NCBI GenBank assembly: GCA_022644775.1
Contig: JALCHN010000007.1
Location: 1 to 55,642 of the forward strand
DNA length: 55,642 nucleotides
Direction of reading: 5' to 3'
From: Eggerthellaceae bacterium
GTDB taxonomy: Bacteria; Actinomycetota; Coriobacteriia; Coriobacteriales; Eggerthellaceae
Under the pieces are notes generated by a model, which saw nothing but the letters and a program-made list of their open reading frames with translations, made no database searches and had not been told where the DNA came from. Made by a program: the position numbers and the translations under genes. Below are positions 1 to 55,642 of this stretch, one piece after another; positions within the stretch are counted from its first letter, which is position 1, and each line of letters opens with the position of its first letter.

Positions 1-2
1 AC

Positions 3-2351
3 GCCGACGTGTCGGGCCATTTGGGCTTCACCCCGCGCGTGAAGCTCGTGCTGGAAAACAGTCTGCGCGAGGCCATGCAGATGGGGCAGAGCTACATCTC
101 CACCGAGCACCTCCTGCTCGGTATCGTTCGCGAGGGCGAGGGCACAGCCATCGAAGTGCTCGGCCGCTTGGGCGTGTCGGGCGACGCGGTGCGCAGCGCC
201 TTAAACGACCTCGTGGGCCAGTCGTCGGTCTTCGCCGGCCGCCCCGGCGTCGACGCGCAGGCCCAGAAATCGGGCGGTGCCCTGAAGGAATACGGCACCG
301 ACCTTACCAAGAAGGCCGCCGACGGCAAGCTCGACCCGGTCATCGGCCGCGCGGGCGAAATCGAGCGCATCATGCAGATCCTCTGCCGTCGCCAGAAGAA
401 CAACCCGCTGCTCATCGGCGAGCCCGGCGTAGGCAAAACCGCCGTGGCCGAAGGCCTGGCCCAGCTCATCGTGAGCAACCAGGTGCCCGACATCCTGCGC
501 AACAAGCGCCTGTTCACGCTCGACATCTCGAGCCTGGTGGCCGGCAGCAAGTACCGCGGCGAGTTCGAAGACCGCCTGAAGAAGTGCATCAAGGAAGTCG
601 TCGACGCGGGCGATATCATCCTGTTCATCGACGAGCTCCACACCCTGATCGGGGCGGGTGCCGCCGAAGGCTCGATTGACGCCGCCAGCATCCTGAAGCC
701 GCCGCTGTCCCGCGGCGAGATCCAGGTAATCGGCGCCACCACGATCGACGAATACCGCAAGCATATCGAAAAGGACTCGGCCCTCGAGCGTCGCTTCCAG
801 CCCGTCATGGTCGGCGAGCCCAACGAAGAGCAGTCGGTCCGCATCCTGCAGGGCCTGCGCGACCGCTACGAATCGCACCATCACGTGAAGTACACCGACG
901 AAGCGCTCCAGGAAGCCGTCGCGCTTTCGAGCCGCTACATCCAGGATCGCTTCCTGCCCGACAAGGCGATCGACGTCATCGACGAAGCCGGCGCCCGCCA
1001 GCGCATCCGCAACATGACGCTGCCGCCCGAGCTTTCGGCCCTCGACGACGAGCTGCGCGACGTCCGCGGCCAGAAGGAAGCGGCCATCGCCGACCAGAAC
1101 TTCGAGGAGGCCGCGCGCCTGCGCGACAAGGAAGAGCAGCTCAAGGCCAAGCGCGCCCAGGCCGAAGCCGATTGGAAGGAAAGCTCCCAGAAGGACGTGC
1201 CGAAGGTCACCGCCGAAGACATCGCCGACGTCGTGTCAATGACCTCGGGCGTGCCCGTCTCCGACCTCACCGAAGCCGAAGCGAGCAAGCTGCTGCGCAT
1301 GGAAAGCGTGCTCCATCAGCGCGTGATCGGCCAGGACGAAGCGGTCACCGCCGTGTCGAAGGCCATCCGCCGTTCGCGCAGCGGCCTTTCCGACCCCAAG
1401 CGTCCCACCGGCTCGTTCATCTTCTGCGGCCCTTCGGGCGTGGGCAAGACCGAACTGGCCAAAGCGCTCGCCGAGTTCCTCTTCAACAGCGAGGACGCTC
1501 TGATCAGCTTCGACATGAGCGAGTACATGGAAAAGCACACGGTCTCGCGCCTTATCGGTTCGCCCCCGGGCTACGTGGGCTACGACGAGGGCGGCCAGCT
1601 CACCAAGGCGGTGCGCCAGCGCCCCTACTCGGTCGTGCTCTTCGATGAGATCGAAAAGGCTCACCCCGACGTCTTCAACATCCTGCTCGAGATCCTCGAG
1701 GAAGGCCGCCTCACCGACGGTCAGGGCCGTGTGGTCGACTTCCGCAACACCGTCATCATCATGACGAGCAACGTGGGCGCCCGCGACATCGCCCAGACCC
1801 AGACGCTCGGCTTCGGCGCGTCGTCGCAGGGCCCGTCCGACAAGGACATCAAGGCCAGCGTGACCACCGAGCTGAAGAAGCTCTTCCGCCCCGAGTTCCT
1901 CAACCGCATCGACGAAGTCATCGTGTTCAAGAGCCTCACCAAGGAGCAGATCAGCGAAATCGTCAAGCTCATGGTCGACGACCTGCGCCAGCGTCTCATC
2001 GCCCAGAACATGACGATCAACATCACCGACGAGGCCTGCCGCTACATCGCCGAGCAGGGAACCGACATCACCTACGGTGCCCGTCCGCTGCGCCGCGCGA
2101 TCCAGCGCCTGTTGGAGGACCCGATTTCCGACCAGGTGCTCGAAGGCCGCTGGACGAGCGGGTCGGTCATCGACGTCGACTTCAAGGACGGCGAGCTCAC
2201 CTTCGAGCCGGGCACGGGGTCGATTCCGGCGCCGCGCAAGCGCGACAGCATCGCCCGCGAGGCCGAGCGCCTGATGATGGGTTACGACTTCTCGAACACG
2301 GGAAGCGCCCTGCCGAGCGGCGGCAGCGCCGAAGGCGGCGCGGCCGACTAG
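3..2351 (+). CDS. clpC: ATP-dependent Clp protease ATP-binding subunit ClpC (5' end missing)
   Basis: AAA+ unfoldase that feeds substrates to ClpP in the cytoplasm. The reading frame is open to the left edge, so the true start and most of the first N-domain repeat lie outside the window; the GTG at position 9 is internal. Visible in order: the second N-terminal Clp repeat ([15 protein letters not shown]), a first P-loop GEPGVGKT near nt 417 with Walker [11 protein letters not shown], a UVR-type coiled segment near nt 1080-1165 ([14 protein letters not shown]), which marks ClpC rather than ClpB or ClpA, and a second P-loop [14 protein letters not shown] near nt 1428 with [14 protein letters not shown]. 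The C-terminal D2-small domain is complete and followed by a short Gly/Ser-rich tail. A hairpin terminator follows. Family assignment is very secure. Confidence 0.97.
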
Positions 2352-2386
2352 GCGCGCATGGCGACGACCGCACGCATATGAATCGC

Positions 2387-2422
2387 AACGGGAGGACGAC
2401 CGCACGGCCGCCCTCCCGTTTT
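2387..2422 (+). terminator. Rho-independent terminator after clpC
   Basis: Arms AACGGGAGG (2387-2395) and CCTCCCGTT (2412-2420) are perfectly complementary and the descending arm runs into TTTT. It sits 36 bases after the clpC stop and before the nitroreductase gene. Confidence 0.8.
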
Positions 2423-2484
2423 CGCGCTCGGGGCCGCACTCGCGGCAACGGGACGCAGCACCTCCCCTAAGAAAGGAATTCTTC

Positions 2485-3020
2485 ATGGCAGAAACGCTCG
2501 ATGTTATCCGCACGCGCCGCAGCGTGCGGAAGTTCAAGCCCGATATGGTCCCGGCAGACGTGCTCGACAAGGTGCTCGAAGCCGGCACCTGGGCGCCCAC
2601 CGGCATGGGGCGCCAGAGTCCGGTGATCCTCTGCGTCACCGACAAGGCGGTGCGCGACGAGCTCGCCCGCATGAACCGCGAGATCATGATCGAGACCGGC
2701 ATGGGCGTCAAGCGCGGGATGGACCCTTCTACGGGGCGCCCGTGGTCTGTGCGGTGCTCGTGGACGCGGCCGCGCCCACCGGCCGCGACGACGGCAACCT
2801 CGTGATCGAGAACATGCTGCTCGCGGCCGCCGACCTGGGCCTGGGCGGCTGTTACATCTATCGCGCCAAGGAGGAGTTCGAGAGCCCCGAGGGCAAGGAG
2901 ATCCTGAAGAAGGCCGGCATCGAGGGCGACTACGTGGGCGTGGGCCATGTGATCTTGGGCTTCCCCGACATGACTCCGAAGGCCGCCCCGCGCAAGGAGA
3001 ACTACATCTACCGGCTTTAA
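2485..3020 (+). pseudogene. nitroreductase-family gene with a -1 frameshift
   Basis: A FMN-dependent nitroreductase/NAD(P)H oxidoreductase split over two frames. The first part (from ATG 2485, preceded by AAGAAAGGAATTC) has the typical start ETLDVIRTRRSVRKF and the TWAPTG segment. At nt 2724-2726 the run GACCC-TTC lacks one C: with four C the frame reads MDPFYGAPVV, the expected family motif, and continues into the second part (LVDAAAPTGRDDGNLVIENM to the stop at 3020), giving about 178 residues, normal for the family. Everything else is intact, so this is either a very recent lesion or a base-calling error in a short C run. As written the product would be a 106-residue truncated protein. Confidence 0.85.
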
Positions 3021-3254
3021 CGGTGCGCGCGTCGGTGCGCCTTTGCCGACCCGGCACGCGCGCGGCGCCGGTTGCACAGCGGCTCGACGCGTGGGCCCGG
3101 CGCCGGGTCGACGAGAGCGGCAGCGTAGCGAAAAGCCTGTTCTGCACGTGGCGCGCAAGCGAAAGGAGCGCATCGGAGGCCTCTTCCGGTGCGCTCGTTG
3201 TATCATGGGTGGGAAGGGTGCCACCGGCGCCCACGTTTACGTGAAGGAGCGCGT

Positions 3255-4130
3255 ATGGACGAGAAGGAACCGGCGAGCGAGCGCACGGGGACCGTCGACC
3301 CGATTTTCGCGCCGACGTCGCTGCATATCCCCGAAAAGCTCTTCGAGAACCTCGATTTCGACGCGCTTTCGGAAAGCATGACCAAGCTGGAAGGCACGGT
3401 CGACAAGCATCCCAAGACGGCGGCCATCATCTTGGCCGGCGGCCATGGCGAGCGGTTCGGCCGCGAAGGCGGCAAGCAGCTGGTGGAAATCGCCGGCAAG
3501 CCGGTGCTCACCTGGTCGGCCGAGGCCTTCGACGCCGTGGGCGACATCGGGCTGATCGTGATCGTATGTCCCGAAGACCGCCAGAAGGAGTATCTGGAAC
3601 ACGCGATCGACCCCTTCCCGTTCGTCACGCCGATCGTGCTTGCGCCGGCGGGGTCGCTGCGCCAGGAGAGCGCCTTCAACGGGCTGGAGTACGTGCCCGA
3701 CGACTACGAGTTCGTCGTCCTGCACGACGGCGCCCGCCCACTGATCAGCCCCGAGCTCATCGAGCACACGATCAACACGGTCAAGGGCAACTTCGACGCC
3801 GACGGCGCCGTGGTCGCGCATCCGTCGGTCGATACGCTGAAGGTCGTGGAAGACGGCGTGATCATGGGAACGCCCGACCGCACGGTCTTCTGGAACGCCC
3901 AGACCCCGCAGGTCTTCCGCACCAACATCTACCGCCGCGCCCAGGCCCAGGCCCTGGCCGACGGCTTCGTGGGCACCGACGATTCGTCGCTGATCGAGCG
4001 GTTGGGCGGCAAGGTGCTCGTCGTCGAAGGCAAGCGGGACAACATCAAGCTCACCGTGCCCGAGGACTTCCTCATGCTCGCGGCGGCGGTGCACACGCGT
4101 TTGGCGGAGGAAGGCGGCAACGTTGAGTAG
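3255..4130 (+). CDS. ispD: 2-C-methyl-D-erythritol 4-phosphate cytidylyltransferase IspD
   Basis: Third step of the MEP isoprenoid pathway: transfers CMP from CTP to methylerythritol phosphate. The nucleotide-binding loop [14 protein letters not shown] with a following K (GGKQL) appears at about residues 56-74, LHDGARP near 160 and the C-terminal [10 protein letters not shown] motif near 270. ATG 3255 is chosen because GAAGGAG lies seven bases upstream. The protein (291 residues) has about 55 residues before the catalytic domain that are absent from standard IspD (about 230). They look acidic and helical and have no motif I recognise. The stop overlaps the ispF start, so the pair is translationally coupled. 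Confidence 0.93.
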
Positions 4131-4617
4131 CATGGCGAACCTGCGCATCGGTCTGGGCACCGACGTGCACAAGCTGGTCGAGGGGCGCAAGCTCATCATC
4201 GGCGGGGTAGAGATCCCCTACGAAAAGGGGTTGCTGGGCCATTCCGACGCCGACGTGCTCGCCCATGCGGTGAGCGACGCCCTGCTCGGCGCCGCACGCG
4301 CCGGCGACATCGGCAAGCTCTTCCCCGACACCGACCCCAAATGGGAGGGCGCCGACTCGCTCAAGCTGCTCACCGCGGTCGCGGGCCGTATTTCGGAATT
4401 GGGCTTCGAGATCGTCGACGTCGACTGCGTGATCAGCGCCCAGGCGCCCAAGATGGCGCCCTACCGCGATTTCATGCGTTCGAACCTGGCAGAGGCCATG
4501 GGCATCGACGTCGACAACATCGGCGTGAAGGCCACGACGACCGAAAAGCTCGGCTTCGAGGGCCGCGGCGAGGGCATTTCCGCCCAGGCGGTGGCCCTGC
4601 TCGAAAAGGTGCGGTAA
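4123..4617 (+). CDS. ispF: 2-C-methyl-D-erythritol 2,4-cyclodiphosphate synthase IspF
   Basis: Cyclises CDP-methylerythritol phosphate in the MEP pathway. The metal-site motif GTDVHKL is near residue 11, [11 protein letters not shown] near 43 and the substrate loop [11 protein letters not shown] near 64; length 164 residues is standard. Two starts are possible: TTG 4123, nine bases after GGAGGAAGG and overlapping the ispD stop by eight bases, or ATG 4132, about 18 bases from that site. Spacing favours the TTG; the added residues are only MSS. ispD and ispF are the second and fourth steps here, while ispE (third step) lies 50 kb away in the same window. Confidence 0.94.
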
Positions 4618-4628
4618 GCAGGACGGGC

Positions 4629-4683
4629 GTGACGACGGGGCGGGTGCTGTTGTCGCACATAGCGTGACAACAGCACCCGCCCC
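4629..4683. repeat. family A palindromic repeat, composite copy after ispF
   Basis: GGGGCGGGTGCTGTTGTC (4637-4654) and its exact reverse complement (4666-4683) flank an 11-base loop. The left half with its preceding TGACGAC resembles the TGACAAC...GTTGTCA unit found near 27.7, 28.1 and 55.6 kb. It may end the ispDF transcript as a strong hairpin, but it has no T run. Confidence 0.7.
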
Positions 4684-4743
4684 TTCGCACGCGTATTGCG
4701 GGCATTCCGAATTTTCGAACGCTGGCTTTCAATATCCCTAATT

Positions 4744-4774
4744 CCCCTAGGTTTACTAGGTATTATGCTAGAAT
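4744..4774 (+). promoter_or_regulatory. cysE promoter with palindromic operator
   Basis: A perfect CCTAG-GTTTA-CTAGG palindrome (4746-4760) sits where the -35 element would be, directly upstream of an extended -10 (TG at 4766, TAGAAT at 4769-4774). A regulator bound here would block polymerase. The arms recall the TAGG/CCTA half-sites of Rrf2-family regulators (IscR, CymR) and partly resemble the operator in front of sufC, which would fit cysteine or iron-sulfur control. The regulator's identity is inference. Confidence 0.6.
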
Positions 4775-4800
4775 CCCTTCTGACGAGAAGGGGTGCAGAC

Positions 4801-5532
4801 ATGAACATCTTCCAGAGAATGGCCGAAGACGTGCGCATGGTCCAAGAACAGGACCCGGCCGCAGAGAGCGCATTCGTAATCTGGCTCACCTACCCGGGCC
4901 TCCACGCTGTGTGGCGCCACCGGCGCGAGCATCGCTTGTGGGTCAAGGGGCATCGCGGCCTGGCCCGCTGGCTCGCCCAGCGCACCCGCAACCGCACGGG
5001 CGTGGAAATCCATCCCGGCGCCCAGATCGGCCGCCGCCTCTTCATCGACCACGCCATGGGCGTGATCATCGGCGAAACCGCCATCGTGGGCGACGACTGC
5101 ACCATCTACCAGGGCGTCACCCTGGGCGGCACGGGTAACGAAACGGGCAAGCGCCACCCCACGATCGGCAACCACGTGATGATCGGCACCGGCGCGGCCG
5201 TGTTGGGCAACATCACGATCGGCGACAACTGCAAGATCGGCGGCGGCGCCGTGGTCGTGAAGGACACGCCGGCCAACTGCACGCTCGTGGGCGTGCCGGC
5301 CAAGATCATCATCAAAGACGGCCAGCGCGTGGGCAAAAAGCCCGCCCCCGCAGCCGTTTCGCCCGAAGCCGAAATCGCCCAGCTGAAGAAGGACCTGGCC
5401 GCCCTGCAGGCCCGTCTCGACCGTTTGAGCTGCGTGAAGGAACCGGCCGAATTCCCGGCCGCCGGCACGGCAACCCACGACGTTGCGGCCGGGGCCGCCG
5501 CCGTGCTTGCCGACGCCGGGTCTTCCAACTAG
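4801..5532 (+). CDS. cysE: serine O-acetyltransferase
   Basis: Makes O-acetylserine from serine and acetyl-CoA, the first step of cysteine synthesis. The left-handed beta-helix hexapeptide repeats run from about residue 65 to 185 (GVEIHPGAQIGRRLFIDHA, GVIIGETAIVGDDC), with the family active-site stretch GGTGNETGKRHPTIG. The 243-residue chain is of the short CysE type and ends in a coiled coil (EIAQLKKDLAALQARLDRL) plus an Ala/Gly-rich tail. ATG 4801 follows GAGAAGGGG. It is the first gene downstream of the palindromic operator and 66 bases before cysS, so cysteine synthesis and cysteinyl-tRNA charging are probably co-transcribed. Confidence 0.93.
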   Translation: MNIFQRMAEDVRMVQEQDPAAESAFVIWLTYPGLHAVWRHRREHRLWVKGHRGLARWLAQRTRNRTGVEIHPGAQIGRRLFIDHAMGVIIGETAIVGDDCTIYQGVTLGGTGNETGKRHPTIGNHVMIGTGAAVLGNITIGDNCKIGGGAVVVKDTPANCTLVGVPAKIIIKDGQRVGKKPAPAAVSPEAEIAQLKKDLAALQARLDRLSCVKEPAEFPAAGTATHDVAAGAAAVLADAGSSN

Positions 5533-5598
5533 CACGCCTGCCGCGCTTCGGCTATCCTTAATGGGTTCAATCGATCCTCAAGCGGGAAAGCGTTGTCA

Positions 5599-7101
<1,503 letters not shown>

Positions 7102-7144
7102 GCGTCTGTCGGGCTTAGCGCCCGGCCGAAAAATACTGAAGCGG

Positions 7145-7178
7145 AAAGGCGCGTCGCTTTCGGGCGGCGCGCCTTTTT
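7145..7178 (+). terminator. Rho-independent terminator after cysS
   Basis: Arms AAAGGCGCG (7145-7153) and CGCGCCTTT (7168-7176) with a 14-base loop; the T run continues to 7178. It separates cysS from the convergent MATE gene. Confidence 0.85.
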
Positions 7179-7315
7179 CTGCAGGGGCGGGGCGCGCGGC
7201 GGTTTCGCGTTCGAATCGCGTCGCACCCGCGACCCTTCCGCGCGCCTTTCGCGCCGCACGCGCGGCGAAACCGCGACGTATCGGCGACGTGCGCGGCAGC
7301 TTGGCTCCCTGGCCG

Positions 7316-8656
7316 CTAGGGGCGCAGCTTGTAGCCGTAGGCGGACCGCAGAGCGACGAGGAAGCCCGCGCTCACTGCGAGGGCGGCGATCTCCGCCACG
7401 TCGACGGCCATCCACACGCCGTCGAGCCCCAGGACCAGCGGCAGCAGCATCACCGTGCTCGTCTCGAAGATGAGCGTGCGCAGAAACGAGATGATCGCCG
7501 ACACCTTGCCGTTGTTCAGGGCGGTGAAGAAGCCCGAGGCGAAAATGTTCACGCCCATGAGCAGGAAGGCGAACGAATAGATGCGGAAGCCGTGCTCGGT
7601 GAGGACGGCAAGCTCCGGGTCGTAGCCCACGAAGGTGGCGGCAACGACCGGGGCGGTCGCCTGCGCCAAGAGGAACATGGCCGCGCCGGCGATCGCGGTG
7701 AAGGCGAGGCTCTTCTGCAGAAGGCTGCTCACCTCGTTCGTCCGCCTTGCCCCGTACTGATAGCTGATGAGGGGCTCGCAGGCGAACGTGAACCCGATAT
7801 AGATGGCCGAGAAGATCATGAACACGTACATGATCACGCCGTAGGCGGCCACGCCCGCTTCTCCGGCGAACGCGAGCAGCTGCAGGTTGTAGAGCATCGA
7901 CACCACCGATGAGGTGATGCCGGACACCATTTCCGACGACCCGTTCACGCAGGCGGCGCCCAGGGCGCGCGCGTCGCCGGCGGGTTTCCCAAGGCGCAGG
8001 TAGCTCGAGTTCTTCCGCAGGAAATAGACCATGGGCACGAGGCCGCCGATGAATTCCGAAATCACCGTGGCGATCGCGGCGCCTTTCACGCCCCAGCCGA
8101 ACAGGCCCACGAGCAGGGCATCGAGCACGATGTTGGCCACGCCGGCGACGACGATGACGCCGAAGCCGAGCTTGGGCTTGCCGGCCGTGACGAACAGGAT
8201 CTGGAAGGCGTACTGCAGGATGAAGCAGGGCAGCGAGATCATGCAGATGCGGCCGTATGCCACGGCCAGGTCGAGCATGTCTCCCGACGCGCCGAGGGCT
8301 TGGGCCACCGTCGGCATGAAGACGGCGCCCACGATGGCGAGCGCGGTGCCGATGGCGGCGGCCGCGATGACGAATTCGCTGAACAGGGCGTTGGCGCGCG
8401 CGTCGTCGCCCTCGCCGCGCGTTTTGCCCACCAGGGCGCTGCCGCCCGTGCCGATCATCGACCCGCAGGTGGCCAAGATCATGATAAAGGGCATGATCAG
8501 GTTCACGGCGGCGAAGGCCGTCGTGCCGGCGAAGTTCGACACGAAGAGGCCGTCGACCACGCCGTAGATCGACATGAAGATGACCATGCAGATCGAGGGC
8601 AGGGTGTAGCGGACAAGGGCGCCCATCGTGAAATGGCGGTCCATATCGGTAGTCAT
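7316..8656 (-). CDS. MATE-family multidrug efflux protein
   Basis: Integral membrane antiporter of the MATE family, expected to export cationic drugs or toxins using an ion gradient. 446 residues with about twelve hydrophobic segments; the N-terminal half opens with ALVRYTLPSICMVIFMSIY and VDGLFVSNFAG, the typical first-helix region, and NIVLDALLVGLFGWGVKGAA is a characteristic MATE motif. Start ATG (8656 on the minus strand) follows GGAAAGGAG. It lies directly downstream of a MarR-type regulator on the same strand (48-base gap), so the two probably form one operon controlled by the operators at 9191-9233. Substrate cannot be read from sequence. Confidence 0.88.
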   Translation of the reverse strand: MTTDMDRHFTMGALVRYTLPSICMVIFMSIYGVVDGLFVSNFAGTTAFAAVNLIMPFIMILATCGSMIGTGGSALVGKTRGEGDDARANALFSEFVIAAAAIGTALAIVGAVFMPTVAQALGASGDMLDLAVAYGRICMISLPCFILQYAFQILFVTAGKPKLGFGVIVVAGVANIVLDALLVGLFGWGVKGAAIATVISEFIGGLVPMVYFLRKNSSYLRLGKPAGDARALGAACVNGSSEMVSGITSSVVSMLYNLQLLAFAGEAGVAAYGVIMYVFMIFSAIYIGFTFACEPLISYQYGARRTNEVSSLLQKSLAFTAIAGAAMFLLAQATAPVVAATFVGYDPELAVLTEHGFRIYSFAFLLMGVNIFASGFFTALNNGKVSAIISFLRTLIFETSTVMLLPLVLGLDGVWMAVDVAEIAALAVSAGFLVALRSAYGYKLRP

Positions 8657-8704
8657 AGGTGCTCCTTTCCCGTAGCGGTGCGACAGGCGGACGGGCGCGT
8701 GCGG

Positions 8705-9178
8705 TTAGAAGGGGATGGCCTCGATGCGGGCGGCGAGGTCGTCGTTGAGCGCCTGCGCCGTGCGCGCGAGGAGGGCGAACGAGGCGTCGGAAAGGGTCGC
8801 GAGCGACGCTCGTTCGGCTTCGATCACGGGCGCGACCGTGCGGTCAGCGAGCGCGCGGCCTTCGGGCGTGAGGAAGAGGCGCACGCTGCGGCCGGAGCCG
8901 CGCTCGGCGCGCAGGCTGCCTTCCTTCTGCAGGCGGGCGACGGCCGAATGGATCGTCTGCTTGCTGCAGAAGCAGGCGTCGCAGATCTCCTTCTGCGTGA
9001 GGCCGTCGGTGATGCAGAGGGCGTAGAGGACGTCGAAGACGCTTGCGGGCAGGTGCATGCGCTGGCAGGCGGAGGCGTAGATGCCGTCGTTGCGCTTGTA
9101 GATGCGGTTGAGGGTTTCGATGCGGTTGTAGTCGCGGGCGGAGCCGGGGTTCTCTTCGCGTGCGGTGGGGCGGGTCAT
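8705..9178 (-). CDS. MarR-family transcriptional regulator
   Basis: 157-residue winged-helix regulator. The central part (QKEICDACFCSKQTIHSAVARL then RSVRLFLTPEGRAL) is the MarR helix-turn-helix and wing at about residues 60-115, flanked by N- and C-terminal dimerisation helices. The recognition helix region holds two cysteines (DACFCSK), which might give redox sensing; that is inference. It heads the operon with the MATE gene, and twin palindromes lie 13-55 bases upstream of its start, so autoregulation is likely. Confidence 0.88.
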   Translation of the reverse strand: MTRPTAREENPGSARDYNRIETLNRIYKRNDGIYASACQRMHLPASVFDVLYALCITDGLTQKEICDACFCSKQTIHSAVARLQKEGSLRAERGSGRSVRLFLTPEGRALADRTVAPVIEAERASLATLSDASFALLARTAQALNDDLAARIEAIPF

Positions 9179-9190
9179 GGGTCCTTCTTG

Positions 9191-9233
9191 GTCCGAATTC
9201 GTACATGCGAGTGGCTATGGTACGAATTCGGAC
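9191..9233. promoter_or_regulatory. twin MarR operators
   Basis: GTCCGAATTCGTAC (9191-9204) and GTACGAATTCGGAC (9220-9233) are exact reverse complements, and each is itself a near-perfect 14-bp palindrome around GAATTC. Centre-to-centre distance is 29 bp. They lie just upstream of the MarR start on the minus strand and about 180 bases before the tad operon on the plus strand. Confidence 0.75.
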
Positions 9234-9412
9234 TCGCGGTGTCAAACGGGTATGAAGTGCTTATGTGCGCGGGATATGCACCGTTTCTGCGTGGGTTGCG
9301 CGCCCCTACGGAAGCGGGCGGGCGCCTGTGTCGGGGGAATTCTGCGGGAAAGCTCGATGCGATGCGCTAGATGAGGCTGCCATAGTGCCCCTTACAGACC
9401 GAAGGAGGGCCA

Positions 9413-10075
9413 ATGAAGCGACGGGGCATGATCGCGATATCGCTTATATGCGGGGCGCTCTGCGCCGGGTCGGTGCTCGTGTACGCCCACGGCGTTGAGG
9501 CCGATGCGCAGGCGGCGCGCGACGAGGCGCTCGCCCGCTACGGTGGCGAGCAGGCCGAAGTGTGCGTGGCTACGCGCGATATCGCGCCGGGCGAGGTGCT
9601 CGACGCGTCGAACACCGAACAGCGCCAGTGGCTCGTCGATCTCTTGCCCAGCGGAGCCGTGTCCTCGCTTTCCGAGGTGGAGGGCATGCCCGCGGCTTCT
9701 TCGATCGTTTCGGGCGAAGTCGTGACGCAGACCCGGCTCGAAGCAGCGTCGTCGGACGTGCGCGTGCCGGCCGGCACCTCGGCGCTCAGCGTCGAGGTCG
9801 ATAGCGCCCAGGCGGTGGGCGGCGCCTTGCAGGTAGACGCCCGCGTCGACGTGTACGCGACGGGGCAGAGCGGGGCGCAGCTCGTCGTGGCGGGCGCCCG
9901 CGTGCTCGCCCAGGGCGCGCAGAGCTCGTCGCGCATGTGGGTCACGCTCGCCGTCCCGCCCGACCGCGTGCAGGAGCTGGTGACGGCGGCGGACACGTCG
10001 TCGCTCTATCTGGCCCTGCCGTCCGACGCCGCTAGCGGCGAAAGCGAACAGGAGGATTCCCATGGCAGCGAATAA
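9413..10075 (+). CDS. CpaB/RcpC-like SAF-domain pilus assembly protein
   Basis: First gene of the Tad pilus operon. One N-terminal membrane anchor (ISLICGALCAGSVLVYA, residues 8-24) is followed by a SAF domain (about residues 48-110; DIAPGEVLDASNTEQRQW and SIVSGEVVTQTRL) and a C-terminal CpaB-type half. In Tad systems CpaB/RcpC is a periplasmic or cell-wall-side assembly component; its role in a Gram-positive envelope is less clear. 220 residues. ATG 9413 follows GAAGGAGGG. The end overlaps the next gene by 14 bases. Confidence 0.8.
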   Translation: MKRRGMIAISLICGALCAGSVLVYAHGVEADAQAARDEALARYGGEQAEVCVATRDIAPGEVLDASNTEQRQWLVDLLPSGAVSSLSEVEGMPAASSIVSGEVVTQTRLEAASSDVRVPAGTSALSVEVDSAQAVGGALQVDARVDVYATGQSGAQLVVAGARVLAQGAQSSSRMWVTLAVPPDRVQELVTAADTSSLYLALPSDAASGESEQEDSHGSE

Positions 10076-11390
10076 CGTGCGCGCGGTGCTCTGCGCGTCG
10101 ACCGAAGAGGTGCGGCATCCCGAACTGCTCGGGCTTCCCGACGAGAACCTGGCCGACCAGGGATGGCTCGCGGTGATGACCGATGCCGAGCGCGCCCGCA
10201 GCTGGATCAAGGCGCACGGTCGAGGTTTGAAGGTCTGGATTGCGGGCAGCGACGACGTGTGCGCCCTGAACCTGGCGGCCGCAGTGAGGGCCGACGGGGG
10301 AGCGGTGCAGCTCGTCGCCTTCCACGGGTCGGGGTCTCTTGCAAGCAGGGCTCGAGCGGCGGGCGTGTCCGACGTGCTCGATGAGGCGGCCTTCCTGCAG
10401 GCCTACGGAACCTGCAAGCAGGCGGCCCTCTTGCAGGATTCGCTCGCTCGCACCAAAGAGAGTACGGGTCCCATCGACCTTATGCTGCGCGAGCGCGCGG
10501 CGAAGGCGGCCGAGCAGGACGGGGATTCCACTGCGGTGCCCCTGCCGTCTTCCGCGCCCGCTCGCGTGCAGAAGGCGTCTGCGAGCGAGCGCCCGAGCGG
10601 GACGATCGTGTCGGTGGTGGGCGCCGGCGGCGGCACGGGCAAGAGCACCGTGGCCGTTTTGCTCGCCGTGGCCGTGCAGCAGCGGGGCCTGCGCACGGCC
10701 ATCGTCGACGCCGACCTGCAGTGCGGCGACGTGCGCTACCTGATGGGGGCCGACCATGCGCTGGGCATCGACGAGCTGGCGGCTCAGCCCGAGCGCGCGT
10801 CGTCGCTGTCTTCGAAGAGCCGCCTGCCCGCCGTGGTGGCCTCGCCGGAAAAGCTCGAAGCGTCCGAAGAGCTGGCGGGTCAGGTCGCCGGCGTCGTGCG
10901 CGACCTGGCGAACCGCTTCGACGCGGTCGTGGTGAACACGGGCCCGGCCTGGGGCGACGTGCAGATGGACCTCATCGGCCTGTCCGACCAGGTCATCTTC
11001 GTGCTCGACCAGCGGCCCACCTCGATTCGCCTCTGCCGTCACGTGCTCGAGCTCTGCGCCCGCTGTGGGGCGGCGACCAAGCAGTTCCTCTTCGCGGTGA
11101 ACCGCTGGTCGAAGCAGGCGCTCTTCAGCGGCATCGACGTGGCGGTGGCCTTGGGCGCCGCCAACACGGTCGAGCTGTCCGACGGCGGCAAGGCGGTGCA
11201 GGAGTACCTGGGGTCGGGTCAGCCGCTCGACGTGGCAGACGCCCATAACCCGCTCTACCTGAGCCTGGCCAAGCTCGCCATGGAGCTGTTCCCCGAAAGC
11301 GACGGGGCGGCCCCTGTGGCGGCGCAGGCTCCGGTGCGCCGCGGCCTCTTCCGCTCGCGCAGGCGCAAGGAGGCGGCGGCATGTCTCTAA
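10062..11390 (+). CDS. tadZ: TadZ/CpaE-like ATPase (ParA/MinD superfamily)
   Basis: Places the Tad secretion machine at the membrane. The N-terminal ~120 residues form a receiver-like domain without an obvious phospho-acceptor motif; a linker follows, then a ParA/MinD-type ATPase with the deviant Walker A GAGGGTGKST near residues 187-196 and the IVDADLQCGDVRYLMG switch near 220. The C-terminal half contains VVNTGPAWGD and VIFVLDQRPTSIRLC. 442 residues, in the family range. It overlaps cpaB upstream and tadA downstream (10 bases), so translation is coupled. Confidence 0.88.
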   Translation: MAANNVRAVLCASTEEVRHPELLGLPDENLADQGWLAVMTDAERARSWIKAHGRGLKVWIAGSDDVCALNLAAAVRADGGAVQLVAFHGSGSLASRARAAGVSDVLDEAAFLQAYGTCKQAALLQDSLARTKESTGPIDLMLRERAAKAAEQDGDSTAVPLPSSAPARVQKASASERPSGTIVSVVGAGGGTGKSTVAVLLAVAVQQRGLRTAIVDADLQCGDVRYLMGADHALGIDELAAQPERASSLSSKSRLPAVVASPEKLEASEELAGQVAGVVRDLANRFDAVVVNTGPAWGDVQMDLIGLSDQVIFVLDQRPTSIRLCRHVLELCARCGAATKQFLFAVNRWSKQALFSGIDVAVALGAANTVELSDGGKAVQEYLGSGQPLDVADAHNPLYLSLAKLAMELFPESDGAAPVAAQAPVRRGLFRSRRRKEAAACL

Positions 11391-12697
11391 CGGAACGCGT
11401 GCGCCAGGCGGGCAACGCGGGCACGGCCCTGGGCGCGCGGCAGCGCGACCCCGAACTGCTTGAGGAGCTGCGCCGTCGCGTGCAGGATCTGCTTCCCTCA
11501 CAGGAGATCGTGCGCCTGCGCGCCGACAATCCCGCCCGTGCCCAGAGCGAGGTCCGCACGGCCTGCAAGCGCGTCTTCGACGAGGACCCCTGGTTCGTGG
11601 CCGACGCGGCGGTGCGCGCGAGCTTGACCGAAGCGTTTCTCGACGGCGTCTTCGGCTTCGGGCCCATCGAATGGGCGCTCGCCGACGACACGGTGACCGA
11701 AATCATGGTGAACGGAAGCCGGTCGCTCTACGTCGAGCGCGACGGCGCGCTCGAGGAGGTACCCGAGCCCTTCGCCGACGACGACGAGGTCCGCGCCCTC
11801 ATCGACCGGATCATCGCCCCGCTCGGCCGCCGCGTCGACGAGTCGTCGCCGCTCGTCGATGCGCGGCTCCCGCAGGGGCATCGCGTCCATGCGGTTATCC
11901 CGCCCATCGCGATCGACGGGCCGGCGGTGACCATCCGCAAATTCTCGCCCCAGGTCATCGGCTTGGGTGACATGGAAGCCTCCGGCTCTCTCGAGGCGCC
12001 GGTCGCCACCTTCCTGCGCTGGCTCGTGCGCTTGCGGAAGAACGTCGCGGTGTCGGGCGGTACGGGCAGCGGGAAGACGACCCTGCTCAACGCCCTGTCC
12101 TGCGAGATTGCCCAGTCGGAGCGCATCGTGACGATCGAGGATTCGGCCGAGCTGCGCTTCCTGGAGCATCCGCACGTGGTGCGCCTGGAAGCCCGCCCGC
12201 CGAGCGCCGAGGGCACCGGCCAGGTGACGATCCGCGAGCTCGTGCGCAACGCGCTGCGCATGCGCCCCGATCGGATCATCGTGGGCGAATGCCGCGGCGG
12301 CGAGGCGCTCGACATGCTGCAGGCGATGAACACGGGGCACGACGGGTCGCTGACGACCCTGCACGCCAATTCGCCTGCCGACTGCGTGCTGCGCCTCACG
12401 ACGATGGTGCGCTATGCGGTCGATTTGCCGGTCGACGTGATCGAGGCGCAGATAGGAAGCGCGCTCGACTACATCGTGCAGACGGTGCGCGCTCCCGACG
12501 GGAAGCGCCGCACGTGCGAGATCGACGCGGTCAGCTACGACCAGGGCGCGCGGGCCCTTTCGGTGGTGCCGGTCTACGAAAAGCCGCGCAACGCGCCGAC
12601 AGGCGGCTGGCGCGCGGCCCCGGCCTGGCTCGGCGACGACCGGCTTCCCGCAGAGGAGGTGGCGGCATGGAAACGGCAGACGTCGCTCTCCTCCTAG
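11381..12697 (+). CDS. tadA: Tad pilus assembly ATPase TadA/CpaF
   Basis: Type II/IV secretion-family motor that powers pilin polymerisation. The N-terminal domain has the typical DDTVTEIMVNGSRSLYVERDG strand (about residues 102-123); Walker A is GGTGSGKTT near 226-234, an Asp-box-like VTIEDSAELRF near 250, Walker B-like RIIVGECRGGEALDMLQAM near 300, and the His box TTLHANS near 327. 438 residues. Overlaps tadZ and tadB, consistent with one operon. Not to be confused with the tRNA deaminase at 53.7 kb, which shares the symbol. Confidence 0.93.
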   Translation: MSLTERVRQAGNAGTALGARQRDPELLEELRRRVQDLLPSQEIVRLRADNPARAQSEVRTACKRVFDEDPWFVADAAVRASLTEAFLDGVFGFGPIEWALADDTVTEIMVNGSRSLYVERDGALEEVPEPFADDDEVRALIDRIIAPLGRRVDESSPLVDARLPQGHRVHAVIPPIAIDGPAVTIRKFSPQVIGLGDMEASGSLEAPVATFLRWLVRLRKNVAVSGGTGSGKTTLLNALSCEIAQSERIVTIEDSAELRFLEHPHVVRLEARPPSAEGTGQVTIRELVRNALRMRPDRIIVGECRGGEALDMLQAMNTGHDGSLTTLHANSPADCVLRLTTMVRYAVDLPVDVIEAQIGSALDYIVQTVRAPDGKRRTCEIDAVSYDQGARALSVVPVYEKPRNAPTGGWRAAPAWLGDDRLPAEEVAAWKRQTSLSS

Positions 12698-13635
12698 CGG
12701 CTGGATTCGCCTTTCTCTGTGCGGCGTGTGCGGCGGCTTCGATTGCGGCGCGCGTCGCGGAAGGGGCGCGTGCCGCGCGCATGGCGCGGGCGGCGGGCGG
12801 CCTGTCGCTCGTGCGCCGGGCGCTCGCCCACGGGGTGCCCGCCTTCATGCCCCTGGCGCGCCGTCTGGCAGCCGCGCCGAAGGCGGGCGCCTGGGCGGCA
12901 GGGGCGTGCGCGCTGCTGGCGTATAGGGGCGTGCGGGCCGATCCTGCTGCCGTGTGCTCTCTGCTTGCGGCCTTCGCCGTGGCCGTGGGCGCGGTCTGCG
13001 GTGCGGCGTTCTCGCCGGTGGCGGGCGCTGCGCTCGCATTCGCAGCGGTGCTTGCGGTCACGGGCGCGGTGTCGCGCCGCGTGCGCCGCCAGCGCGAGCT
13101 CGTGCGCGATGCCCTGCCCGATGCCCTGCGCACGATGGAAGCCTGCTTCCATGCGGGGCTAAGCCAGAGCCAGGCCTTCCAGCAGCTGGCGCGCGAGGCG
13201 CCGCGACCTCTTTCCGACGTGTTCGACCGGGCGGCCCGCGCCTTCGAGGCCGGCGAGCCCCTGCACGCGGTGCTGGCGCGCATGCGCGCGGAAGCGGGCG
13301 TGCCCGAGCTCGCCTTCCTGTCGGCGGCGCTCGAGATTCAGCACCAGGCGGGCGGGAGCATGGGGCCCGTGATCGGCGCGGCGCGCGATTCTCTCGAAGG
13401 CGAGCTCGATCTGAAGCGGTCCCTGCGGGTTCATACGGCCCAGGCGCGCTTGTCGGCGCGGGTGGTGGTGGGCGTTACGGTCCTGCTCGTCGCCGCGCTC
13501 TCGGCCCTGTCGGAGGACTTTCTGGGCCCCTTCTTCGCTTCCCCGGCGGGGATGGCGCTCTTCGGGATGGCGGTGGCCATGCAGGTGGCGGGCATCTTCG
13601 CCGTGCGCCGCCTGCTCGACGTGGAGGTGGGGTAG
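12667..13635 (+). CDS. tadB: Tad inner-membrane platform protein TadB
   Basis: T2SSF-domain protein of the pilus base. ATG 12667 has GAGGAGG upstream and overlaps tadA by 31 bases. The T2SSF domain spans about residues 145-270 (DALPDALRTMEACFHAGLSQ, IQHQAGGSMGPVIGAARDSL), with hydrophobic segments near residues 7-28, 80-115 and two at the C-terminus (about 265-315). 322 residues. It is followed two bases later by the paralogous tadC, the usual tandem arrangement. Confidence 0.88.
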   Translation: METADVALLLAAGFAFLCAACAAASIAARVAEGARAARMARAAGGLSLVRRALAHGVPAFMPLARRLAAAPKAGAWAAGACALLAYRGVRADPAAVCSLLAAFAVAVGAVCGAAFSPVAGAALAFAAVLAVTGAVSRRVRRQRELVRDALPDALRTMEACFHAGLSQSQAFQQLAREAPRPLSDVFDRAARAFEAGEPLHAVLARMRAEAGVPELAFLSAALEIQHQAGGSMGPVIGAARDSLEGELDLKRSLRVHTAQARLSARVVVGVTVLLVAALSALSEDFLGPFFASPAGMALFGMAVAMQVAGIFAVRRLLDVEVG

Positions 13636-13637
13636 CG

Positions 13638-14546
13638 ATGGGCGTGCTGGTGACTGTGGGGGCGGCCGCGGCCTGGGTCGGTGGGTCGTGCGCGGTCGCG
13701 CAGGCGCTGCGCTCCCATGCGGAAGCGGCCCGCGCCAAGCGCCTGCACGCGATCGCGTCGGGCGCGGCCGAACGAGCGCGGCCGAGCGCGGGACTCGCCG
13801 AAGCCGTAGTGAGAAGGGCGCAAGACCTTTCGCGGGCGCAGGCGCCGCTCGCCGGCTGGGCCCGTCTGGGCACGGCGTCCTTCGAGGGCAGGGTGCGCAA
13901 GGCGGGGCTCGAGCGGCGGGTGACGGTCGACGGGCTTGCCCGCACTCGCCTCGAAGCCGTGGCGCTCTGCGCGGTGGCAGGGGCGGTCGCGGGAGCCGGG
14001 GCGAGCGGCCAGCTGGCGCTTGCGGGCGCCGTTGCCGGGGCGGCCGCCGGGGCGGGGCTCGTCCCCTGGGCCCTGGGACGATGCGTGGAAGCGCGGGCGC
14101 GCGCTCTGAAGGGCTGCCTTTCGGAAACGATCGAAGTGCTCTGCCTGGGTCTGCGCAGCGGGCTTTCGCTCGACCGGTCTATCGAGCTCTACGCGTCTTG
14201 CTTCGAAGGTGATTTCGCCCGCGAACTCGACGAGGCCCGCATGGAATGGCAATCGGGGCTGGCCACGCGCGAAGCGGCCCTGCGTCGGCTGGCCGCCACC
14301 TACGAAGCGCCCCTGCTCGCGCGCGTGGTCGACGCGATCGTCCGATCGGCGCGCTTCGGCTCGCCTCTGGCCGACACGCTCGAGTCGCTGGCGGTCGAGG
14401 CGCGACAGACGCGCAAGGCAGACGTGGAGGAAGCGGTCATGAAGGCCCCGGTGAAGATGATGGTTCCCGTGGGAACGCTCATCCTGCCGTCGATGCTCAT
14501 CTTGGTCTTGGGGCCGGTGCTGCTCGATTTGGCCCAGGGATGGTAA
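13638..14546 (+). CDS. tadC: Tad inner-membrane platform protein TadC
   Basis: Second T2SSF-domain platform subunit, paralogue of TadB. ATG 13638 is two bases after the tadB stop with GGAGGTGG upstream. The T2SSF core lies at about residues 160-275 (SETIEVLCLGLRSGLSLDRS, VDAIVRSARFGSPLADTLES), followed by a final membrane helix (MMVPVGTLILPSMLILVLGP). 302 residues. The N-terminal region is very Ala-rich. Confidence 0.88.
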   Translation: MGVLVTVGAAAAWVGGSCAVAQALRSHAEAARAKRLHAIASGAAERARPSAGLAEAVVRRAQDLSRAQAPLAGWARLGTASFEGRVRKAGLERRVTVDGLARTRLEAVALCAVAGAVAGAGASGQLALAGAVAGAAAGAGLVPWALGRCVEARARALKGCLSETIEVLCLGLRSGLSLDRSIELYASCFEGDFARELDEARMEWQSGLATREAALRRLAATYEAPLLARVVDAIVRSARFGSPLADTLESLAVEARQTRKADVEEAVMKAPVKMMVPVGTLILPSMLILVLGPVLLDLAQGW

Positions 14547-14595
14547 CCGGGGAAGGGAATGCGAGGCGCCTTGGGGCGCGGAAAGGATGGAAACG

Positions 14596-14832
14596 ATGAA
14601 AGCGATGACAGCGAAGATGGGAGTTCGGGCGTGCGAGGGGATGCGGGCGCTGTGCGCGCGGGGGCGCGCAACCGCGGCCGTGCTCGCCCGTGACGTGCGC
14701 GGGCAGGGAACGACCGAATACGCCATCTTGGTGGGCGTGCTCGTCGTGATAGCGATTCTCGCCATCACGGTCTTCAGGCCGAAGATTCAGGAGCTTTGGA
14801 ATGCGATCGCAGACGGTATCAACAGTCTCTAG
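14596..14832 (+). CDS. flp: Flp-type pilin
   Basis: Major pilin candidate: small, with a positively charged leader and the class IVb prepilin motif VRG|QGTTEYAILVG, in which cleavage after Gly places Glu at +5 and Tyr at +6, followed by a hydrophobic helix of about 20 residues (VVIAILAITVF). ATG 14596 is preferred because GGAAAGG abuts the alternative ATG at 14587, leaving it no spacing. 78 residues as precursor, about 40 after cleavage. No prepilin peptidase gene lies in this window. Confidence 0.88.
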   Translation: MKAMTAKMGVRACEGMRALCARGRATAAVLARDVRGQGTTEYAILVGVLVVIAILAITVFRPKIQELWNAIADGINSL

Positions 14833-15082
14833 CCGCAAAGCGGTGCAGAGAGGGCGCGCATGGCGCGCGGTGCAAGCGGGCAGGACCCTGCTGCGCGGTT
14901 GCCGAGGACAGGGGTCAGTCGAAATCGCCGTCCTCTTGGTCGCCTTCCTCGCGATCGCGGGCGGACTCGCGGCTCTCTGGCACCTGCTCGACGGGGGAGC
15001 CTTCGTCGTGCATGCGGTTGCGAGCGCCTCCCACTGCGTGGGGGTGTCGATCGGGGCGTGGGCCGATGTGCTGGCGTACTGA
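14801..15082 (+). CDS. small pilin-like protein with prepilin-type leader
   Basis: A 93-residue frame overlapping the pilin gene by 32 bases. It contains CRG|QGSVEIAVLLVAFLAIA, the same leader-plus-hydrophobic pattern as the Flp pilin with Glu at +5, then a short extracytoplasmic tail. It looks like a minor pseudopilin (TadE-like, truncated). The start is uncertain: ATG 14801 lies inside the flp gene, and GTG 14843, after the flp stop, is an alternative that keeps the whole motif. Confidence 0.6.
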   Translation: MRSQTVSTVSSRKAVQRGRAWRAVQAGRTLLRGCRGQGSVEIAVLLVAFLAIAGGLAALWHLLDGGAFVVHAVASASHCVGVSIGAWADVLAY

Positions 15083-15566
15083 CGAATCGGGGCAGGCGAC
15101 GGTTGAAGCGGCCTTCCTCGTGCCCGTGGTCTTCGTCGCCCTGCTTTTGCTGCTGCAGCCGGGCATCCTGCTTTACGACCGCATCGTCATGCAGGGAGCG
15201 GCGGCGCAGGGCTGCCGCTTGCTCGTCACGAGCACGCAGGCAGGCGGGGCGTCTGCAACTTCCTGCGAGGACCTGGTCAAGCGGTGGCTGGGCGCCGTGC
15301 CCCCGCACGACCTTTTCCACGTGCATGAGCCGTCGTGTACCTGGGAGGTGGTGTGCGAGGGCGACGAATACGCGGGTGAGGTGGCCGTGTCGATTCAAAC
15401 GAAGGTCAGGCCCCTGCCCCTTATCGGCGCGGCTGCCGCGTATGCCGGGGCGGTCGACGGAGACGGATATCTCACGGTTGCGGTGCGCGAGACGGCGTCC
15501 ACCCAGCCGGCATGGGCGCAGGCGTCTGGGATCAGCCCGGGTGCCTGGGTGGGAGCACGAGGGTAG
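15066..15566 (+). CDS. tadE: TadE-like minor pilin
   Basis: 166 residues from ATG 15066, overlapping the previous gene by 17 bases. The leader ESG|QATVEAAFLVPVVFVALLLLL has Glu at +5 and the VPVVF pattern typical of TadE/TadG pseudopilins. The extracytoplasmic part has four cysteines (GCRLL, ATSCEDL, SCTWEVVC) that could form two disulfides. No strong ribosome-binding site is seen, so it probably depends on coupling. Confidence 0.78.
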   Translation: MCWRTDESGQATVEAAFLVPVVFVALLLLLQPGILLYDRIVMQGAAAQGCRLLVTSTQAGGASATSCEDLVKRWLGAVPPHDLFHVHEPSCTWEVVCEGDEYAGEVAVSIQTKVRPLPLIGAAAAYAGAVDGDGYLTVAVRETASTQPAWAQASGISPGAWVGARG

Positions 15567-15575
15567 GTGAGCGCG

Positions 15576-17735
15576 ATGCGCGAAACAGGGCGCCGTCCGG
15601 TGCGGCGGGCTTTCCACGAAGATGACGGCGGCTTCACGACGGTGGGCATGGTGCTCGCCCTGCTCGTGTCGCTCGCTCTGCTGTTCAGCGCCGCGAAGGT
15701 CTACAAGATCAACTCGGTCGCGGCCGACGTGCAGAACGTGGCGGACGCGGCGGCGCTCGCCGCCGAAAACCAGGTGGCCTCCTTCTACATAGTGGCCCAG
15801 GTCTGCGACGCCGTCGTGCTGTCGCTGTCGCTGACGTCTGCGGTCACGGCGGGCGCCGGAGCGGTGGCTCTGTGCATCCCGGGCGGCCAGACGGTCGCCT
15901 CTCGCCTGCTCGACGCCTCGGCCGATATCGCCCGCGCGCGGCAGAGGTTCGCCGAAGAGGCCGCCGACCGTTTGAACGCGCTGCAGAACCTCTTGCCCTA
16001 TTTCGCGGCCCTGCAGGCATCGCAGGTCGCCCGGGCCAACGACGACGGCGTCGCCCGCTACTTCGGCATCGCCTTCCTCGCGCCGGAAGCGGGTGCGTCC
16101 ATCGACTTCGGGTCGATCGACGAGGCGACGCAGGCGATCGACGATCTGCGGGCCCGGCAAGACCAGGTGGCGCAGGCGGCCGAGCGGGCCGACGCGGCGT
16201 CGAAGGAGGCGCAGGAGAGCAAGGAGCGCGCCTGGCGGGCCGACTGCGGCAATGCGCCCGGCTATTGCATGTACGAGCGCGCCGGCAAGCTTGCGGGCCT
16301 TTCGGGCGCGCGCAACCCCCGCTTCTCGAGCGCGGACACCTGGTCGTTTTCGGTGGCGCTCGAACGGGCGCGGGCCTATTACGCAGAGCGCGCGGCCCAT
16401 GAGCAACCGCAGGGCGATTCGGTCGACGAGCAGGCCAATTCGGCCCTGCGCGCGCGGTTCTACGCCTATGCCGTGCGCGAGCTGAAGAGCGCCTATGTGC
16501 GCGATGCGGGCGATTCGTTCGAAGCCTTCCTGCCCGTGCTGCCCGCCAATACCGACGAAATGCGCGCCACGAGCCTGTTCGCCGAGCGGGTCTATCCCGT
16601 CACGGCGGCAGAGGACGGCACGTGCACGATGCATGCCTGGGCGGGCTGCCCCGCCTGCGCCGGCGCTCGGCAGGCGGGCACGGGGTCGGTGGCCGAGCTC
16701 GAGGCGGGCGGGTTCGCCGTCTGCCCGGAATGCGCTTTCACGCCGGCGAGCTTGGGGTCGGTTGCGGCGGCGTCGACCTCGATCGGGAACGGTTTCGAGC
16801 ACTGGTACCGCATCGTGGCCGAAGAAGCCGGCGTTTACGCTCGAGCGCGCGCTGAGGCCGATGCGGCCAAGCGGGAGGTGCAGGGCCCGATCGAATCGTT
16901 TACCCAGATCATGGGGGACGTGACCAAGCAGGCGGCCTCGCAGCGCATCGAGGTCGCGCCGCCCGGGTCGGTGGGCGCGGTCGCCATCGTGGCCGACGTG
17001 CACGAAGTGGCGGCGAGCGACCTCTTCCCCTCGTCGTTCGTGTCGCAGCCCACCGCCCTCGGTGCGCGCGCCGCGCTTTCGGCCGCCACGCTCGCCCGCG
17101 ACGACAGCTCGGAAACCGAAACGGTCATCACGTCCCTGCTCGATGGCGTCGACGCCGACGCGGCGGGCATCGCAGGCGCGCCCAAGCTCGTGCTGTCGCT
17201 GTGGTCGAGGCTGCTCGGCGCCTACACGCAAGGGCATGACGCCCTGCTCGATGCGGTGCGCCAGATAGGAGACGCCCTGCCCATCAAGAAGGGATCGAGC
17301 GGTTTGGGCACCTGGGCGGCTCAGAAGATCGAGGCGTTCGTCACCGATGCGGGCTTCGAGCCGGCCGAGCTTGCGGCCTGGAAGCCGGTCACCGTCAACA
17401 GCTGGCACGTCGTGGGCGCAGACGGATCGAAGCCGATGACGGCCATCGCCCAGGCCAAGCGAATCGGCGCTCATATCCGGCCCACCGAACAGAACCCTCT
17501 GCGCGCGGCAATCGACCTCAACGCCGATTTCGTCACCGAGGAATTCGACCAACGCTCGAGCCAGGAAATAGAAATCGCCCGCATCCAGCTTTTCGGCGAG
17601 GGAGGGCCGTCGGTGCCGCTGTCGATCACCTTGCCCGAGCCCCTGCGCAGCGCCGGGCACGACGGCATCCAGCGGGCGCGCGAGGCGCTCAAATCGCTCG
17701 TGGCGCGCGAAGAGGAGGTAGAACCATGGGCCTAA
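15576..17735 (+). CDS. large TadG-like membrane-anchored protein of the Tad locus
   Basis: 719 residues with one N-terminal membrane segment (TTVGMVLALLVSLALLF, about residues 20-37) followed by SVAADVQNVADAAALAAENQ, the A-rich stretch after the helix that TadG/pilus-associated proteins show. A second hydrophobic patch lies near residues 85-105, then a long, largely helical extracytoplasmic region with two CxxC pairs (CPACAG near 367 and CPEC near 388), suggesting a metal knuckle or disulfides. ATG 15576 is used: AGGTGA lies five bases upstream; GTG 15567 is an alternative. It has no domain I can name beyond the TadG-like start. Position between two TadE-like genes implies a pilus-tip, anchoring or adhesin role (inference). 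Confidence 0.7.
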   Translation: MRETGRRPVRRAFHEDDGGFTTVGMVLALLVSLALLFSAAKVYKINSVAADVQNVADAAALAAENQVASFYIVAQVCDAVVLSLSLTSAVTAGAGAVALCIPGGQTVASRLLDASADIARARQRFAEEAADRLNALQNLLPYFAALQASQVARANDDGVARYFGIAFLAPEAGASIDFGSIDEATQAIDDLRARQDQVAQAAERADAASKEAQESKERAWRADCGNAPGYCMYERAGKLAGLSGARNPRFSSADTWSFSVALERARAYYAERAAHEQPQGDSVDEQANSALRARFYAYAVRELKSAYVRDAGDSFEAFLPVLPANTDEMRATSLFAERVYPVTAAEDGTCTMHAWAGCPACAGARQAGTGSVAELEAGGFAVCPECAFTPASLGSVAAASTSIGNGFEHWYRIVAEEAGVYARARAEADAAKREVQGPIESFTQIMGDVTKQAASQRIEVAPPGSVGAVAIVADVHEVAASDLFPSSFVSQPTALGARAALSAATLARDDSSETETVITSLLDGVDADAAGIAGAPKLVLSLWSRLLGAYTQGHDALLDAVRQIGDALPIKKGSSGLGTWAAQKIEAFVTDAGFEPAELAAWKPVTVNSWHVVGADGSKPMTAIAQAKRIGAHIRPTEQNPLRAAIDLNADFVTEEFDQRSSQEIEIARIQLFGEGGPSVPLSITLPEPLRSAGHDGIQRAREALKSLVAREEEVEPWA

Positions 17736-18160
17736 TGTGGAAAAACGCGTCCGGTCAGGTGACCGTCGAGGCGATGGTCACCCTGCCCGTGGTCATCGCC
17801 GTGGCCGTGATCACGGTGAACGCCCTCGTGCTGTTAGGGGAGTGCGCCGCCTTCGACCGGCTGGCCCGTGACGCCGTGCGCGCTCAGGCCACGGCTCCCG
17901 CCTACGGGGAGAGCACGGCATCGTGCGCCGCCCGCGTCGAAGGCGAGCTCGCCGCTCGTTTCGACGCCGCCTACGAAAGCGTGTCGGTGCGCACCGAGGG
18001 ACGCTCGCCGGGCTACATGCGGTTCGTGGCGCGCTTGGAGTTCCGCCCCAACCTCTTCGGGCGGCCGTTTTCGGGAAGCGCGTTCGGCGTGCAGCTTGCG
18101 CCTATCGCCCATGAGACGGCGCTTACGGTCGATCCTTACAAGCCGGGGGCGATCCTATGA
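17726..18160 (+). CDS. TadE-like minor pilin
   Basis: 144 residues; overlaps the 719-residue protein's gene by ten bases. The leader ASG|QVTVEAMVTLPVVIAVAVI repeats the GQxTVE pattern seen in the other pseudopilins of this operon, with Glu at +5. The rest is a soluble domain of about 110 residues with cysteines at GECAAF and ASCAARV. Probably a second TadE-type subunit. Confidence 0.78.
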   Translation: MGLMWKNASGQVTVEAMVTLPVVIAVAVITVNALVLLGECAAFDRLARDAVRAQATAPAYGESTASCAARVEGELAARFDAAYESVSVRTEGRSPGYMRFVARLEFRPNLFGRPFSGSAFGVQLAPIAHETALTVDPYKPGAIL

Positions 18161-18663
18161 GCTGGCGGGCGCGCGCATGGGCCGCCGTCGCAGTCGTGGC
18201 CTGCCTCTTTGCAGGCGCCGCGCTCGTTCCGCGCACGGTGAGCACGGTGCAGAAGACGCCGTCGGCGCCCTTGTCGTCCGAGCGGGACGCTTGGGCGGCA
18301 AACGGGCCGGCGGGCCTGGTAGACCGGGCATTCTCCCAGGTGGGCGGGGCGGAACTCGCAGACGACGGCGTGCCCGCCGATTTCGCGGCCGAAGTCTGCG
18401 ACGTGGAGACTCTCGATCCAACGCAGGTGCAGGCGCAAGGCGGCGTCGTCGGCGTGGTGACGCCGCTTGCGGAAGATGCAGCGCGCGCGGCCGTGCGGGA
18501 CCAGTTCGGCTCCCGCGGCTGGCATGCGGTGGCGGGGGAGAGCTCCCAGGGCCGCGGCGACACGTTCGAGCGGGACGAGGGACCCTATCGCTGGGCTTTC
18601 GCCTCCTGTCAGGCGGTTGCGGGCGGGACCTGCGTCGTCATCATGGTAGAGGAGGACGCATGA
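18157..18663 (+). CDS. exported protein of unknown function in the Tad operon
   Basis: 168 residues; ATGA overlap with the gene before and the gene after. One hydrophobic N-terminal segment (AWAAVAVVACLFAGAALV) serves as signal or anchor; the remainder is a soluble acidic domain with two cysteines (AEVCDVET, ASCQAVAGGTCVV gives two more) that could pair. I do not recognise the family. Tight coupling inside the operon suggests a pilus-related envelope function. Confidence 0.6.
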   Translation: MSWRARAWAAVAVVACLFAGAALVPRTVSTVQKTPSAPLSSERDAWAANGPAGLVDRAFSQVGGAELADDGVPADFAAEVCDVETLDPTQVQAQGGVVGVVTPLAEDAARAAVRDQFGSRGWHAVAGESSQGRGDTFERDEGPYRWAFASCQAVAGGTCVVIMVEEDA

Positions 18664-18971
18664 CCGTCGAAGTCGCGTGCACCCCTTGGGCCCGCCTGCG
18701 CGGCCTTATCGGTCGTTCGCGCGACAGCACGGTGCTCGTGCTCGCGCCCTGCCGGAGCGTCCACACCTTCGGCATGCGCGCGCCGCTCGACGTGGTCTTC
18801 GTCGACCGACAGGGGCGGGTGCTCGCGGCGCATGCGCAGGTGCCGCCCCGTCGCGTGGTCTCGTGCCCGAAGGCCCACGTCGCGATAGAGCGCTTTCACA
18901 GCGCGGATGCACTTCCCTGCGCGGGGGCGCTCATGGAACTCGGTTTTCAAACGAAAGGATGTCAGAGATGA
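18660..18971 (+). CDS. DUF192-family protein
   Basis: 103 residues beginning at the ATG of an ATGA overlap. DUF192 features are visible: RLRGLIGRS at the start, CRSVHTFGMRAPLDVVFVD in the middle, RVLAAH after it, and a late ALPCAGALMELG. Most DUF192 proteins are exported; this one has no signal peptide and keeps only the core. DUF192 genes occur near Tad loci in some actinobacteria as far as I recall, but the biochemical role is unknown. Confidence 0.75.
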   Translation: MTVEVACTPWARLRGLIGRSRDSTVLVLAPCRSVHTFGMRAPLDVVFVDRQGRVLAAHAQVPPRRVVSCPKAHVAIERFHSADALPCAGALMELGFQTKGCQR

Positions 18972-19510
18972 AAACGTGTCCGGTCTGCAAAGCCCAGGTC
19001 TTCGACGATATGCCCGTGTGCTTCGGGTGCATGCACCGTTTCGACGAGGACGAGGCGCGAGCTTCTGCACCTGTCGAAGCGCCCGTTTCCGCTCCGTCGC
19101 CGACCGCTGCACGCGACCCCTTGCCGGCGTCTGTCGTCCCCGCTGCGGCGCCGTCCGCAGCACCCGAAGCAGCGACCGGAGCCGTGGGGTGCGCCCCTGT
19201 ATCGATGCCCGCTCCGGCGTACGCGGCGCCGCCCGCAGCAGCGGGGACGATCGCGGGCGGCGCCGTCCCTGCACCCGATTCGGCAAGCGCCGGCGCGCCC
19301 GTTTTTGCACGGCCTGCCGAGAGCGGCCCCGCATCCCTGCCGCTCGCCGTTCCGGTCGCGCCGGCGCCTCCCGCGCGCGCATATGAAAACGCCGCCGCGG
19401 GAGGCGGGGCCCCGGCGGCGGCGTATGCGCCCCTCGCGTTCGATGCGGGAGTGGCGCGCTTTCAGTTGGTGGTGCGCTTGGAGCCCGTGCCCCTCGGCGG
19501 CGAAGGCTAG
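18968..19510 (+). CDS. zinc-ribbon protein with Ala/Pro-rich linker
   Basis: 180 residues. The first 20 hold a single zinc ribbon, CPVCKAQVFDD...CFGCMHRF (two CxxC knuckles). About 130 residues of Ala/Pro-rich low-complexity linker follow, ending in a short ordered tail (ARFQLVVRLEPVPLGGEG). The tail resembles the first strand of a domain that is otherwise missing, so the protein may be a truncated version of a longer zinc-ribbon/FHA-type protein (inference). ATG 18968 is chosen over ATG 18959 because AAAGG lies ten bases before it. The stop overlaps the convergent ModE-like gene by four bases. Confidence 0.62.
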   Translation: MKTCPVCKAQVFDDMPVCFGCMHRFDEDEARASAPVEAPVSAPSPTAARDPLPASVVPAAAPSAAPEAATGAVGCAPVSMPAPAYAAPPAAAGTIAGGAVPAPDSASAGAPVFARPAESGPASLPLAVPVAPAPPARAYENAAAGGGAPAAAYAPLAFDAGVARFQLVVRLEPVPLGGEG

Positions 19511-19851
19511 CCCAGAAGCTCTGCGGTTTCGCGCTGCGCCTGGGCGTTCAGGTCGTCCAAGATCTTCTCGTAGGACGAAAGGATGCGTTCGCATTCGGGC
19601 GTGAGGGTGCTGCCATGGGTGCCGTCGCGGTCGAGCAGGGTCACGCCGAGCGTCGCTTCGGTCTCCTTGAAGATGCGCCAGGCCTTGCTGTAGGCCATGC
19701 CCATCGACTTTGCGGCCGCGTTGAGCGACCCCGTTTCGCGCACCGATCGGCAGAGCGCGGCGATGCCCGGCCCGAAGGCGGAGCTGCTGTCGGATGCAGG
19801 GTTCTGCAGGATCAGCTTGATCGAGGGGGAGAGTTTCAGCGATTTGCTCAT
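19507..19851 (-). CDS. ModE N-terminal-like / LysR-type stand-alone DNA-binding protein
   Basis: 114 residues, all of it one winged helix-turn-helix of the ModE/LysR kind: FGPGIAALCRSVRETGSLNA, AKSMGMAYSKAWRIFKETEA, then a wing with LTPECERILSSYE. No molybdate-binding (MOP/TOBE) domain is present, so it would act as a DNA-binding domain alone, as in other short ModE-like regulators. It sits 16 bases beyond the thrC stop on the same strand; its own start follows a weak GCAGGTG site. Target unknown. Confidence 0.75.
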   Translation of the reverse strand: MSKSLKLSPSIKLILQNPASDSSSAFGPGIAALCRSVRETGSLNAAAKSMGMAYSKAWRIFKETEATLGVTLLDRDGTHGSTLTPECERILSSYEKILDDLNAQAQRETAELLG

Positions 19852-19867
19852 GGGAGCACCTGCTTTC

Positions 19868-21418
19868 TTACCGGTTCCTTGCAAGGAACGCGCGTGTGGC
19901 TTCTTCGATTGAGGCCGTGCCGGCGTCGATCGTCTCGGTGAAGCGCAGGGGCTTGTCGTCGAGAGAGGCCAGGCCTTCGGGAATGAAGGGCAGGCCGGTT
20001 TCCTCGGCGATGAGGCGGTTGAGCTGGCAGCCGGTGAGGGACGCGGCCGCATCGGGCAGGGCTTCGCTCGGGGCGATGCCGTGCAGGCCGCGGTAGACGT
20101 TGGGGCCGAACTTGGCCCAGTGGGCGGTGCTGGCGATGAGCACCGGGTTGTCGGAACGGAGGCGCTGGGCGACTTCGTAGGCGACGGCCGTGTGCGGGTC
20201 GAGCAGGTAGCGGTGCTCGTCGTAGACGTCCTTGATCGTCTTCAGGCAGTCCTCGCTGCTCACCGAATCGCTCGCGAAATCGGCGCGCAGCTTGGCGAAG
20301 GTGTCGGGGTCGACGCGGAAGGCCTTATCGCGCGCGAGGTCGTCCATCCAGCCGGCGATGGCCTTGGGGTCGCGCCCGGTGAGTTCGAAGAGCTGGCGCT
20401 CGAGGTTGGAGCTTACCAGGATGTCCATCGAGGGGCTGGGGGTTAGCACGAAGGGGCGGTTGCGGATGTCGTAGCTGCCCGTGTTGATGAAGTCGGCGAG
20501 GACGCGGTTCTCGTTGCTGGCGCACAGCAGGCGCTCGATCGGCGTGCCCATCTGTTTGGCGTACCAAGCGGCTAGGATGTTGCCGAAGTTGCCCGTGGGG
20601 ACGCAGACGTCGATCGGGTCGCCGGCGGCCACCTTGCCTTGGGCGACGAGGACGGCGTAGCTCGAGATGTAGTAGACGACCTGCGGGAGCAGGCGGCCCC
20701 AGTTGATGGAGTTCGCGCTCGACAGGGCCACGTGGTGGGTGTTGAGCAGCTCTTCGGCGAACTGCTTGTCGCTGAAGGTGTGCTTCACGCCGGTCTGGCA
20801 GTCGTCGAAGTTGCCGCGCACGGCCCAGACCATCACGTTGTCGCCGGCTTGCGTGGCCATCTGCTTATGCTGGATGTCGCTCACGCCGCCTTCGGGGTAG
20901 AGCACGCCGATCTGCACGCCCGGCTTGTTGGCGAAGCCTTCGAGCGCGGCCTTGCCCGTGTCGCCCGACGTGGCCACCAAGATCAGGAAGGTGTGGTCGA
21001 TCGCGCCCTGGGCGCGCAGCTTCGCGGCGCTCGTGCTGAAGAAGAGCGGCAGGCACTGCAGGGCCATGTCCTTGAAGGCGCTCGTGGGGCCGTGCCAGAG
21101 CTCGAGCACGTGGGTCGTGTCGTCGAGCGAGGTGATCGGGCAGATCTCTTCGGTGTCGAAGTTCGCACCGTAGGCGGCGGCCATCAGGTCGTCGACGGTT
21201 TCGTCGGGCAGGTCGACGCCGAAAGCCTTGTACACCCGCGCGGCGCGCTGGGCGTACGGCAGCGCGGCGAGAGCGGTGATGTCGTCGAGGGTGAAGTGGG
21301 GAATGTGCTCGGGAACGTAGAGCCCGCCGCCGGCTGCCAAGCCGTCGACGACCGCCTGGGTGAACGGCACCGGATCGCCGGCGCGTCCGCGCGTGTCCCT
21401 GTACAGATTTTCCGCCAT
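19868..21418 (-). CDS. thrC: threonine synthase
   Basis: PLP enzyme converting O-phosphohomoserine to threonine. The start (ATG, 21418 on the minus strand) is preceded by GGAAGAG; a longer upstream frame has no support. The N-terminus ENLYRDTRG matches the family, the PLP lysine lies in GPTSAFKDMALQ near residue 105, the glycine-rich phosphate loop is ATSGDTGKAAL, and CVPTGNFGNILAAWYAK is near 265. 516 residues is usual for the long ThrC type. Confidence 0.95.
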   Translation of the reverse strand: MAENLYRDTRGRAGDPVPFTQAVVDGLAAGGGLYVPEHIPHFTLDDITALAALPYAQRAARVYKAFGVDLPDETVDDLMAAAYGANFDTEEICPITSLDDTTHVLELWHGPTSAFKDMALQCLPLFFSTSAAKLRAQGAIDHTFLILVATSGDTGKAALEGFANKPGVQIGVLYPEGGVSDIQHKQMATQAGDNVMVWAVRGNFDDCQTGVKHTFSDKQFAEELLNTHHVALSSANSINWGRLLPQVVYYISSYAVLVAQGKVAAGDPIDVCVPTGNFGNILAAWYAKQMGTPIERLLCASNENRVLADFINTGSYDIRNRPFVLTPSPSMDILVSSNLERQLFELTGRDPKAIAGWMDDLARDKAFRVDPDTFAKLRADFASDSVSSEDCLKTIKDVYDEHRYLLDPHTAVAYEVAQRLRSDNPVLIASTAHWAKFGPNVYRGLHGIAPSEALPDAAASLTGCQLNRLIAEETGLPFIPEGLASLDDKPLRFTETIDAGTASIEEATRAFLARNR

Positions 21419-21608
21419 GGTCTCTTCCTTTGCTGAGCGCGTATAGGTCGCCATCAGTATATACGAGCGCCCTGCTCCAAGGGCCGTTTCGACAGGGGAG
21501 AGCGGGCGTCGGCGCGGGTATGTGCGCGAAAATCCACGGAAGTGGCGCGCTCGCGTCTGCCCAGGCTCGTGCGGCGCTCGATGGGAGCTTCCCTCTGGCT
21601 CATGCACC

Positions 21609-21657
21609 GCGTTCCGTCTGCGAATCCCTTTTTACCGATCCCAATCGGACGGAACGC
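21609..21657. repeat. nested inverted repeat upstream of thrC
   Basis: GCGTTCCGTC (21609-21618) and GACGGAACGC (21648-21657) enclose a smaller CCGAT-CCCA-ATCGG hairpin. It lies about 190 bases upstream of thrC in a gene-free stretch (21419-21708) that otherwise shows only a probable minus-strand -10 near 21460 (TATACT). No T-box sequence was found in it. Confidence 0.6.
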
Positions 21658-21708
21658 GCTCCATTGTAGCGCATTCGGCAGGGCGGAAAATAATTCCTAG
21701 GAAAACGC

Positions 21709-21736
21709 TTGACTTTAAGTTAGACATGGCTAATAT
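21709..21736 (+). promoter_or_regulatory. promoter with DtxR-type operator, in front of candidate sRNA
   Basis: TTGACT (21709-21714) and TAATAT (21731-21736) are spaced 16 bp. Between and over them lies GTTAGACATGGCTAAT (21719-21734), which matches the operator in the feoA promoter at 12 of 16 or more positions. Occupancy would block initiation, as with iron-loaded DtxR/IdeR. Confidence 0.72.
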
Positions 21737-21742
21737 ATGACC

Positions 21743-21930
21743 TATCGGAAGTTAACCGAAGGAAACAAACACCGCGAACTTCCACTTTGACATCGTTAAC
21801 TCGAAGGCCCCATGCACACCTCCTTCTCGTCTGCTATCTCGCATGAGGGTCTGGGCAGGTTCCGTCCGCTTCTCCCGGAACCTGCCCAATTGTTGCGTAG
21901 AGGGCCGACCCGCCGAGGGTCGGCCTTTTT
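21743..21930 (+). ncRNA. candidate metal-regulated small RNA
   Basis: Predicted from signals only. A strong promoter with a DtxR-type box (21709-21736) starts a transcript of about 190 nt that ends at a textbook terminator (21903-21930). Inside are a C-rich single-stranded tract CACCTCCTTCTCG (21817-21829), which reads like the 16S rRNA anti-Shine-Dalgarno end and could pair with ribosome-binding sites, and a 12-bp hairpin (21853-21864 with 21876-21887) with a C-rich 11-base loop. The design resembles iron-sparing sRNAs with C-rich pairing regions, such as B. subtilis FsrA. A short frame from ATG 21812 exists but lacks a ribosome-binding site. It could alternatively be an attenuated leader of the feo operon. 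Confidence 0.55.
21903..21930 (+). terminator. Rho-independent terminator of the candidate sRNA
   Basis: GGCCGACCC (21903-21911), loop GCCGA, GGGTCGGCC (21917-21925), then five T. The 205 bases that follow, up to the feoA promoter, show no gene. Confidence 0.88.
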
Positions 21931-22135
21931 CATTGCGGGGGAGCTGCCGGCGCGGCTGCCGGCGCGTTGGAGCCCGTGCCGGCGCCGTACATGGGAGCCG
22001 CGCTCGCTGCCCCGCTCCGCCCTTTCGGCAGCCTGCCTCGCCCGCTTGCGGGGCAGGCGGCATGCGCTCCCGAACCCTGCCCTTCGGATGCGCTCCTCCC
22101 TGTGAATTTCGCCTGCATAAGTCAGGCGATAAAGC

Positions 22136-22163
22136 TTGACTAACTGTTAGCAATGGCTAACAT
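22136..22163 (+). promoter_or_regulatory. feoA promoter with DtxR-type operator
   Basis: TTGACT (22136-22141), 16-bp spacer, TAACAT (22158-22163). The perfect palindrome TGTTAGC-AATG-GCTAACA (22145-22162) fills the spacer and -10. This is the best conserved of three similar boxes in the feo region and the obvious target for the iron-type DtxR protein encoded at 26476-26862. Confidence 0.78.
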
Positions 22164-22241
22164 GCAATCTGGTATTAGAAACGCCTAACTTTCCGTCTGC
22201 GGAAAGGTTCGGGCGCGGTCACCACGAGAAAGAGGTTTCGC

Positions 22242-22451
22242 ATGGTGCTCACGAAGGTACAAACGGGCGGGGACTATCTGATCCACGCCGTAACCGGCGA
22301 GGGCGACGTACGCCATCATCTCGAAGGGCTGGGCTTCGTCCCCGGCACGAAGATCAACGTGGTGTCCCGCATCGGCGGCAATCTCATCGTGAACGTGCGC
22401 GGGTCCCGCGTCGCTCTCGACCAGAAACTGGCCGCCTGCGTGCTCGTATAG
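22242..22451 (+). CDS. feoA: FeoA-family ferrous iron transport accessory protein
   Basis: 69-residue SH3-like FeoA protein: HHLEGLGFVPGTKINVVSRIGGNLIVNVRGSRVALD contains the family LGhxpG turn and the VxGsrxALd strand. FeoA acts in the cytoplasm at FeoB. ATG 22242 follows GAAAGAGG. It heads the feoA-feoA-feoB operon downstream of the operator promoter at 22136. Confidence 0.9.
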   Translation: MVLTKVQTGGDYLIHAVTGEGDVRHHLEGLGFVPGTKINVVSRIGGNLIVNVRGSRVALDQKLAACVLV

Positions 22452-22495
22452 CGCGCGGACCTTACGCACGGAAGCTGGGCAAAGGAAGGAGGACC

Positions 22496-22717
22496 ATGGC
22501 TACGCTCGATACGGTATCCACCGGCCAAACGGTTTCAGTCACGCGTCTCACGGGCGAGGGTGCAACCAAGCGTCGCATCATGGACATGGGCATCACGAAG
22601 GGCACCGATATCTACATTCGCAAGGTCGCGCCCCTGGGCGATCCGATCGAAGTCACGGTGCGCGGCTACGAGCTGTCCCTGCGCAAGGCCGAAGCCGAGC
22701 ATGTGGAAGTCCAGTAG
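22496..22717 (+). CDS. feoA: second FeoA-family protein of the feo operon
   Basis: 73 residues, FeoA fold: TRLTGEGATKRRIMDMGITKGTDIYIRKVAPLGDPIEVTVRGYELSLRKAEAEHVEV, with the family MGhxkGt turn and the DPIEVxVRGYELSLRKxEA ending that is closer to canonical FeoA than the first copy. AAGGAGG lies before ATG 22496. Tandem feoA genes before feoB are common in anaerobic Gram-positives. Confidence 0.92.
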   Translation: MATLDTVSTGQTVSVTRLTGEGATKRRIMDMGITKGTDIYIRKVAPLGDPIEVTVRGYELSLRKAEAEHVEVQ

Positions 22718-22723
22718 GCTTCC

Positions 22724-22758
22724 GCATGCCGCTTTGCAGGCATGAGCAGGGCTTTTTT
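22724..22758 (+). terminator. possible attenuator between feoA and feoB
   Basis: CATGCC/GGCATG hairpin (22725-22744) followed, after eight bases, by a run of six T (22753-22758). The gap before the T run makes it a weak terminator; it may reduce readthrough into feoB, which has its own operator downstream. Confidence 0.45.
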
Positions 22759-22768
22759 ATCTCATACA

Positions 22769-22784
22769 GTTAACTAAGGCTAAC
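22769..22784 (+). promoter_or_regulatory. DtxR-type operator upstream of feoB
   Basis: GTTAACTAAGGCTAAC, a third copy of the feo-region box, 54 bases before feoB. The -10/-35 elements are less clear here than at the other two copies. Confidence 0.6.
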
Positions 22785-22837
22785 AAGTAGACATTCCTAA
22801 TAATAGCCCTGCCGCACGGCATGGCAAGGGAGGTTCA

Positions 22838-25321
22838 ATGGAACTCAACGTAGCGTTGGTGGGCAACCCCAACTGCGGTAAGACCACGCTGTTCAACGCG
22901 TTGACCGGTGCCAACCAGTACGTGGGCAACTGGCCGGGCGTGACCGTGGAAAAGAAAACCGGCAAACTCAAGGGCGAGAGCGACGTCACGATCGTCGACT
23001 TGCCCGGCATCTACTCGCTGTCCCCCTACACCCTTGAAGAGGTCGTGGCGCGCGATTACCTCATCGACGGCGCTCCGAACGCGATTCTGAACATCGTCGA
23101 TGGCAGCAATCTCGAACGCAACCTCTACCTGAGCACCCAGGCGATCGAGCTCGGCATCCCCACCGTGATCGCGGTGAACATGATGGACGTCGTCGAAAAG
23201 AACGGCGACGCGATCGACCTTGACGCCCTGTCCGAAAAGATGGGCGCTCCCGTCGTGGCCATTTCGGCCCTGAAGGGCAAGGGCATCGACGAGATGAAGG
23301 CCAAGCTGCTCGAGGTCGCCCGCAGCGGCGCGGCGCCTGCGCGCGCCCACCGCTTCTCGGCCGACGTGGAAGAGGCCCTTTCCCAGATTGAGGCCGAGCT
23401 TCCCACCGACGTGCCCGCGCACGCTCGCCGCTTCTTCGCGGTCAAGGTCTTCGAGCGCGACGCGAAGATCGCCGGTCACATGAGCGCCGCCCCCGACGTC
23501 GAGGGCCTCATTGCCAAGCTCGAAAAGGAAATGGACGACGACGCCGAAAGCATCATCGTCAACGAGCGCTACAACTACATCACCTCGATCATCGGCGCCT
23601 GCCTCACCCACGCGAGCGCGCAGAAGGAATCAGTGTCCGACAAGATCGACCGCGTCGTGACCAACCGCTTCCTGGCCCTGCCGATCTTCGTCGTGGTCAT
23701 GTTCCTCGTCTACTTCCTCTCGATTACCACGATCGGCACCGGCGCCACCGACTGGGTCAACGACAACCTCTTCGGCGATGGCTGGTTCGTTGCGGGCGAC
23801 CAGGAGCAGATCGACGAGTACACCGACCTGTCCGACGAGTACACCGCCGCTACCGGCGAGATCGAGGCTTTCAACGAAGCTGCCGCCGACGCTGGCCTGG
23901 AAGCTCCCGAAGCCCCCGACGACGACGCGACCGATGACGAACTCGCCGCCTACGACGCCGACATGGAGCAGTTCATCGCCGACGCCGACGCGGCCGGCAT
24001 CACCGCCACCTACGACGATTACGACGACGAAACCGGCGAGAACGAGGAAATCGCCGTCGACGCCGCCACCTACGCCGAAGCCCTCGACGTCGAGGAGCCC
24101 GACCCGTCCGACTACGGCGTCTGGGTGCCCGGCATCCCCGCGCTCGTGACGGGCGCGATGGAAGCGGGCGACGTCGACCCGCAGGTGCAGAGCCTGGTCA
24201 TCGACGGCATCGTCGCCGGCGTCGGCTCGGTCTTCGGCTTCCTGCCCCAGATGGCCGTCCTCTTCCTGCCGCTCGCCCTGCTCGAAGGCTGCGGCTACAT
24301 GTCCCGCGTCGCCTTCATCCTCGACCGCATCTTCCGTCGCTTCGGCCTTTCGGGCAAGAGCTTCATCCCCATGCTCATCGGCACCGGCTGCGGCGTGCCC
24401 GCGGTCATGTCCTCCCGCACCATCGAAAACGAAAACGACCGCCGCATGACGGTCATGACGACCACCTTCATGCCCTGCTCGGCCAAGCTGCCCATCATCG
24501 CCCTTATCTCCGGCGCGATCTTCGGCGGCGAATGGTGGGTCGCCCCGAGCGCCTACTTCCTGGGCATCGGCTCGATTCTGCTCTCCGGCGTGATCTTGAA
24601 GAAGACCAAGCCCTTCGCGGGCAAGACCGCCCCGTTCGTCATGGAGCTGCCGGCCTACCATGTGCCCACCGCGGGCTTCCTGCTCCGCAGCATCTGGGAG
24701 CGTTGCTGGGCCTTCATGAAGAAGGCCGGCACGATCATCCTCGCTGCCGCGATCGCGATCTGGTTCCTGTCCGGCTACGGTTTCGTCAACGGCTCCTTCG
24801 GCCCGGTCGACGACCAGTCTCTGTCTCTGCTCGCCGCCTTCGGCAACGCGATCGCCTGGATCTTCGTCCCGCAGGGCTTCGGCAACTGGCAGGCAGCCGC
24901 GACCACGGTCACCGGCCTCATCGCCAAGGAGAACGTCGTCAGCACCTTCGGCATCCTCTACGCCGGCGATGCGGGCTGGATCGCCAACGTGCAGGCCGCC
25001 TTCACCCCGGCTGCCGGCTACGCCTTCCTGGCCTTCAACCTCCTGTGCGCTCCCTGCTTCGCGGCTATGGGTGCCATCCGCAAGGAGATGAACGGCGGCA
25101 AGTGGCTCTGGGCCGCCATCGGCTACGAATGCGGGTTCGCCTGGTGCATGTCGCTGGTCATCTACCAACTGGCGGGCCTGGCTACCGGTGAAGTCTCCTT
25201 CAACTTCTTCACCGTCGTGGCCTTCGCCCTGATCGCCTTCGCGATCTACATGCTCGTGCGCCCCAACAGGCACACCGACGCTGCGGTGCGTCTGTCGGTA
25301 AGCGCCGCCGACGCCGCCTAG
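22838..25321 (+). CDS. feoB: ferrous iron transporter FeoB with acidic extracytoplasmic insertion
   Basis: 827-residue Fe(II) permease. The N-terminal G domain has G1 GNPNCGKTT (residues 7-15), G3 DLPGIYSL near 52-59 and G4 NMMD near 113-116. A KIDRVVTNRF segment leads to the first membrane helix (about residues 280-300). The pore-region Gate motif SGKSFIPMLIGTGCGVPAV and the later Gate segment around GLIAKENVVSTFG are present. Between the first and second helices there is an insertion of about 100 residues (320-425) very rich in Asp, Glu and Ala, which by topology would face outward; ordinary FeoB has 20-30 residues there. Co-transcribed with two feoA genes under a DtxR-type operator. Confidence 0.95.
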   Translation: MELNVALVGNPNCGKTTLFNALTGANQYVGNWPGVTVEKKTGKLKGESDVTIVDLPGIYSLSPYTLEEVVARDYLIDGAPNAILNIVDGSNLERNLYLSTQAIELGIPTVIAVNMMDVVEKNGDAIDLDALSEKMGAPVVAISALKGKGIDEMKAKLLEVARSGAAPARAHRFSADVEEALSQIEAELPTDVPAHARRFFAVKVFERDAKIAGHMSAAPDVEGLIAKLEKEMDDDAESIIVNERYNYITSIIGACLTHASAQKESVSDKIDRVVTNRFLALPIFVVVMFLVYFLSITTIGTGATDWVNDNLFGDGWFVAGDQEQIDEYTDLSDEYTAATGEIEAFNEAAADAGLEAPEAPDDDATDDELAAYDADMEQFIADADAAGITATYDDYDDETGENEEIAVDAATYAEALDVEEPDPSDYGVWVPGIPALVTGAMEAGDVDPQVQSLVIDGIVAGVGSVFGFLPQMAVLFLPLALLEGCGYMSRVAFILDRIFRRFGLSGKSFIPMLIGTGCGVPAVMSSRTIENENDRRMTVMTTTFMPCSAKLPIIALISGAIFGGEWWVAPSAYFLGIGSILLSGVILKKTKPFAGKTAPFVMELPAYHVPTAGFLLRSIWERCWAFMKKAGTIILAAAIAIWFLSGYGFVNGSFGPVDDQSLSLLAAFGNAIAWIFVPQGFGNWQAAATTVTGLIAKENVVSTFGILYAGDAGWIANVQAAFTPAAGYAFLAFNLLCAPCFAAMGAIRKEMNGGKWLWAAIGYECGFAWCMSLVIYQLAGLATGEVSFNFFTVVAFALIAFAIYMLVRPNRHTDAAVRLSVSAADAA

Positions 25322-25331
25322 CGGCACACGC

Positions 25332-25370
25332 GGGGCGCGGCACCTGCCCAACGGGCGCCGCGCCCCTTTT
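25332..25370 (+). terminator. hairpin terminator after feoB
   Basis: GGGGCGCGGC (25332-25341) pairs with GCCGCGCCCC (25357-25366), followed by TTTT. The next gene starts only 26 bases later, so termination is probably partial. Confidence 0.72.
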
Positions 25371-25395
25371 ACTACCTATGAAAGAAGGGAGTGCG

Positions 25396-25632
25396 ATGGA
25401 TATGAATCTGGGAACGGCTCTCACGCTCGCTCTGATCGCAGTCGCGCTTATTCCCGCCGTTCGCCAGCTGGTGGGCAAGGGAGGGTCGTCGTGCGACGGC
25501 TGCAACGGGTCGTGCAACAGCTGCAATGCCGCCGACAAGATGGTCCGCGACATGAAGCGGGCCGAGCGCAAGCGGTCCCGCCGTATGCGCAAGCAGATGC
25601 GCGGTCGCGCGGTGGGGATGCGCCGCGCATGA
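25396..25632 (+). CDS. FeoB-associated Cys-rich membrane peptide
   Basis: 78 residues: one N-terminal membrane helix (LGTALTLALIAVALIPAV), a cysteine cluster CDGCNGSCNSC, then a strongly basic tail. This matches the FeoB-associated Cys-rich membrane protein family found right after feoB in many anaerobes, where it may deliver or sense iron in place of FeoC. AAGAAGGGAG precedes ATG 25396; ATG 25402 is a possible alternative. The stop overlaps the AraC start (ATGA). Confidence 0.82.
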   Translation: MDMNLGTALTLALIAVALIPAVRQLVGKGGSSCDGCNGSCNSCNAADKMVRDMKRAERKRSRRMRKQMRGRAVGMRRA

Positions 25633-26525
25633 GAAACGACACGGCGCTCGGCGCCTCATATTCGTTCGATTTGTTCAACGGGGTGCGTCTCACGCTGTGG
25701 GACGCACCCTCTTGCGTGCGCTTCCCCTTGAACGCCGCCGGCCCCTCCGACGCCTTCGTCGTGGCTTACTGCCGCATGGGCGCGCTCGCGATCGATGCGG
25801 GCGGCGCGCGCCCGGTGGGGGTCAGGGCGGGAGACGCCCTGCTCGTGACCCCGGCTCACGGCGCGCCAGTGGCGGAGGCAGCCGAACGGACGCGGGGCGT
25901 GGCGATTGCGATCGCGCCGGGTGCGGTCGACGTTGCCGGCGGCCGCAACGCCTTCGGGCTCGACCTGTCGGCGCTGGTGGCCAAGGCCTCCGCCGCGGCC
26001 GACCCTATGGTGATGCGCACCGACGCCGTGCCTTCGCGGGTCTGCTTCGATCTGGAAGCCATGCGGGCCAACAGCGAGCCCGAGGGACTGCTGCGGCTCA
26101 AGGCGATCGAGATCCTCATCCTCATGCAGGGAATCGTGGTCGACGGCCGTCATCGTGCAAACGCCCGCACGAGCGCCGCCCTGCACCGGGAGCGCATCGC
26201 CTTCGGCGCCGAGGCCCTCATGAAGCGGGACATGAGCAAAACGATGACGATTTCCGAATTGGCCCAAGCGGTCGGCGTGTCGCCCACGGTGCTCAAGGAG
26301 GCCTTCAAAGAAACCTTCGGCATGCCCGTCTACGCCTGGTACCGCGACTTCCGCATGCAGCGCGCCTGCGAGATGCTCGTCGACCGGCCCCAGTCGTCGA
26401 TCGGCGAAATCGCCGCCGAGGTGGGCTATTCGAACCCGTCGAAGTTTTCCAAGGCCTTTGCGGAATGCGTGGGGGCTACGCCTCGAGCTTGGCGCTCTGC
26501 GCAAAGTAGGCCTTCAGACAATTGA
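25629..26525 (+). CDS. AraC-family transcriptional regulator
   Basis: 298 residues. The C-terminal ~100 hold two helix-turn-helix motifs typical of AraC: TISELAQAVGVSPTVLKEAFKETFG and SIGEIAAEVGYSNPSKFSKAFAE. The N-terminal 170 residues are a small-molecule-sensing domain with no clear cupin signature. It begins within the stop of the FeoB-associated peptide gene, so it belongs to the feo operon; regulators of this build (PchR/YbtA-like) control iron uptake. Its 3' end overlaps the convergent DtxR gene by 50 bases. Confidence 0.86.
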   Translation: MRNDTALGASYSFDLFNGVRLTLWDAPSCVRFPLNAAGPSDAFVVAYCRMGALAIDAGGARPVGVRAGDALLVTPAHGAPVAEAAERTRGVAIAIAPGAVDVAGGRNAFGLDLSALVAKASAAADPMVMRTDAVPSRVCFDLEAMRANSEPEGLLRLKAIEILILMQGIVVDGRHRANARTSAALHRERIAFGAEALMKRDMSKTMTISELAQAVGVSPTVLKEAFKETFGMPVYAWYRDFRMQRACEMLVDRPQSSIGEIAAEVGYSNPSKFSKAFAECVGATPRAWRSAQSRPSDN

Positions 26526-26862
26526 AGGTCTCGTCGCTGATGTAGTGCTCGACGCGACAGGCGTCGGCTTGCGCGACTTCGGGCTGCACCCCGATGCTTT
26601 CGAAGATCTTGGTGAGGGTCACGTGGCGCTCGAAGATCTTCTTGGCCGTTTGCGTGCCCAGGTCGGTGAGCTCGATAGCGCTGCCCTGGGCCGGCTTCAC
26701 GTAGCCGGACGCGCGCAGCTTGCTCATCCATTCGCTGATCGTGGGCTTGGAATAGCCCATTTCCTGGGCGATGTCGACGGCGCGCACGACGCCGTTGCGC
26801 AGATGCAGGCGATAAATCGTTTCCAGGTACATTTCCGCCGATTCATGCAATACCAGTGCCAT
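26476..26862 (-). CDS. DtxR-family regulator, iron-type ligand set
   Basis: 128 residues: N-terminal winged helix (about 10-65; RAVDIAQEMGYSKPTISEWMSKL) and a dimerisation/metal domain (66-128; VEHYISDETF), without the SH3 domain of full-length DtxR. At the position that distinguishes metals it has AEMYLETIY, Met like DtxR/IdeR (Met10), rather than the Asp of MntR (Asp8), so Fe(II) sensing is predicted. It is the natural candidate to bind the three GTTAG...GCTAAC boxes of the feo region. It is convergent to, and overlaps, the AraC gene. Confidence 0.87.
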   Translation of the reverse strand: MALVLHESAEMYLETIYRLHLRNGVVRAVDIAQEMGYSKPTISEWMSKLRASGYVKPAQGSAIELTDLGTQTAKKIFERHVTLTKIFESIGVQPEVAQADACRVEHYISDETFNCLKAYFAQSAKLEA

Positions 26863-26920
26863 ACGCTCCCTCTCCCTCTGATGCGTCGTTCCATTTTAAG
26901 AGTCCAGCGGCGCAGGCACA

Positions 26921-27070
26921 AATGCTCGCCCGGGCCATCGGCGCGCCGAAGCCGAACGCGAGCGCCAGGTCGACGCCGCGGTCCAGCAGCGCCTGGGCGA
27001 GCTCGAGGTCGGCATTCGCGAAGAGGTCGTGGCCAAGATGAACGGCACGGCCGCGAAGGCAGCCGAATAG
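26921..27070 (+). pseudogene. remnant of a coiled-coil protein C-terminus
   Basis: An open frame without a start codon reads RAEAERERQVDAAVQQRLGE...VVAKMNGTAAKAAE and stops at 27068-27070. The heptad-like charged pattern and the clean stop directly before the P-type ATPase remnant suggest the tail of a lost upstream partner gene. I do not recognise the family. Confidence 0.45.
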
Positions 27071-27552
27071 CTTTGGTCTCCTTCGGCCTGCTCGCCTTCG
27101 TCGTGGCCCTCGCCGTCACGCGCGACCTTTCGCGCGCATCGGTCGCGGTCATGGTCGACTATTCCTGCACGGCGTGATCTGCATCGAAGACCCCCTGCGC
27201 CCCGAAGCCGGCATGGTCATCGCGAGCCTGCGCACGCTCGGCATCGACGAGTACCACGCGCAGGTGCTTCCCGAAGACAAAGCGTCGTACGTGGAAGAGC
27301 TGCGCGCCCAGGGCCGGCACGTGATCATGGTGGGGGGACGACGGCATCAACGATTCGCCTGCGCTCGCCAAGGCCGACGTGTCGGTGGCTTTGAACGGCG
27401 CGAGCGACATCGCCCGCGCGGTCGCCGACGTGACGGTGCTCAACTCGTCGACCGTGGCCGTTACGGCCCTGAACGCGACGCCGCTTCTGCGCGGGCGCAC
27501 CGCGCACGACCAAGAAGACCAAGAGGAGGAACCCGTCGATGAAACTGCATAA
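27071..27552 (+). pseudogene. decayed heavy-metal P-type ATPase
   Basis: Three fragments in three frames. Fragment 1 (27072-27176) encodes a membrane segment plus TRDLSRASVAVMVDYSC and hits a stop. Fragment 2 (27174 to about 27332) resumes in the P domain: IEDPLRPEAGMVIASLRTLG and VLPEDKASYVEELRAQG, ending HVIMVGG. An extra G in the run at 27332-27337 shifts the frame again; fragment 3 reads DDGINDSPALAKADVSVAL, the hinge motif of P1-type ATPases, to the stop at 27550. The phosphorylation DKTGT loop, the CPx helix and most of the protein are deleted. Likely once a metal exporter belonging to this metal cluster. Confidence 0.82.
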
Positions 27553-27619
27553 GTTCTTCGCTTGGGCCGCCGTCGTCTGCATGACGCTGGCCGTCTACAC
27601 GGGCTACAACAAGAATTAG
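27539..27619 (+). CDS. 26-residue single-helix membrane peptide
   Basis: A very short gene with an excellent AGGAGG nine to ten bases before ATG 27539. The product begins MKLHKFFAWAAVV, continues with one hydrophobic helix (about residues 6-20) and ends VYTGYNKN. Peptides of this look (charged start, one helix, YTGY/YTGH end) occur as small genes next to metal P-type ATPases as far as I recall; no family is claimed. It overlaps the end of the decayed ATPase frame by 14 bases and still has an intact frame, ribosome-binding site and downstream terminator. Confidence 0.6.
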   Translation: MKLHKFFAWAAVVCMTLAVYTGYNKN

Positions 27620-27640
27620 CTGCGAAGCCGCATCTGCCAC

Positions 27641-27694
27641 AAGGCCCTGCTGCGCCCGCCCCCTCGACGGGGCCGCCCGCGCCGCAGGGCCTTT
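27641..27694 (+). terminator. terminator after the small membrane peptide gene
   Basis: AAGGCCCTGC (27641-27650) pairs with GCAGGGCCTT (27684-27693) around a GC-rich loop; only three T follow, so strength is moderate. Confidence 0.65.
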
Positions 27695-27698
27695 CGCG

Positions 27699-27763
27699 TG
27701 ACAACAGGCGCGCGTGATGTTGTCATCTCCGCATGTGACAACAGGGGCGCGTGATGTTGTCAC
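27699..27763. repeat. family A palindromic repeats, two tandem copies
   Basis: TGACAACAGGCGCGCG...TGTTGTCA (27699-27725) and GTGACAACAGGGGCGC...TGTTGTCAC (27735-27763). Each copy is about 27-29 bp with inverted ends GTGACAACA/TGTTGTCAC and a GC core GGGGCGCGTGA. They open a gene-free stretch of some 590 bases (27695-28281) before the suf operon. Confidence 0.82.
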
Positions 27764-27875
27764 CTCCGGGTGGGGCGGAGTCCGCCTGCCTTTCGCCCCG
27801 TGGCGAATCGCGCGCTGCGCTTTCGGGAATCCGGTGCGTTTCCCGCTCGGAATGCAGGCGCGCCGCAGCTCCCTG

Positions 27876-28000
27876 CTCGTTTCGCAGGGTTATGCCATGC
27901 CGAACGGGGAAATCCCGCTAGTTTTGCACGATCGGTGCGCGATTCTGCTCGACGCGCACGGTTGCGTTGGCATTCGCTTGCGGTAACCCTGCAAAACGAG
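27876..28000. repeat. inverted repeat pair in the feo-suf spacer
   Basis: CTCGTTTCGCAGGGTTA (27876-27892) and TAACCCTGCAAAACGAG (27984-28000) are complementary except one G-T-type mismatch, 91 bases apart. A shorter TAACCTTGCA follows near 28034. No coding frame with a ribosome-binding site lies between them. Confidence 0.6.
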
Positions 28001-28068
28001 TTTCCGAAGCTCCGCTTACCGTTCGGCCTGCAATAACCTTGCATTCTGCGCAGCGGCGGAAGCGAGTG

Positions 28069-28150
28069 GTGACAACGGGGGTGTGTGACAACGGCGGCAG
28101 GTGATGTTGTCACCTCCGCATGTGACAACATCACGCGCCCCCGTTGTCAT
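28069..28150. repeat. family A palindromic repeats, cluster before suf operon
   Basis: A half copy (GTGACAACGGGGGTGT, 28069), a full copy (28085-28113) and an inverted full copy (28122-28150). The last is the exact reverse complement of the 29-bp copy at 55604-55632. Confidence 0.82.
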
Positions 28151-28202
28151 GTTTTGGGGGTTTGGCGGTAACAATTGGGAAACGCAGGCGTCCACCTACG
28201 AA

Positions 28203-28227
28203 ATATCCTACTTAAGTGGTAGGATAT
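28203..28227. promoter_or_regulatory. palindromic operator upstream of sufC
   Basis: ATATCCTAC (28203-28211), 7-base spacer, GTAGGATAT (28219-28227): perfect 9-bp arms, 55 bases before sufC. The ATATCCTA/TAGGATAT half-sites resemble Rrf2-family (IscR/SufR-like) boxes, a known way of controlling suf operons. No Rrf2 gene lies in the window, so the regulator is inferred. Confidence 0.68.
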
Positions 28228-28281
28228 CGGACGAGAATTCAACGGCGGGGTCGCACCTCGCCTGAACCAAGGAGGCATGTA

Positions 28282-29145
28282 ATGGAGGAAGCACTGCTCA
28301 GCGTGCAGGGCGTGTGTGCGAGCGCGGGCGAAAAGCCCATTCTGCACGGCATCGACCTTGCCATCGGCAAGGGAGAAACCCACGTGCTCATGGGCCCCAA
28401 CGGCGCCGGCAAATCGACGCTCGGCCAGGTCATCATGGGCAATCCCACCTATACGATGACGGAGGGCGCCATCGTTCTCGAAGGCAAGGACATTTCCGAA
28501 GAGAACGCGGCCGAGCGTTCGCGCGACGGCCTCTTCCTGTCCTTCCAGGCACCGGTCGAAGTTCCCGGCGTGCCGCTGCAGAGCTTCCTGCGCGCCATCG
28601 TCGCCCAGCACCCTGAACTCAACCTCAAGGGCAAGCGCTTCAAGAAGCGCATCGCCGAAATCCTCGAGCAGCTCAACATGAGCGCCGACTACCTCGACCG
28701 CGAGCTCAACGTGGGCTTTTCGGGCGGCGAGAAGAAGAAGATCGAAATGCTCCAGCTGCTGCTTCTGAAGCCCAAGCTGGCCATTCTTGACGAAACCGAC
28801 TCGGGCCTCGACGTCGACGCCCTCAACGTGGTGTCGAAGGCCATCGCCGCCTACCGCGCCGAAAACGACGGCACGATCCTGCTCATTACGCACAACACGC
28901 GCATCTTGGAGCACCTTTCGGTCGACCGCACCCACGTCATGGTCAAGGGCCATCTGGTGGCCGAAGGCGACGCGAGCCTGATCGGCGACATCGACCAGCA
29001 CGGCTTCGAACAGTTCGGCGTGGCCGAAGACATCGAGGGCAACAAGATCTCGCACGCACTCGACGAAGACGAGGCCCCGGCCTTCGACGCCGAAGCCGCC
29101 CTGGCCCATGCGGAAGCTGCCGTGAAGGCAGCGGAGGCGAAATAG
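28282..29145 (+). CDS. sufC: Fe-S cluster assembly ATPase SufC
   Basis: ABC-type ATPase of the SufBCD scaffold complex in the cytoplasm. Walker A GPNGAGKST near residue 40, signature FSGGEKKK near 149 and Walker B LAILDETDSGLD near 170 are intact; the ETDSGLD form is typical of SufC. 287 residues, about 40 longer than usual because of an Ala/Glu-rich C-terminal tail. ATG 28282 follows AAGGAGG. First gene of sufCBDSU, directly downstream of the palindromic operator. Confidence 0.95.
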   Translation: MEEALLSVQGVCASAGEKPILHGIDLAIGKGETHVLMGPNGAGKSTLGQVIMGNPTYTMTEGAIVLEGKDISEENAAERSRDGLFLSFQAPVEVPGVPLQSFLRAIVAQHPELNLKGKRFKKRIAEILEQLNMSADYLDRELNVGFSGGEKKKIEMLQLLLLKPKLAILDETDSGLDVDALNVVSKAIAAYRAENDGTILLITHNTRILEHLSVDRTHVMVKGHLVAEGDASLIGDIDQHGFEQFGVAEDIEGNKISHALDEDEAPAFDAEAALAHAEAAVKAAEAK

Positions 29146-29146
29146 C

Positions 29147-30565
29147 ATGGCCGCCGAAAAGCAGCAGGTCACCGAAGTCGATCGCAGCCTCTACGACTTC
29201 GTGAAGAGCGAAGAGGGCTACGAGCGCCTCGATGCCGGCCTGACTCCCGACATCGTGCGGGAGATTTCGGCGAAGAAGGACGAGCCCCAGTGGATGCTCG
29301 ACCTGCGCCTGAAGTCTCTCGAAATCTACCATTCGCTGCCTATTCCCGATTGGGGCCCCTCGATCGAGGGTCTCGACATGGACCATATCGTCACCTACGT
29401 GAAGCCTCCCACGGAGCAGAAGTCCGACTGGGAAAGCGTGCCCGACGACATCAAGGACACCTTCGAGCGCCTGGGCATCCCGCAAGCCGAGCGCGCCTAC
29501 CTCGCCGGCGTGGGCGCCCAGTACGACTCCGAGCTCGTCTACCACAACATCCAGGAGAGCGCGAGCAAGCAGGGCGTCGTCTATTCGGGCATCGAAGAGG
29601 CCCTGCACGGCCCCTACGAAGAGCTCATCCACGACCACTTCATGCAGCTCATCACGCCTCAGGACCACAAGTTCGCCGCCCTGCACGGCGCCGTGTGGTC
29701 GGGCGGCTCGTTCGTCTACGTGCCCAAGGGCGTCCACATGGAGTTCCCCCTGCAGAGCTACTTCCGCCTGAACGCCAAGGGCGCCGGGCAGTTCGAGCAC
29801 ACGCTCATCATCGTGGAAGACGGCGCCGACCTGCACTTCATCGAAGGCTGCTCGGCTCCTAAGTACAACGTGGCCAACCTCCACGCGGGCGCGGTCGAAT
29901 TGTTCGTGGGCAAGAACGCGCACATGCGCTACTCCACGATCGAAAACTGGTCGAAGAACATGTACAACCTCAACACCAAGCGCGCCATCGTCGACGACGG
30001 CGGCACGATCGAATGGGTGAGCGGGTCCTTCGGCAGCCACGTGGGCTACCTCTATCCCATGAGCATCCTGAACGGCGCCGACTCCACCTGCGAGTTCACC
30101 GGCGTCACCTTCTCGGGCGCCACGCAGAACCTCGACACGGGCTGTAAGGTCGTCCTGAACGCCCCGCGCACGAGCGCCCGCATCGACACCAAGGGCATCT
30201 CGAAGGCTGGCGGCATCCAGACCTTCCGCTCGAGCGTTCTGGTGACCGAAAAGGCCGAAGACTCCGACGTCTACGTGTCCTGCGCCAACCTCATGCTCGA
30301 CGACGAAAGCCGCTCTGACACCATCCCCGCGATGGACGTGCGCGCCAAGAACTGCAACGTGGGCCACGAGGCGAGCATCGGCCGCATCGGCGACGACATG
30401 ATGTTCTACCTCATGAGCCGCGGCATTTCGGAAGACGAAGCCTCCACGATGATCGTCAACGGCTTCGCCAACCCGGTGTCGAAGGAGCTGCCGCTTGAAT
30501 ATGCGGTGGAAATGAACAACCTCATCAAGCTGGAAATGGAAGGCATGGAAGGGGCGATCGGCTAA
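29147..30565 (+). CDS. sufB: Fe-S cluster scaffold protein SufB
   Basis: Main scaffold of the SufBC2D complex. Typical SufB sequences include YSGIEEALHGPYEELIHDHF, AVWSGGSFVYVPKGVHMEFP, the C-terminal GHEASIGRIGDDMMFYLMSR and RGISEDEA. Cysteines at EGCSAPKYN and TGCKVV lie in the beta-helix core where sulfur transfer occurs in the family. 472 residues, standard. One base after the sufC stop. Confidence 0.96.
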   Translation: MAAEKQQVTEVDRSLYDFVKSEEGYERLDAGLTPDIVREISAKKDEPQWMLDLRLKSLEIYHSLPIPDWGPSIEGLDMDHIVTYVKPPTEQKSDWESVPDDIKDTFERLGIPQAERAYLAGVGAQYDSELVYHNIQESASKQGVVYSGIEEALHGPYEELIHDHFMQLITPQDHKFAALHGAVWSGGSFVYVPKGVHMEFPLQSYFRLNAKGAGQFEHTLIIVEDGADLHFIEGCSAPKYNVANLHAGAVELFVGKNAHMRYSTIENWSKNMYNLNTKRAIVDDGGTIEWVSGSFGSHVGYLYPMSILNGADSTCEFTGVTFSGATQNLDTGCKVVLNAPRTSARIDTKGISKAGGIQTFRSSVLVTEKAEDSDVYVSCANLMLDDESRSDTIPAMDVRAKNCNVGHEASIGRIGDDMMFYLMSRGISEDEASTMIVNGFANPVSKELPLEYAVEMNNLIKLEMEGMEGAIG

Positions 30566-31767
30566 TGACTGCTGCAACCGAAACGCATACGGCCTGGCGC
30601 CCCCAGATGACGCCTGCCGAAGTGGCGGCGCTCGCGGTGAACGAGGGCGCCCGCACGATCATGGTGAACCGGCCTCCCGCCATCACCTGGCACAAGCTCA
30701 AGATCAACGAAGTCGCGGCCAGCCTGCCCGCCCTGCCTGCGGCGGCGCGCACGGCCGTGGAAGTCGCGTCGGGCGACGCGGTGTGGGGCGCCGAAGCAGA
30801 GCCCTTCGACGCGGCGCTTGCCGAAGCCGACCCCGAAGGCCACTTCGAGAGCGGCATGGGCGCCGAAGCCGAAGCGTGGCTTTCCGCCCACACGGCCGAG
30901 CGCGTCCTCGTCGACGTGGCGGCCGGCGAAGAGCCCGACCCGGTGCTCGTGCACCTCGACGCCGAAGACGGTGCCGCGAGCGTCTGCGCGCTCGACATCA
31001 TCGTGCGCGAGGGCGCGCGCGCAACCGTGTACGCCCAGGCCGATGCGCCTGCGGGCGGCACGGGCGTGGCGGGCTTCGCGATCCGCGCCCTCGTCGGCGA
31101 AGGCGCCCACCTTTCGCTCGTGGTGCTGCAGACGCTCGACGACGGCTACACCTATCTGGAAAACACGGCGGCCCTGCTCGGCGCGGGCGCGCATGCCGCC
31201 TTCACCCAGACCGAGCTCGGCGCCCGCCGCAGCCTGGTGGGCACGGCCTTCGCCCTCGACGGCGACGAATCGTCGGTCGACATCGACACCCACTACCTGG
31301 GACATGGCGAGAACGACCTCGATTTCAACTACGTCATCCGCCAGCGCGGCCGCGCCACCAAGAGCAACCTCGATGCCAACGGCTCGCTTGCCGACGCGTC
31401 GAGCAAGATCCTGCGCGGCACGATCGACTTCATCCACGGCTGCAAGGGCGCCGTGGGCCACGAGCGCGACACGGTGCTTCTGGCCAACGACAAGGTCCGC
31501 AACAAGACCATGCCGGTCCTGTTGTGCGACGAAGACGACGTCCAGGGCGACCATGGCGCGTCGATCGGCCACGTGAACCCCGAGCAGCTCGGATACCTGG
31601 AAGCCCGCGGGCTTTCCGAATCCCAAGTCGAAGCCCTCTTCGTGGGCGCACAGTTCGATTACGCCGCCGTTCACGCATTCGATGAGCGCGCGGCAGCCGG
31701 CGTCAACCGCCTGGCACAGCGCGTGATCGGCCGCGAGGCCGGCGCGCAACTGGAAGGAGAAGCATAA
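30565..31767 (+). CDS. sufD: Fe-S cluster assembly protein SufD
   Basis: SufB paralogue that completes the scaffold. TAATG overlap with sufB. The C-terminal core has the family pattern DFIHGCKGAVGHERDTVLL, DDVQGDHGASIGHVN and YLEARGLSESQVEALFVGA, with the conserved His after GD. The N-terminal 150 residues are divergent and Ala-rich, as usual for SufD. 400 residues. Confidence 0.92.
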   Translation: MTAATETHTAWRPQMTPAEVAALAVNEGARTIMVNRPPAITWHKLKINEVAASLPALPAAARTAVEVASGDAVWGAEAEPFDAALAEADPEGHFESGMGAEAEAWLSAHTAERVLVDVAAGEEPDPVLVHLDAEDGAASVCALDIIVREGARATVYAQADAPAGGTGVAGFAIRALVGEGAHLSLVVLQTLDDGYTYLENTAALLGAGAHAAFTQTELGARRSLVGTAFALDGDESSVDIDTHYLGHGENDLDFNYVIRQRGRATKSNLDANGSLADASSKILRGTIDFIHGCKGAVGHERDTVLLANDKVRNKTMPVLLCDEDDVQGDHGASIGHVNPEQLGYLEARGLSESQVEALFVGAQFDYAAVHAFDERAAAGVNRLAQRVIGREAGAQLEGEA

Positions 31768-33035
31768 TGGCAGAGGCCCCCAAAGCCACGCGCGAGGCAA
31801 TTGAAGCGGTCGACCTCGCCGAAAACCCCTTTAAGAAAGATTTCCCGCTGCTGGCCAACAACCCGCACCTCACGTTTTTGGACAGCGCGGCCACGGCCCA
31901 GCGCCCCACGGTGGTGCTCGACGCCCAGCGCGATTTCTACGAGCGCCTGAACAGCAACCCCCTGCGCGGCCTCTACAAGCTTTCGGTCGAAGCGACCGAA
32001 GCGATCGACAAGGTCCGCCGCAAGGTGGCCGACTTCATCGGCGCGCCCCTGTCACAGGGCATCGTGTTCACCCGCAACGCCACCGAATCGCTCAACCTGC
32101 TCGCCCTTTCTATGGGGCGGTTGGTCCTGGGTCCCGGCGACGAGGTCTGCATCACGATCATGGAGCATCACAGCAACATCCTGCCCTGGCAGCAGGTGTG
32201 CCGCGAAACGGGCGCCAAGCTCGTCTACATGCGTCCCAACGAGGACTGCAAGCTCACGGCCGAAGAAATCGAGACGAAGATCACCCGTCGCACCAAGATC
32301 GTGTCGGTCACGCAGGTGAGCAACGTGCTCGGCGTGGAGAACCCGATCAAGGACATCGCCAAGCGCGCGCATGCGGTGGGCGCCCTGTGCTTCGTCGACG
32401 GCGCTCAGAGCGTGCCCCATATGGGCGTCAACGTGCAGGAGCTCGGCTGCGACGCCCTGGCGTTTTCGGCCCATAAGATGTTCGGGCCCATGGGCATCGG
32501 CGTGCTGTGGGCCAAAAAAGAGCTGCTCGAGAAGATGCCGCCCTTCCTTACCGGCGGTGAGATGATCGACTGGGTGACCGAAGACGACTTTGGCTGCGCG
32601 CCCGTTCCGCAGAAGTTCGAAGCCGGCACGCAGGACGCCGCCGGCATCGTGGGTCTGGGCGCCGCGGTCGACTACATGCGCGCCGTCAAGCGCGAGAACC
32701 TCGAAGCGCGCGAGCGCGCCCTCGTGGCCGATTTGGCCCGCAAGCTGGGCGAGCTGCCCTTCATTCGCCTCATCGGGCCTGCCAACCCCAACGACCATGT
32801 GGCCGTGGTATCGTTCAACGTGTGCGGCATCCACCCGCACGACGTGGCGAGCATTCTCGATAGCTACGACGTGGCCATCCGCGCCGGCCACCATTGCGCG
32901 CAGCCCCTGCTCGCGTGGATGGGCATCGAGAGCTGCTGCCGCGCGTCGGTGGCCGTCTACAACGATGAGCAGGACATCGACAATCTGGTCGAGGGCCTGC
33001 AAAAGGTTTGGGGGATGTTCAATGGAGCTGAATAA
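31767..33035 (+). CDS. sufS: cysteine desulfurase SufS
   Basis: PLP enzyme that takes sulfur from cysteine for the SufU/SufBCD route. The PLP lysine is in FSAHKMFGPMGIGVL near residue 234; the catalytic cysteine is in RAGHHCAQPLL near 376. YLDSAATAQRP-like start (FLDSAATAQRPT) near residue 35. 422 residues, group II type. Translation is coupled to sufD (TAATG) and to sufU (14-base overlap). Cysteine from the CysE route is its substrate. Confidence 0.96.
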   Translation: MAEAPKATREAIEAVDLAENPFKKDFPLLANNPHLTFLDSAATAQRPTVVLDAQRDFYERLNSNPLRGLYKLSVEATEAIDKVRRKVADFIGAPLSQGIVFTRNATESLNLLALSMGRLVLGPGDEVCITIMEHHSNILPWQQVCRETGAKLVYMRPNEDCKLTAEEIETKITRRTKIVSVTQVSNVLGVENPIKDIAKRAHAVGALCFVDGAQSVPHMGVNVQELGCDALAFSAHKMFGPMGIGVLWAKKELLEKMPPFLTGGEMIDWVTEDDFGCAPVPQKFEAGTQDAAGIVGLGAAVDYMRAVKRENLEARERALVADLARKLGELPFIRLIGPANPNDHVAVVSFNVCGIHPHDVASILDSYDVAIRAGHHCAQPLLAWMGIESCCRASVAVYNDEQDIDNLVEGLQKVWGMFNGAE

Positions 33036-33468
33036 CATCTACAACACCGCGCTGATGGAGCACAACGCCCATCCCGACTACAAGTACGAGATGGACGACC
33101 CCACGCTCCAGCACGAGGGCGTGAACCCCAGCTGCGGCGACGACATCGTGCTGTCGCTCAAGCTCGACGGCGACGTGATCGAAGAGGCCGCCTTCACCGG
33201 GCACGGCTGCGCGGTGAGCCAGGCGTCCGCCGACATCATGGCCGACCTGATCACCGACGAAACGGCCGAGCGCGCCCGCCATTTGTGCGATCTGTTCCTG
33301 AAGATGATCCGCGGCGAAGTGACCGACGACGCCGAACTGGCCGAGTTGGGCGAAGCGGCCCAGCTGAAGGGCATCTCGCTCATGCCGGCGCGCGTGAAGT
33401 GCGCCGAGCTGGGCTGGCGCACGGCCATGACGATGCTCGACGAGCGCCTGGCTGCCGAAGGCAAGTAG
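33022..33468 (+). CDS. sufU: SufU zinc-dependent sulfur acceptor / scaffold
   Basis: 148-residue IscU-fold protein of the SufU type that receives persulfide sulfur from SufS. Three cysteines with SufU context: NPSCGDDI near 40, GHGCAVSQASA near 65 and RVKCAELGWR near 127; these and an Asp hold zinc in the family. It has the extra insertion between the second and third cysteine that distinguishes SufU from IscU. Last gene of the operon; a terminator follows. Confidence 0.94.
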   Translation: MELNNIYNTALMEHNAHPDYKYEMDDPTLQHEGVNPSCGDDIVLSLKLDGDVIEEAAFTGHGCAVSQASADIMADLITDETAERARHLCDLFLKMIRGEVTDDAELAELGEAAQLKGISLMPARVKCAELGWRTAMTMLDERLAAEGK

Positions 33469-33495
33469 GCGAGCGCACGTTCATCGCGCACGAAC

Positions 33496-33520
33496 GGGCG
33501 GGCTTCGGCCCGCCCCTTTT
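33496..33520 (+). terminator. terminator of the suf operon
   Basis: GGGCGGGC (33496-33503), TTCG tetraloop, GCCCGCCC (33508-33515), then CTTTT. Confidence 0.9.
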
Positions 33521-33531
33521 CGCGTCTTGAA

Positions 33532-33596
33532 ACCTGACAAACCGTCAGAGTATTTGTCAGATTCAATCTGACAAATACTCTGACGGTTTGTCAGGT
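33532..33596. repeat. perfect 65-bp palindrome upstream of second feoAB
   Basis: A 32-bp arm (33532-33563), a single central C (33564) and its exact reverse complement (33565-33596). Inside, the octamer CTGACAAA and its complement TTTGTCAG alternate at 33534, 33553, 33568 and 33587, so it is built from four half-sites. It has no T run and is only about 55% AT, so it is not an ordinary terminator. It may be a multi-site operator or the footprint of a mobile element. Confidence 0.85.
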
Positions 33597-33600
33597 CCTT

Positions 33601-33650
33601 TGCTCCAAAACCGGGGGAATGTACTCCAATAGGATGATGTGTGCTCCAAA
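33601..33650 (+). promoter_or_regulatory. three direct repeats with two-turn spacing
   Basis: TGCTCCAAA (33601-33609), TACTCCAAT (33622-33630) and TGCTCCAAA (33642-33650) repeat every 20-21 bp, about two helical turns, between the large palindrome and the second feoA. Such phasing suggests binding of a regulator along one face of the DNA. Confidence 0.5.
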
Positions 33651-33728
33651 CAGTTGCAATAACGAAACTTTTCTCGTAGGGTGGAGCCGAAACATCGAAT
33701 GCGCGCACCGGCGCGTCAAGGAGCATAC

Positions 33729-33944
33729 GTGATTCTCGGCAAAGCAGCGGCGGGTACGTCGCACACCATTACCGCCTGTCATTCGACGGGTCCCACGCGG
33801 GCGCGCCTCGATTCCCTCGGCCTGGTCGAAGGCGAGCGCGTCGACGTGCTCTCGTCGAGTTGGGCGGGGCTCATCCTGGAAATCAAAGGTTCGCGGCTGG
33901 CGCTCTGCAAGGCCGTCGCCGACACGATGGAGGTGAGCGACTAA
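33729..33944 (+). CDS. divergent FeoA-domain protein of the second feo locus
   Basis: 71 residues from GTG 33729, with AAGGAG five bases upstream. The FeoA pattern is recognisable (RARLDSLGLVEGERVDVLSS then LILEIKGSRLALCKAVADTMEV) but the first strand is unusual (AAAGTSHTITACHSTG). Overlaps feoB by TAATG. FeoA proteins work with FeoB in the cytoplasm. Its distance from the other two FeoA copies suggests specialisation to its own FeoB. Confidence 0.85.
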   Translation: MILGKAAAGTSHTITACHSTGPTRARLDSLGLVEGERVDVLSSSWAGLILEIKGSRLALCKAVADTMEVSD

Positions 33945-36082
33945 TGCCCAACTGCTGCGACGATCCCGTCGACATCCGCACCGACGCTTCGGCCCAGGCG
34001 CCCCTGGGCAAGCCCGACCGCGACCGCAAGACCTTCGCGCTGATCGGCAATCCCAACTGCGGCAAGACCACCCTGTTCAACGAGCTCACCGGCACCAACC
34101 AGCACGTGGGCAACTGGCCGGGCGTCACCGTGGAAAAGAAGATCGGCACCCTGCGCCCCGAATACGGCGACGCCGACATCGTCGACCTTCCCGGCATCTA
34201 CTCGCTCACGAGCTACTCGATCGAAGAGCGCGTTTCGCGCGCCTTCATCATCGACGAGCGCCCGGACGTCGTGATCGACATCGTGGAAGCCACCAACATC
34301 GAGCGCAACCTATTCCTCACCTGCCAGATCGCCGAACTCGGCGTGCCGCTCGTCGTGGCCGTCAACATGATGGACGAGGCCCGCGCCGCCGGCGACGTGA
34401 TCGACACCGCAGAGCTCTCGCGCCGCCTGGGCGTGCCCGTGCTGCCGATCACGGCGGTCACCGGTGAGGGCGTCATCGAGCTCATGCACACGGCCGGCGC
34501 CCACAAGCTCATGGACGCGGTGGAATACGAATCCACGAGCCCCTTCCACGAAGGCGAGGAAGAGCACGGCCACGGCTTCCAGGACATCGAAGACCCCGAA
34601 GAGCACCGGCTCGACCACCACACCGACGAAAAGGGGCGCACCAACGCCCTCATCTCGGCCTACAAGTACCACAACCATTACAAGGGCCCCATGGTCTACC
34701 AGCCCGAAGGCGATGCGCCTCTCACCGAAGAGCAGGAGACCGAAAACGCCAACCGCCGCTACGCCTTCATCAAGGAGGTCGTGGGCGCGTCGGTCAAGCG
34801 CGGCCGCAAGGCCGGCGAGCTCAACCGCTCCGACAAGATCGACCGCGTCGTCACGAACCGCTACCTGGGCATTCCCCTGTTCCTGCTCGTGATGTTCTTC
34901 ATGTTCCACTGCACGTTTTCGGAAGACTTCCTGGGGCTTTCGGCCTTCGGGCTCGATCCCGTCCCCAGCCCGGGCGTGTGGCTGCAAGGGCTCGCCCAGC
35001 AGCTCATGGACGCGATCACCGCGGGGATCGAGCCCCTGTTCGTGCCCGACACCTGGCTCTACGGCCTGGTGATCGACGGCGTCTGTGGCGGCGTGGGCGC
35101 GGTGCTTTCCTTCCTGCCGCAGATCTGCGTGCTCTTCTTCTTCCTCACGCTTCTGGAAGACGTGGGCTACATGTCGCGCGCCGCCTTCATCATGGACCGC
35201 GCGATGCGTCCCTTCGGCATGTCGGGCAAGAGCTTCGTGCCCATGCTCATGGGCTTCGGCTGCAACGTGCCCGCGATGATGGCCTGCCGCACGATGGAAA
35301 GCGAAACCGACCGCAAGATCACGTTGTTCTTGGTGCCCTTCATGTCCTGCGGCGCCCGCGCGACGGTCTTCCTCGTGTTCGCCGGGGCCTTCTTCCCCGA
35401 CAACGCCGACGTCGTGGTCATGGGCCTCTACGTGCTCGGCATCCTGGTGGCCATCCTCACCGGCTGGCTGCTGAAGACCTTCGTGTTCAAGGGCGAGACC
35501 ACGCCGCTGATCATCGAGCTGCCGCGCTACCGCGCCCCGCACATGCGCTCGCTGGGCCTGGCCCTGTGGGGAACCATCAAGGACTACCTGCAGCGCGCCG
35601 GCACGATCATCTTCGTGATGTCGGTGGTCGTGTGGTTCGCGAGCTCCTTCGGCGTGGAAAACGGCGCCTTCGGGATGGTCGACATCCAGAACTCCCTGCT
35701 CGCGATCGCCGGCGGCGCGGTGGCCCCGCTGTTCGCCCCGCTCGGGTTCGGCGTCTGGCCTGCCGCGGTGGCGCTCATCACCGGCTTCGCGGCCAAGGAG
35801 AGCGTCGTGGGCACTCTGGGCGTGCTCGCCAACGGCGTCGCCGACGACACGGGCGCGGGTCTTACGCAGGCGGCGCTTTCGGCGCTCGGCTTCACGACCG
35901 CCGGATCCTTCGCCTTCATGGTGTTCTCGCTCATGTATTTGCCCTGCCTGGCCACGGTGGCCACGCTGCGGCGCGAGAGCAATTCGCGGGCATGGACGGC
36001 TGCGCAGGCCTGCTACGGGTTCGCCGTGGCCTGGGCGGTTGCCTTCATCGCCTACCATGTCGCCCTGGCGGTGGGGATGTAG
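33944..36082 (+). CDS. feoB: second FeoB-family transporter with His-rich cytosolic linker
   Basis: 712 residues. G domain: G1 GNPNCGKTT near residue 35, DLPGIYSLTSY near 81 and NMMDEARAAG near 143. Between the G domain and the first membrane helix (residues about 200-245) is a linker with many His and Glu (FHEGEEEHGHGFQD, DHHTDEKG), a plausible metal-binding site. Membrane gates SGKSFVPMLMGFGCNVPAM and ITGFAAKESVVGTLG are present. It lacks the acidic extracytoplasmic insertion of the first FeoB. The downstream DtxR-family regulator has manganese-type ligands, so Mn(II) rather than, or besides, Fe(II) may be the cargo, as proposed for some FeoB2 proteins. Confidence 0.93.
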   Translation: MPNCCDDPVDIRTDASAQAPLGKPDRDRKTFALIGNPNCGKTTLFNELTGTNQHVGNWPGVTVEKKIGTLRPEYGDADIVDLPGIYSLTSYSIEERVSRAFIIDERPDVVIDIVEATNIERNLFLTCQIAELGVPLVVAVNMMDEARAAGDVIDTAELSRRLGVPVLPITAVTGEGVIELMHTAGAHKLMDAVEYESTSPFHEGEEEHGHGFQDIEDPEEHRLDHHTDEKGRTNALISAYKYHNHYKGPMVYQPEGDAPLTEEQETENANRRYAFIKEVVGASVKRGRKAGELNRSDKIDRVVTNRYLGIPLFLLVMFFMFHCTFSEDFLGLSAFGLDPVPSPGVWLQGLAQQLMDAITAGIEPLFVPDTWLYGLVIDGVCGGVGAVLSFLPQICVLFFFLTLLEDVGYMSRAAFIMDRAMRPFGMSGKSFVPMLMGFGCNVPAMMACRTMESETDRKITLFLVPFMSCGARATVFLVFAGAFFPDNADVVVMGLYVLGILVAILTGWLLKTFVFKGETTPLIIELPRYRAPHMRSLGLALWGTIKDYLQRAGTIIFVMSVVVWFASSFGVENGAFGMVDIQNSLLAIAGGAVAPLFAPLGFGVWPAAVALITGFAAKESVVGTLGVLANGVADDTGAGLTQAALSALGFTTAGSFAFMVFSLMYLPCLATVATLRRESNSRAWTAAQACYGFAVAWAVAFIAYHVALAVGM

Positions 36083-36181
36083 CAACCGCCGCGCCCGCGC
36101 GGGATGCGGGCGCGCAGACAGTTGGGGAAGCCGCGGGCGCGCTCGCGGCAAAGGAAGTGGAAGACCAAGAGAGGAGGGCCG

Positions 36182-36583
36182 ATGGACAAACATCGCGAAG
36201 CTCGCCCCCTGATGTCCGAATCGAACGAGGATTACCTGGAAGCGATCGTCAAGCTCGGCGGGACCGTCGAGCACTCGGTGCGGTCGGTCGACATCGCCGC
36301 CCATATGGGGGTTTCGAAGGCGTCGGTGTCGAAGGCGATGACGAACCTGAAGGCGGCCGGCATGCTCGACCAGCCCTTCTACGGGGCGGTCACGCTCACC
36401 GAAGCGGGCTACGACTACGGCCGGCGGGTGCTCGAGCACCACACGATGCTCTTCGATTTCCTGCATAAGGCCTTGAGGATCGACGAGGAAACGGCCGAAC
36501 GGGAAGCCCACCTGATCGAGCACGACATCAGCGACGAGTCCTACGAAAAGTGGGCGGCGTATGTAGGCGGCCTCAACCTGTAG
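36182..36583 (+). CDS. DtxR-family regulator, manganese-type (MntR-like) ligand set
   Basis: 133 residues, the MntR size class: winged helix (about 15-75; SVRSVDIAAHMGVSKASVSKAM) and a dimerisation/metal domain (HHTMLFDFLHKAL, EREAHLIEHDISDESYEKW). At the metal-selecting position it reads NEDYLEAI, with Asp like MntR Asp8, whereas the other DtxR-family protein here has Met. The later His-Glu-x-x-x-His-type ligands are also seen (EAHLIEHD). ATG 36182 follows GAGAGGAGGG. It lies 99 bases after feoB2 and probably controls it. Confidence 0.87.
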   Translation: MDKHREARPLMSESNEDYLEAIVKLGGTVEHSVRSVDIAAHMGVSKASVSKAMTNLKAAGMLDQPFYGAVTLTEAGYDYGRRVLEHHTMLFDFLHKALRIDEETAEREAHLIEHDISDESYEKWAAYVGGLNL

Positions 36584-36598
36584 CGATATGCTATTATA

Positions 36599-36618
36599 CG
36601 AACAAGTGTTTGTATAAT
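36599..36618 (+). promoter_or_regulatory. LexA (SOS) box and -10 of the ruvCAB promoter
   Basis: CGAACAAGTGTTTG (36599-36612) matches the Gram-positive/actinobacterial LexA consensus CGAAC-N4-GTTYG exactly and directly abuts TATAAT (36613-36618). The surrounding CTATTATAC/GTATAATAG extends the symmetry. DNA-damage induction of ruvC-ruvA-ruvB is predicted. Confidence 0.85.
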
Positions 36619-36638
36619 AGCGAGTGCAAGGGAGCGGC

Positions 36639-37148
36639 ATGCCGCAGCGACGCATCATCATGGGAATCGACCCGGGCCTGGCCAACACGGGCTGGGGCAT
36701 CGTCTCGCAGAACGGGCCGCGCCTATCCTGCCGCGCCTACGGCTGCATTTCCACGCCGGCCGAACACGACCTGTCCCAGCGCCTGCTGAAGATCTTCGAG
36801 CAGATAGACGCCGTGGTAAAGCGGTTCGAGCCTACCTGCCTGGGGATCGAAACGGTCTGGTTCGGCAACAACGTGTCGGCGGCCTTCAAAACGGGCCAGG
36901 CCCGCGGGGCCGCGCTCGTGGCGGCCGCGGCCGGCGGCCTTTCGGTGGGGGAGTTCACGCCCAGCCAGATCAAGATGGCCGTGGTGGGCACGGGCGACGC
37001 GAGCAAGGAACAGGTGCAGTACATGGTCGCGCAGGTACTCGGCCTAGAAACTGTTCCGCACCCCGACCATTCGGCCGACGCCCTTGCCGCCGCTATTTGC
37101 TACGCCACGCACGACAACGTGCTGGCAGGAAGCGGGGTGCCCGCATGA
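36639..37148 (+). CDS. ruvC: Holliday junction resolvase RuvC
   Basis: Cuts Holliday junctions together with RuvAB. Catalytic acids are visible: Asp in IMGIDPGLANTGWG, Glu in LGIETVWFG and the Asp pair in HPDHSADALAAA. 169 residues, normal. ATG 36639 follows AAGGGAG. First gene after the SOS box; ATGA overlap with ruvA. Confidence 0.95.
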   Translation: MPQRRIIMGIDPGLANTGWGIVSQNGPRLSCRAYGCISTPAEHDLSQRLLKIFEQIDAVVKRFEPTCLGIETVWFGNNVSAAFKTGQARGAALVAAAAGGLSVGEFTPSQIKMAVVGTGDASKEQVQYMVAQVLGLETVPHPDHSADALAAAICYATHDNVLAGSGVPA

Positions 37149-37729
37149 TCGCATTCCTCAAGGGCCGGCTGGCGGCGAAGACCGAAAGCTCGGTCGTGAT
37201 CGACGTGGGCGGCGTGGGCTACGCGGTGGGCATGTCGGCCCATTCGCTTTCTAGCATGCCGGCGGTGGGCGAGCCCGTGCAGGTCTACACCTACCTGCTC
37301 GTGCGCGAAGACGCGCTCACCCTCTACGGCTTCGCCAACATGGCCGAAAAGGCCCTGTTCGAGCGGCTCATCAGCGTGTCGGGCGTGGGGCCCAAGGTGG
37401 CCCTTGCGGCGCTTTCCTCCTACACGACCGAAGCGCTTTCCAATGCTATCATTGCCAGCGATACCACCGCGGTGTCGCGCATTCCCGGCATCGGCAAGAA
37501 AACGGCCCAGCGCATCATCCTCGAACTGCAGGGCACGCTCGAATCGGCCTCCCAGCAGCAGGACGACCTGTTCGCGGCCGGCAACGCCCAAGCCGTGAAG
37601 GCCGCGACCGAAGACCTGCTGGCCATGGGCTTCTCGTCGGCCGAAGCCGAAGTCGCCCTCAAGGGGGCCGCCGCGGGAGCCGACGAAGCGGCGCTGTTGC
37701 AATACGCTCTCAAACGATTGGGGAAGTAA
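37145..37729 (+). CDS. ruvA: Holliday junction helicase subunit RuvA
   Basis: Binds four-way junctions and recruits RuvB. N-terminal OB domain (MIAFLKGRLAAK, VVIDVGGVGYAVG), then two helix-hairpin-helix motifs (ISVSGVGPKVALAALS, RIPGIGKKTAQRIILEL) and the C-terminal RuvB-binding domain (EDLLAMGFSSAEAEVAL). 194 residues. Stop is immediately followed by the ruvB GTG. Confidence 0.95.
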   Translation: MIAFLKGRLAAKTESSVVIDVGGVGYAVGMSAHSLSSMPAVGEPVQVYTYLLVREDALTLYGFANMAEKALFERLISVSGVGPKVALAALSSYTTEALSNAIIASDTTAVSRIPGIGKKTAQRIILELQGTLESASQQQDDLFAAGNAQAVKAATEDLLAMGFSSAEAEVALKGAAAGADEAALLQYALKRLGK

Positions 37730-38824
37730 GTGTCCGAAGGCGTGCATATCGAAGGAATGATCTTCGACGCGTCCCAGCCCGACGCCGGGCGCGAAGGCGA
37801 CGCGCGGCCGTCCGACCCTGCCTCGCGCATGGCCTCGGTCGAGCTCACCGAAGACGACCTTGCGCTCGACCGCAGCCTGCGGCCCAAGTACCTCAACGAC
37901 TATCTGGGCCAGACCAAGATCAAGGACAGCCTGCGCATCCTGATCGAAGCGGCCCGCCAGCGCGACGACGTCGTCGACCATATCCTGTTTTCGGGCCCTC
38001 CGGGCCTGGGCAAGACGACCCTTGCCACCGTGGTGGCCAACGAAATGGGCGCCAAGATCAAAACCACGAGCGGTCCGGCCATCGCTCGCACGGGCGATTT
38101 GGCGGCTATTCTCACCAACTTGGAAGACGGCGACGTCCTCTTTATCGACGAGATCCACCGCCTGAACCGCAGCGTCGAAGAGGTGCTCTATCCCGCCTTG
38201 GAAGACTATGCGCTCGATATCGTGGTGGGGAAGGGCCCGGCGGCCCGTTCGATCCGTCTCGAGCTGCCCCGATTCACCCTCATCGGCGCGACGACGCGCA
38301 CGGGCCTGCTCACGGGGCCCCTGCGCGACCGTTTCGGCGTGCTCTTTCGCTTGAACTACTACACGCCCGAAGAACTGGCCGACATCGTCATCCGGTCGGC
38401 GCAGATCCTCGACGTGGCGATCGACCGCGAGGGAGCGCTCGAAATCGCCCGCCGCAGCCGCGGCACGCCGCGCCTGGCCAACCGCCTGCTCAAGCGCGTG
38501 CGCGACTGGGCCCAGGTCGAGGGCAACGGCTTCATCGACGAAGACATCGCCGCGCAGGCTTTGAGCTTCTTCGAGGTCGACTCGCTGGGGCTCGACGCGA
38601 TCGACAACCGCATTCTGGAATTGCTCTGCGACCAGTTCGGCGGTCGGCCGGTGGGCTTGTCCACGCTGGCGTCGGCGCTTTCGGAAGACCCCGATTCGCT
38701 CGAGGACGTCTACGAGCCCTACCTTATGCAGCAGGGGCTCATCGTCCGCACGCCGAAGGGCCGCCAGGCCACCGCGCGCGCCTACTACCACCTGGGCATG
38801 CAGGCGCCGGAAGATTTGGCATAG
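37730..38824 (+). CDS. ruvB: Holliday junction branch-migration ATPase RuvB
   Basis: AAA+ motor that drives branch migration. Walker [10 protein letters not shown] near residue 89, Walker [10 protein letters not shown] near 140, sensor [18 protein letters not shown] near 186 and the C-terminal winged helix ([14 protein letters not shown]). 364 residues. GTG 37730 abuts the ruvA stop with GGGGAAG in the ruvA end as binding site; about 40 residues precede the [12 protein letters not shown] start of the conserved core, slightly long. Confidence 0.96.
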
Positions 38825-38842
38825 AGCGAAACGCAATGCGCG

Positions 38843-38883
38843 AACGAACCCCCTGAGGCAAGCGATCGCTCAGGGGGTTCGTT
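38843..38883. terminator. terminator after ruvB
   Basis: AACGAACCCCCTGAG (38843-38857) pairs perfectly with CTCAGGGGGTTCGTT (38869-38883). The T run is weak, but the 15-bp stem is strong; the convergent LysR gene ends 180 bases further on. Confidence 0.75.
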
Positions 38884-38934
38884 GTCGTGTGCGCCTTTCG
38901 CGCGCGTGCTTCCGGCCCCAGGTGCCAGCGACGG

Positions 38935-38998
38935 TTAACGCGCCTTTCGCGGTGACTTGTCTTCGTTTCAGCGAAAACCCTCGAGAAAGGCGCGTTAA
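38935..38998. repeat. family B palindromic repeat
   Basis: TTAACGCGCCTTTC (38935-38948) and GAAAGGCGCGTTAA (38985-38998), 14-bp perfect arms around 36 bases. Related copies at 50058-50119 and 53161-53222 share the arms but not the centre. Confidence 0.82.
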
Positions 38999-39066
38999 TC
39001 CCGGGCATGCGCAGCGGGCCGCTACTCGGGAAGGGCCTGCGGGGCGCCAACCGGGTCGGCCGCGCG

Positions 39067-39990
39067 CTACCCGATTCGCCTCTCGCCCGTTCCGGCCTTG
39101 CGGGCCTCCGCTGCGCCGCGCACGATTTGCGCGAAGGCCTTCTGCGCCTGCGATTGGTAGCGACCGGGCATCTCGACCAGGTAGAGATTGCGCCAATAGC
39201 CCCCGCCCGACGCCGAAAAGCAGATGAGCCGGTCCTCTTCGCCCGACCCGCTCACCATGCTGCGTGACAGCACGCCCACGCCCAGTCCCTCGGCGATGCA
39301 GGCGCGCATGGTTTCGGCGTCGTCGATCTGCGCGACCACGTGCATCGCATCGAACCCGCGTCCCATCGCCTCGAGCAGGCGGCCGGCCTGGGTCTGCGTG
39401 CCCGATGTGGTGCTGCGCACGAGGAAGGGCTCGTCGAGCAGGGCCCGCGCGCTCGCGCCCGATCGCGCGAGGGCCCGGTAGCGCGGCGTGTTGGGAGCGG
39501 CCACCACGAGCTCGTCGGAGGCGAAGGGCGTGAAGGTGCAGGGACTCTGCGGGTCTTCGGCCCCCGTGAGCCCTAGGTCGACCTCGCCGGATTCCACCTG
39601 CGCGATCACGCTCATGCTGTCGCGCTCTTCGACGCGCACGCGCATATCGGGCTGGGCGCGGCGGTAGGTGGCGAGCAGGGTGGGCAAGTGCGCGCGCGAC
39701 GGTGCCGACGACGCCCCGATCACGAGCCGGCGCGCGCCCTTCGAAGCGATGGCGAGCGCCTTGTCGCGGGATGCGAGCATGACAAGCGCCTGCTCGTAGA
39801 GGGCGCGGCCTTCGGCGGTGAGGGCGAAACGCTTGGCGTTGCGCACCACGAGTGCGGTGTCGAGCTCGCGTTCGAGCGCCGCGATGTGCGCGCTCACCGT
39901 GGGCTGGGAAACATGCAGTGACTGGGCGGCGAGCGAAAAGCTCTCGCATTCAGAAACTCGGACAAAAGACTCAATCTGGCGCAATTCCAT
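39067..39990 (-). CDS. LysR-family transcriptional regulator
   Basis: 307 residues: N-terminal winged helix (MELRQIESFVRVSECESFSLAAQSLHVSQPTVS) and a periplasmic-binding-like effector domain starting near residue 90 (RLVIGASSAPSRAHLPTLLA). It resembles the CysB/CbbR-like LysR subgroup in general shape only. It is divergent from the YdjY/YnjBCD-like cluster with 241 bases between, so it is the likely regulator of that cluster. Inducer unknown. Confidence 0.9.
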   Translation of the reverse strand: MELRQIESFVRVSECESFSLAAQSLHVSQPTVSAHIAALERELDTALVVRNAKRFALTAEGRALYEQALVMLASRDKALAIASKGARRLVIGASSAPSRAHLPTLLATYRRAQPDMRVRVEERDSMSVIAQVESGEVDLGLTGAEDPQSPCTFTPFASDELVVAAPNTPRYRALARSGASARALLDEPFLVRSTTSGTQTQAGRLLEAMGRGFDAMHVVAQIDDAETMRACIAEGLGVGVLSRSMVSGSGEEDRLICFSASGGGYWRNLYLVEMPGRYQSQAQKAFAQIVRGAAEARKAGTGERRIG

Positions 39991-40008
39991 GCTTATCCCT
40001 GCCTTCCA

Positions 40009-40026
40009 GATGGGGGAGTCCCCATC
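40009..40026. promoter_or_regulatory. inverted repeat in the LysR / ydj-ynj divergent promoter region
   Basis: GATGGGG-GAGT-CCCCATC lies just upstream of the LysR start. Further into the same spacer are TGATA (40054) and TATCA (40073) half-sites and a -10-like CTATAGT near 40110 for the plus-strand cluster. Placement fits autoregulation by the LysR protein. Confidence 0.5.
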
Positions 40027-40231
40027 CCTTTGAACAGGAAGTATAACGAAATCTGATAGATGGGCAAAACCGTATCAAGAAATGCTATTCGGTCGGTGCC
40101 ACTTTCACGACTATAGTAAGGAACCGGAACTATGCGTGCCGCCCTTCTGCATGCGGCGCGTGGCCCGTGAAGGTGATTCTGCCGCCGCCTAATTCACGCT
40201 CGCATTCGCATTCTTTGAAGGGGAAACAACT

Positions 40232-40975
40232 ATGGACTCTCGCACTCTGTCTGCACTCGGCACCGACCTTACCCGCCGCCGCTTCCTGGCCGGCCTGGGC
40301 GTGGCGGGCCTCGCCGTGGCCCTCGCGCCGCTTGCCGCCTGCTCGTCGGGCTCGAGCTCGTCGAACTCTTCCAGCTCCGCTACCCAGTCTGCCGTCACCG
40401 GCACGGCCGACCCGACCGAAGACAACCCGATCGTCACCGATGCCGACGCCGGAGAGGTGCGCTACCTGGCCGAGGTCAACGCGGTTTACTTCACCCAGGG
40501 CACGCGCCACGGCGTTGTCTACCAGGGTGGCTCGAACGGCGAGAAGGCCATCCTGCGCGGTTTGGGCGACGAAAAGGAGTTCTACCAGGCTCTCGTTGAT
40601 GCCGGCTTCACCCCGGGCAACAACCTCACGGCCGAGGACATGAAGGCCGCGGCCGGCCAGGGCAAGAGCGTCGACGGCGACAAGCTCGACGTGACCGTCA
40701 AGTGGGACGGCCAGGACGAAATCCCCTTCGTGAACATCGTCAGCTGCACCGCCGGCGACTACACGCCCGACTTCCGCTTCGGCGGCAACTTGGAAAGCGC
40801 CCAGAAGAACAACACGGGCTGCGTCCTCTGCCTCGACAGCTGCGCCACCGGCATCGTGAGCGACGCCCACTGGCCCACTGGCACCACCCAGACCGGCACC
40901 GCGATGTTCACGGGCCGCGAAGACGTCCTTCCCGCCGACGGCACCCGCGTCGTCGTGACCTTCAAGCGCGCGTAG
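40232..40975 (+). CDS. YdjY-like Tat-exported lipoprotein
   Basis: 247 residues. The twin-arginine leader LTRRRFLAGLGVAGLAVAL ends in a lipobox (LAACSS), so it is probably exported folded via Tat and anchored as a lipoprotein. A Ser-rich linker follows. The mature part holds a YdjY-type domain (EVNAVYFTQGTRHGVVYQGG, AILRGLGDEKEFYQALVDAG) and two late cysteine pairs (NIVSCTAG, CVLCLDSC), suggesting a metal or redox site. First gene of the cluster, as YdjY sits with YdjX and YdjZ in E. coli. Function unknown. Confidence 0.75.
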   Translation: MDSRTLSALGTDLTRRRFLAGLGVAGLAVALAPLAACSSGSSSSNSSSSATQSAVTGTADPTEDNPIVTDADAGEVRYLAEVNAVYFTQGTRHGVVYQGGSNGEKAILRGLGDEKEFYQALVDAGFTPGNNLTAEDMKAAAGQGKSVDGDKLDVTVKWDGQDEIPFVNIVSCTAGDYTPDFRFGGNLESAQKNNTGCVLCLDSCATGIVSDAHWPTGTTQTGTAMFTGREDVLPADGTRVVVTFKRA

Positions 40976-40986
40976 GGGGGGCGCAC

Positions 40987-42177
40987 ATGGCCAATACCGT
41001 TATGAAAAACGTCTCCTACATCTACAACGCCTTCCTGTGGGCGCTCGCCATCGGATACATGTGCTACGGCATGTGGAGCCTGCAGATGGCCTTCAACACG
41101 GGCTACATCTTCTACGGCTCGTTCGTCCTGCTGGCGGTTGTCTCCTGCGTGCGCGGCCGCAAGGAGGAATACGGCATCGGCATCGTCGGCACCGCGGCGA
41201 GCCTGGCGGCGGTCGTGCTTATGGGCCTGCTCTTCTTCGGCCCCAGCAAGTCGCTGCTCACGGCTCCTGCCGCCTTCGTGCGCGAGGGCATTCACATGAA
41301 CACCCTGCCGCTCGGGACCGTGCAGGCCATGCTCGCGGTGCTCATCGTCGCCGGCTTCGTGGCCGTCGCGATCGAGGCGGTGCGCCATCCGCGTCCCGTC
41401 GAGGTGGAAACCGACCCCGACGCCGCTCGTCTGAAGAAGACCGAGAAAATCACCCGTTGGGCGACCTTCGCCGTCCTCGCCGTGCTGATCATCGTGGTCT
41501 CCTGCGTGCCGTCGGTCCACGCCGAAATGACCCGCATCTTCTCGCTGCTCTCTTCGGGCAACGTGGGCACCGTGGCCGATCTCATCCGTTCCTACGGCGC
41601 CGCCGCTGCGGTCGTGTCCTTCCTGCTCATGATCCTGCAGAGCCTGGCCGCTCCTATCCCCGCCTTCCTGATCACCTTCGCCAACGCCGGCGTGTTCGGC
41701 TGGTGGCAGGGCGCCATCCTGTCGTGGGCGAGCGCCATGGCGGGCGCCGCGATCTGCTTCTGGATCGCCCGTGCCCTGGGTCGCGACGCGGTGGCCCATT
41801 TCGTTTCGAACACGGCGCTCGAAAGCGTCGACCGCTTCTTCGACCGCTACGGCAAGAACGCGATCCTCATCTGCCGCCTGCTGCCCTTCATGTCGTTCGA
41901 CTACGTGAGCTACGCGGCAGGCCTCACCGGCATGGGCTTCGCCGACTTCATGGTGGCCACCGGCATCGGTCAGCTGCCCGCCACGATCGTCTACTCCTAC
42001 GTGGGCGGCATGCTCACCGGCAGCACCAAGACCGTGGTCATGGGCCTGCTCATCGCCTTCGCCCTGTTCGCCCTTATCGTGCTCGTTCGCCAGGTCTTCA
42101 AGAACCGTCACGCCGACCTGATGGAAGACGACGGCACGGAGGGGTCCCATGTCGAAACAGCCGCGCAAGGACAGTAG
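40987..42177 (+). CDS. TVP38/TMEM64 (YdjX/YdjZ-like) membrane protein with N-terminal extension
   Basis: 396 residues. The C-terminal 230 form a TVP38/TMEM64 domain of the DedA superfamily: APIPAFLITFANAGVFGWWQGAIL, ARALGRDAVAHFVS, FDRYGKNAILICRLLPFMSFDYVSYAAGLTGM. The N-terminal 150 add four more membrane segments, roughly residues 12-30, 40-55, 65-85 and 115-135. DedA-superfamily proteins move lipids or lipid-linked molecules across membranes in several cases; here the substrate is unknown. It overlaps the next gene by 29 bases. Confidence 0.85.
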   Translation: MANTVMKNVSYIYNAFLWALAIGYMCYGMWSLQMAFNTGYIFYGSFVLLAVVSCVRGRKEEYGIGIVGTAASLAAVVLMGLLFFGPSKSLLTAPAAFVREGIHMNTLPLGTVQAMLAVLIVAGFVAVAIEAVRHPRPVEVETDPDAARLKKTEKITRWATFAVLAVLIIVVSCVPSVHAEMTRIFSLLSSGNVGTVADLIRSYGAAAAVVSFLLMILQSLAAPIPAFLITFANAGVFGWWQGAILSWASAMAGAAICFWIARALGRDAVAHFVSNTALESVDRFFDRYGKNAILICRLLPFMSFDYVSYAAGLTGMGFADFMVATGIGQLPATIVYSYVGGMLTGSTKTVVMGLLIAFALFALIVLVRQVFKNRHADLMEDDGTEGSHVETAAQGQ

Positions 42178-42865
42178 CGACGCGGCGGCCACGCGCGTGC
42201 CCGCTTGGACGCGCGTGGCCGCCTTCGTGGCGCTCATCGCTCTGCTTGCGGTGCTGAACGCCCATTTCGGCTGGTCGGACAACATAATGGGGACCGACGC
42301 CGTGGAGCGCATGCAGACCGCGCTCGCCACCCATCCGGTGGAGGCGGCGGCCACCTACGTGGTGCTTTCGGTCGTGGGCTGCGTGGTGCTCGCCCTGCCG
42401 GGCATCGCGTTCGCCGTCGTGGCGGGCGTGGTGTTCGGCCCCTGGCTGGGCACGCTTCTGTGCTGGCTCGCGATGACGATCGGCGCCTGCCTGTCGTTTC
42501 TGGTGGGGCGCTACTTCCTGAAGGACGCGATCGGCCCGCGCCTGGCGCGCAATCCCACGCTCAACCGCTTCCTCTTCGAAGGGGCGCACAAAAGCGACGT
42601 CTACCTGCTCGCGGTCACGCGGCTCGTGCCGGTCTTTCCCTACAACGTGCAGAACTTCGCTTACGGGATCACCGACATCGGGTTCGCGCCCTACGCGCTC
42701 TATTCGGGGCTCTTCATCTTCCCCGGTACCGCCATGTACACGCTGGCGGCCGCCGGCTTCACGGCCGGCGAAGACGCCGTGGCCTGCTTTATCGCGGCGG
42801 CGGTCCTGCTCGCCGTCTCGCTGGCGGTCGCAGCCGCACTCAAACGGAAGGCTCATCTGGAATGA
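42149..42865 (+). CDS. TVP38/TMEM64 (YdjZ-like) membrane protein
   Basis: 238 residues, one TVP38/TMEM64 domain: VVLALPGIAFAVVAGVVFGPWLGTLLCWLAM, FLVGRYFLKDAIGPRLA, AVTRLVPVFPYNVQNFAYGITDIGF. This is the short, canonical partner of the preceding gene, so the cluster has two DedA-superfamily proteins, as in ydjX plus ydjZ. Stop overlaps the next start (ATGA). Confidence 0.87.
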   Translation: MSKQPRKDSSDAAATRVPAWTRVAAFVALIALLAVLNAHFGWSDNIMGTDAVERMQTALATHPVEAAATYVVLSVVGCVVLALPGIAFAVVAGVVFGPWLGTLLCWLAMTIGACLSFLVGRYFLKDAIGPRLARNPTLNRFLFEGAHKSDVYLLAVTRLVPVFPYNVQNFAYGITDIGFAPYALYSGLFIFPGTAMYTLAAAGFTAGEDAVACFIAAAVLLAVSLAVAAALKRKAHLE

Positions 42866-43635
42866 ACATGGCAAAGCTCATCTGCGTCGCCGAAAAGCGC
42901 CGCTACCCGTTCAAGCGCTACCCGCGCACGCAGTGCTCGACGCTGCTGTTTCCGGGCTGTTCGTTCCCCTCGCAGTTTCCCCGCACCACCGACGCGCTCG
43001 AGCGCCTGTGCACCGCGCACGGGGTGGGCGTGGCCTTCGACTGCTGCGGCCATCCGCTCGACGGCTACGGCGAACACAAGGCGGCCGCGCGGGCAGTCGA
43101 CCATGTGAAGCGCAAGCTCGACGAGCTGGGCGTCGAACGCCTGGCGACGGTATGCCCCAACTGCCTGGCCTATCTGGGCCCGCGCCTCGACGTGCCCGTG
43201 GTGTCGGCCGTCGAGCTGTTGCGCGAATGGGGTGTGGGCGCGGGCACCGTCTTCCCCGAAGGCGTCCTGCACATCCCCTGCCCGGACCGCCGCACGCGCG
43301 AAGGCGAGGCCCTGGTGCGGGGCCATGCCGACATGAGCGCGGTGGAAACCCTCGCGCGCGTGGGCTGCTGCGGCCTGCGGCCCGACGTGGCCCTGAAGGG
43401 CCCCCAGATGGTGCAGACCTGCACCGACCGCATCCTCAACGCGGCCGACGACCGCACGATCTACACCTACTGCGCGTCGTGTGCGGGCCAGTTCGCCCGC
43501 GCCGGCTACGGCAACTGCCGCCATGCGGTGTCGGTCATGTTGGGCATCGACGAGACGCCCGACGCCGCCCATGCCCTGGCCAACCGCGCCCGTCGGCGCT
43601 TCGACCGCGCCGTCGAAGCGGAAACGGCGGTCTAG
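42862..43635 (+). CDS. CCG-type cysteine-rich protein (HdrB/GlpC-like core)
   Basis: 257 residues with two cysteine-motif repeats of the heterodisulfide reductase B / LutA kind: FPGCSFP, DCCGHPLDG and VCPNC in the first half; PCPDRR, GCCGLR and YCASCAGQ in the second. Such CCG domains bind Fe-S clusters or zinc and act in electron transfer or thiol chemistry. There is no membrane segment, so it is cytoplasmic. No homologue of it belongs to the E. coli ydj-ynj operon; it is an addition in this cluster. Start at an ATGA overlap. Confidence 0.78.
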   Translation: MNMAKLICVAEKRRYPFKRYPRTQCSTLLFPGCSFPSQFPRTTDALERLCTAHGVGVAFDCCGHPLDGYGEHKAAARAVDHVKRKLDELGVERLATVCPNCLAYLGPRLDVPVVSAVELLREWGVGAGTVFPEGVLHIPCPDRRTREGEALVRGHADMSAVETLARVGCCGLRPDVALKGPQMVQTCTDRILNAADDRTIYTYCASCAGQFARAGYGNCRHAVSVMLGIDETPDAAHALANRARRRFDRAVEAETAV

Positions 43636-43636
43636 C

Positions 43637-44320
43637 ATGCTCTCGATCGTCGTGCCCGTCTACAACGAGGAAGCAGCCCTGCCCGGCTTCCTTGCCATGA
43701 TCGACGCCGCCGCGCCCGACTGCGAGGTCGTCTTCGCCGACGGCGGCAGCACCGACGCGACGCGCGCCCTGCTCGCGGGGCGCAGGGTCGTGGAAGGCGC
43801 CAAGGGTCGGGGCGCGCAGATCCGCGCCGGCATCGCGCAGGCCGCGGGCGATGCCGTGCTCGTGCTGCACGCCGACGCCCGCATCGACCGGGCGGGCATC
43901 TGCGCCGTGCGCCGTGCCCTCGACGCCGGGGCGCCCTGGGGCTGCATGACCATGCGCTTCGACGACGGCGCCCTCGTCTATCGGGCGGGCGCTTGGGTGT
44001 CGAACATGCGCGTGACCTTGTGGGGCATCGCCTTCGGCGACCAGGCCATGTTCGCCCAGCGGGCGGTGCTCGACGCGGTGGGCGGCGTGCCCGATTTGCC
44101 GCTTATGGAAGACTACGAGCTCTCACGGTGCCTGCGCGCCCAGGTAGGCAGGCCCTGTTACCTGAAGGAGCCCGTGCTCACGTCGGCCCGCCGCTTCCAG
44201 CAGGGCGGCCCCTACCGCCAGGCCTTCCTCATGCGGCGCCTGCGCCGCGACTATCGGGCCGGCGTGCCCGTCGAAGAGCTGGTGGCACGCTATGCCGACG
44301 TGCGGAAGGGGCGCTCATGA
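43637..44320 (+). CDS. family 2 glycosyltransferase, TIGR04283-type
   Basis: 227 residues. GT-A fold starts with MLSIVVPVYNEEAALPGF; DGGSTDAT and VLHADARID supply the nucleotide/metal sites. The later GDQAMFAQRAVLDAVGG, PLMEDYELSRCLR and TSARRFQQGGPYRQA fit the small transferase family named for neighbourhoods with radical-SAM/selenodomain genes (transferase 2). No membrane helix. Acceptor and donor are unknown. ATGA overlap with the next gene. Confidence 0.82.
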   Translation: MLSIVVPVYNEEAALPGFLAMIDAAAPDCEVVFADGGSTDATRALLAGRRVVEGAKGRGAQIRAGIAQAAGDAVLVLHADARIDRAGICAVRRALDAGAPWGCMTMRFDDGALVYRAGAWVSNMRVTLWGIAFGDQAMFAQRAVLDAVGGVPDLPLMEDYELSRCLRAQVGRPCYLKEPVLTSARRFQQGGPYRQAFLMRRLRRDYRAGVPVEELVARYADVRKGRS

Positions 44321-45015
44321 GCGGTCGACCCGTCATCGTCCTCTTCACGCGCGTGCCCGTGGCGGGCGCCGTGAAAACGCGGCTCGCACCGGCGCTTTCG
44401 GCCGACGCCCGCGCCCGCCTGCAGTGGGAGATGGCCTGCGACTGCGCGCGCCATATTGCCCAGGTGCCCGCCGACCTGGCGGTGCACTACGGCGACGAGT
44501 GGCGGCGCGCGCCCGAAGGCGAAGCCGTGCGCGACGCCTTCATCGCGAGCCTGAAAGACGCCTACGCGGGCCCGGGCGCCGGCAGCTTCCGCGCGCGCGA
44601 GCAGCGCGGGGCGGGGCTGGGCGCCCGTATGCAGGAGGCCCTGGCCTGCGAGCTCGGCCGCGGGGCGGACACCTGCCTGCTCATGGGCAGCGACCTGCCC
44701 GAAGTGCGTCCCGTCGACCTGGCCGCCGGGCTTGCCGCCGCCCGCACCGCCGATGTGGTGCTGGGCCCCAGCACCGACGGTGGCTACTGGCTCGTGGGCC
44801 TGCACGAGCCCTTTCCGCAGCTCTTCGACCATAAGTCCTACGGGTCGGCGTCGGTGCTGCAGGAGGCCCTGGCCGTCTGCGCCGCGCACGGGCGTCGGGT
44901 CGCCTTCGCCCCGACGCGCGACGACGTCGATACTCCCAGCGACTTGGAGCGCATCGAGCGGCTGCCGGCCTATCGGGGCTTCGCCCCGGCGTCGGCGCCC
45001 CCGACGAGCGCATGA
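44317..45015 (+). CDS. DUF2064 nucleotidyl/glycosyl transferase, TIGR04282-type
   Basis: 232 residues. MobA-like/GT-A nucleotide-binding start VLFTRVPVAGAVKTRLAP, then LLMGSDLPEVRP and the family hallmark GPSTDGGYWLVGL. It pairs with the preceding gene exactly as transferases 1 and 2 of the radical-SAM/selenodomain-associated families do. It may activate a sugar or sugar-like compound that the partner transfers; this is inference. 67 bases then separate it from the transporter genes. Confidence 0.82.
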   Translation: MSGRPVIVLFTRVPVAGAVKTRLAPALSADARARLQWEMACDCARHIAQVPADLAVHYGDEWRRAPEGEAVRDAFIASLKDAYAGPGAGSFRAREQRGAGLGARMQEALACELGRGADTCLLMGSDLPEVRPVDLAAGLAAARTADVVLGPSTDGGYWLVGLHEPFPQLFDHKSYGSASVLQEALAVCAAHGRRVAFAPTRDDVDTPSDLERIERLPAYRGFAPASAPPTSA

Positions 45016-45082
45016 GCCGCTTGATTTCCGCATCTACTGCATCTTCTGCCAACGAATCGATCCAACCAACGAAAGGATTTCA

Positions 45083-46375
45083 ATGAACGCATCCGATCAG
45101 CCCAACCTCTACAGCCGCCGCTCCTTTTTGAAGGTGTCGGCCGTCTTCGGCGCCTCGGCGGCGCTCGTCTCCCTCGTGGGGTGCGGCTCGCAGGCGCCGT
45201 CTTCCTCCTCGAGCGCTCAGGGCGAGCTCGACTACAGCGATTGGGACGCGGTGCTCGAAGCGGCCCGCGGCCAGGAAGTGTCCTGGTACGGCTACGGCGG
45301 CCAGAGCGACCGTAACGAATGGATCCAGAACACCCTTATCCCGCGCCTGAAGGAAAACTACGACATCACCCTCAACCTGGTGGGCATGGACATCAACGAC
45401 ATCCTCACCCAGCTTTCCGGCGAGATGCAGGCCGGCGTGGGCGATTCCGACGGCACGATCGACTTCGTGTGGATCAACGGCGAGAACTTCGCGTCGGTGA
45501 AGGAAAACGGCTACGTGTGGGGCCCGTTCGTCGATTACCTGCCCAACTACCGCGACTACGTCGACGGCACCTCGACCGACATCACGGTCGACTTCGGCAA
45601 CCCTACCGAAGGCTACGAAGCGCCCTACGGCAAGGCCCAGATCGTCCTGTGGGTCGACGGCGCCAAGATCAGCGACACGCCGCGCAACCCCGACGAGTTC
45701 CTGGAATTCTGCAAGGCGCATCCCGGCCAGGTCACCTATCCCGAACCGGGCGACTTCACCGGCACGGCCTTCATCAGCTGCCTGATCGCCGGCGTGGTGG
45801 GCAAGGACGCCTTCGAGCAGCTTTCCACGATGACTAACCCCACCGAAGACAGCGTGCGCGCGATCATCCAGCCCGGCCTCGACTACCTCAAAGAGCTCAA
45901 GCCCTACCTGTGGAAACAGGGCACCACGTACCCGGCCGACTCCAACACGGTTGCGCAGATGTACGCCGACGGCGAGCTCGTGTTCAGCATGGGCTACGGC
46001 GGACCGCAGGCGCTCGTCGACAAGGGCCAGCTGCCCGCCACCACCAAGGCCTTCGTCTTCGAAAGCGGCACGGTGGGCAACACCAACTTCATGGCCATCC
46101 CCGCCAACGCCCCGCACAAGGCCGCCGCGCTCGTGGCGATCAACGAGGTTATCAGCCCCGAAATGCAGCTCGACCAGTACAAAGTCCTGCGCAACCTCAC
46201 CGTGCTCGACATGGACAAGCTCTCCAGCGACATGCGCCAGCAGTTCGAGGACGTGCCCCTGGGCAGCGCCGAGGTGTCGGCGTCCGAAAAGCTCAAGGTG
46301 CGCGTGACCGAAGCGTCCGGCCAGGCCATCCCCGTGATCGAGCAGCTCTGGCGCACCGAGGTGGCGGGCAACTAG
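45083..46375 (+). CDS. ABC transporter substrate-binding lipoprotein, YnjB-like
   Basis: 430 residues. A Tat-type leader YSRRSFLKVSAVFG leads to a lipobox (LVGCGS). The mature protein has the type II binding fold of the YnjB/ThiB/iron-binding group: VSWYGYGGQSDRNEWIQ, QAGVGDSDGTIDFVWINGEN, EAPYGKAQIVLWVDG, PEPGDFTGTAFISCL. E. coli YnjB has the same build. ATG 45083 follows GAAAGGA. Ligand unknown; thiamine-like compounds have been suggested for YnjBCD on homology only. Confidence 0.87.
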   Translation: MNASDQPNLYSRRSFLKVSAVFGASAALVSLVGCGSQAPSSSSSAQGELDYSDWDAVLEAARGQEVSWYGYGGQSDRNEWIQNTLIPRLKENYDITLNLVGMDINDILTQLSGEMQAGVGDSDGTIDFVWINGENFASVKENGYVWGPFVDYLPNYRDYVDGTSTDITVDFGNPTEGYEAPYGKAQIVLWVDGAKISDTPRNPDEFLEFCKAHPGQVTYPEPGDFTGTAFISCLIAGVVGKDAFEQLSTMTNPTEDSVRAIIQPGLDYLKELKPYLWKQGTTYPADSNTVAQMYADGELVFSMGYGGPQALVDKGQLPATTKAFVFESGTVGNTNFMAIPANAPHKAAALVAINEVISPEMQLDQYKVLRNLTVLDMDKLSSDMRQQFEDVPLGSAEVSASEKLKVRVTEASGQAIPVIEQLWRTEVAGN

Positions 46376-46376
46376 T

Positions 46377-47288
46377 ATGCGCGCGGCATCTGCGGAAGAG
46401 GGGCTGCGCCGCAGGCGGCGCGCGGTGCGGCTGGCTCCCTATGCGCTCGCGCTGCCCGCGGCCGCCCTGGCGGCGGTGTTCGTCTACGGCGTGGTGGTGG
46501 GCGTGCTGCAGGGCTTCGGCATCATGCCGTCGCTCGGCATGAACGCCTTCACGTTCGACTACTACGCGCAGGCCCTCGCGCGGCCCGACTTCACGGCCTC
46601 GATCGGCTACAGCCTCTACCTTTCGGCCGTCTCGTCGGCGATCGCGCTGGCGGGCGGCGTGCTGCTCGCCTGGGCGCTCACCACGATGCGGGCGCGCACG
46701 GCGGTGCGGATGGCGAGCCTGCAGGTGCCCATCCTCACGATGCACGCCCTGGTGGCGCTCGCCGTGGCCTTCCTGTTTTCGGGATCGGGCCTGGTGTCGC
46801 GCCTGCTGGCCGACCCCGCCGCCCAGAGCGCCGCGCAGAGCGCATTCTCGGTGGTGGGCGACCCGTCGGGTTGGGGAATCGTCGCCGTGTACGCGTGGAA
46901 GGAGATTCCCTACGTGGCCTTCTGCACGGTCACGATCATGATGCACGTGTCGGGCACGCTGGGGGAGGCCGCGGCGATGAGCGGCGCTTCGCCCGCCCGC
47001 AGCTTTTTCAGCGTGACCCTGCCCCTGTGCGCGCCGGCGGCCGTGCAGGCCTTCGTGGTGGTGGCGGCCTTCTCCTTCGGGTCCTACGAAGTGGTCTACC
47101 TGCTGGGCCCCACCTACCCCAAGACCCTTCCCGTGCTCGCCTATATGGAATTCCAGGATCCCGATTTGGTGAACCGGTGCTACGCGATGGCCCTGAACGG
47201 CATCACGACCGGCGTGTGCGCGCTCACGGCGGCGGTGTACTTCATCGCCGCGCGCGTGCAGCGCAGGCAGGAGGGTTCTCGTGGCTAG
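46377..47288 (+). CDS. ABC transporter permease, YnjC N-half-like
   Basis: 303 residues, six membrane segments beginning with ALALPAAALAAVFVYGVVVG. The cytoplasmic coupling (EAA) loop is EAAAMSGASPARSFFSVTLPL. E. coli YnjC is a single 12-helix protein; here its halves are two genes. Starts one base after the binding-protein stop and overlaps the next gene by eight. Confidence 0.87.
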   Translation: MRAASAEEGLRRRRRAVRLAPYALALPAAALAAVFVYGVVVGVLQGFGIMPSLGMNAFTFDYYAQALARPDFTASIGYSLYLSAVSSAIALAGGVLLAWALTTMRARTAVRMASLQVPILTMHALVALAVAFLFSGSGLVSRLLADPAAQSAAQSAFSVVGDPSGWGIVAVYAWKEIPYVAFCTVTIMMHVSGTLGEAAAMSGASPARSFFSVTLPLCAPAAVQAFVVVAAFSFGSYEVVYLLGPTYPKTLPVLAYMEFQDPDLVNRCYAMALNGITTGVCALTAAVYFIAARVQRRQEGSRG

Positions 47289-48111
47289 ACGGAAGGGACG
47301 GGGCGCCTCGCGCGCGGCGGCCTGCGTGCTTGTGGCGGTGCAGCTGGCGATCGTGGTCGTGACGCTGGGCGTGATGGCCGTGTGGTCGTTCGCCGACGCG
47401 TGGCCCTGGCCCCAGCTGGCTCCCCAAGCCTGGTCGCTGCGCGGCTACGCGATCGTGTTTTCGGGCTCGTCGGACGGCTGGCCGAGCCTGGCCCTTTCGG
47501 TGGGCATCGGCGCGGCGAGCTCGCTTGTGGCCACGGTGGCCGGCGCGATGGGCGCCCGCGCCGTGTGCTGCCACGAATGGCGGGGGAAGGGCGTCTTCCG
47601 CCTCGCCACGATGCTGCCCTTCCTCATTCCGGGCACCGTGTTCGCGATGGGCGTGCAGGTGGCCTTCATCCGCATGGGGCTGGCCCGCACCGTGCCGGGC
47701 GTGGTGCTTGCGCATGCGATCGTGGCGCTGCCCTACGCGTCGGCCCTCATGATCGACGTGGTGCGCGCCCGGGGGACCCGGCTCGACGACGCGGCCCGCC
47801 TGCTCGGCGCGGGACGGGTCGCGACCCTTTTCCAGGTGTCGATTCCCTCGCTCGCGCCCGGCCTGCTTTCGGCCCTGTCGATGGGCTTCATCATCTCGTG
47901 CTCGCAGTACTTTCTCACGCTGCTCGTGGGCGGCGGCAAGGTGCGTACGTTCGCGCTGGCGATGTTTCCCTACGTGGCCGGCGGCGACCGCACGATCGCC
48001 GCGGCTTACGGCGTGATCTTCATGGTGGTCACGCTCGCGGTGTTCTGCGTCTTCCGCCTGCTGCTGCGCAGGCTTTCCTGGAACGCGGACGATGCGGTGC
48101 TCTATGAATAG
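47281..48111 (+). CDS. ABC transporter permease, YnjC C-half-like
   Basis: 276 residues from GTG 47281 with AGGAGGG upstream. Six membrane segments; coupling loop DDAARLLGAGRVATLFQVSIPSLAPG; FLIPGTVFAMGVQVAFIRMGL is typical of the ThiP/FutB-like permease group. Forms the membrane channel together with the preceding gene product. Confidence 0.87.
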   Translation: MARRKGRGASRAAACVLVAVQLAIVVVTLGVMAVWSFADAWPWPQLAPQAWSLRGYAIVFSGSSDGWPSLALSVGIGAASSLVATVAGAMGARAVCCHEWRGKGVFRLATMLPFLIPGTVFAMGVQVAFIRMGLARTVPGVVLAHAIVALPYASALMIDVVRARGTRLDDAARLLGAGRVATLFQVSIPSLAPGLLSALSMGFIISCSQYFLTLLVGGGKVRTFALAMFPYVAGGDRTIAAAYGVIFMVVTLAVFCVFRLLLRRLSWNADDAVLYE

Positions 48112-48120
48112 GAACGAACG

Positions 48121-48990
48121 GTGAAGATCGAACTAGACGATATCCGCGTGGTGCGCGGTGGTCGGACCATCATCGACGGTCTGGGCTTTACGGTGCCCGA
48201 AGGGGCGTTCGCGAGCATTTTGGGGCCTTCGGGTGCCGGCAAATCGACCCTGCTCGGCGTGGTCGCCGGCCTGCTCGTGCAGGACAGCGGCAGCGTGCGC
48301 TTCGACGGGCAGGCAGTCGACGCCCTGCCCGCCCATAAGCGCGGAGTGGCCATGGTGTTCCAGGACGCACGGCTCTTTCCGCATATGAGCGTGGGCGACA
48401 ACGTGGCCTTTCCGCTGAAGGCGCGCGGGGTCGCGAAGGCGGCGCGGCGTGCGGAAGCCGCCGAATGGCTCGCGCGCGTGCAGCTTGCGGGCTTTGCCGA
48501 CCGTCGCGTGCAGGAGCTTTCGGGCGGGCAGAAGCAGCGCGTGGCCTTGGCTCGGGCGTTGGCGGCGCATCCGCGCGCCCTGCTGCTCGACGAGCCGTTC
48601 AGCGGGCTCGACGAGGCCCTGCGCGACGCGATGCGGCAGTTGGTGCGCAGTCTGCACGAGCAGACGGGCGTGACCACGCTCATGGTGACCCATGACGCGA
48701 TGGAAGCCCTGGTCATGAGTGATACGGTGGCCTACGTGCACGAAGGCGGGCTGGCGCAGGTGGGCGCGCCCGTCGATCTTCTGCTGCATCCGGCGGCGCC
48801 CTGCGTGGCGGAAAGCTTTGGCGGGGCGCGCGCTTTGGAAGGCACGGTGCGGGCGGGCGCGTTTTCGCGCGGGAGCCTGCAGATGCCCGCGCCCGGCGTG
48901 GCGGACGGGCCGGCGGTGCTCGTGCGCACGGCGGCGGGATCGGTGGCCGTGCACGCGGTGGAAGGAGGTGGGGCGCATGCTGCCCTTTAG
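48121..48990 (+). CDS. ABC transporter ATP-binding protein, YnjD-like
   Basis: 289 residues. Walker A LGPSGAGKSTLLG near residue 36, Q loop VFQDARLFPHMSVGDN, signature LSGGQKQRVALARAL near 135 and Walker B LLLDEPFSGLD near 155. The last 50 residues form a short TOBE-like extension, as in importer ATPases of the thiamine/iron class. GTG 48121 is used; a clear binding site is lacking. Overlaps the next gene by 14 bases. Confidence 0.92.
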   Translation: MKIELDDIRVVRGGRTIIDGLGFTVPEGAFASILGPSGAGKSTLLGVVAGLLVQDSGSVRFDGQAVDALPAHKRGVAMVFQDARLFPHMSVGDNVAFPLKARGVAKAARRAEAAEWLARVQLAGFADRRVQELSGGQKQRVALARALAAHPRALLLDEPFSGLDEALRDAMRQLVRSLHEQTGVTTLMVTHDAMEALVMSDTVAYVHEGGLAQVGAPVDLLLHPAAPCVAESFGGARALEGTVRAGAFSRGSLQMPAPGVADGPAVLVRTAAGSVAVHAVEGGGAHAAL

Positions 48991-49996
48991 CGAGAGCGAC
49001 GTGGCGCGCTACGTGAACGAAAGCGAGGAGGCGCGCGCCTGCCTGGGTGCGGCTCCCGGTGCGCGCCTCGATCTGCGGCTGTTGGCCCAGGGCGAGTACA
49101 ACGTGAACTACACGGTGTGGGACGGCGAGCGGCAGCTGCCCTTCCTGGTGCGGGTGAACACGGCGTCGCAGATGGGGCTCGACGACCAGATCGGCTACGA
49201 GATGGGGGCCCTTCGCGTGCTCGAGCCCTGCGGGCGCACGCCGCGCGCCTACTTCGCCGACGGCAGTAGGCGCTCGTTCCCCTTCGGGGTGGGCATCGAA
49301 GAGCTCCTGCCCGGACGGCCGCTCGACTACGGCTGCGATTTGGGACGGGCCGTGGAGGCTCTGGCCTACGTGCACACGGTGCCCGTGCCGGCGGGGTGCG
49401 CCCTCATGCGGCCCGAGCGCCCGCTTCGGGCCATGCTCGACGAATGCGCGGCCATGTGGCGCGTCTATGCCGAATGGGCGGGCGCCGATGGGGCGGTCGT
49501 GGAGCGCGCGGAGGCGATGGCCCACCGGGCGCGCGCGCTGGCGGAAGCGGCCGGCGACGAGGCGCCCGTGCGCTGCATCGTGAACACCGAGCTCAATTCG
49601 GGTAACTTCCTGGTGAACGACGAGGCCCCCACCTACATCGTCGATTGGGAAAAGCCCCTGGTGGCGGACCCTGTGCAGGACCTGGCGCACCTGCTTTCGC
49701 CCACCACGACCTTCTGGAAGACCGATGTGCTGCTCTCGCGCGAGCAGATGCGGGAGTGCTTGGAAGCGTACGTGCGCGCGGTTGACGGCCGGCTCGAGGT
49801 GGCAGGGCTGTCCGAGCGCTTCGACGTGTACCTGACCCTCACCTGCCTGCGCGGGGTCACCTGGTGCGCGATGGCCAAGGTGGGGTACGCGGAAGGCACG
49901 CATGCGGCCGCCAACGAGAGCACGGCCAAGAAGCTCGACGCCTACCTCTCGGCCGCCTACCTCGACGAGGTCTGGCGTCGCGGCGGCTACGCGTAA
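48977..49996 (+). CDS. APH-type phosphotransferase-like protein with altered catalytic loop
   Basis: 339 residues, aminoglycoside/choline-kinase-like fold. N-lobe QGEYNVNYTVWDGERQLPFL, catalytic-loop region RCIVNTELNSGNFLVND near residue 200 and metal-binding IVDWEKPLVADPVQDLAHL near 218. Kinases of this family normally read HxDxxxxN; here the His is Asn and the Asp is Glu (NTELNSGN), while the Asn and the following Asp-Trp are kept. It could use Glu as base, have weak activity, or be a binding protein. It shares the operon with the ABC importer, so phosphorylation (trapping) of the imported ligand is plausible; thiamine and choline kinases belong to this superfamily. GAAGGAGGTG precedes ATG 48977. 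Confidence 0.82.
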   Translation: MLPFSESDVARYVNESEEARACLGAAPGARLDLRLLAQGEYNVNYTVWDGERQLPFLVRVNTASQMGLDDQIGYEMGALRVLEPCGRTPRAYFADGSRRSFPFGVGIEELLPGRPLDYGCDLGRAVEALAYVHTVPVPAGCALMRPERPLRAMLDECAAMWRVYAEWAGADGAVVERAEAMAHRARALAEAAGDEAPVRCIVNTELNSGNFLVNDEAPTYIVDWEKPLVADPVQDLAHLLSPTTTFWKTDVLLSREQMRECLEAYVRAVDGRLEVAGLSERFDVYLTLTCLRGVTWCAMAKVGYAEGTHAAANESTAKKLDAYLSAAYLDEVWRRGGYA

Positions 49997-50057
49997 GGGG
50001 AGGGCGCCGGGCTTTCGACCGCCCGCGCGGCGGCCGTCGCGCGGGCTGTGGCCTCGA

Positions 50058-50119
50058 TTAACGCGCCTTTCTCGGCGATTTCCCCTAATGCGAAGAAAAA
50101 CAGCGAGAAAGGCGTGCTA
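50058..50119. repeat. family B palindromic repeat
   Basis: TTAACGCGCCTTTCTCG and CGAGAAAGGCGTGCTA flank about 29 bases. Copy with a few arm mismatches, between the kinase-like gene and the DUF6483-like gene. Confidence 0.78.
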
Positions 50120-50240
50120 TTCCGAGCGTGGGCGTGGGCGACGGCGAGGCGCGCAGATTTGCGTGCGTCCTGCGCGCCTTGCGCCCCGCTCGTTGCCGGG
50201 TACAATCCTCTGTGACGCCCGAATCCTCAAGAGGAGACCC

Positions 50241-50666
50241 ATGCTTCAACAAGATTACCTGATGCGGATGATCCTTCAGCTCATCGAAGCCATCATGAAA
50301 AGCCTCGAAACCTCGCGCGGCGCTGCGCCCGACCCCGAGGCTTCGGCCGACCTGCTCGAAGCGGCGATCGGCACGGCGACCGACATCGACGGCGCGACCC
50401 TGCTGTCGCTCGAGCCCGAATCGGTGGTGAGCATCCTGCAGGTGTCGGGCACCGACCCGCGCGTGGTGGAATACGTGGGTCGGTCGCTCTTCTTGGAATC
50501 GGCCTACCTTAACCAGGCGTCGAACCCCGAGCTTGCCGCGCTGCGCGCCTCGCAGGCCCAGGCCCTGGCGGACGCCTACGGCTTCGACCTCGATGCCGAA
50601 GTCGGCGCGGAAGCCGCCATGGACGCCTTTCTGGAAAGCGAGCGCGAGAAGCTGCCGCAGGCTTAG
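50241..50666 (+). CDS. DUF6483-like protein
   Basis: 141 residues, all helical, no membrane segment. The start LQQDYLMRMILQLIEAIMKSLE matches the opening of the uncharacterised DUF6483 family (DYxxRxIexxxxxLxxll). AAGAGGAGA lies before ATG 50241. Cytoplasmic, function unknown. It is isolated: a repeat upstream and a convergent gene downstream. Confidence 0.68.
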   Translation: MLQQDYLMRMILQLIEAIMKSLETSRGAAPDPEASADLLEAAIGTATDIDGATLLSLEPESVVSILQVSGTDPRVVEYVGRSLFLESAYLNQASNPELAALRASQAQALADAYGFDLDAEVGAEAAMDAFLESEREKLPQA

Positions 50667-50792
50667 GCTGCGCACCTGCTCTTGCGGCTCGCGCTTGCCG
50701 AAGCTGCGCCCCGCTCGACGCGCGGCCTTGTCGCATGCGGCGCTTGAGGCCGCATCCCCTTCCGCGTGCCCGCTGCGCCCTTTCCGCGCCCC

Positions 50793-51428
50793 TTAGGCCG
50801 TGAAAATCCGGGGAAGCTGCACGTCGTGGGCGTCGGTGGGCACGTGCTCGACGCGCTGCTCGCTGAAGGCCACGCCCGCAATCTGCGCCTGCGCGCCCAG
50901 GCGGGGGAGGAAGCGGTCGTAGCAGCCGCCGCCGTAACCCAGGCGGAAGCTCCGCTCGTCGAAGGCGACCATGGGCACCACGACCACATCGACCGATTCG
51001 GGCTCGCAGAGCGGGCTTTCAGCCAGCAGGGGGTCGGCGGACGCGTAGCTTTTCATCGGATGCTTGAAGAAGGCGTCGGCTCCGTCGTCGAGCTGGGCGG
51101 CGGTGATGTAGCGGAAGCGCATCACGGGCAGGCCGGGCACGTCGGTCGACGCGGCCTCGCTGCGCTTCAACATGCAAGGATAGGCCACGCGCCAGCCGCC
51201 CTCGAGCGCCCAGCGCACGAAGGCGCTCACGTCGACTTCGCTTCCCATCGCGCGGAAGGCAGTGACCGTGAGGCCGCGCCGGCCCGCGGCCACCTCTTCG
51301 GCGAAGGCTTCGAGCTCGTCGCAGATGACGCGGCTCTTACGGGCGCGCTCGCTTTCGCTCACGGCGTCGCGCGCGGCAATCACCTGGGCGCGCAGGGCGG
51401 ATTTGGTCGCATCAATCGGTGTGGGCAT
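50793..51428 (-). CDS. 5-formyltetrahydrofolate cyclo-ligase
   Basis: 211 residues; ATP-dependent conversion of 5-formyl-THF to 5,10-methenyl-THF. Family features: KSALRAQVIAARDAVSES at the N-terminus, FKHPMKSYASADP in the middle, VVVPMVAFDERSFRLGYGGGCYDRFLPRL with the glycine-rich substrate loop. The start (51428 on the minus strand) has AAGGAGCG upstream; a longer frame running back into the tRNA gene is spurious. Confidence 0.9.
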   Translation of the reverse strand: MPTPIDATKSALRAQVIAARDAVSESERARKSRVICDELEAFAEEVAAGRRGLTVTAFRAMGSEVDVSAFVRWALEGGWRVAYPCMLKRSEAASTDVPGLPVMRFRYITAAQLDDGADAFFKHPMKSYASADPLLAESPLCEPESVDVVVVPMVAFDERSFRLGYGGGCYDRFLPRLGAQAQIAGVAFSEQRVEHVPTDAHDVQLPRIFTA

Positions 51429-51487
51429 GGCGCGCTCCTTCGCATGAGGGCCGCGCAGGCACGTGCGCGGTGTGCGCGGGCCCGAAA

Positions 51488-51519
51488 CCAAAAAACGCAA
51501 CTGCCGGAGCGGTTGCGTT
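51488..51519 (-). terminator. terminator of tRNA-Arg
   Basis: On the minus strand AACGCAAC, a 10-base loop, GTTGCGTT, then a T run (51488-51493). Lies 35 bases beyond the tRNA 3' end. Confidence 0.85.
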
Positions 51520-51553
51520 TCATATCTGCATATAAAAAGAGCTGCATTAAAAG

Positions 51554-51630
51554 TGGTGCGCCGTGAGGGATTCGAACCCCCGACGTACTGATTCGTAGTC
51601 AGTCCCTCTATCCAGCTGAGGTAACGGCGC
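51554..51630 (-). tRNA. tRNA-Arg (anticodon ACG)
   Basis: Acceptor GCGCCGT pairs with ACGGCGC; CCA is encoded (51554-51556). Anticodon stem ACTGA/TCAGT with loop CTACGAA gives ACG. The T-arm has GGTTCGAATCC. The A34 needs deamination to inosine by the tRNA adenosine deaminase, whose gene lies 2 kb away (53655). Confidence 0.95.
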
Positions 51631-51764
51631 ACATCAAATGCAGCGATGACTATAATGCCGTTTCCTCCCCGCCGTGTCAACAGTAGGTTTCAAAAAATTT
51701 TGCATATAGGGCTTAAAGAGACAGAACGGTACAATAGGCGAAACTGCCGCTGAAAGGACTGTCC

Positions 51765-53111
51765 ATGGAACACGAGCATCAGTTCAACCTCTACGACGAC
51801 TTTATTCAGGTGAACAGCATCGACCCCAAGTGGTACCGCGAATACGACGTCAAGCGCGGCCTGCGCAACGCCAACGGGTCGGGCGTGATCGCCGGTGTGA
51901 CCAACATCTCGAACGTGCACGGCTACGTGATGTCCGACGGCGACAAGTATTCCGACGAGGGCCGGCTGACCCTGCGCGGCTACAACATCTACGACCTTAT
52001 CGGCAACGACGGCCCCGAGCGCCGCTTCAACTTTGAAGAGGTGGCCTACCTGCTGCTCACCGGCGATTTGCCCACGCGCACCCAGCTCGACGATTTCGTG
52101 GCGGCCATCGACGAATGGCGCGACCTGCCCGACGGCTTCACCGCCTCGATCATCATGAAGCAGACCCCGCCGCACATCATGAACGCCCTGCAGCGCAGCG
52201 TGCTGCTGCTCTACGGCTACGACGAGCGCGCCGAAGACCGCACCTACGAGCACGAGATCGAAACGTCGATCCAGCTGATTTCGCGGATGCCGCGCATCGC
52301 CGTGCTCACGTACTACGCGATTCAGGCGCGTTTCTTCCACGATTCGATGATCATGCACCGCTTCATCCCCGGCCAATCCACCGCGGAAACCTTCCTGTCG
52401 ATGCTGCGCCCCGATCGCCAATTCACCCCCGAAGAGGCGCGCCTGCTCGACATCATGCTCTGCCTGCACGCCGAGCACGGCGGCGGCAACAACTCCACCT
52501 TCGTCTGTCGCGCGATTTCGTCTTCCGACACCGACCCCTATGCCGCCTACGCCGGCGCGATCGGGTCGCTGAAGGGCCGCAAGCACGGCGGCGCCAACCA
52601 CCAGGTGCGCGAGATGCAGGCCGAAATCAAGCAGAACGTGAAGGACTGGGAAAACGACGACGAGGTCGCCGACTACCTGGCCAAGATCGTGCGCAAGGAA
52701 GCCTACGACCACACGGGGCTCGTCTACGGCATGGGGCACGCGGTCTACACCAAGAGCGACCCGCGCGCTGTCATCCTGAAGCGTTACGCCGGCGAGCTGG
52801 CCAAGGGCACCGAATTCGAGCGCGAGTTCAACCTGCTCACGACCATCGAGCGCCTGAGCCCCGAAGTGATTCTCGACGTGAAGGGCACCAAGAAGGACAT
52901 GTGCGCCAACGTCGACATGTACTCGGGCTTCGTCTACAGCATGCTGGGGGTTCCCGACAACCTGTTCACGCCGCTGTTCTGCTGCGCGCGCATGGCGGGC
53001 TGGAGCGCCCATCGCTTCGAGGAGCTGGTGAGCGGCAAGCGCATCATCCGGCCGGCCTACAAGTCGACGCGCCTGGAAGAGCGCGTCTTCAAGCCGATCG
53101 ACGAGCGATAA
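51765..53111 (+). CDS. gltA: citrate synthase
   Basis: Condenses acetyl-CoA and oxaloacetate. 448 residues with the family active-site segments: [19 protein letters not shown] around residue 240, [18 protein letters not shown] near 270 and [18 protein letters not shown] near 325. The N-terminal part includes [15 protein letters not shown] and [18 protein letters not shown] 51765 has GAAAGGAC upstream. It probably serves glutamate synthesis in an anaerobe. A terminator follows. Confidence 0.93.
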
Positions 53112-53120
53112 TCGATGTGG

Positions 53121-53148
53121 AAAGGCCGTCCCGGTGGGCGGCCTTTTT
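53121..53148 (+). terminator. terminator after gltA
   Basis: AAAGGCC (53121-53127) pairs with GGCCTTT (53140-53146) and runs into T. Confidence 0.85.
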
Positions 53149-53160
53149 GCTGTGCGGGGA

Positions 53161-53222
53161 TCAACGCGCCTTTCGTTGCGAATTTGCCGATTTTCGGCAG
53201 TTTCGTCGAGAAAGGCGCGTTA
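53161..53222. repeat. family B palindromic repeat
   Basis: TCAACGCGCCTTTCG and CGAGAAAGGCGCGTTA flank 31 bases. Third copy of the family seen at 38935 and 50058. Confidence 0.8.
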
Positions 53223-53259
53223 TTCGGCGGGGGAGCGGAGGCTGTGCGGCCCCCGAACC

Positions 53260-53284
53260 AAAAAGAGCTCCCAACTGGGAGCTC
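53260..53284 (-). terminator. minus-strand terminator, duplicated unit
   Basis: GAGCTCCC (53265-53272), AACT loop, GGGAGCTC (53277-53284), with a T run on the minus strand (53261-53264 and beyond). Perfect stem; nearly a copy of the tRNA-Ser terminator at 53460. Confidence 0.8.
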
Positions 53285-53293
53285 ATACATTCA

Positions 53294-53433
53294 TGGCGGA
53301 GGAAGTAGGATTCCGGTCCCGCTGCGCGGCCCCGACCCCTCCCTCGCAGGCTCGGTCGGGCGAAACGCTGCTCAGGCGCCGCCGGCGCCTTCGCTTGACG
53401 CGTTTCCACCTCATCGGTTCGAATCCTACTTCC
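53294..53433. repeat. duplicated and inverted 3' end of tRNA-Ser
   Basis: TGGCGGAGGAAGTAGGATTC (53294-53313) is an exact direct copy of the tRNA-Ser 3' end (53495-53514), and GGTTCGAATCCTACTTCC (53416-53433) is an inverted copy. The 100 bases between them do not fold as a tRNA. Together with the copied terminator this looks like a relic of integration, excision or tandem duplication at the tRNA. Confidence 0.75.
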
Positions 53434-53459
53434 TGGTGCTGCTGTGCCATCTCTAAACG

Positions 53460-53485
53460 AAAAGAGCCCCCATCATTGGGAGCTC
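53460..53485 (-). terminator. terminator of tRNA-Ser
   Basis: On the minus strand GAGCTCCC, AATGAT loop, GGGGGCTC, then TTTT; one G-T pair in the stem. Confidence 0.8.
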
Positions 53486-53494
53486 ACACAATCC

Positions 53495-53582
53495 TGGCGG
53501 AGGAAGTAGGATTCGAACCCACGGAACCTTGCGGCTCAACAGTTTTCAAGACTGCCGCCTTCAACCACTCGGCCATTCCTCC
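53495..53582 (-). tRNA. tRNA-Ser (anticodon TGA)
   Basis: Acceptor GGAGGAA pairs with TTCCTCC; CCA is encoded. A long variable arm (GAGCCGCAAGGTTCC region) marks tRNA-Ser. Anticodon stem GCAGT/ACTGT with loop CTTGAAA gives TGA. Length 88 with CCA. Confidence 0.95.
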
Positions 53583-53654
53583 AGTTTTCAAGGGCGCAAC
53601 AAGGCCTTGCGGCCTGTCGCACGCGACACAGGATAGCATATAATCAGGCGCGAT

Positions 53655-54206
53655 ATGGAAGACAAGGATGCGGCATACATGCAGCTCGCGCTGGAAGAAG
53701 CGCGCGCTGCCGGGGCGATGGGGGAGGTGCCCATCGGCGCCGTCGTGGTCTACGAACCTATCGATCCGGCCACGCGCCGTCCGCTTGCCGAGCCGCGCGC
53801 GATCGCCCGTGCCCGCAATCGTCGCGAGACCGACCGTAACCCCGCGGGGCATGCGGAATTCGCGGCGATGCTCGCGGCTTCGCGTGCCCTCGACGCCTGG
53901 CGGCTTTCGGGCTGCACGGTCTACGTCACGCTCGAGCCCTGCATCATGTGCGCGGGCCTCATGCATCAGGCGCGCATCGACCGCTGCGTCTACGGCGCGC
54001 CCGACCCCAAGGCCGGCGCGCTGGGCAGCCTCTACCGCATCAACGAAGACAGCCGCTTGAACCACGCCTTTCCCGTCACGGCGGGGGTGTGCGAAGCGGA
54101 ATGCGCCGCGCTTCTGAAGGACTTTTTCGCCCAGAAGCGCGCCGCGGCAAAGGAAGCGAAGCGCCTCGCACGCGAAGCGGCGCAGCAGAAGGAGACCTCA
54201 CGGTGA
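53655..54206 (+). CDS. tadA: tRNA-specific adenosine deaminase
   Basis: Converts A34 to inosine in tRNA-Arg(ACG). Zinc/deaminase motifs GHAEF near residue 65 and LEPCIMCAG near 96 are intact; EVPIGAVVVY near 24 is typical. 183 residues; the C-terminal 20 are basic and helical (AAAKEAKRLAREAAQQ). An extra short stretch (PIDPATRRPLAEPRA) enlarges the loop before the HAE motif. The stop overlaps the ispE GTG. Confidence 0.93.
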   Translation: MEDKDAAYMQLALEEARAAGAMGEVPIGAVVVYEPIDPATRRPLAEPRAIARARNRRETDRNPAGHAEFAAMLAASRALDAWRLSGCTVYVTLEPCIMCAGLMHQARIDRCVYGAPDPKAGALGSLYRINEDSRLNHAFPVTAGVCEAECAALLKDFFAQKRAAAKEAKRLAREAAQQKETSR

Positions 54207-55186
54207 AGACGATCGAGCTTATCGCTCCGGCAAAAGTGAACCTGTTCTTGGGCATCGGGGAGCGCCGCGCCGACGGCTACCACGATGCCACCACGGTCAT
54301 GCACGCCCTGTCGATGCACGACTCCCTGCGCATGACGCGCCTGGGTGCCGGCGAGCATGCCGTGCTCGTGGAGCCCTGCGACGAGGCCCAGCCCCTGCGC
54401 GAGTTCGAAATCGACGTGAAACCGGGCAGCGGCCTGCAGGTGACGGCCAACGTGATCTGGCACGAAGGCATCCCGGCGATCGACATCCCGCACGAAGAGA
54501 ACCTGGCCTGCCGAGCCGTGCACGCGCTCGCCCGCGCGCTCGACCGCCACGAGGACGAGTACATCCGCATGACGATCGACAAGCATATTCCGCACCAGAC
54601 CGGCCTGGGCGGCGGCAGCGCCGATGCGGCGGCGGCCTTGGTGGGCGCAGCCGATTTGTGGGACGTGGCTCCCGACGACCCGCGGCTCGAGGAAACGGCG
54701 CAGGCGCTCGGCGCCGACGTGCGCTTCTTCCTGCACGGCGGCAGCGCCCTGCTCGACGGCCGCGGCGACCATCTGGTGCACCGCCTGCCCGTGCGCCGCG
54801 ACGCCCTGGTGATCGTGCGCCCCGAAGGCGGCGTGTCGACGGGGTCTGCCTACGCTGCCTTCGACGAAGCGCCCGCCTATCCCAGCGACGAGACGCTCGC
54901 CGCCGTGGCCGCCGCGCCCGAAGCTGCTTCGGTGCCCCTGTGGAACAACCTGCAGGCTCCGGCCGAGCAGCTCGTGCCCGAGCTTGCCGAGGTGCGCGCC
55001 TTCCTCGAGGGCTTCGACGGCGTGCGCGCCGTGCTGCTCTGCGGCAGCGGGTCGGGGACGTTCGCGGTCTGCGACACCGCGGCCACGGCCCAGGGCGTGG
55101 CGACCGAAGCCAAGAAGCGCGGCCTGTGGGCGCGCACCACGTCGTTTTCGCCCATTCGGGCGGCCAAGCTTCCGGATAAGGACTAA
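54203..55186 (+). CDS. ispE: 4-diphosphocytidyl-2-C-methyl-D-erythritol kinase IspE
   Basis: GHMP-family kinase, the step of the MEP pathway between IspD and IspF. Start of fold APAKVNLFLGIGERRADGYH; ATP loop PHQTGLGGGSADAAAAL near residue 133; the C-terminal LLCGSGSGTFAV matches motif 3. 327 residues, a little long owing to an insertion near residues 60-85. GTG 54203 lies in a GTGA overlap with the deaminase gene and follows AGAAGGAGA. Confidence 0.92.
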   Translation: MKTIELIAPAKVNLFLGIGERRADGYHDATTVMHALSMHDSLRMTRLGAGEHAVLVEPCDEAQPLREFEIDVKPGSGLQVTANVIWHEGIPAIDIPHEENLACRAVHALARALDRHEDEYIRMTIDKHIPHQTGLGGGSADAAAALVGAADLWDVAPDDPRLEETAQALGADVRFFLHGGSALLDGRGDHLVHRLPVRRDALVIVRPEGGVSTGSAYAAFDEAPAYPSDETLAAVAAAPEAASVPLWNNLQAPAEQLVPELAEVRAFLEGFDGVRAVLLCGSGSGTFAVCDTAATAQGVATEAKKRGLWARTTSFSPIRAAKLPDKD

Positions 55187-55192
55187 GGCGCC

Positions 55193-55597
55193 ATGTTCGC
55201 GCGCATCTACCGCATCATTCCCCTGGTGATCGTGCTTGCCCTGTTGGCGGGCATCATCTATGTGGTGGCGGCTTGGCGCTATTCGCCCAACAAGGCCAAA
55301 GAGATCCTCATCCGCGCGTTCACGGCGATCACCGGCGCGATTTCGATCTTCTTCGCGCTCGCCACGCTCTATGCGGCGATGGAGCGCAACTGGGTCGCGG
55401 TCGAGTTGGCGGCTTCGTTTCTGGCGGTGGCGGCCGGCGGGCTTGTGGTCACGCGGATCTGCCGCGCGGTGTTCGTGAAGCACCATCCACATTACGCCGA
55501 TGCGCCGGTGAAGGCAGAAGTGGTGAACGAGCCCTTAGGCAAGCGTTTCCTGCGCTGGCTCGCGGAGCTCATCAGCCTGAACATGCCCCGTCGCTAG
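55193..55597 (+). CDS. small membrane protein of unknown function
   Basis: 134 residues with three likely membrane helices (LVIVLALLAGIIYVVAAW, AITGAISIFFALATLYAAM, VELAASFLAVAAGGLVVT) and a basic cytoplasmic tail with HHPHYAD. Six bases after ispE, so probably co-transcribed. I do not recognise the family. Confidence 0.68.
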   Translation: MFARIYRIIPLVIVLALLAGIIYVVAAWRYSPNKAKEILIRAFTAITGAISIFFALATLYAAMERNWVAVELAASFLAVAAGGLVVTRICRAVFVKHHPHYADAPVKAEVVNEPLGKRFLRWLAELISLNMPRR

Positions 55598-55603
55598 ACG
55601 GTT

Positions 55604-55632
55604 ATGACAACGGGGGCGCGTGATGTTGTCAC
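55604..55632. repeat. family A palindromic repeat
   Basis: ATGACAACGGGGGCGCG...TGTTGTCAC, 29 bp, seven bases after the last gene. It is the exact reverse complement of 28122-28150, 27 kb away. Confidence 0.85.
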
Positions 55633-55642
55633 AGCATGCTGT

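Follow-up and report, generated by a model that had tools for sequence, protein, structure and literature searches.

RyhB and PrrF are instances of the solution in which iron shortage leads to a small RNA (sRNA) and the small RNA to a covered ribosome site, and FsrA, a further sRNA of this kind, is under Fur control. In Bacillus subtilis, FsrA spares iron through a C-rich motif that pairs with the Shine–Dalgarno (SD) sequence, and it needs the helpers FbpA, FbpB, and FbpC (PMC9410917). IsrR of the staphylococci is iron-repressed through two operators, masks the SD or AUG of its targets with C-rich hairpin loops, ends in a terminator, acts independently of Hfq, and is present genus-wide (PMC9410917). 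MrsI of the mycobacteria is an iron-starvation sRNA under a box of the DtxR family (IdeR) (reviewed in PMC8628891). In the rhizobial alpha-r14/NfeR1 RNAs, an ultraconserved anti-SD motif is displayed in successive hairpin loops on variable stems, and NfeR1 silences ntrB at the initiation region (PMC10746234). The actinobacterial 6C RNA has two hairpins with pyrimidine-rich loops, in which six cytosines are conserved (PMC8628891; Rfam). As the sequence-only reading of this DNA had supposed, no RNA like the one analyzed here was found described for its group; a search of the open-access literature, with subscription papers outside it, gave no small regulatory RNA of Coriobacteriia. We know of no iron control of 6C RNA.

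The window, that is, the whole stretch of 55.6 kb that was analyzed, contains between thrC (minus strand) and feoA-feoA-feoB (plus strand) a gene for a predicted sRNA. The features are as follows.

21709–21736, plus strand: promoter of the sRNA gene, TTGACT-N16-TAATAT, read directly from the sequence (−35 TTGACT at 21709–21714, −10 TAATAT at 21731–21736, both plus strand)
21720–21733, plus strand: DtxR-type operator TTAGACATGGCTAA, overlapping the −10; found likewise at feoA, flavodoxin, and the siderophore genes of genome G029
21743–21930, plus strand: predicted sRNA transcript of ~188 nt; 5′ end placed by inference ~7 nt past the −10, 3′ end at the terminator
21788–21805, plus strand: conserved linker 5′ of hairpin 1 (TTGACATCGTTAACTCGA region; TTGACAAGTTAAC in many relatives), from alignments
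21806–21851, plus strand: hairpin 1, GGCCCCATGC (21806–21815) with GCATGAGGGTC (21841–21851), 10 bp and one bulged A; the stem covaries
21818–21833, plus strand: invariant loop-1 sequence ACCUCCUUCUCGUCUG, 16 bases, from the alignment of carriers
21853–21887, plus strand: hairpin 2, 12-bp stem (21853–21864 with 21876–21887), supported by covariation
21903–21930, plus strand: intrinsic terminator, 9-bp stem (21903–21911 with 21917–21925), 5-nt loop, and T5 (21926–21930)
22136–22188, plus strand: feoA promoter (22136–22163) with two DtxR-type boxes (22147–22160 and 22175–22188)
22242–22451, plus strand: feoA, first copy (Pfam FeoA)
22838–25321, plus strand: feoB (full-length relatives)
26476–26862, minus strand: DtxR/MntR-family repressor, candidate reader of the box (Pfam Fe_dep_repress and Fe_dep_repr_C)

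Most of this layout had been claimed by the sequence-only reading and stands: the −35/−10 pair with an embedded DtxR-type box, the stretch of about 190 nt with no convincing gene (no reading frame in it is conserved), the 12-bp hairpin with a C-rich loop, the strong terminator, and a feoA with its own promoter and operator. The anti-SD-like tract is also present (CACCTCCTTCTCG, 21817–21829), but it is not free as had been stated; it lies in the 25-nt loop (21816–21840) of hairpin 1, which had been overlooked. The linker, marked by TTGACA/GTTAAC, is kept in nearly all homologues.

In Rfam 15, the only matches of the window were two tRNAs, and no family reached its gathering threshold on the RNA (best sub-threshold score, 16.5 bits, where 111 are needed). 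We regard the RNA as a new family of a known type, comparable with IsrR, FsrA, and MrsI and with loops like those of alpha-r14/NfeR1. It shares with 6C RNA the two hairpins with pyrimidine-rich loops, but the window RNA has no match to the Rfam 6C model even at an E value of 10. The invariant, predicted anti-SD loops on covarying stems follow the plan of alpha-r14/NfeR1. The rhizobial RNAs differ in carrying the motif CCUCCUCCC in three hairpins, in serving nitrogen control, and in belonging to alphaproteobacteria; here, one hairpin of the two carries a motif of the form CCUCCUUCUC, and the Rfam model is not matched, which places the RNA outside that family.

Homologues of the sRNA were found by pattern search and covariance model in 11 of 137 Eggerthellaceae genomes, representing five genera, and the covariance search proposed by the sequence-only reading thus yielded a conserved family. 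(G-numbers denote genomes and L-numbers loci; G000 is the genome of the window and belongs to one genus with G001, Hugonella massiliensis AT8.) By DNA search, four other genomes were seen to share the region, with 75–89% identity. In the rest of the class, a degenerate seed pattern run over 398 genomes of Coriobacteriia gave no credible further copy. A covariance-model match in G063 (E 0.03) was rejected because it resembles coding sequence; seed-pattern matches in G247, G323, and G268, coding-like and without the GTCTG loop, were likewise rejected, from sequence alone.

The two stems are strongly supported by covariation. In an alignment that was fitted to the covariance model and hence leans towards structure, and in which the imperfect alignment of hairpin 1 in genus g56 lowers the pairing score, 92.7% of the cells of both stems are base-paired versus 73.6% in shuffles, and 49 cells are double-changed versus 15.5. 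Compensatory change on both sides occurs at 19 of 22 pairs. For hairpin 2, this holds for 11 of the 12 pairs, with 96.2% of cells paired. When the partner strand was slid by 1–3 columns as a control, pairing dropped to 27–50%. On the plus strand, G–U pairs outnumber A–C mismatches by 14 to 5 (5 to 1 for hairpin 1, counted over its seven well-aligned rows), and this excess favors transcription from that strand. Because five genera keep the element with covarying stems, and because the DtxR-type boxes of the window are confined to the feo region, it goes beyond chance. A conserved gene for a predicted small RNA across five related genera is thereby confirmed.

The same alignment bears on whether the stretch is instead a small protein gene on either strand. 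An ATG at 21812 on the plus strand and an SD–ATG-like start on the minus strand (MGPSS*) would be its beginnings. The plus frame, however, is shifted by one-base insertions before ACCTCC in G024, G029, and G085 and its ATG is missing in genus g56, so that no plus-strand peptide is conserved; G084 and G085 lack the minus frame, and elsewhere it has other lengths. Stems that covary around invariant loops also speak against coding, and we consider a protein product extremely unlikely.

The position of the gene immediately 5′ of feoA on the same strand, in the window and in five other carriers, could mean that the RNA is a long feoA leader or attenuator, with hairpins that govern read-through and do not act in trans. 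This is very unlikely, given the strong terminator in the window, the separate promoter and boxes of feoA, and the gene context in other carriers. The RNA lies among non-iron genes in G084, G086, and G087, in the opposite orientation in the latter two. In G085, its neighbors are thrC on one side and dtxR on the other, and feoA has its own boxes on a separate contig. The sequence-only reading had named a mere feoA leader as its own refutation, and the leader is rejected on these three grounds. With its own predicted promoter and terminator and its variable location, the RNA has the properties of a trans-encoded, free-standing sRNA. A clear terminator was seen in the window and in several relatives, not in every one.

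The predicted operator lies over the promoter, as in iron-repressed sRNAs. A 28-nt layout of TTGAC, DtxR-type box, and TAA[TC]AT is identical in all 11 carriers. The promoter form TTGACNNNNNGTTANNNNNNNNTAAYAT, a pattern derived from the carriers themselves, occurs in 11 of 11 carriers and in 1 of 126 other genomes of the family; in G000, G001, and G085, it occurs twice, the second copy being upstream of feoA. At loci L005, L102, L103, L104, and L113, a second DtxR-type box follows just 3′ of the promoter, as in most relatives; it is degenerate in the window and in G001.

The distribution of the box is restricted. The window has five matches with 0–1 mismatch in 55.6 kb, all within 21720–22800: one before the sRNA, two before feoA, and two before feoB. 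In 0.8 Mb of G001, the strict box has five sites, three at feoA, one at the sRNA, and one at flavodoxin, and in G019, presumably Cryptobacterium curtum, it is found at two feoA sites, then at the sRNA, flavodoxin, and a few others. G000 has just two additional strict sites, of which one is the syntenic site at flavodoxin and the other is on contig C12 (L305, 24090–24104, 5′ of a minus-strand gene). The boxed flavodoxin genes of G001 and G019 (L262, 9327–9746, minus strand; L211, 6080–6499, plus strand), with the box 71–81 nt upstream, are candidates for the iron-starvation flavodoxin of the lineage. In G029, boxes precede genes for a 2,3-dihydroxybenzoate-AMP ligase, a nonribosomal peptide synthetase (NRPS), and transporter-like proteins. 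The loci concerned include L302, L306, and L308, where the box lies ahead of the ligase, part of the NRPS, and another AMP-binding enzyme; this suggests that an Eggerthellaceae bacterium has a siderophore of the catechol type.

In the textbook picture, iron shortage turns on the genes for Feo, flavodoxin, and catechol siderophores. Because the sRNA shares its box with feoA, flavodoxin, and the putative siderophore genes of one relative, it is very likely repressed by iron through a DtxR-type protein. A DtxR/MntR-family gene lies 1.2 kb past feoB, and a relative of it was found in 11 of 11 carriers. Since MntR and DtxR are its nearest NCBIfam models and all matches are under the cut-off, it is the regulon, and not the protein, that points to iron as the sensed metal. 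A second gene of this family (36212–36565, plus strand) is 35% identical to the first. The paired boxes ahead of feoA and feoB (22147–22188 and 22770–22800) suggest that the feo cluster has two separately controlled promoters. Directly after feoB, a small Cys-rich frame (25378–25632, plus strand; SCDGCNGSCNSCNAADK) is FeoB-associated-like and has no Pfam match.

Among the iron-responsive RNAs, IsrR has a similar plan: iron repression, C-rich loops over the SD or AUG, a terminator, and Hfq independence are all predicted here from the sequence. IsrR differs in its control by Fur, its three hairpins plus terminator, its host phylum (Firmicutes), and its proven targets, and its sequence is different. 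The DtxR-type box sets our RNA apart from the IsrR family, as does its confinement to Eggerthellaceae within the class searched, staphylococci being outside that search. MrsI is likewise an actinobacterial iron sRNA with a box of the DtxR family, but by its description it is ~100 nt long, with a 6-nt seed and no pair of anti-SD loops. FsrA shares the plan of iron sparing by C-rich pairing with the SD, as proposed here, and differs in its need for FbpA, FbpB, and FbpC. Hfq was not found in seven carriers, whereas control genomes were positive, which argues against an Hfq-dependent sRNA.

The loops point to the initiation region. Nine bases of loop 1 (CACCUCCUU, 21817–21825) are identical to the 16S rRNA 3′ end GGATCACCTCCTTTCT, read in G019, and loop 1 could therefore compete with the ribosomal anti-SD for SD sequences. 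Together with its closing stem (CCCAUGCACACCUCC), loop 1 complements an entire initiation site, GGAGGUGUGCAUGGG, in which SD and AUG are well spaced. The loop of hairpin 2 (TCCGCTTCTCC / TCCGCUUCUCC, 21865–21875), with eight invariant bases (GCUUCUCC), is likewise complementary to the SD. From this complementarity we infer that the loops pair with SD regions. In a further reading, which we hold to be quite unlikely, the copy of the 16S 3′ end in a stable loop would make the RNA a general rival of ribosomes for SDs when iron runs out, with the flank UCUCGUCUG giving a preference for heme and iron-using operons; the sRNA would then be an iron-tuned translation brake, not a regulator of a few targets.

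Initiation regions were compared in 1.6 Mb of G019 and 0.8 Mb of G001, using our own gene calls; the orthologue comparison covered part of G001 (0.8 Mb), with G000 left out. Against controls that retain AGGAGG, initiation regions with a complement of loop 1 of at least 9 nt numbered 25 versus 12.6 (sd 6.8) in G019 and 9 versus 7.0 (sd 3.9) in G001, a weak excess. Enrichment of iron-protein (Fe–S/heme) motifs among the well-paired regions was marginal (P 0.04–0.11 in G019 and 0.10–0.22 in G001). Among the G019 candidates are cysG, sdhA, several hydrogenase genes, a gene resembling that of aldehyde ferredoxin oxidoreductase, and one for a multihaem cytochrome; these names were partly read from sequence by eye, with checks made on sdhA, nrfA, and the cytochrome. 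As conserved targets, sdhA (10-nt match ACGAGAAGGA in G019) and nrfA (strong in G000 and G001) were rejected, neither match being kept in other genera.

The best target candidate is the heme/siroheme operon, for which complementarity in three carriers is suggestive. GCAGACGAGAGCAAGGAGG lies upstream of hemA in G000 and G001; in G019, GCAGACGAGAGAAGGA lies upstream of cysG, with which that operon begins. All three places have GCAGACGAGA-N-AAGG. The match was not found in G029, G093, and G084, and the core pattern occurred five times in 11 non-carriers. The broader view of the sequence-only reading, an iron-regulated, free-standing sRNA with anti-SD-like sequence, is supported by conservation, covariation, the operator over the promoter, the box regulon, and the variable context; its claim of iron sparing is plausible, with a marginal enrichment and single candidates that are not conserved between genera.

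That marginal enrichment would also suit an iron-repressed trans-acting anti-SD RNA whose main targets are non-iron genes (rplJ, transporters) and which slows translation in general when iron is short. In G019 and G001 alike, rplJ has the longest conserved match (AGAAGGAGGTGT). This match is mostly bare SD, however, and extended matches are also found upstream of heme and hydrogenase genes, so that we think this rather unlikely. Sixteen invariant loop bases exceed the need of SD pairing, and the search for conserved mRNA targets, in G019 and G001 and, for sdhA and nrfA, in other genera, gave none; both points would fit an iron-repressed RNA whose loops, in place of pairing with SD regions, have a protein or a different RNA as partner or act by sequestration. 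Loop 1, though, exactly complements a strong SD with its flank, and both loops are complementary to the SD. The same plan is seen in alpha-r14/NfeR1, and IsrR acts at initiation regions (PMC10746234, PMC9410917). As to a dedicated antisense partner, no well-conserved full complement of loop 1 was found in G019 or G001. We judge such a binding role unlikely.

Here, we propose that the RNA is probably an Hfq-independent, trans-acting regulator that is made in iron starvation and masks SD regions, likely including those of iron-protein mRNAs. When iron is plentiful, the metal-bound DtxR-family repressor would close the sRNA promoter. When iron is scarce, it would let go of this promoter along with those of feoAB and flavodoxin. 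Loop 1 (ACCUCCUUCUCGUCUG), aided by loop 2 (GCUUCUCC), would then pair with SD regions whose upstream flank resembles GCAGACGAGA, and the entry of the ribosome would be blocked. The effect would be iron sparing, in that the cell would make less of iron users such as heme, hydrogenase, or nitrite reductase. Flavodoxin is the standard substitute for ferredoxin, and because this replacement is co-regulated, iron sparing is the likeliest purpose; such a role, that is, which mRNAs are affected, is plausible.

The sRNA would add an apparently independent origin of this solution to iron shortage beside those of RyhB, PrrF, FsrA, IsrR, and MrsI. It does so in Coriobacteriia, a class commonly present in the mouth and gut of humans; in the carriers tested, Hfq is absent. 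Since the seeds are at hand and a repressor gene lies nearby, the iron response may be tested directly in cultured Hugonella massiliensis and probably in Cryptobacterium curtum.
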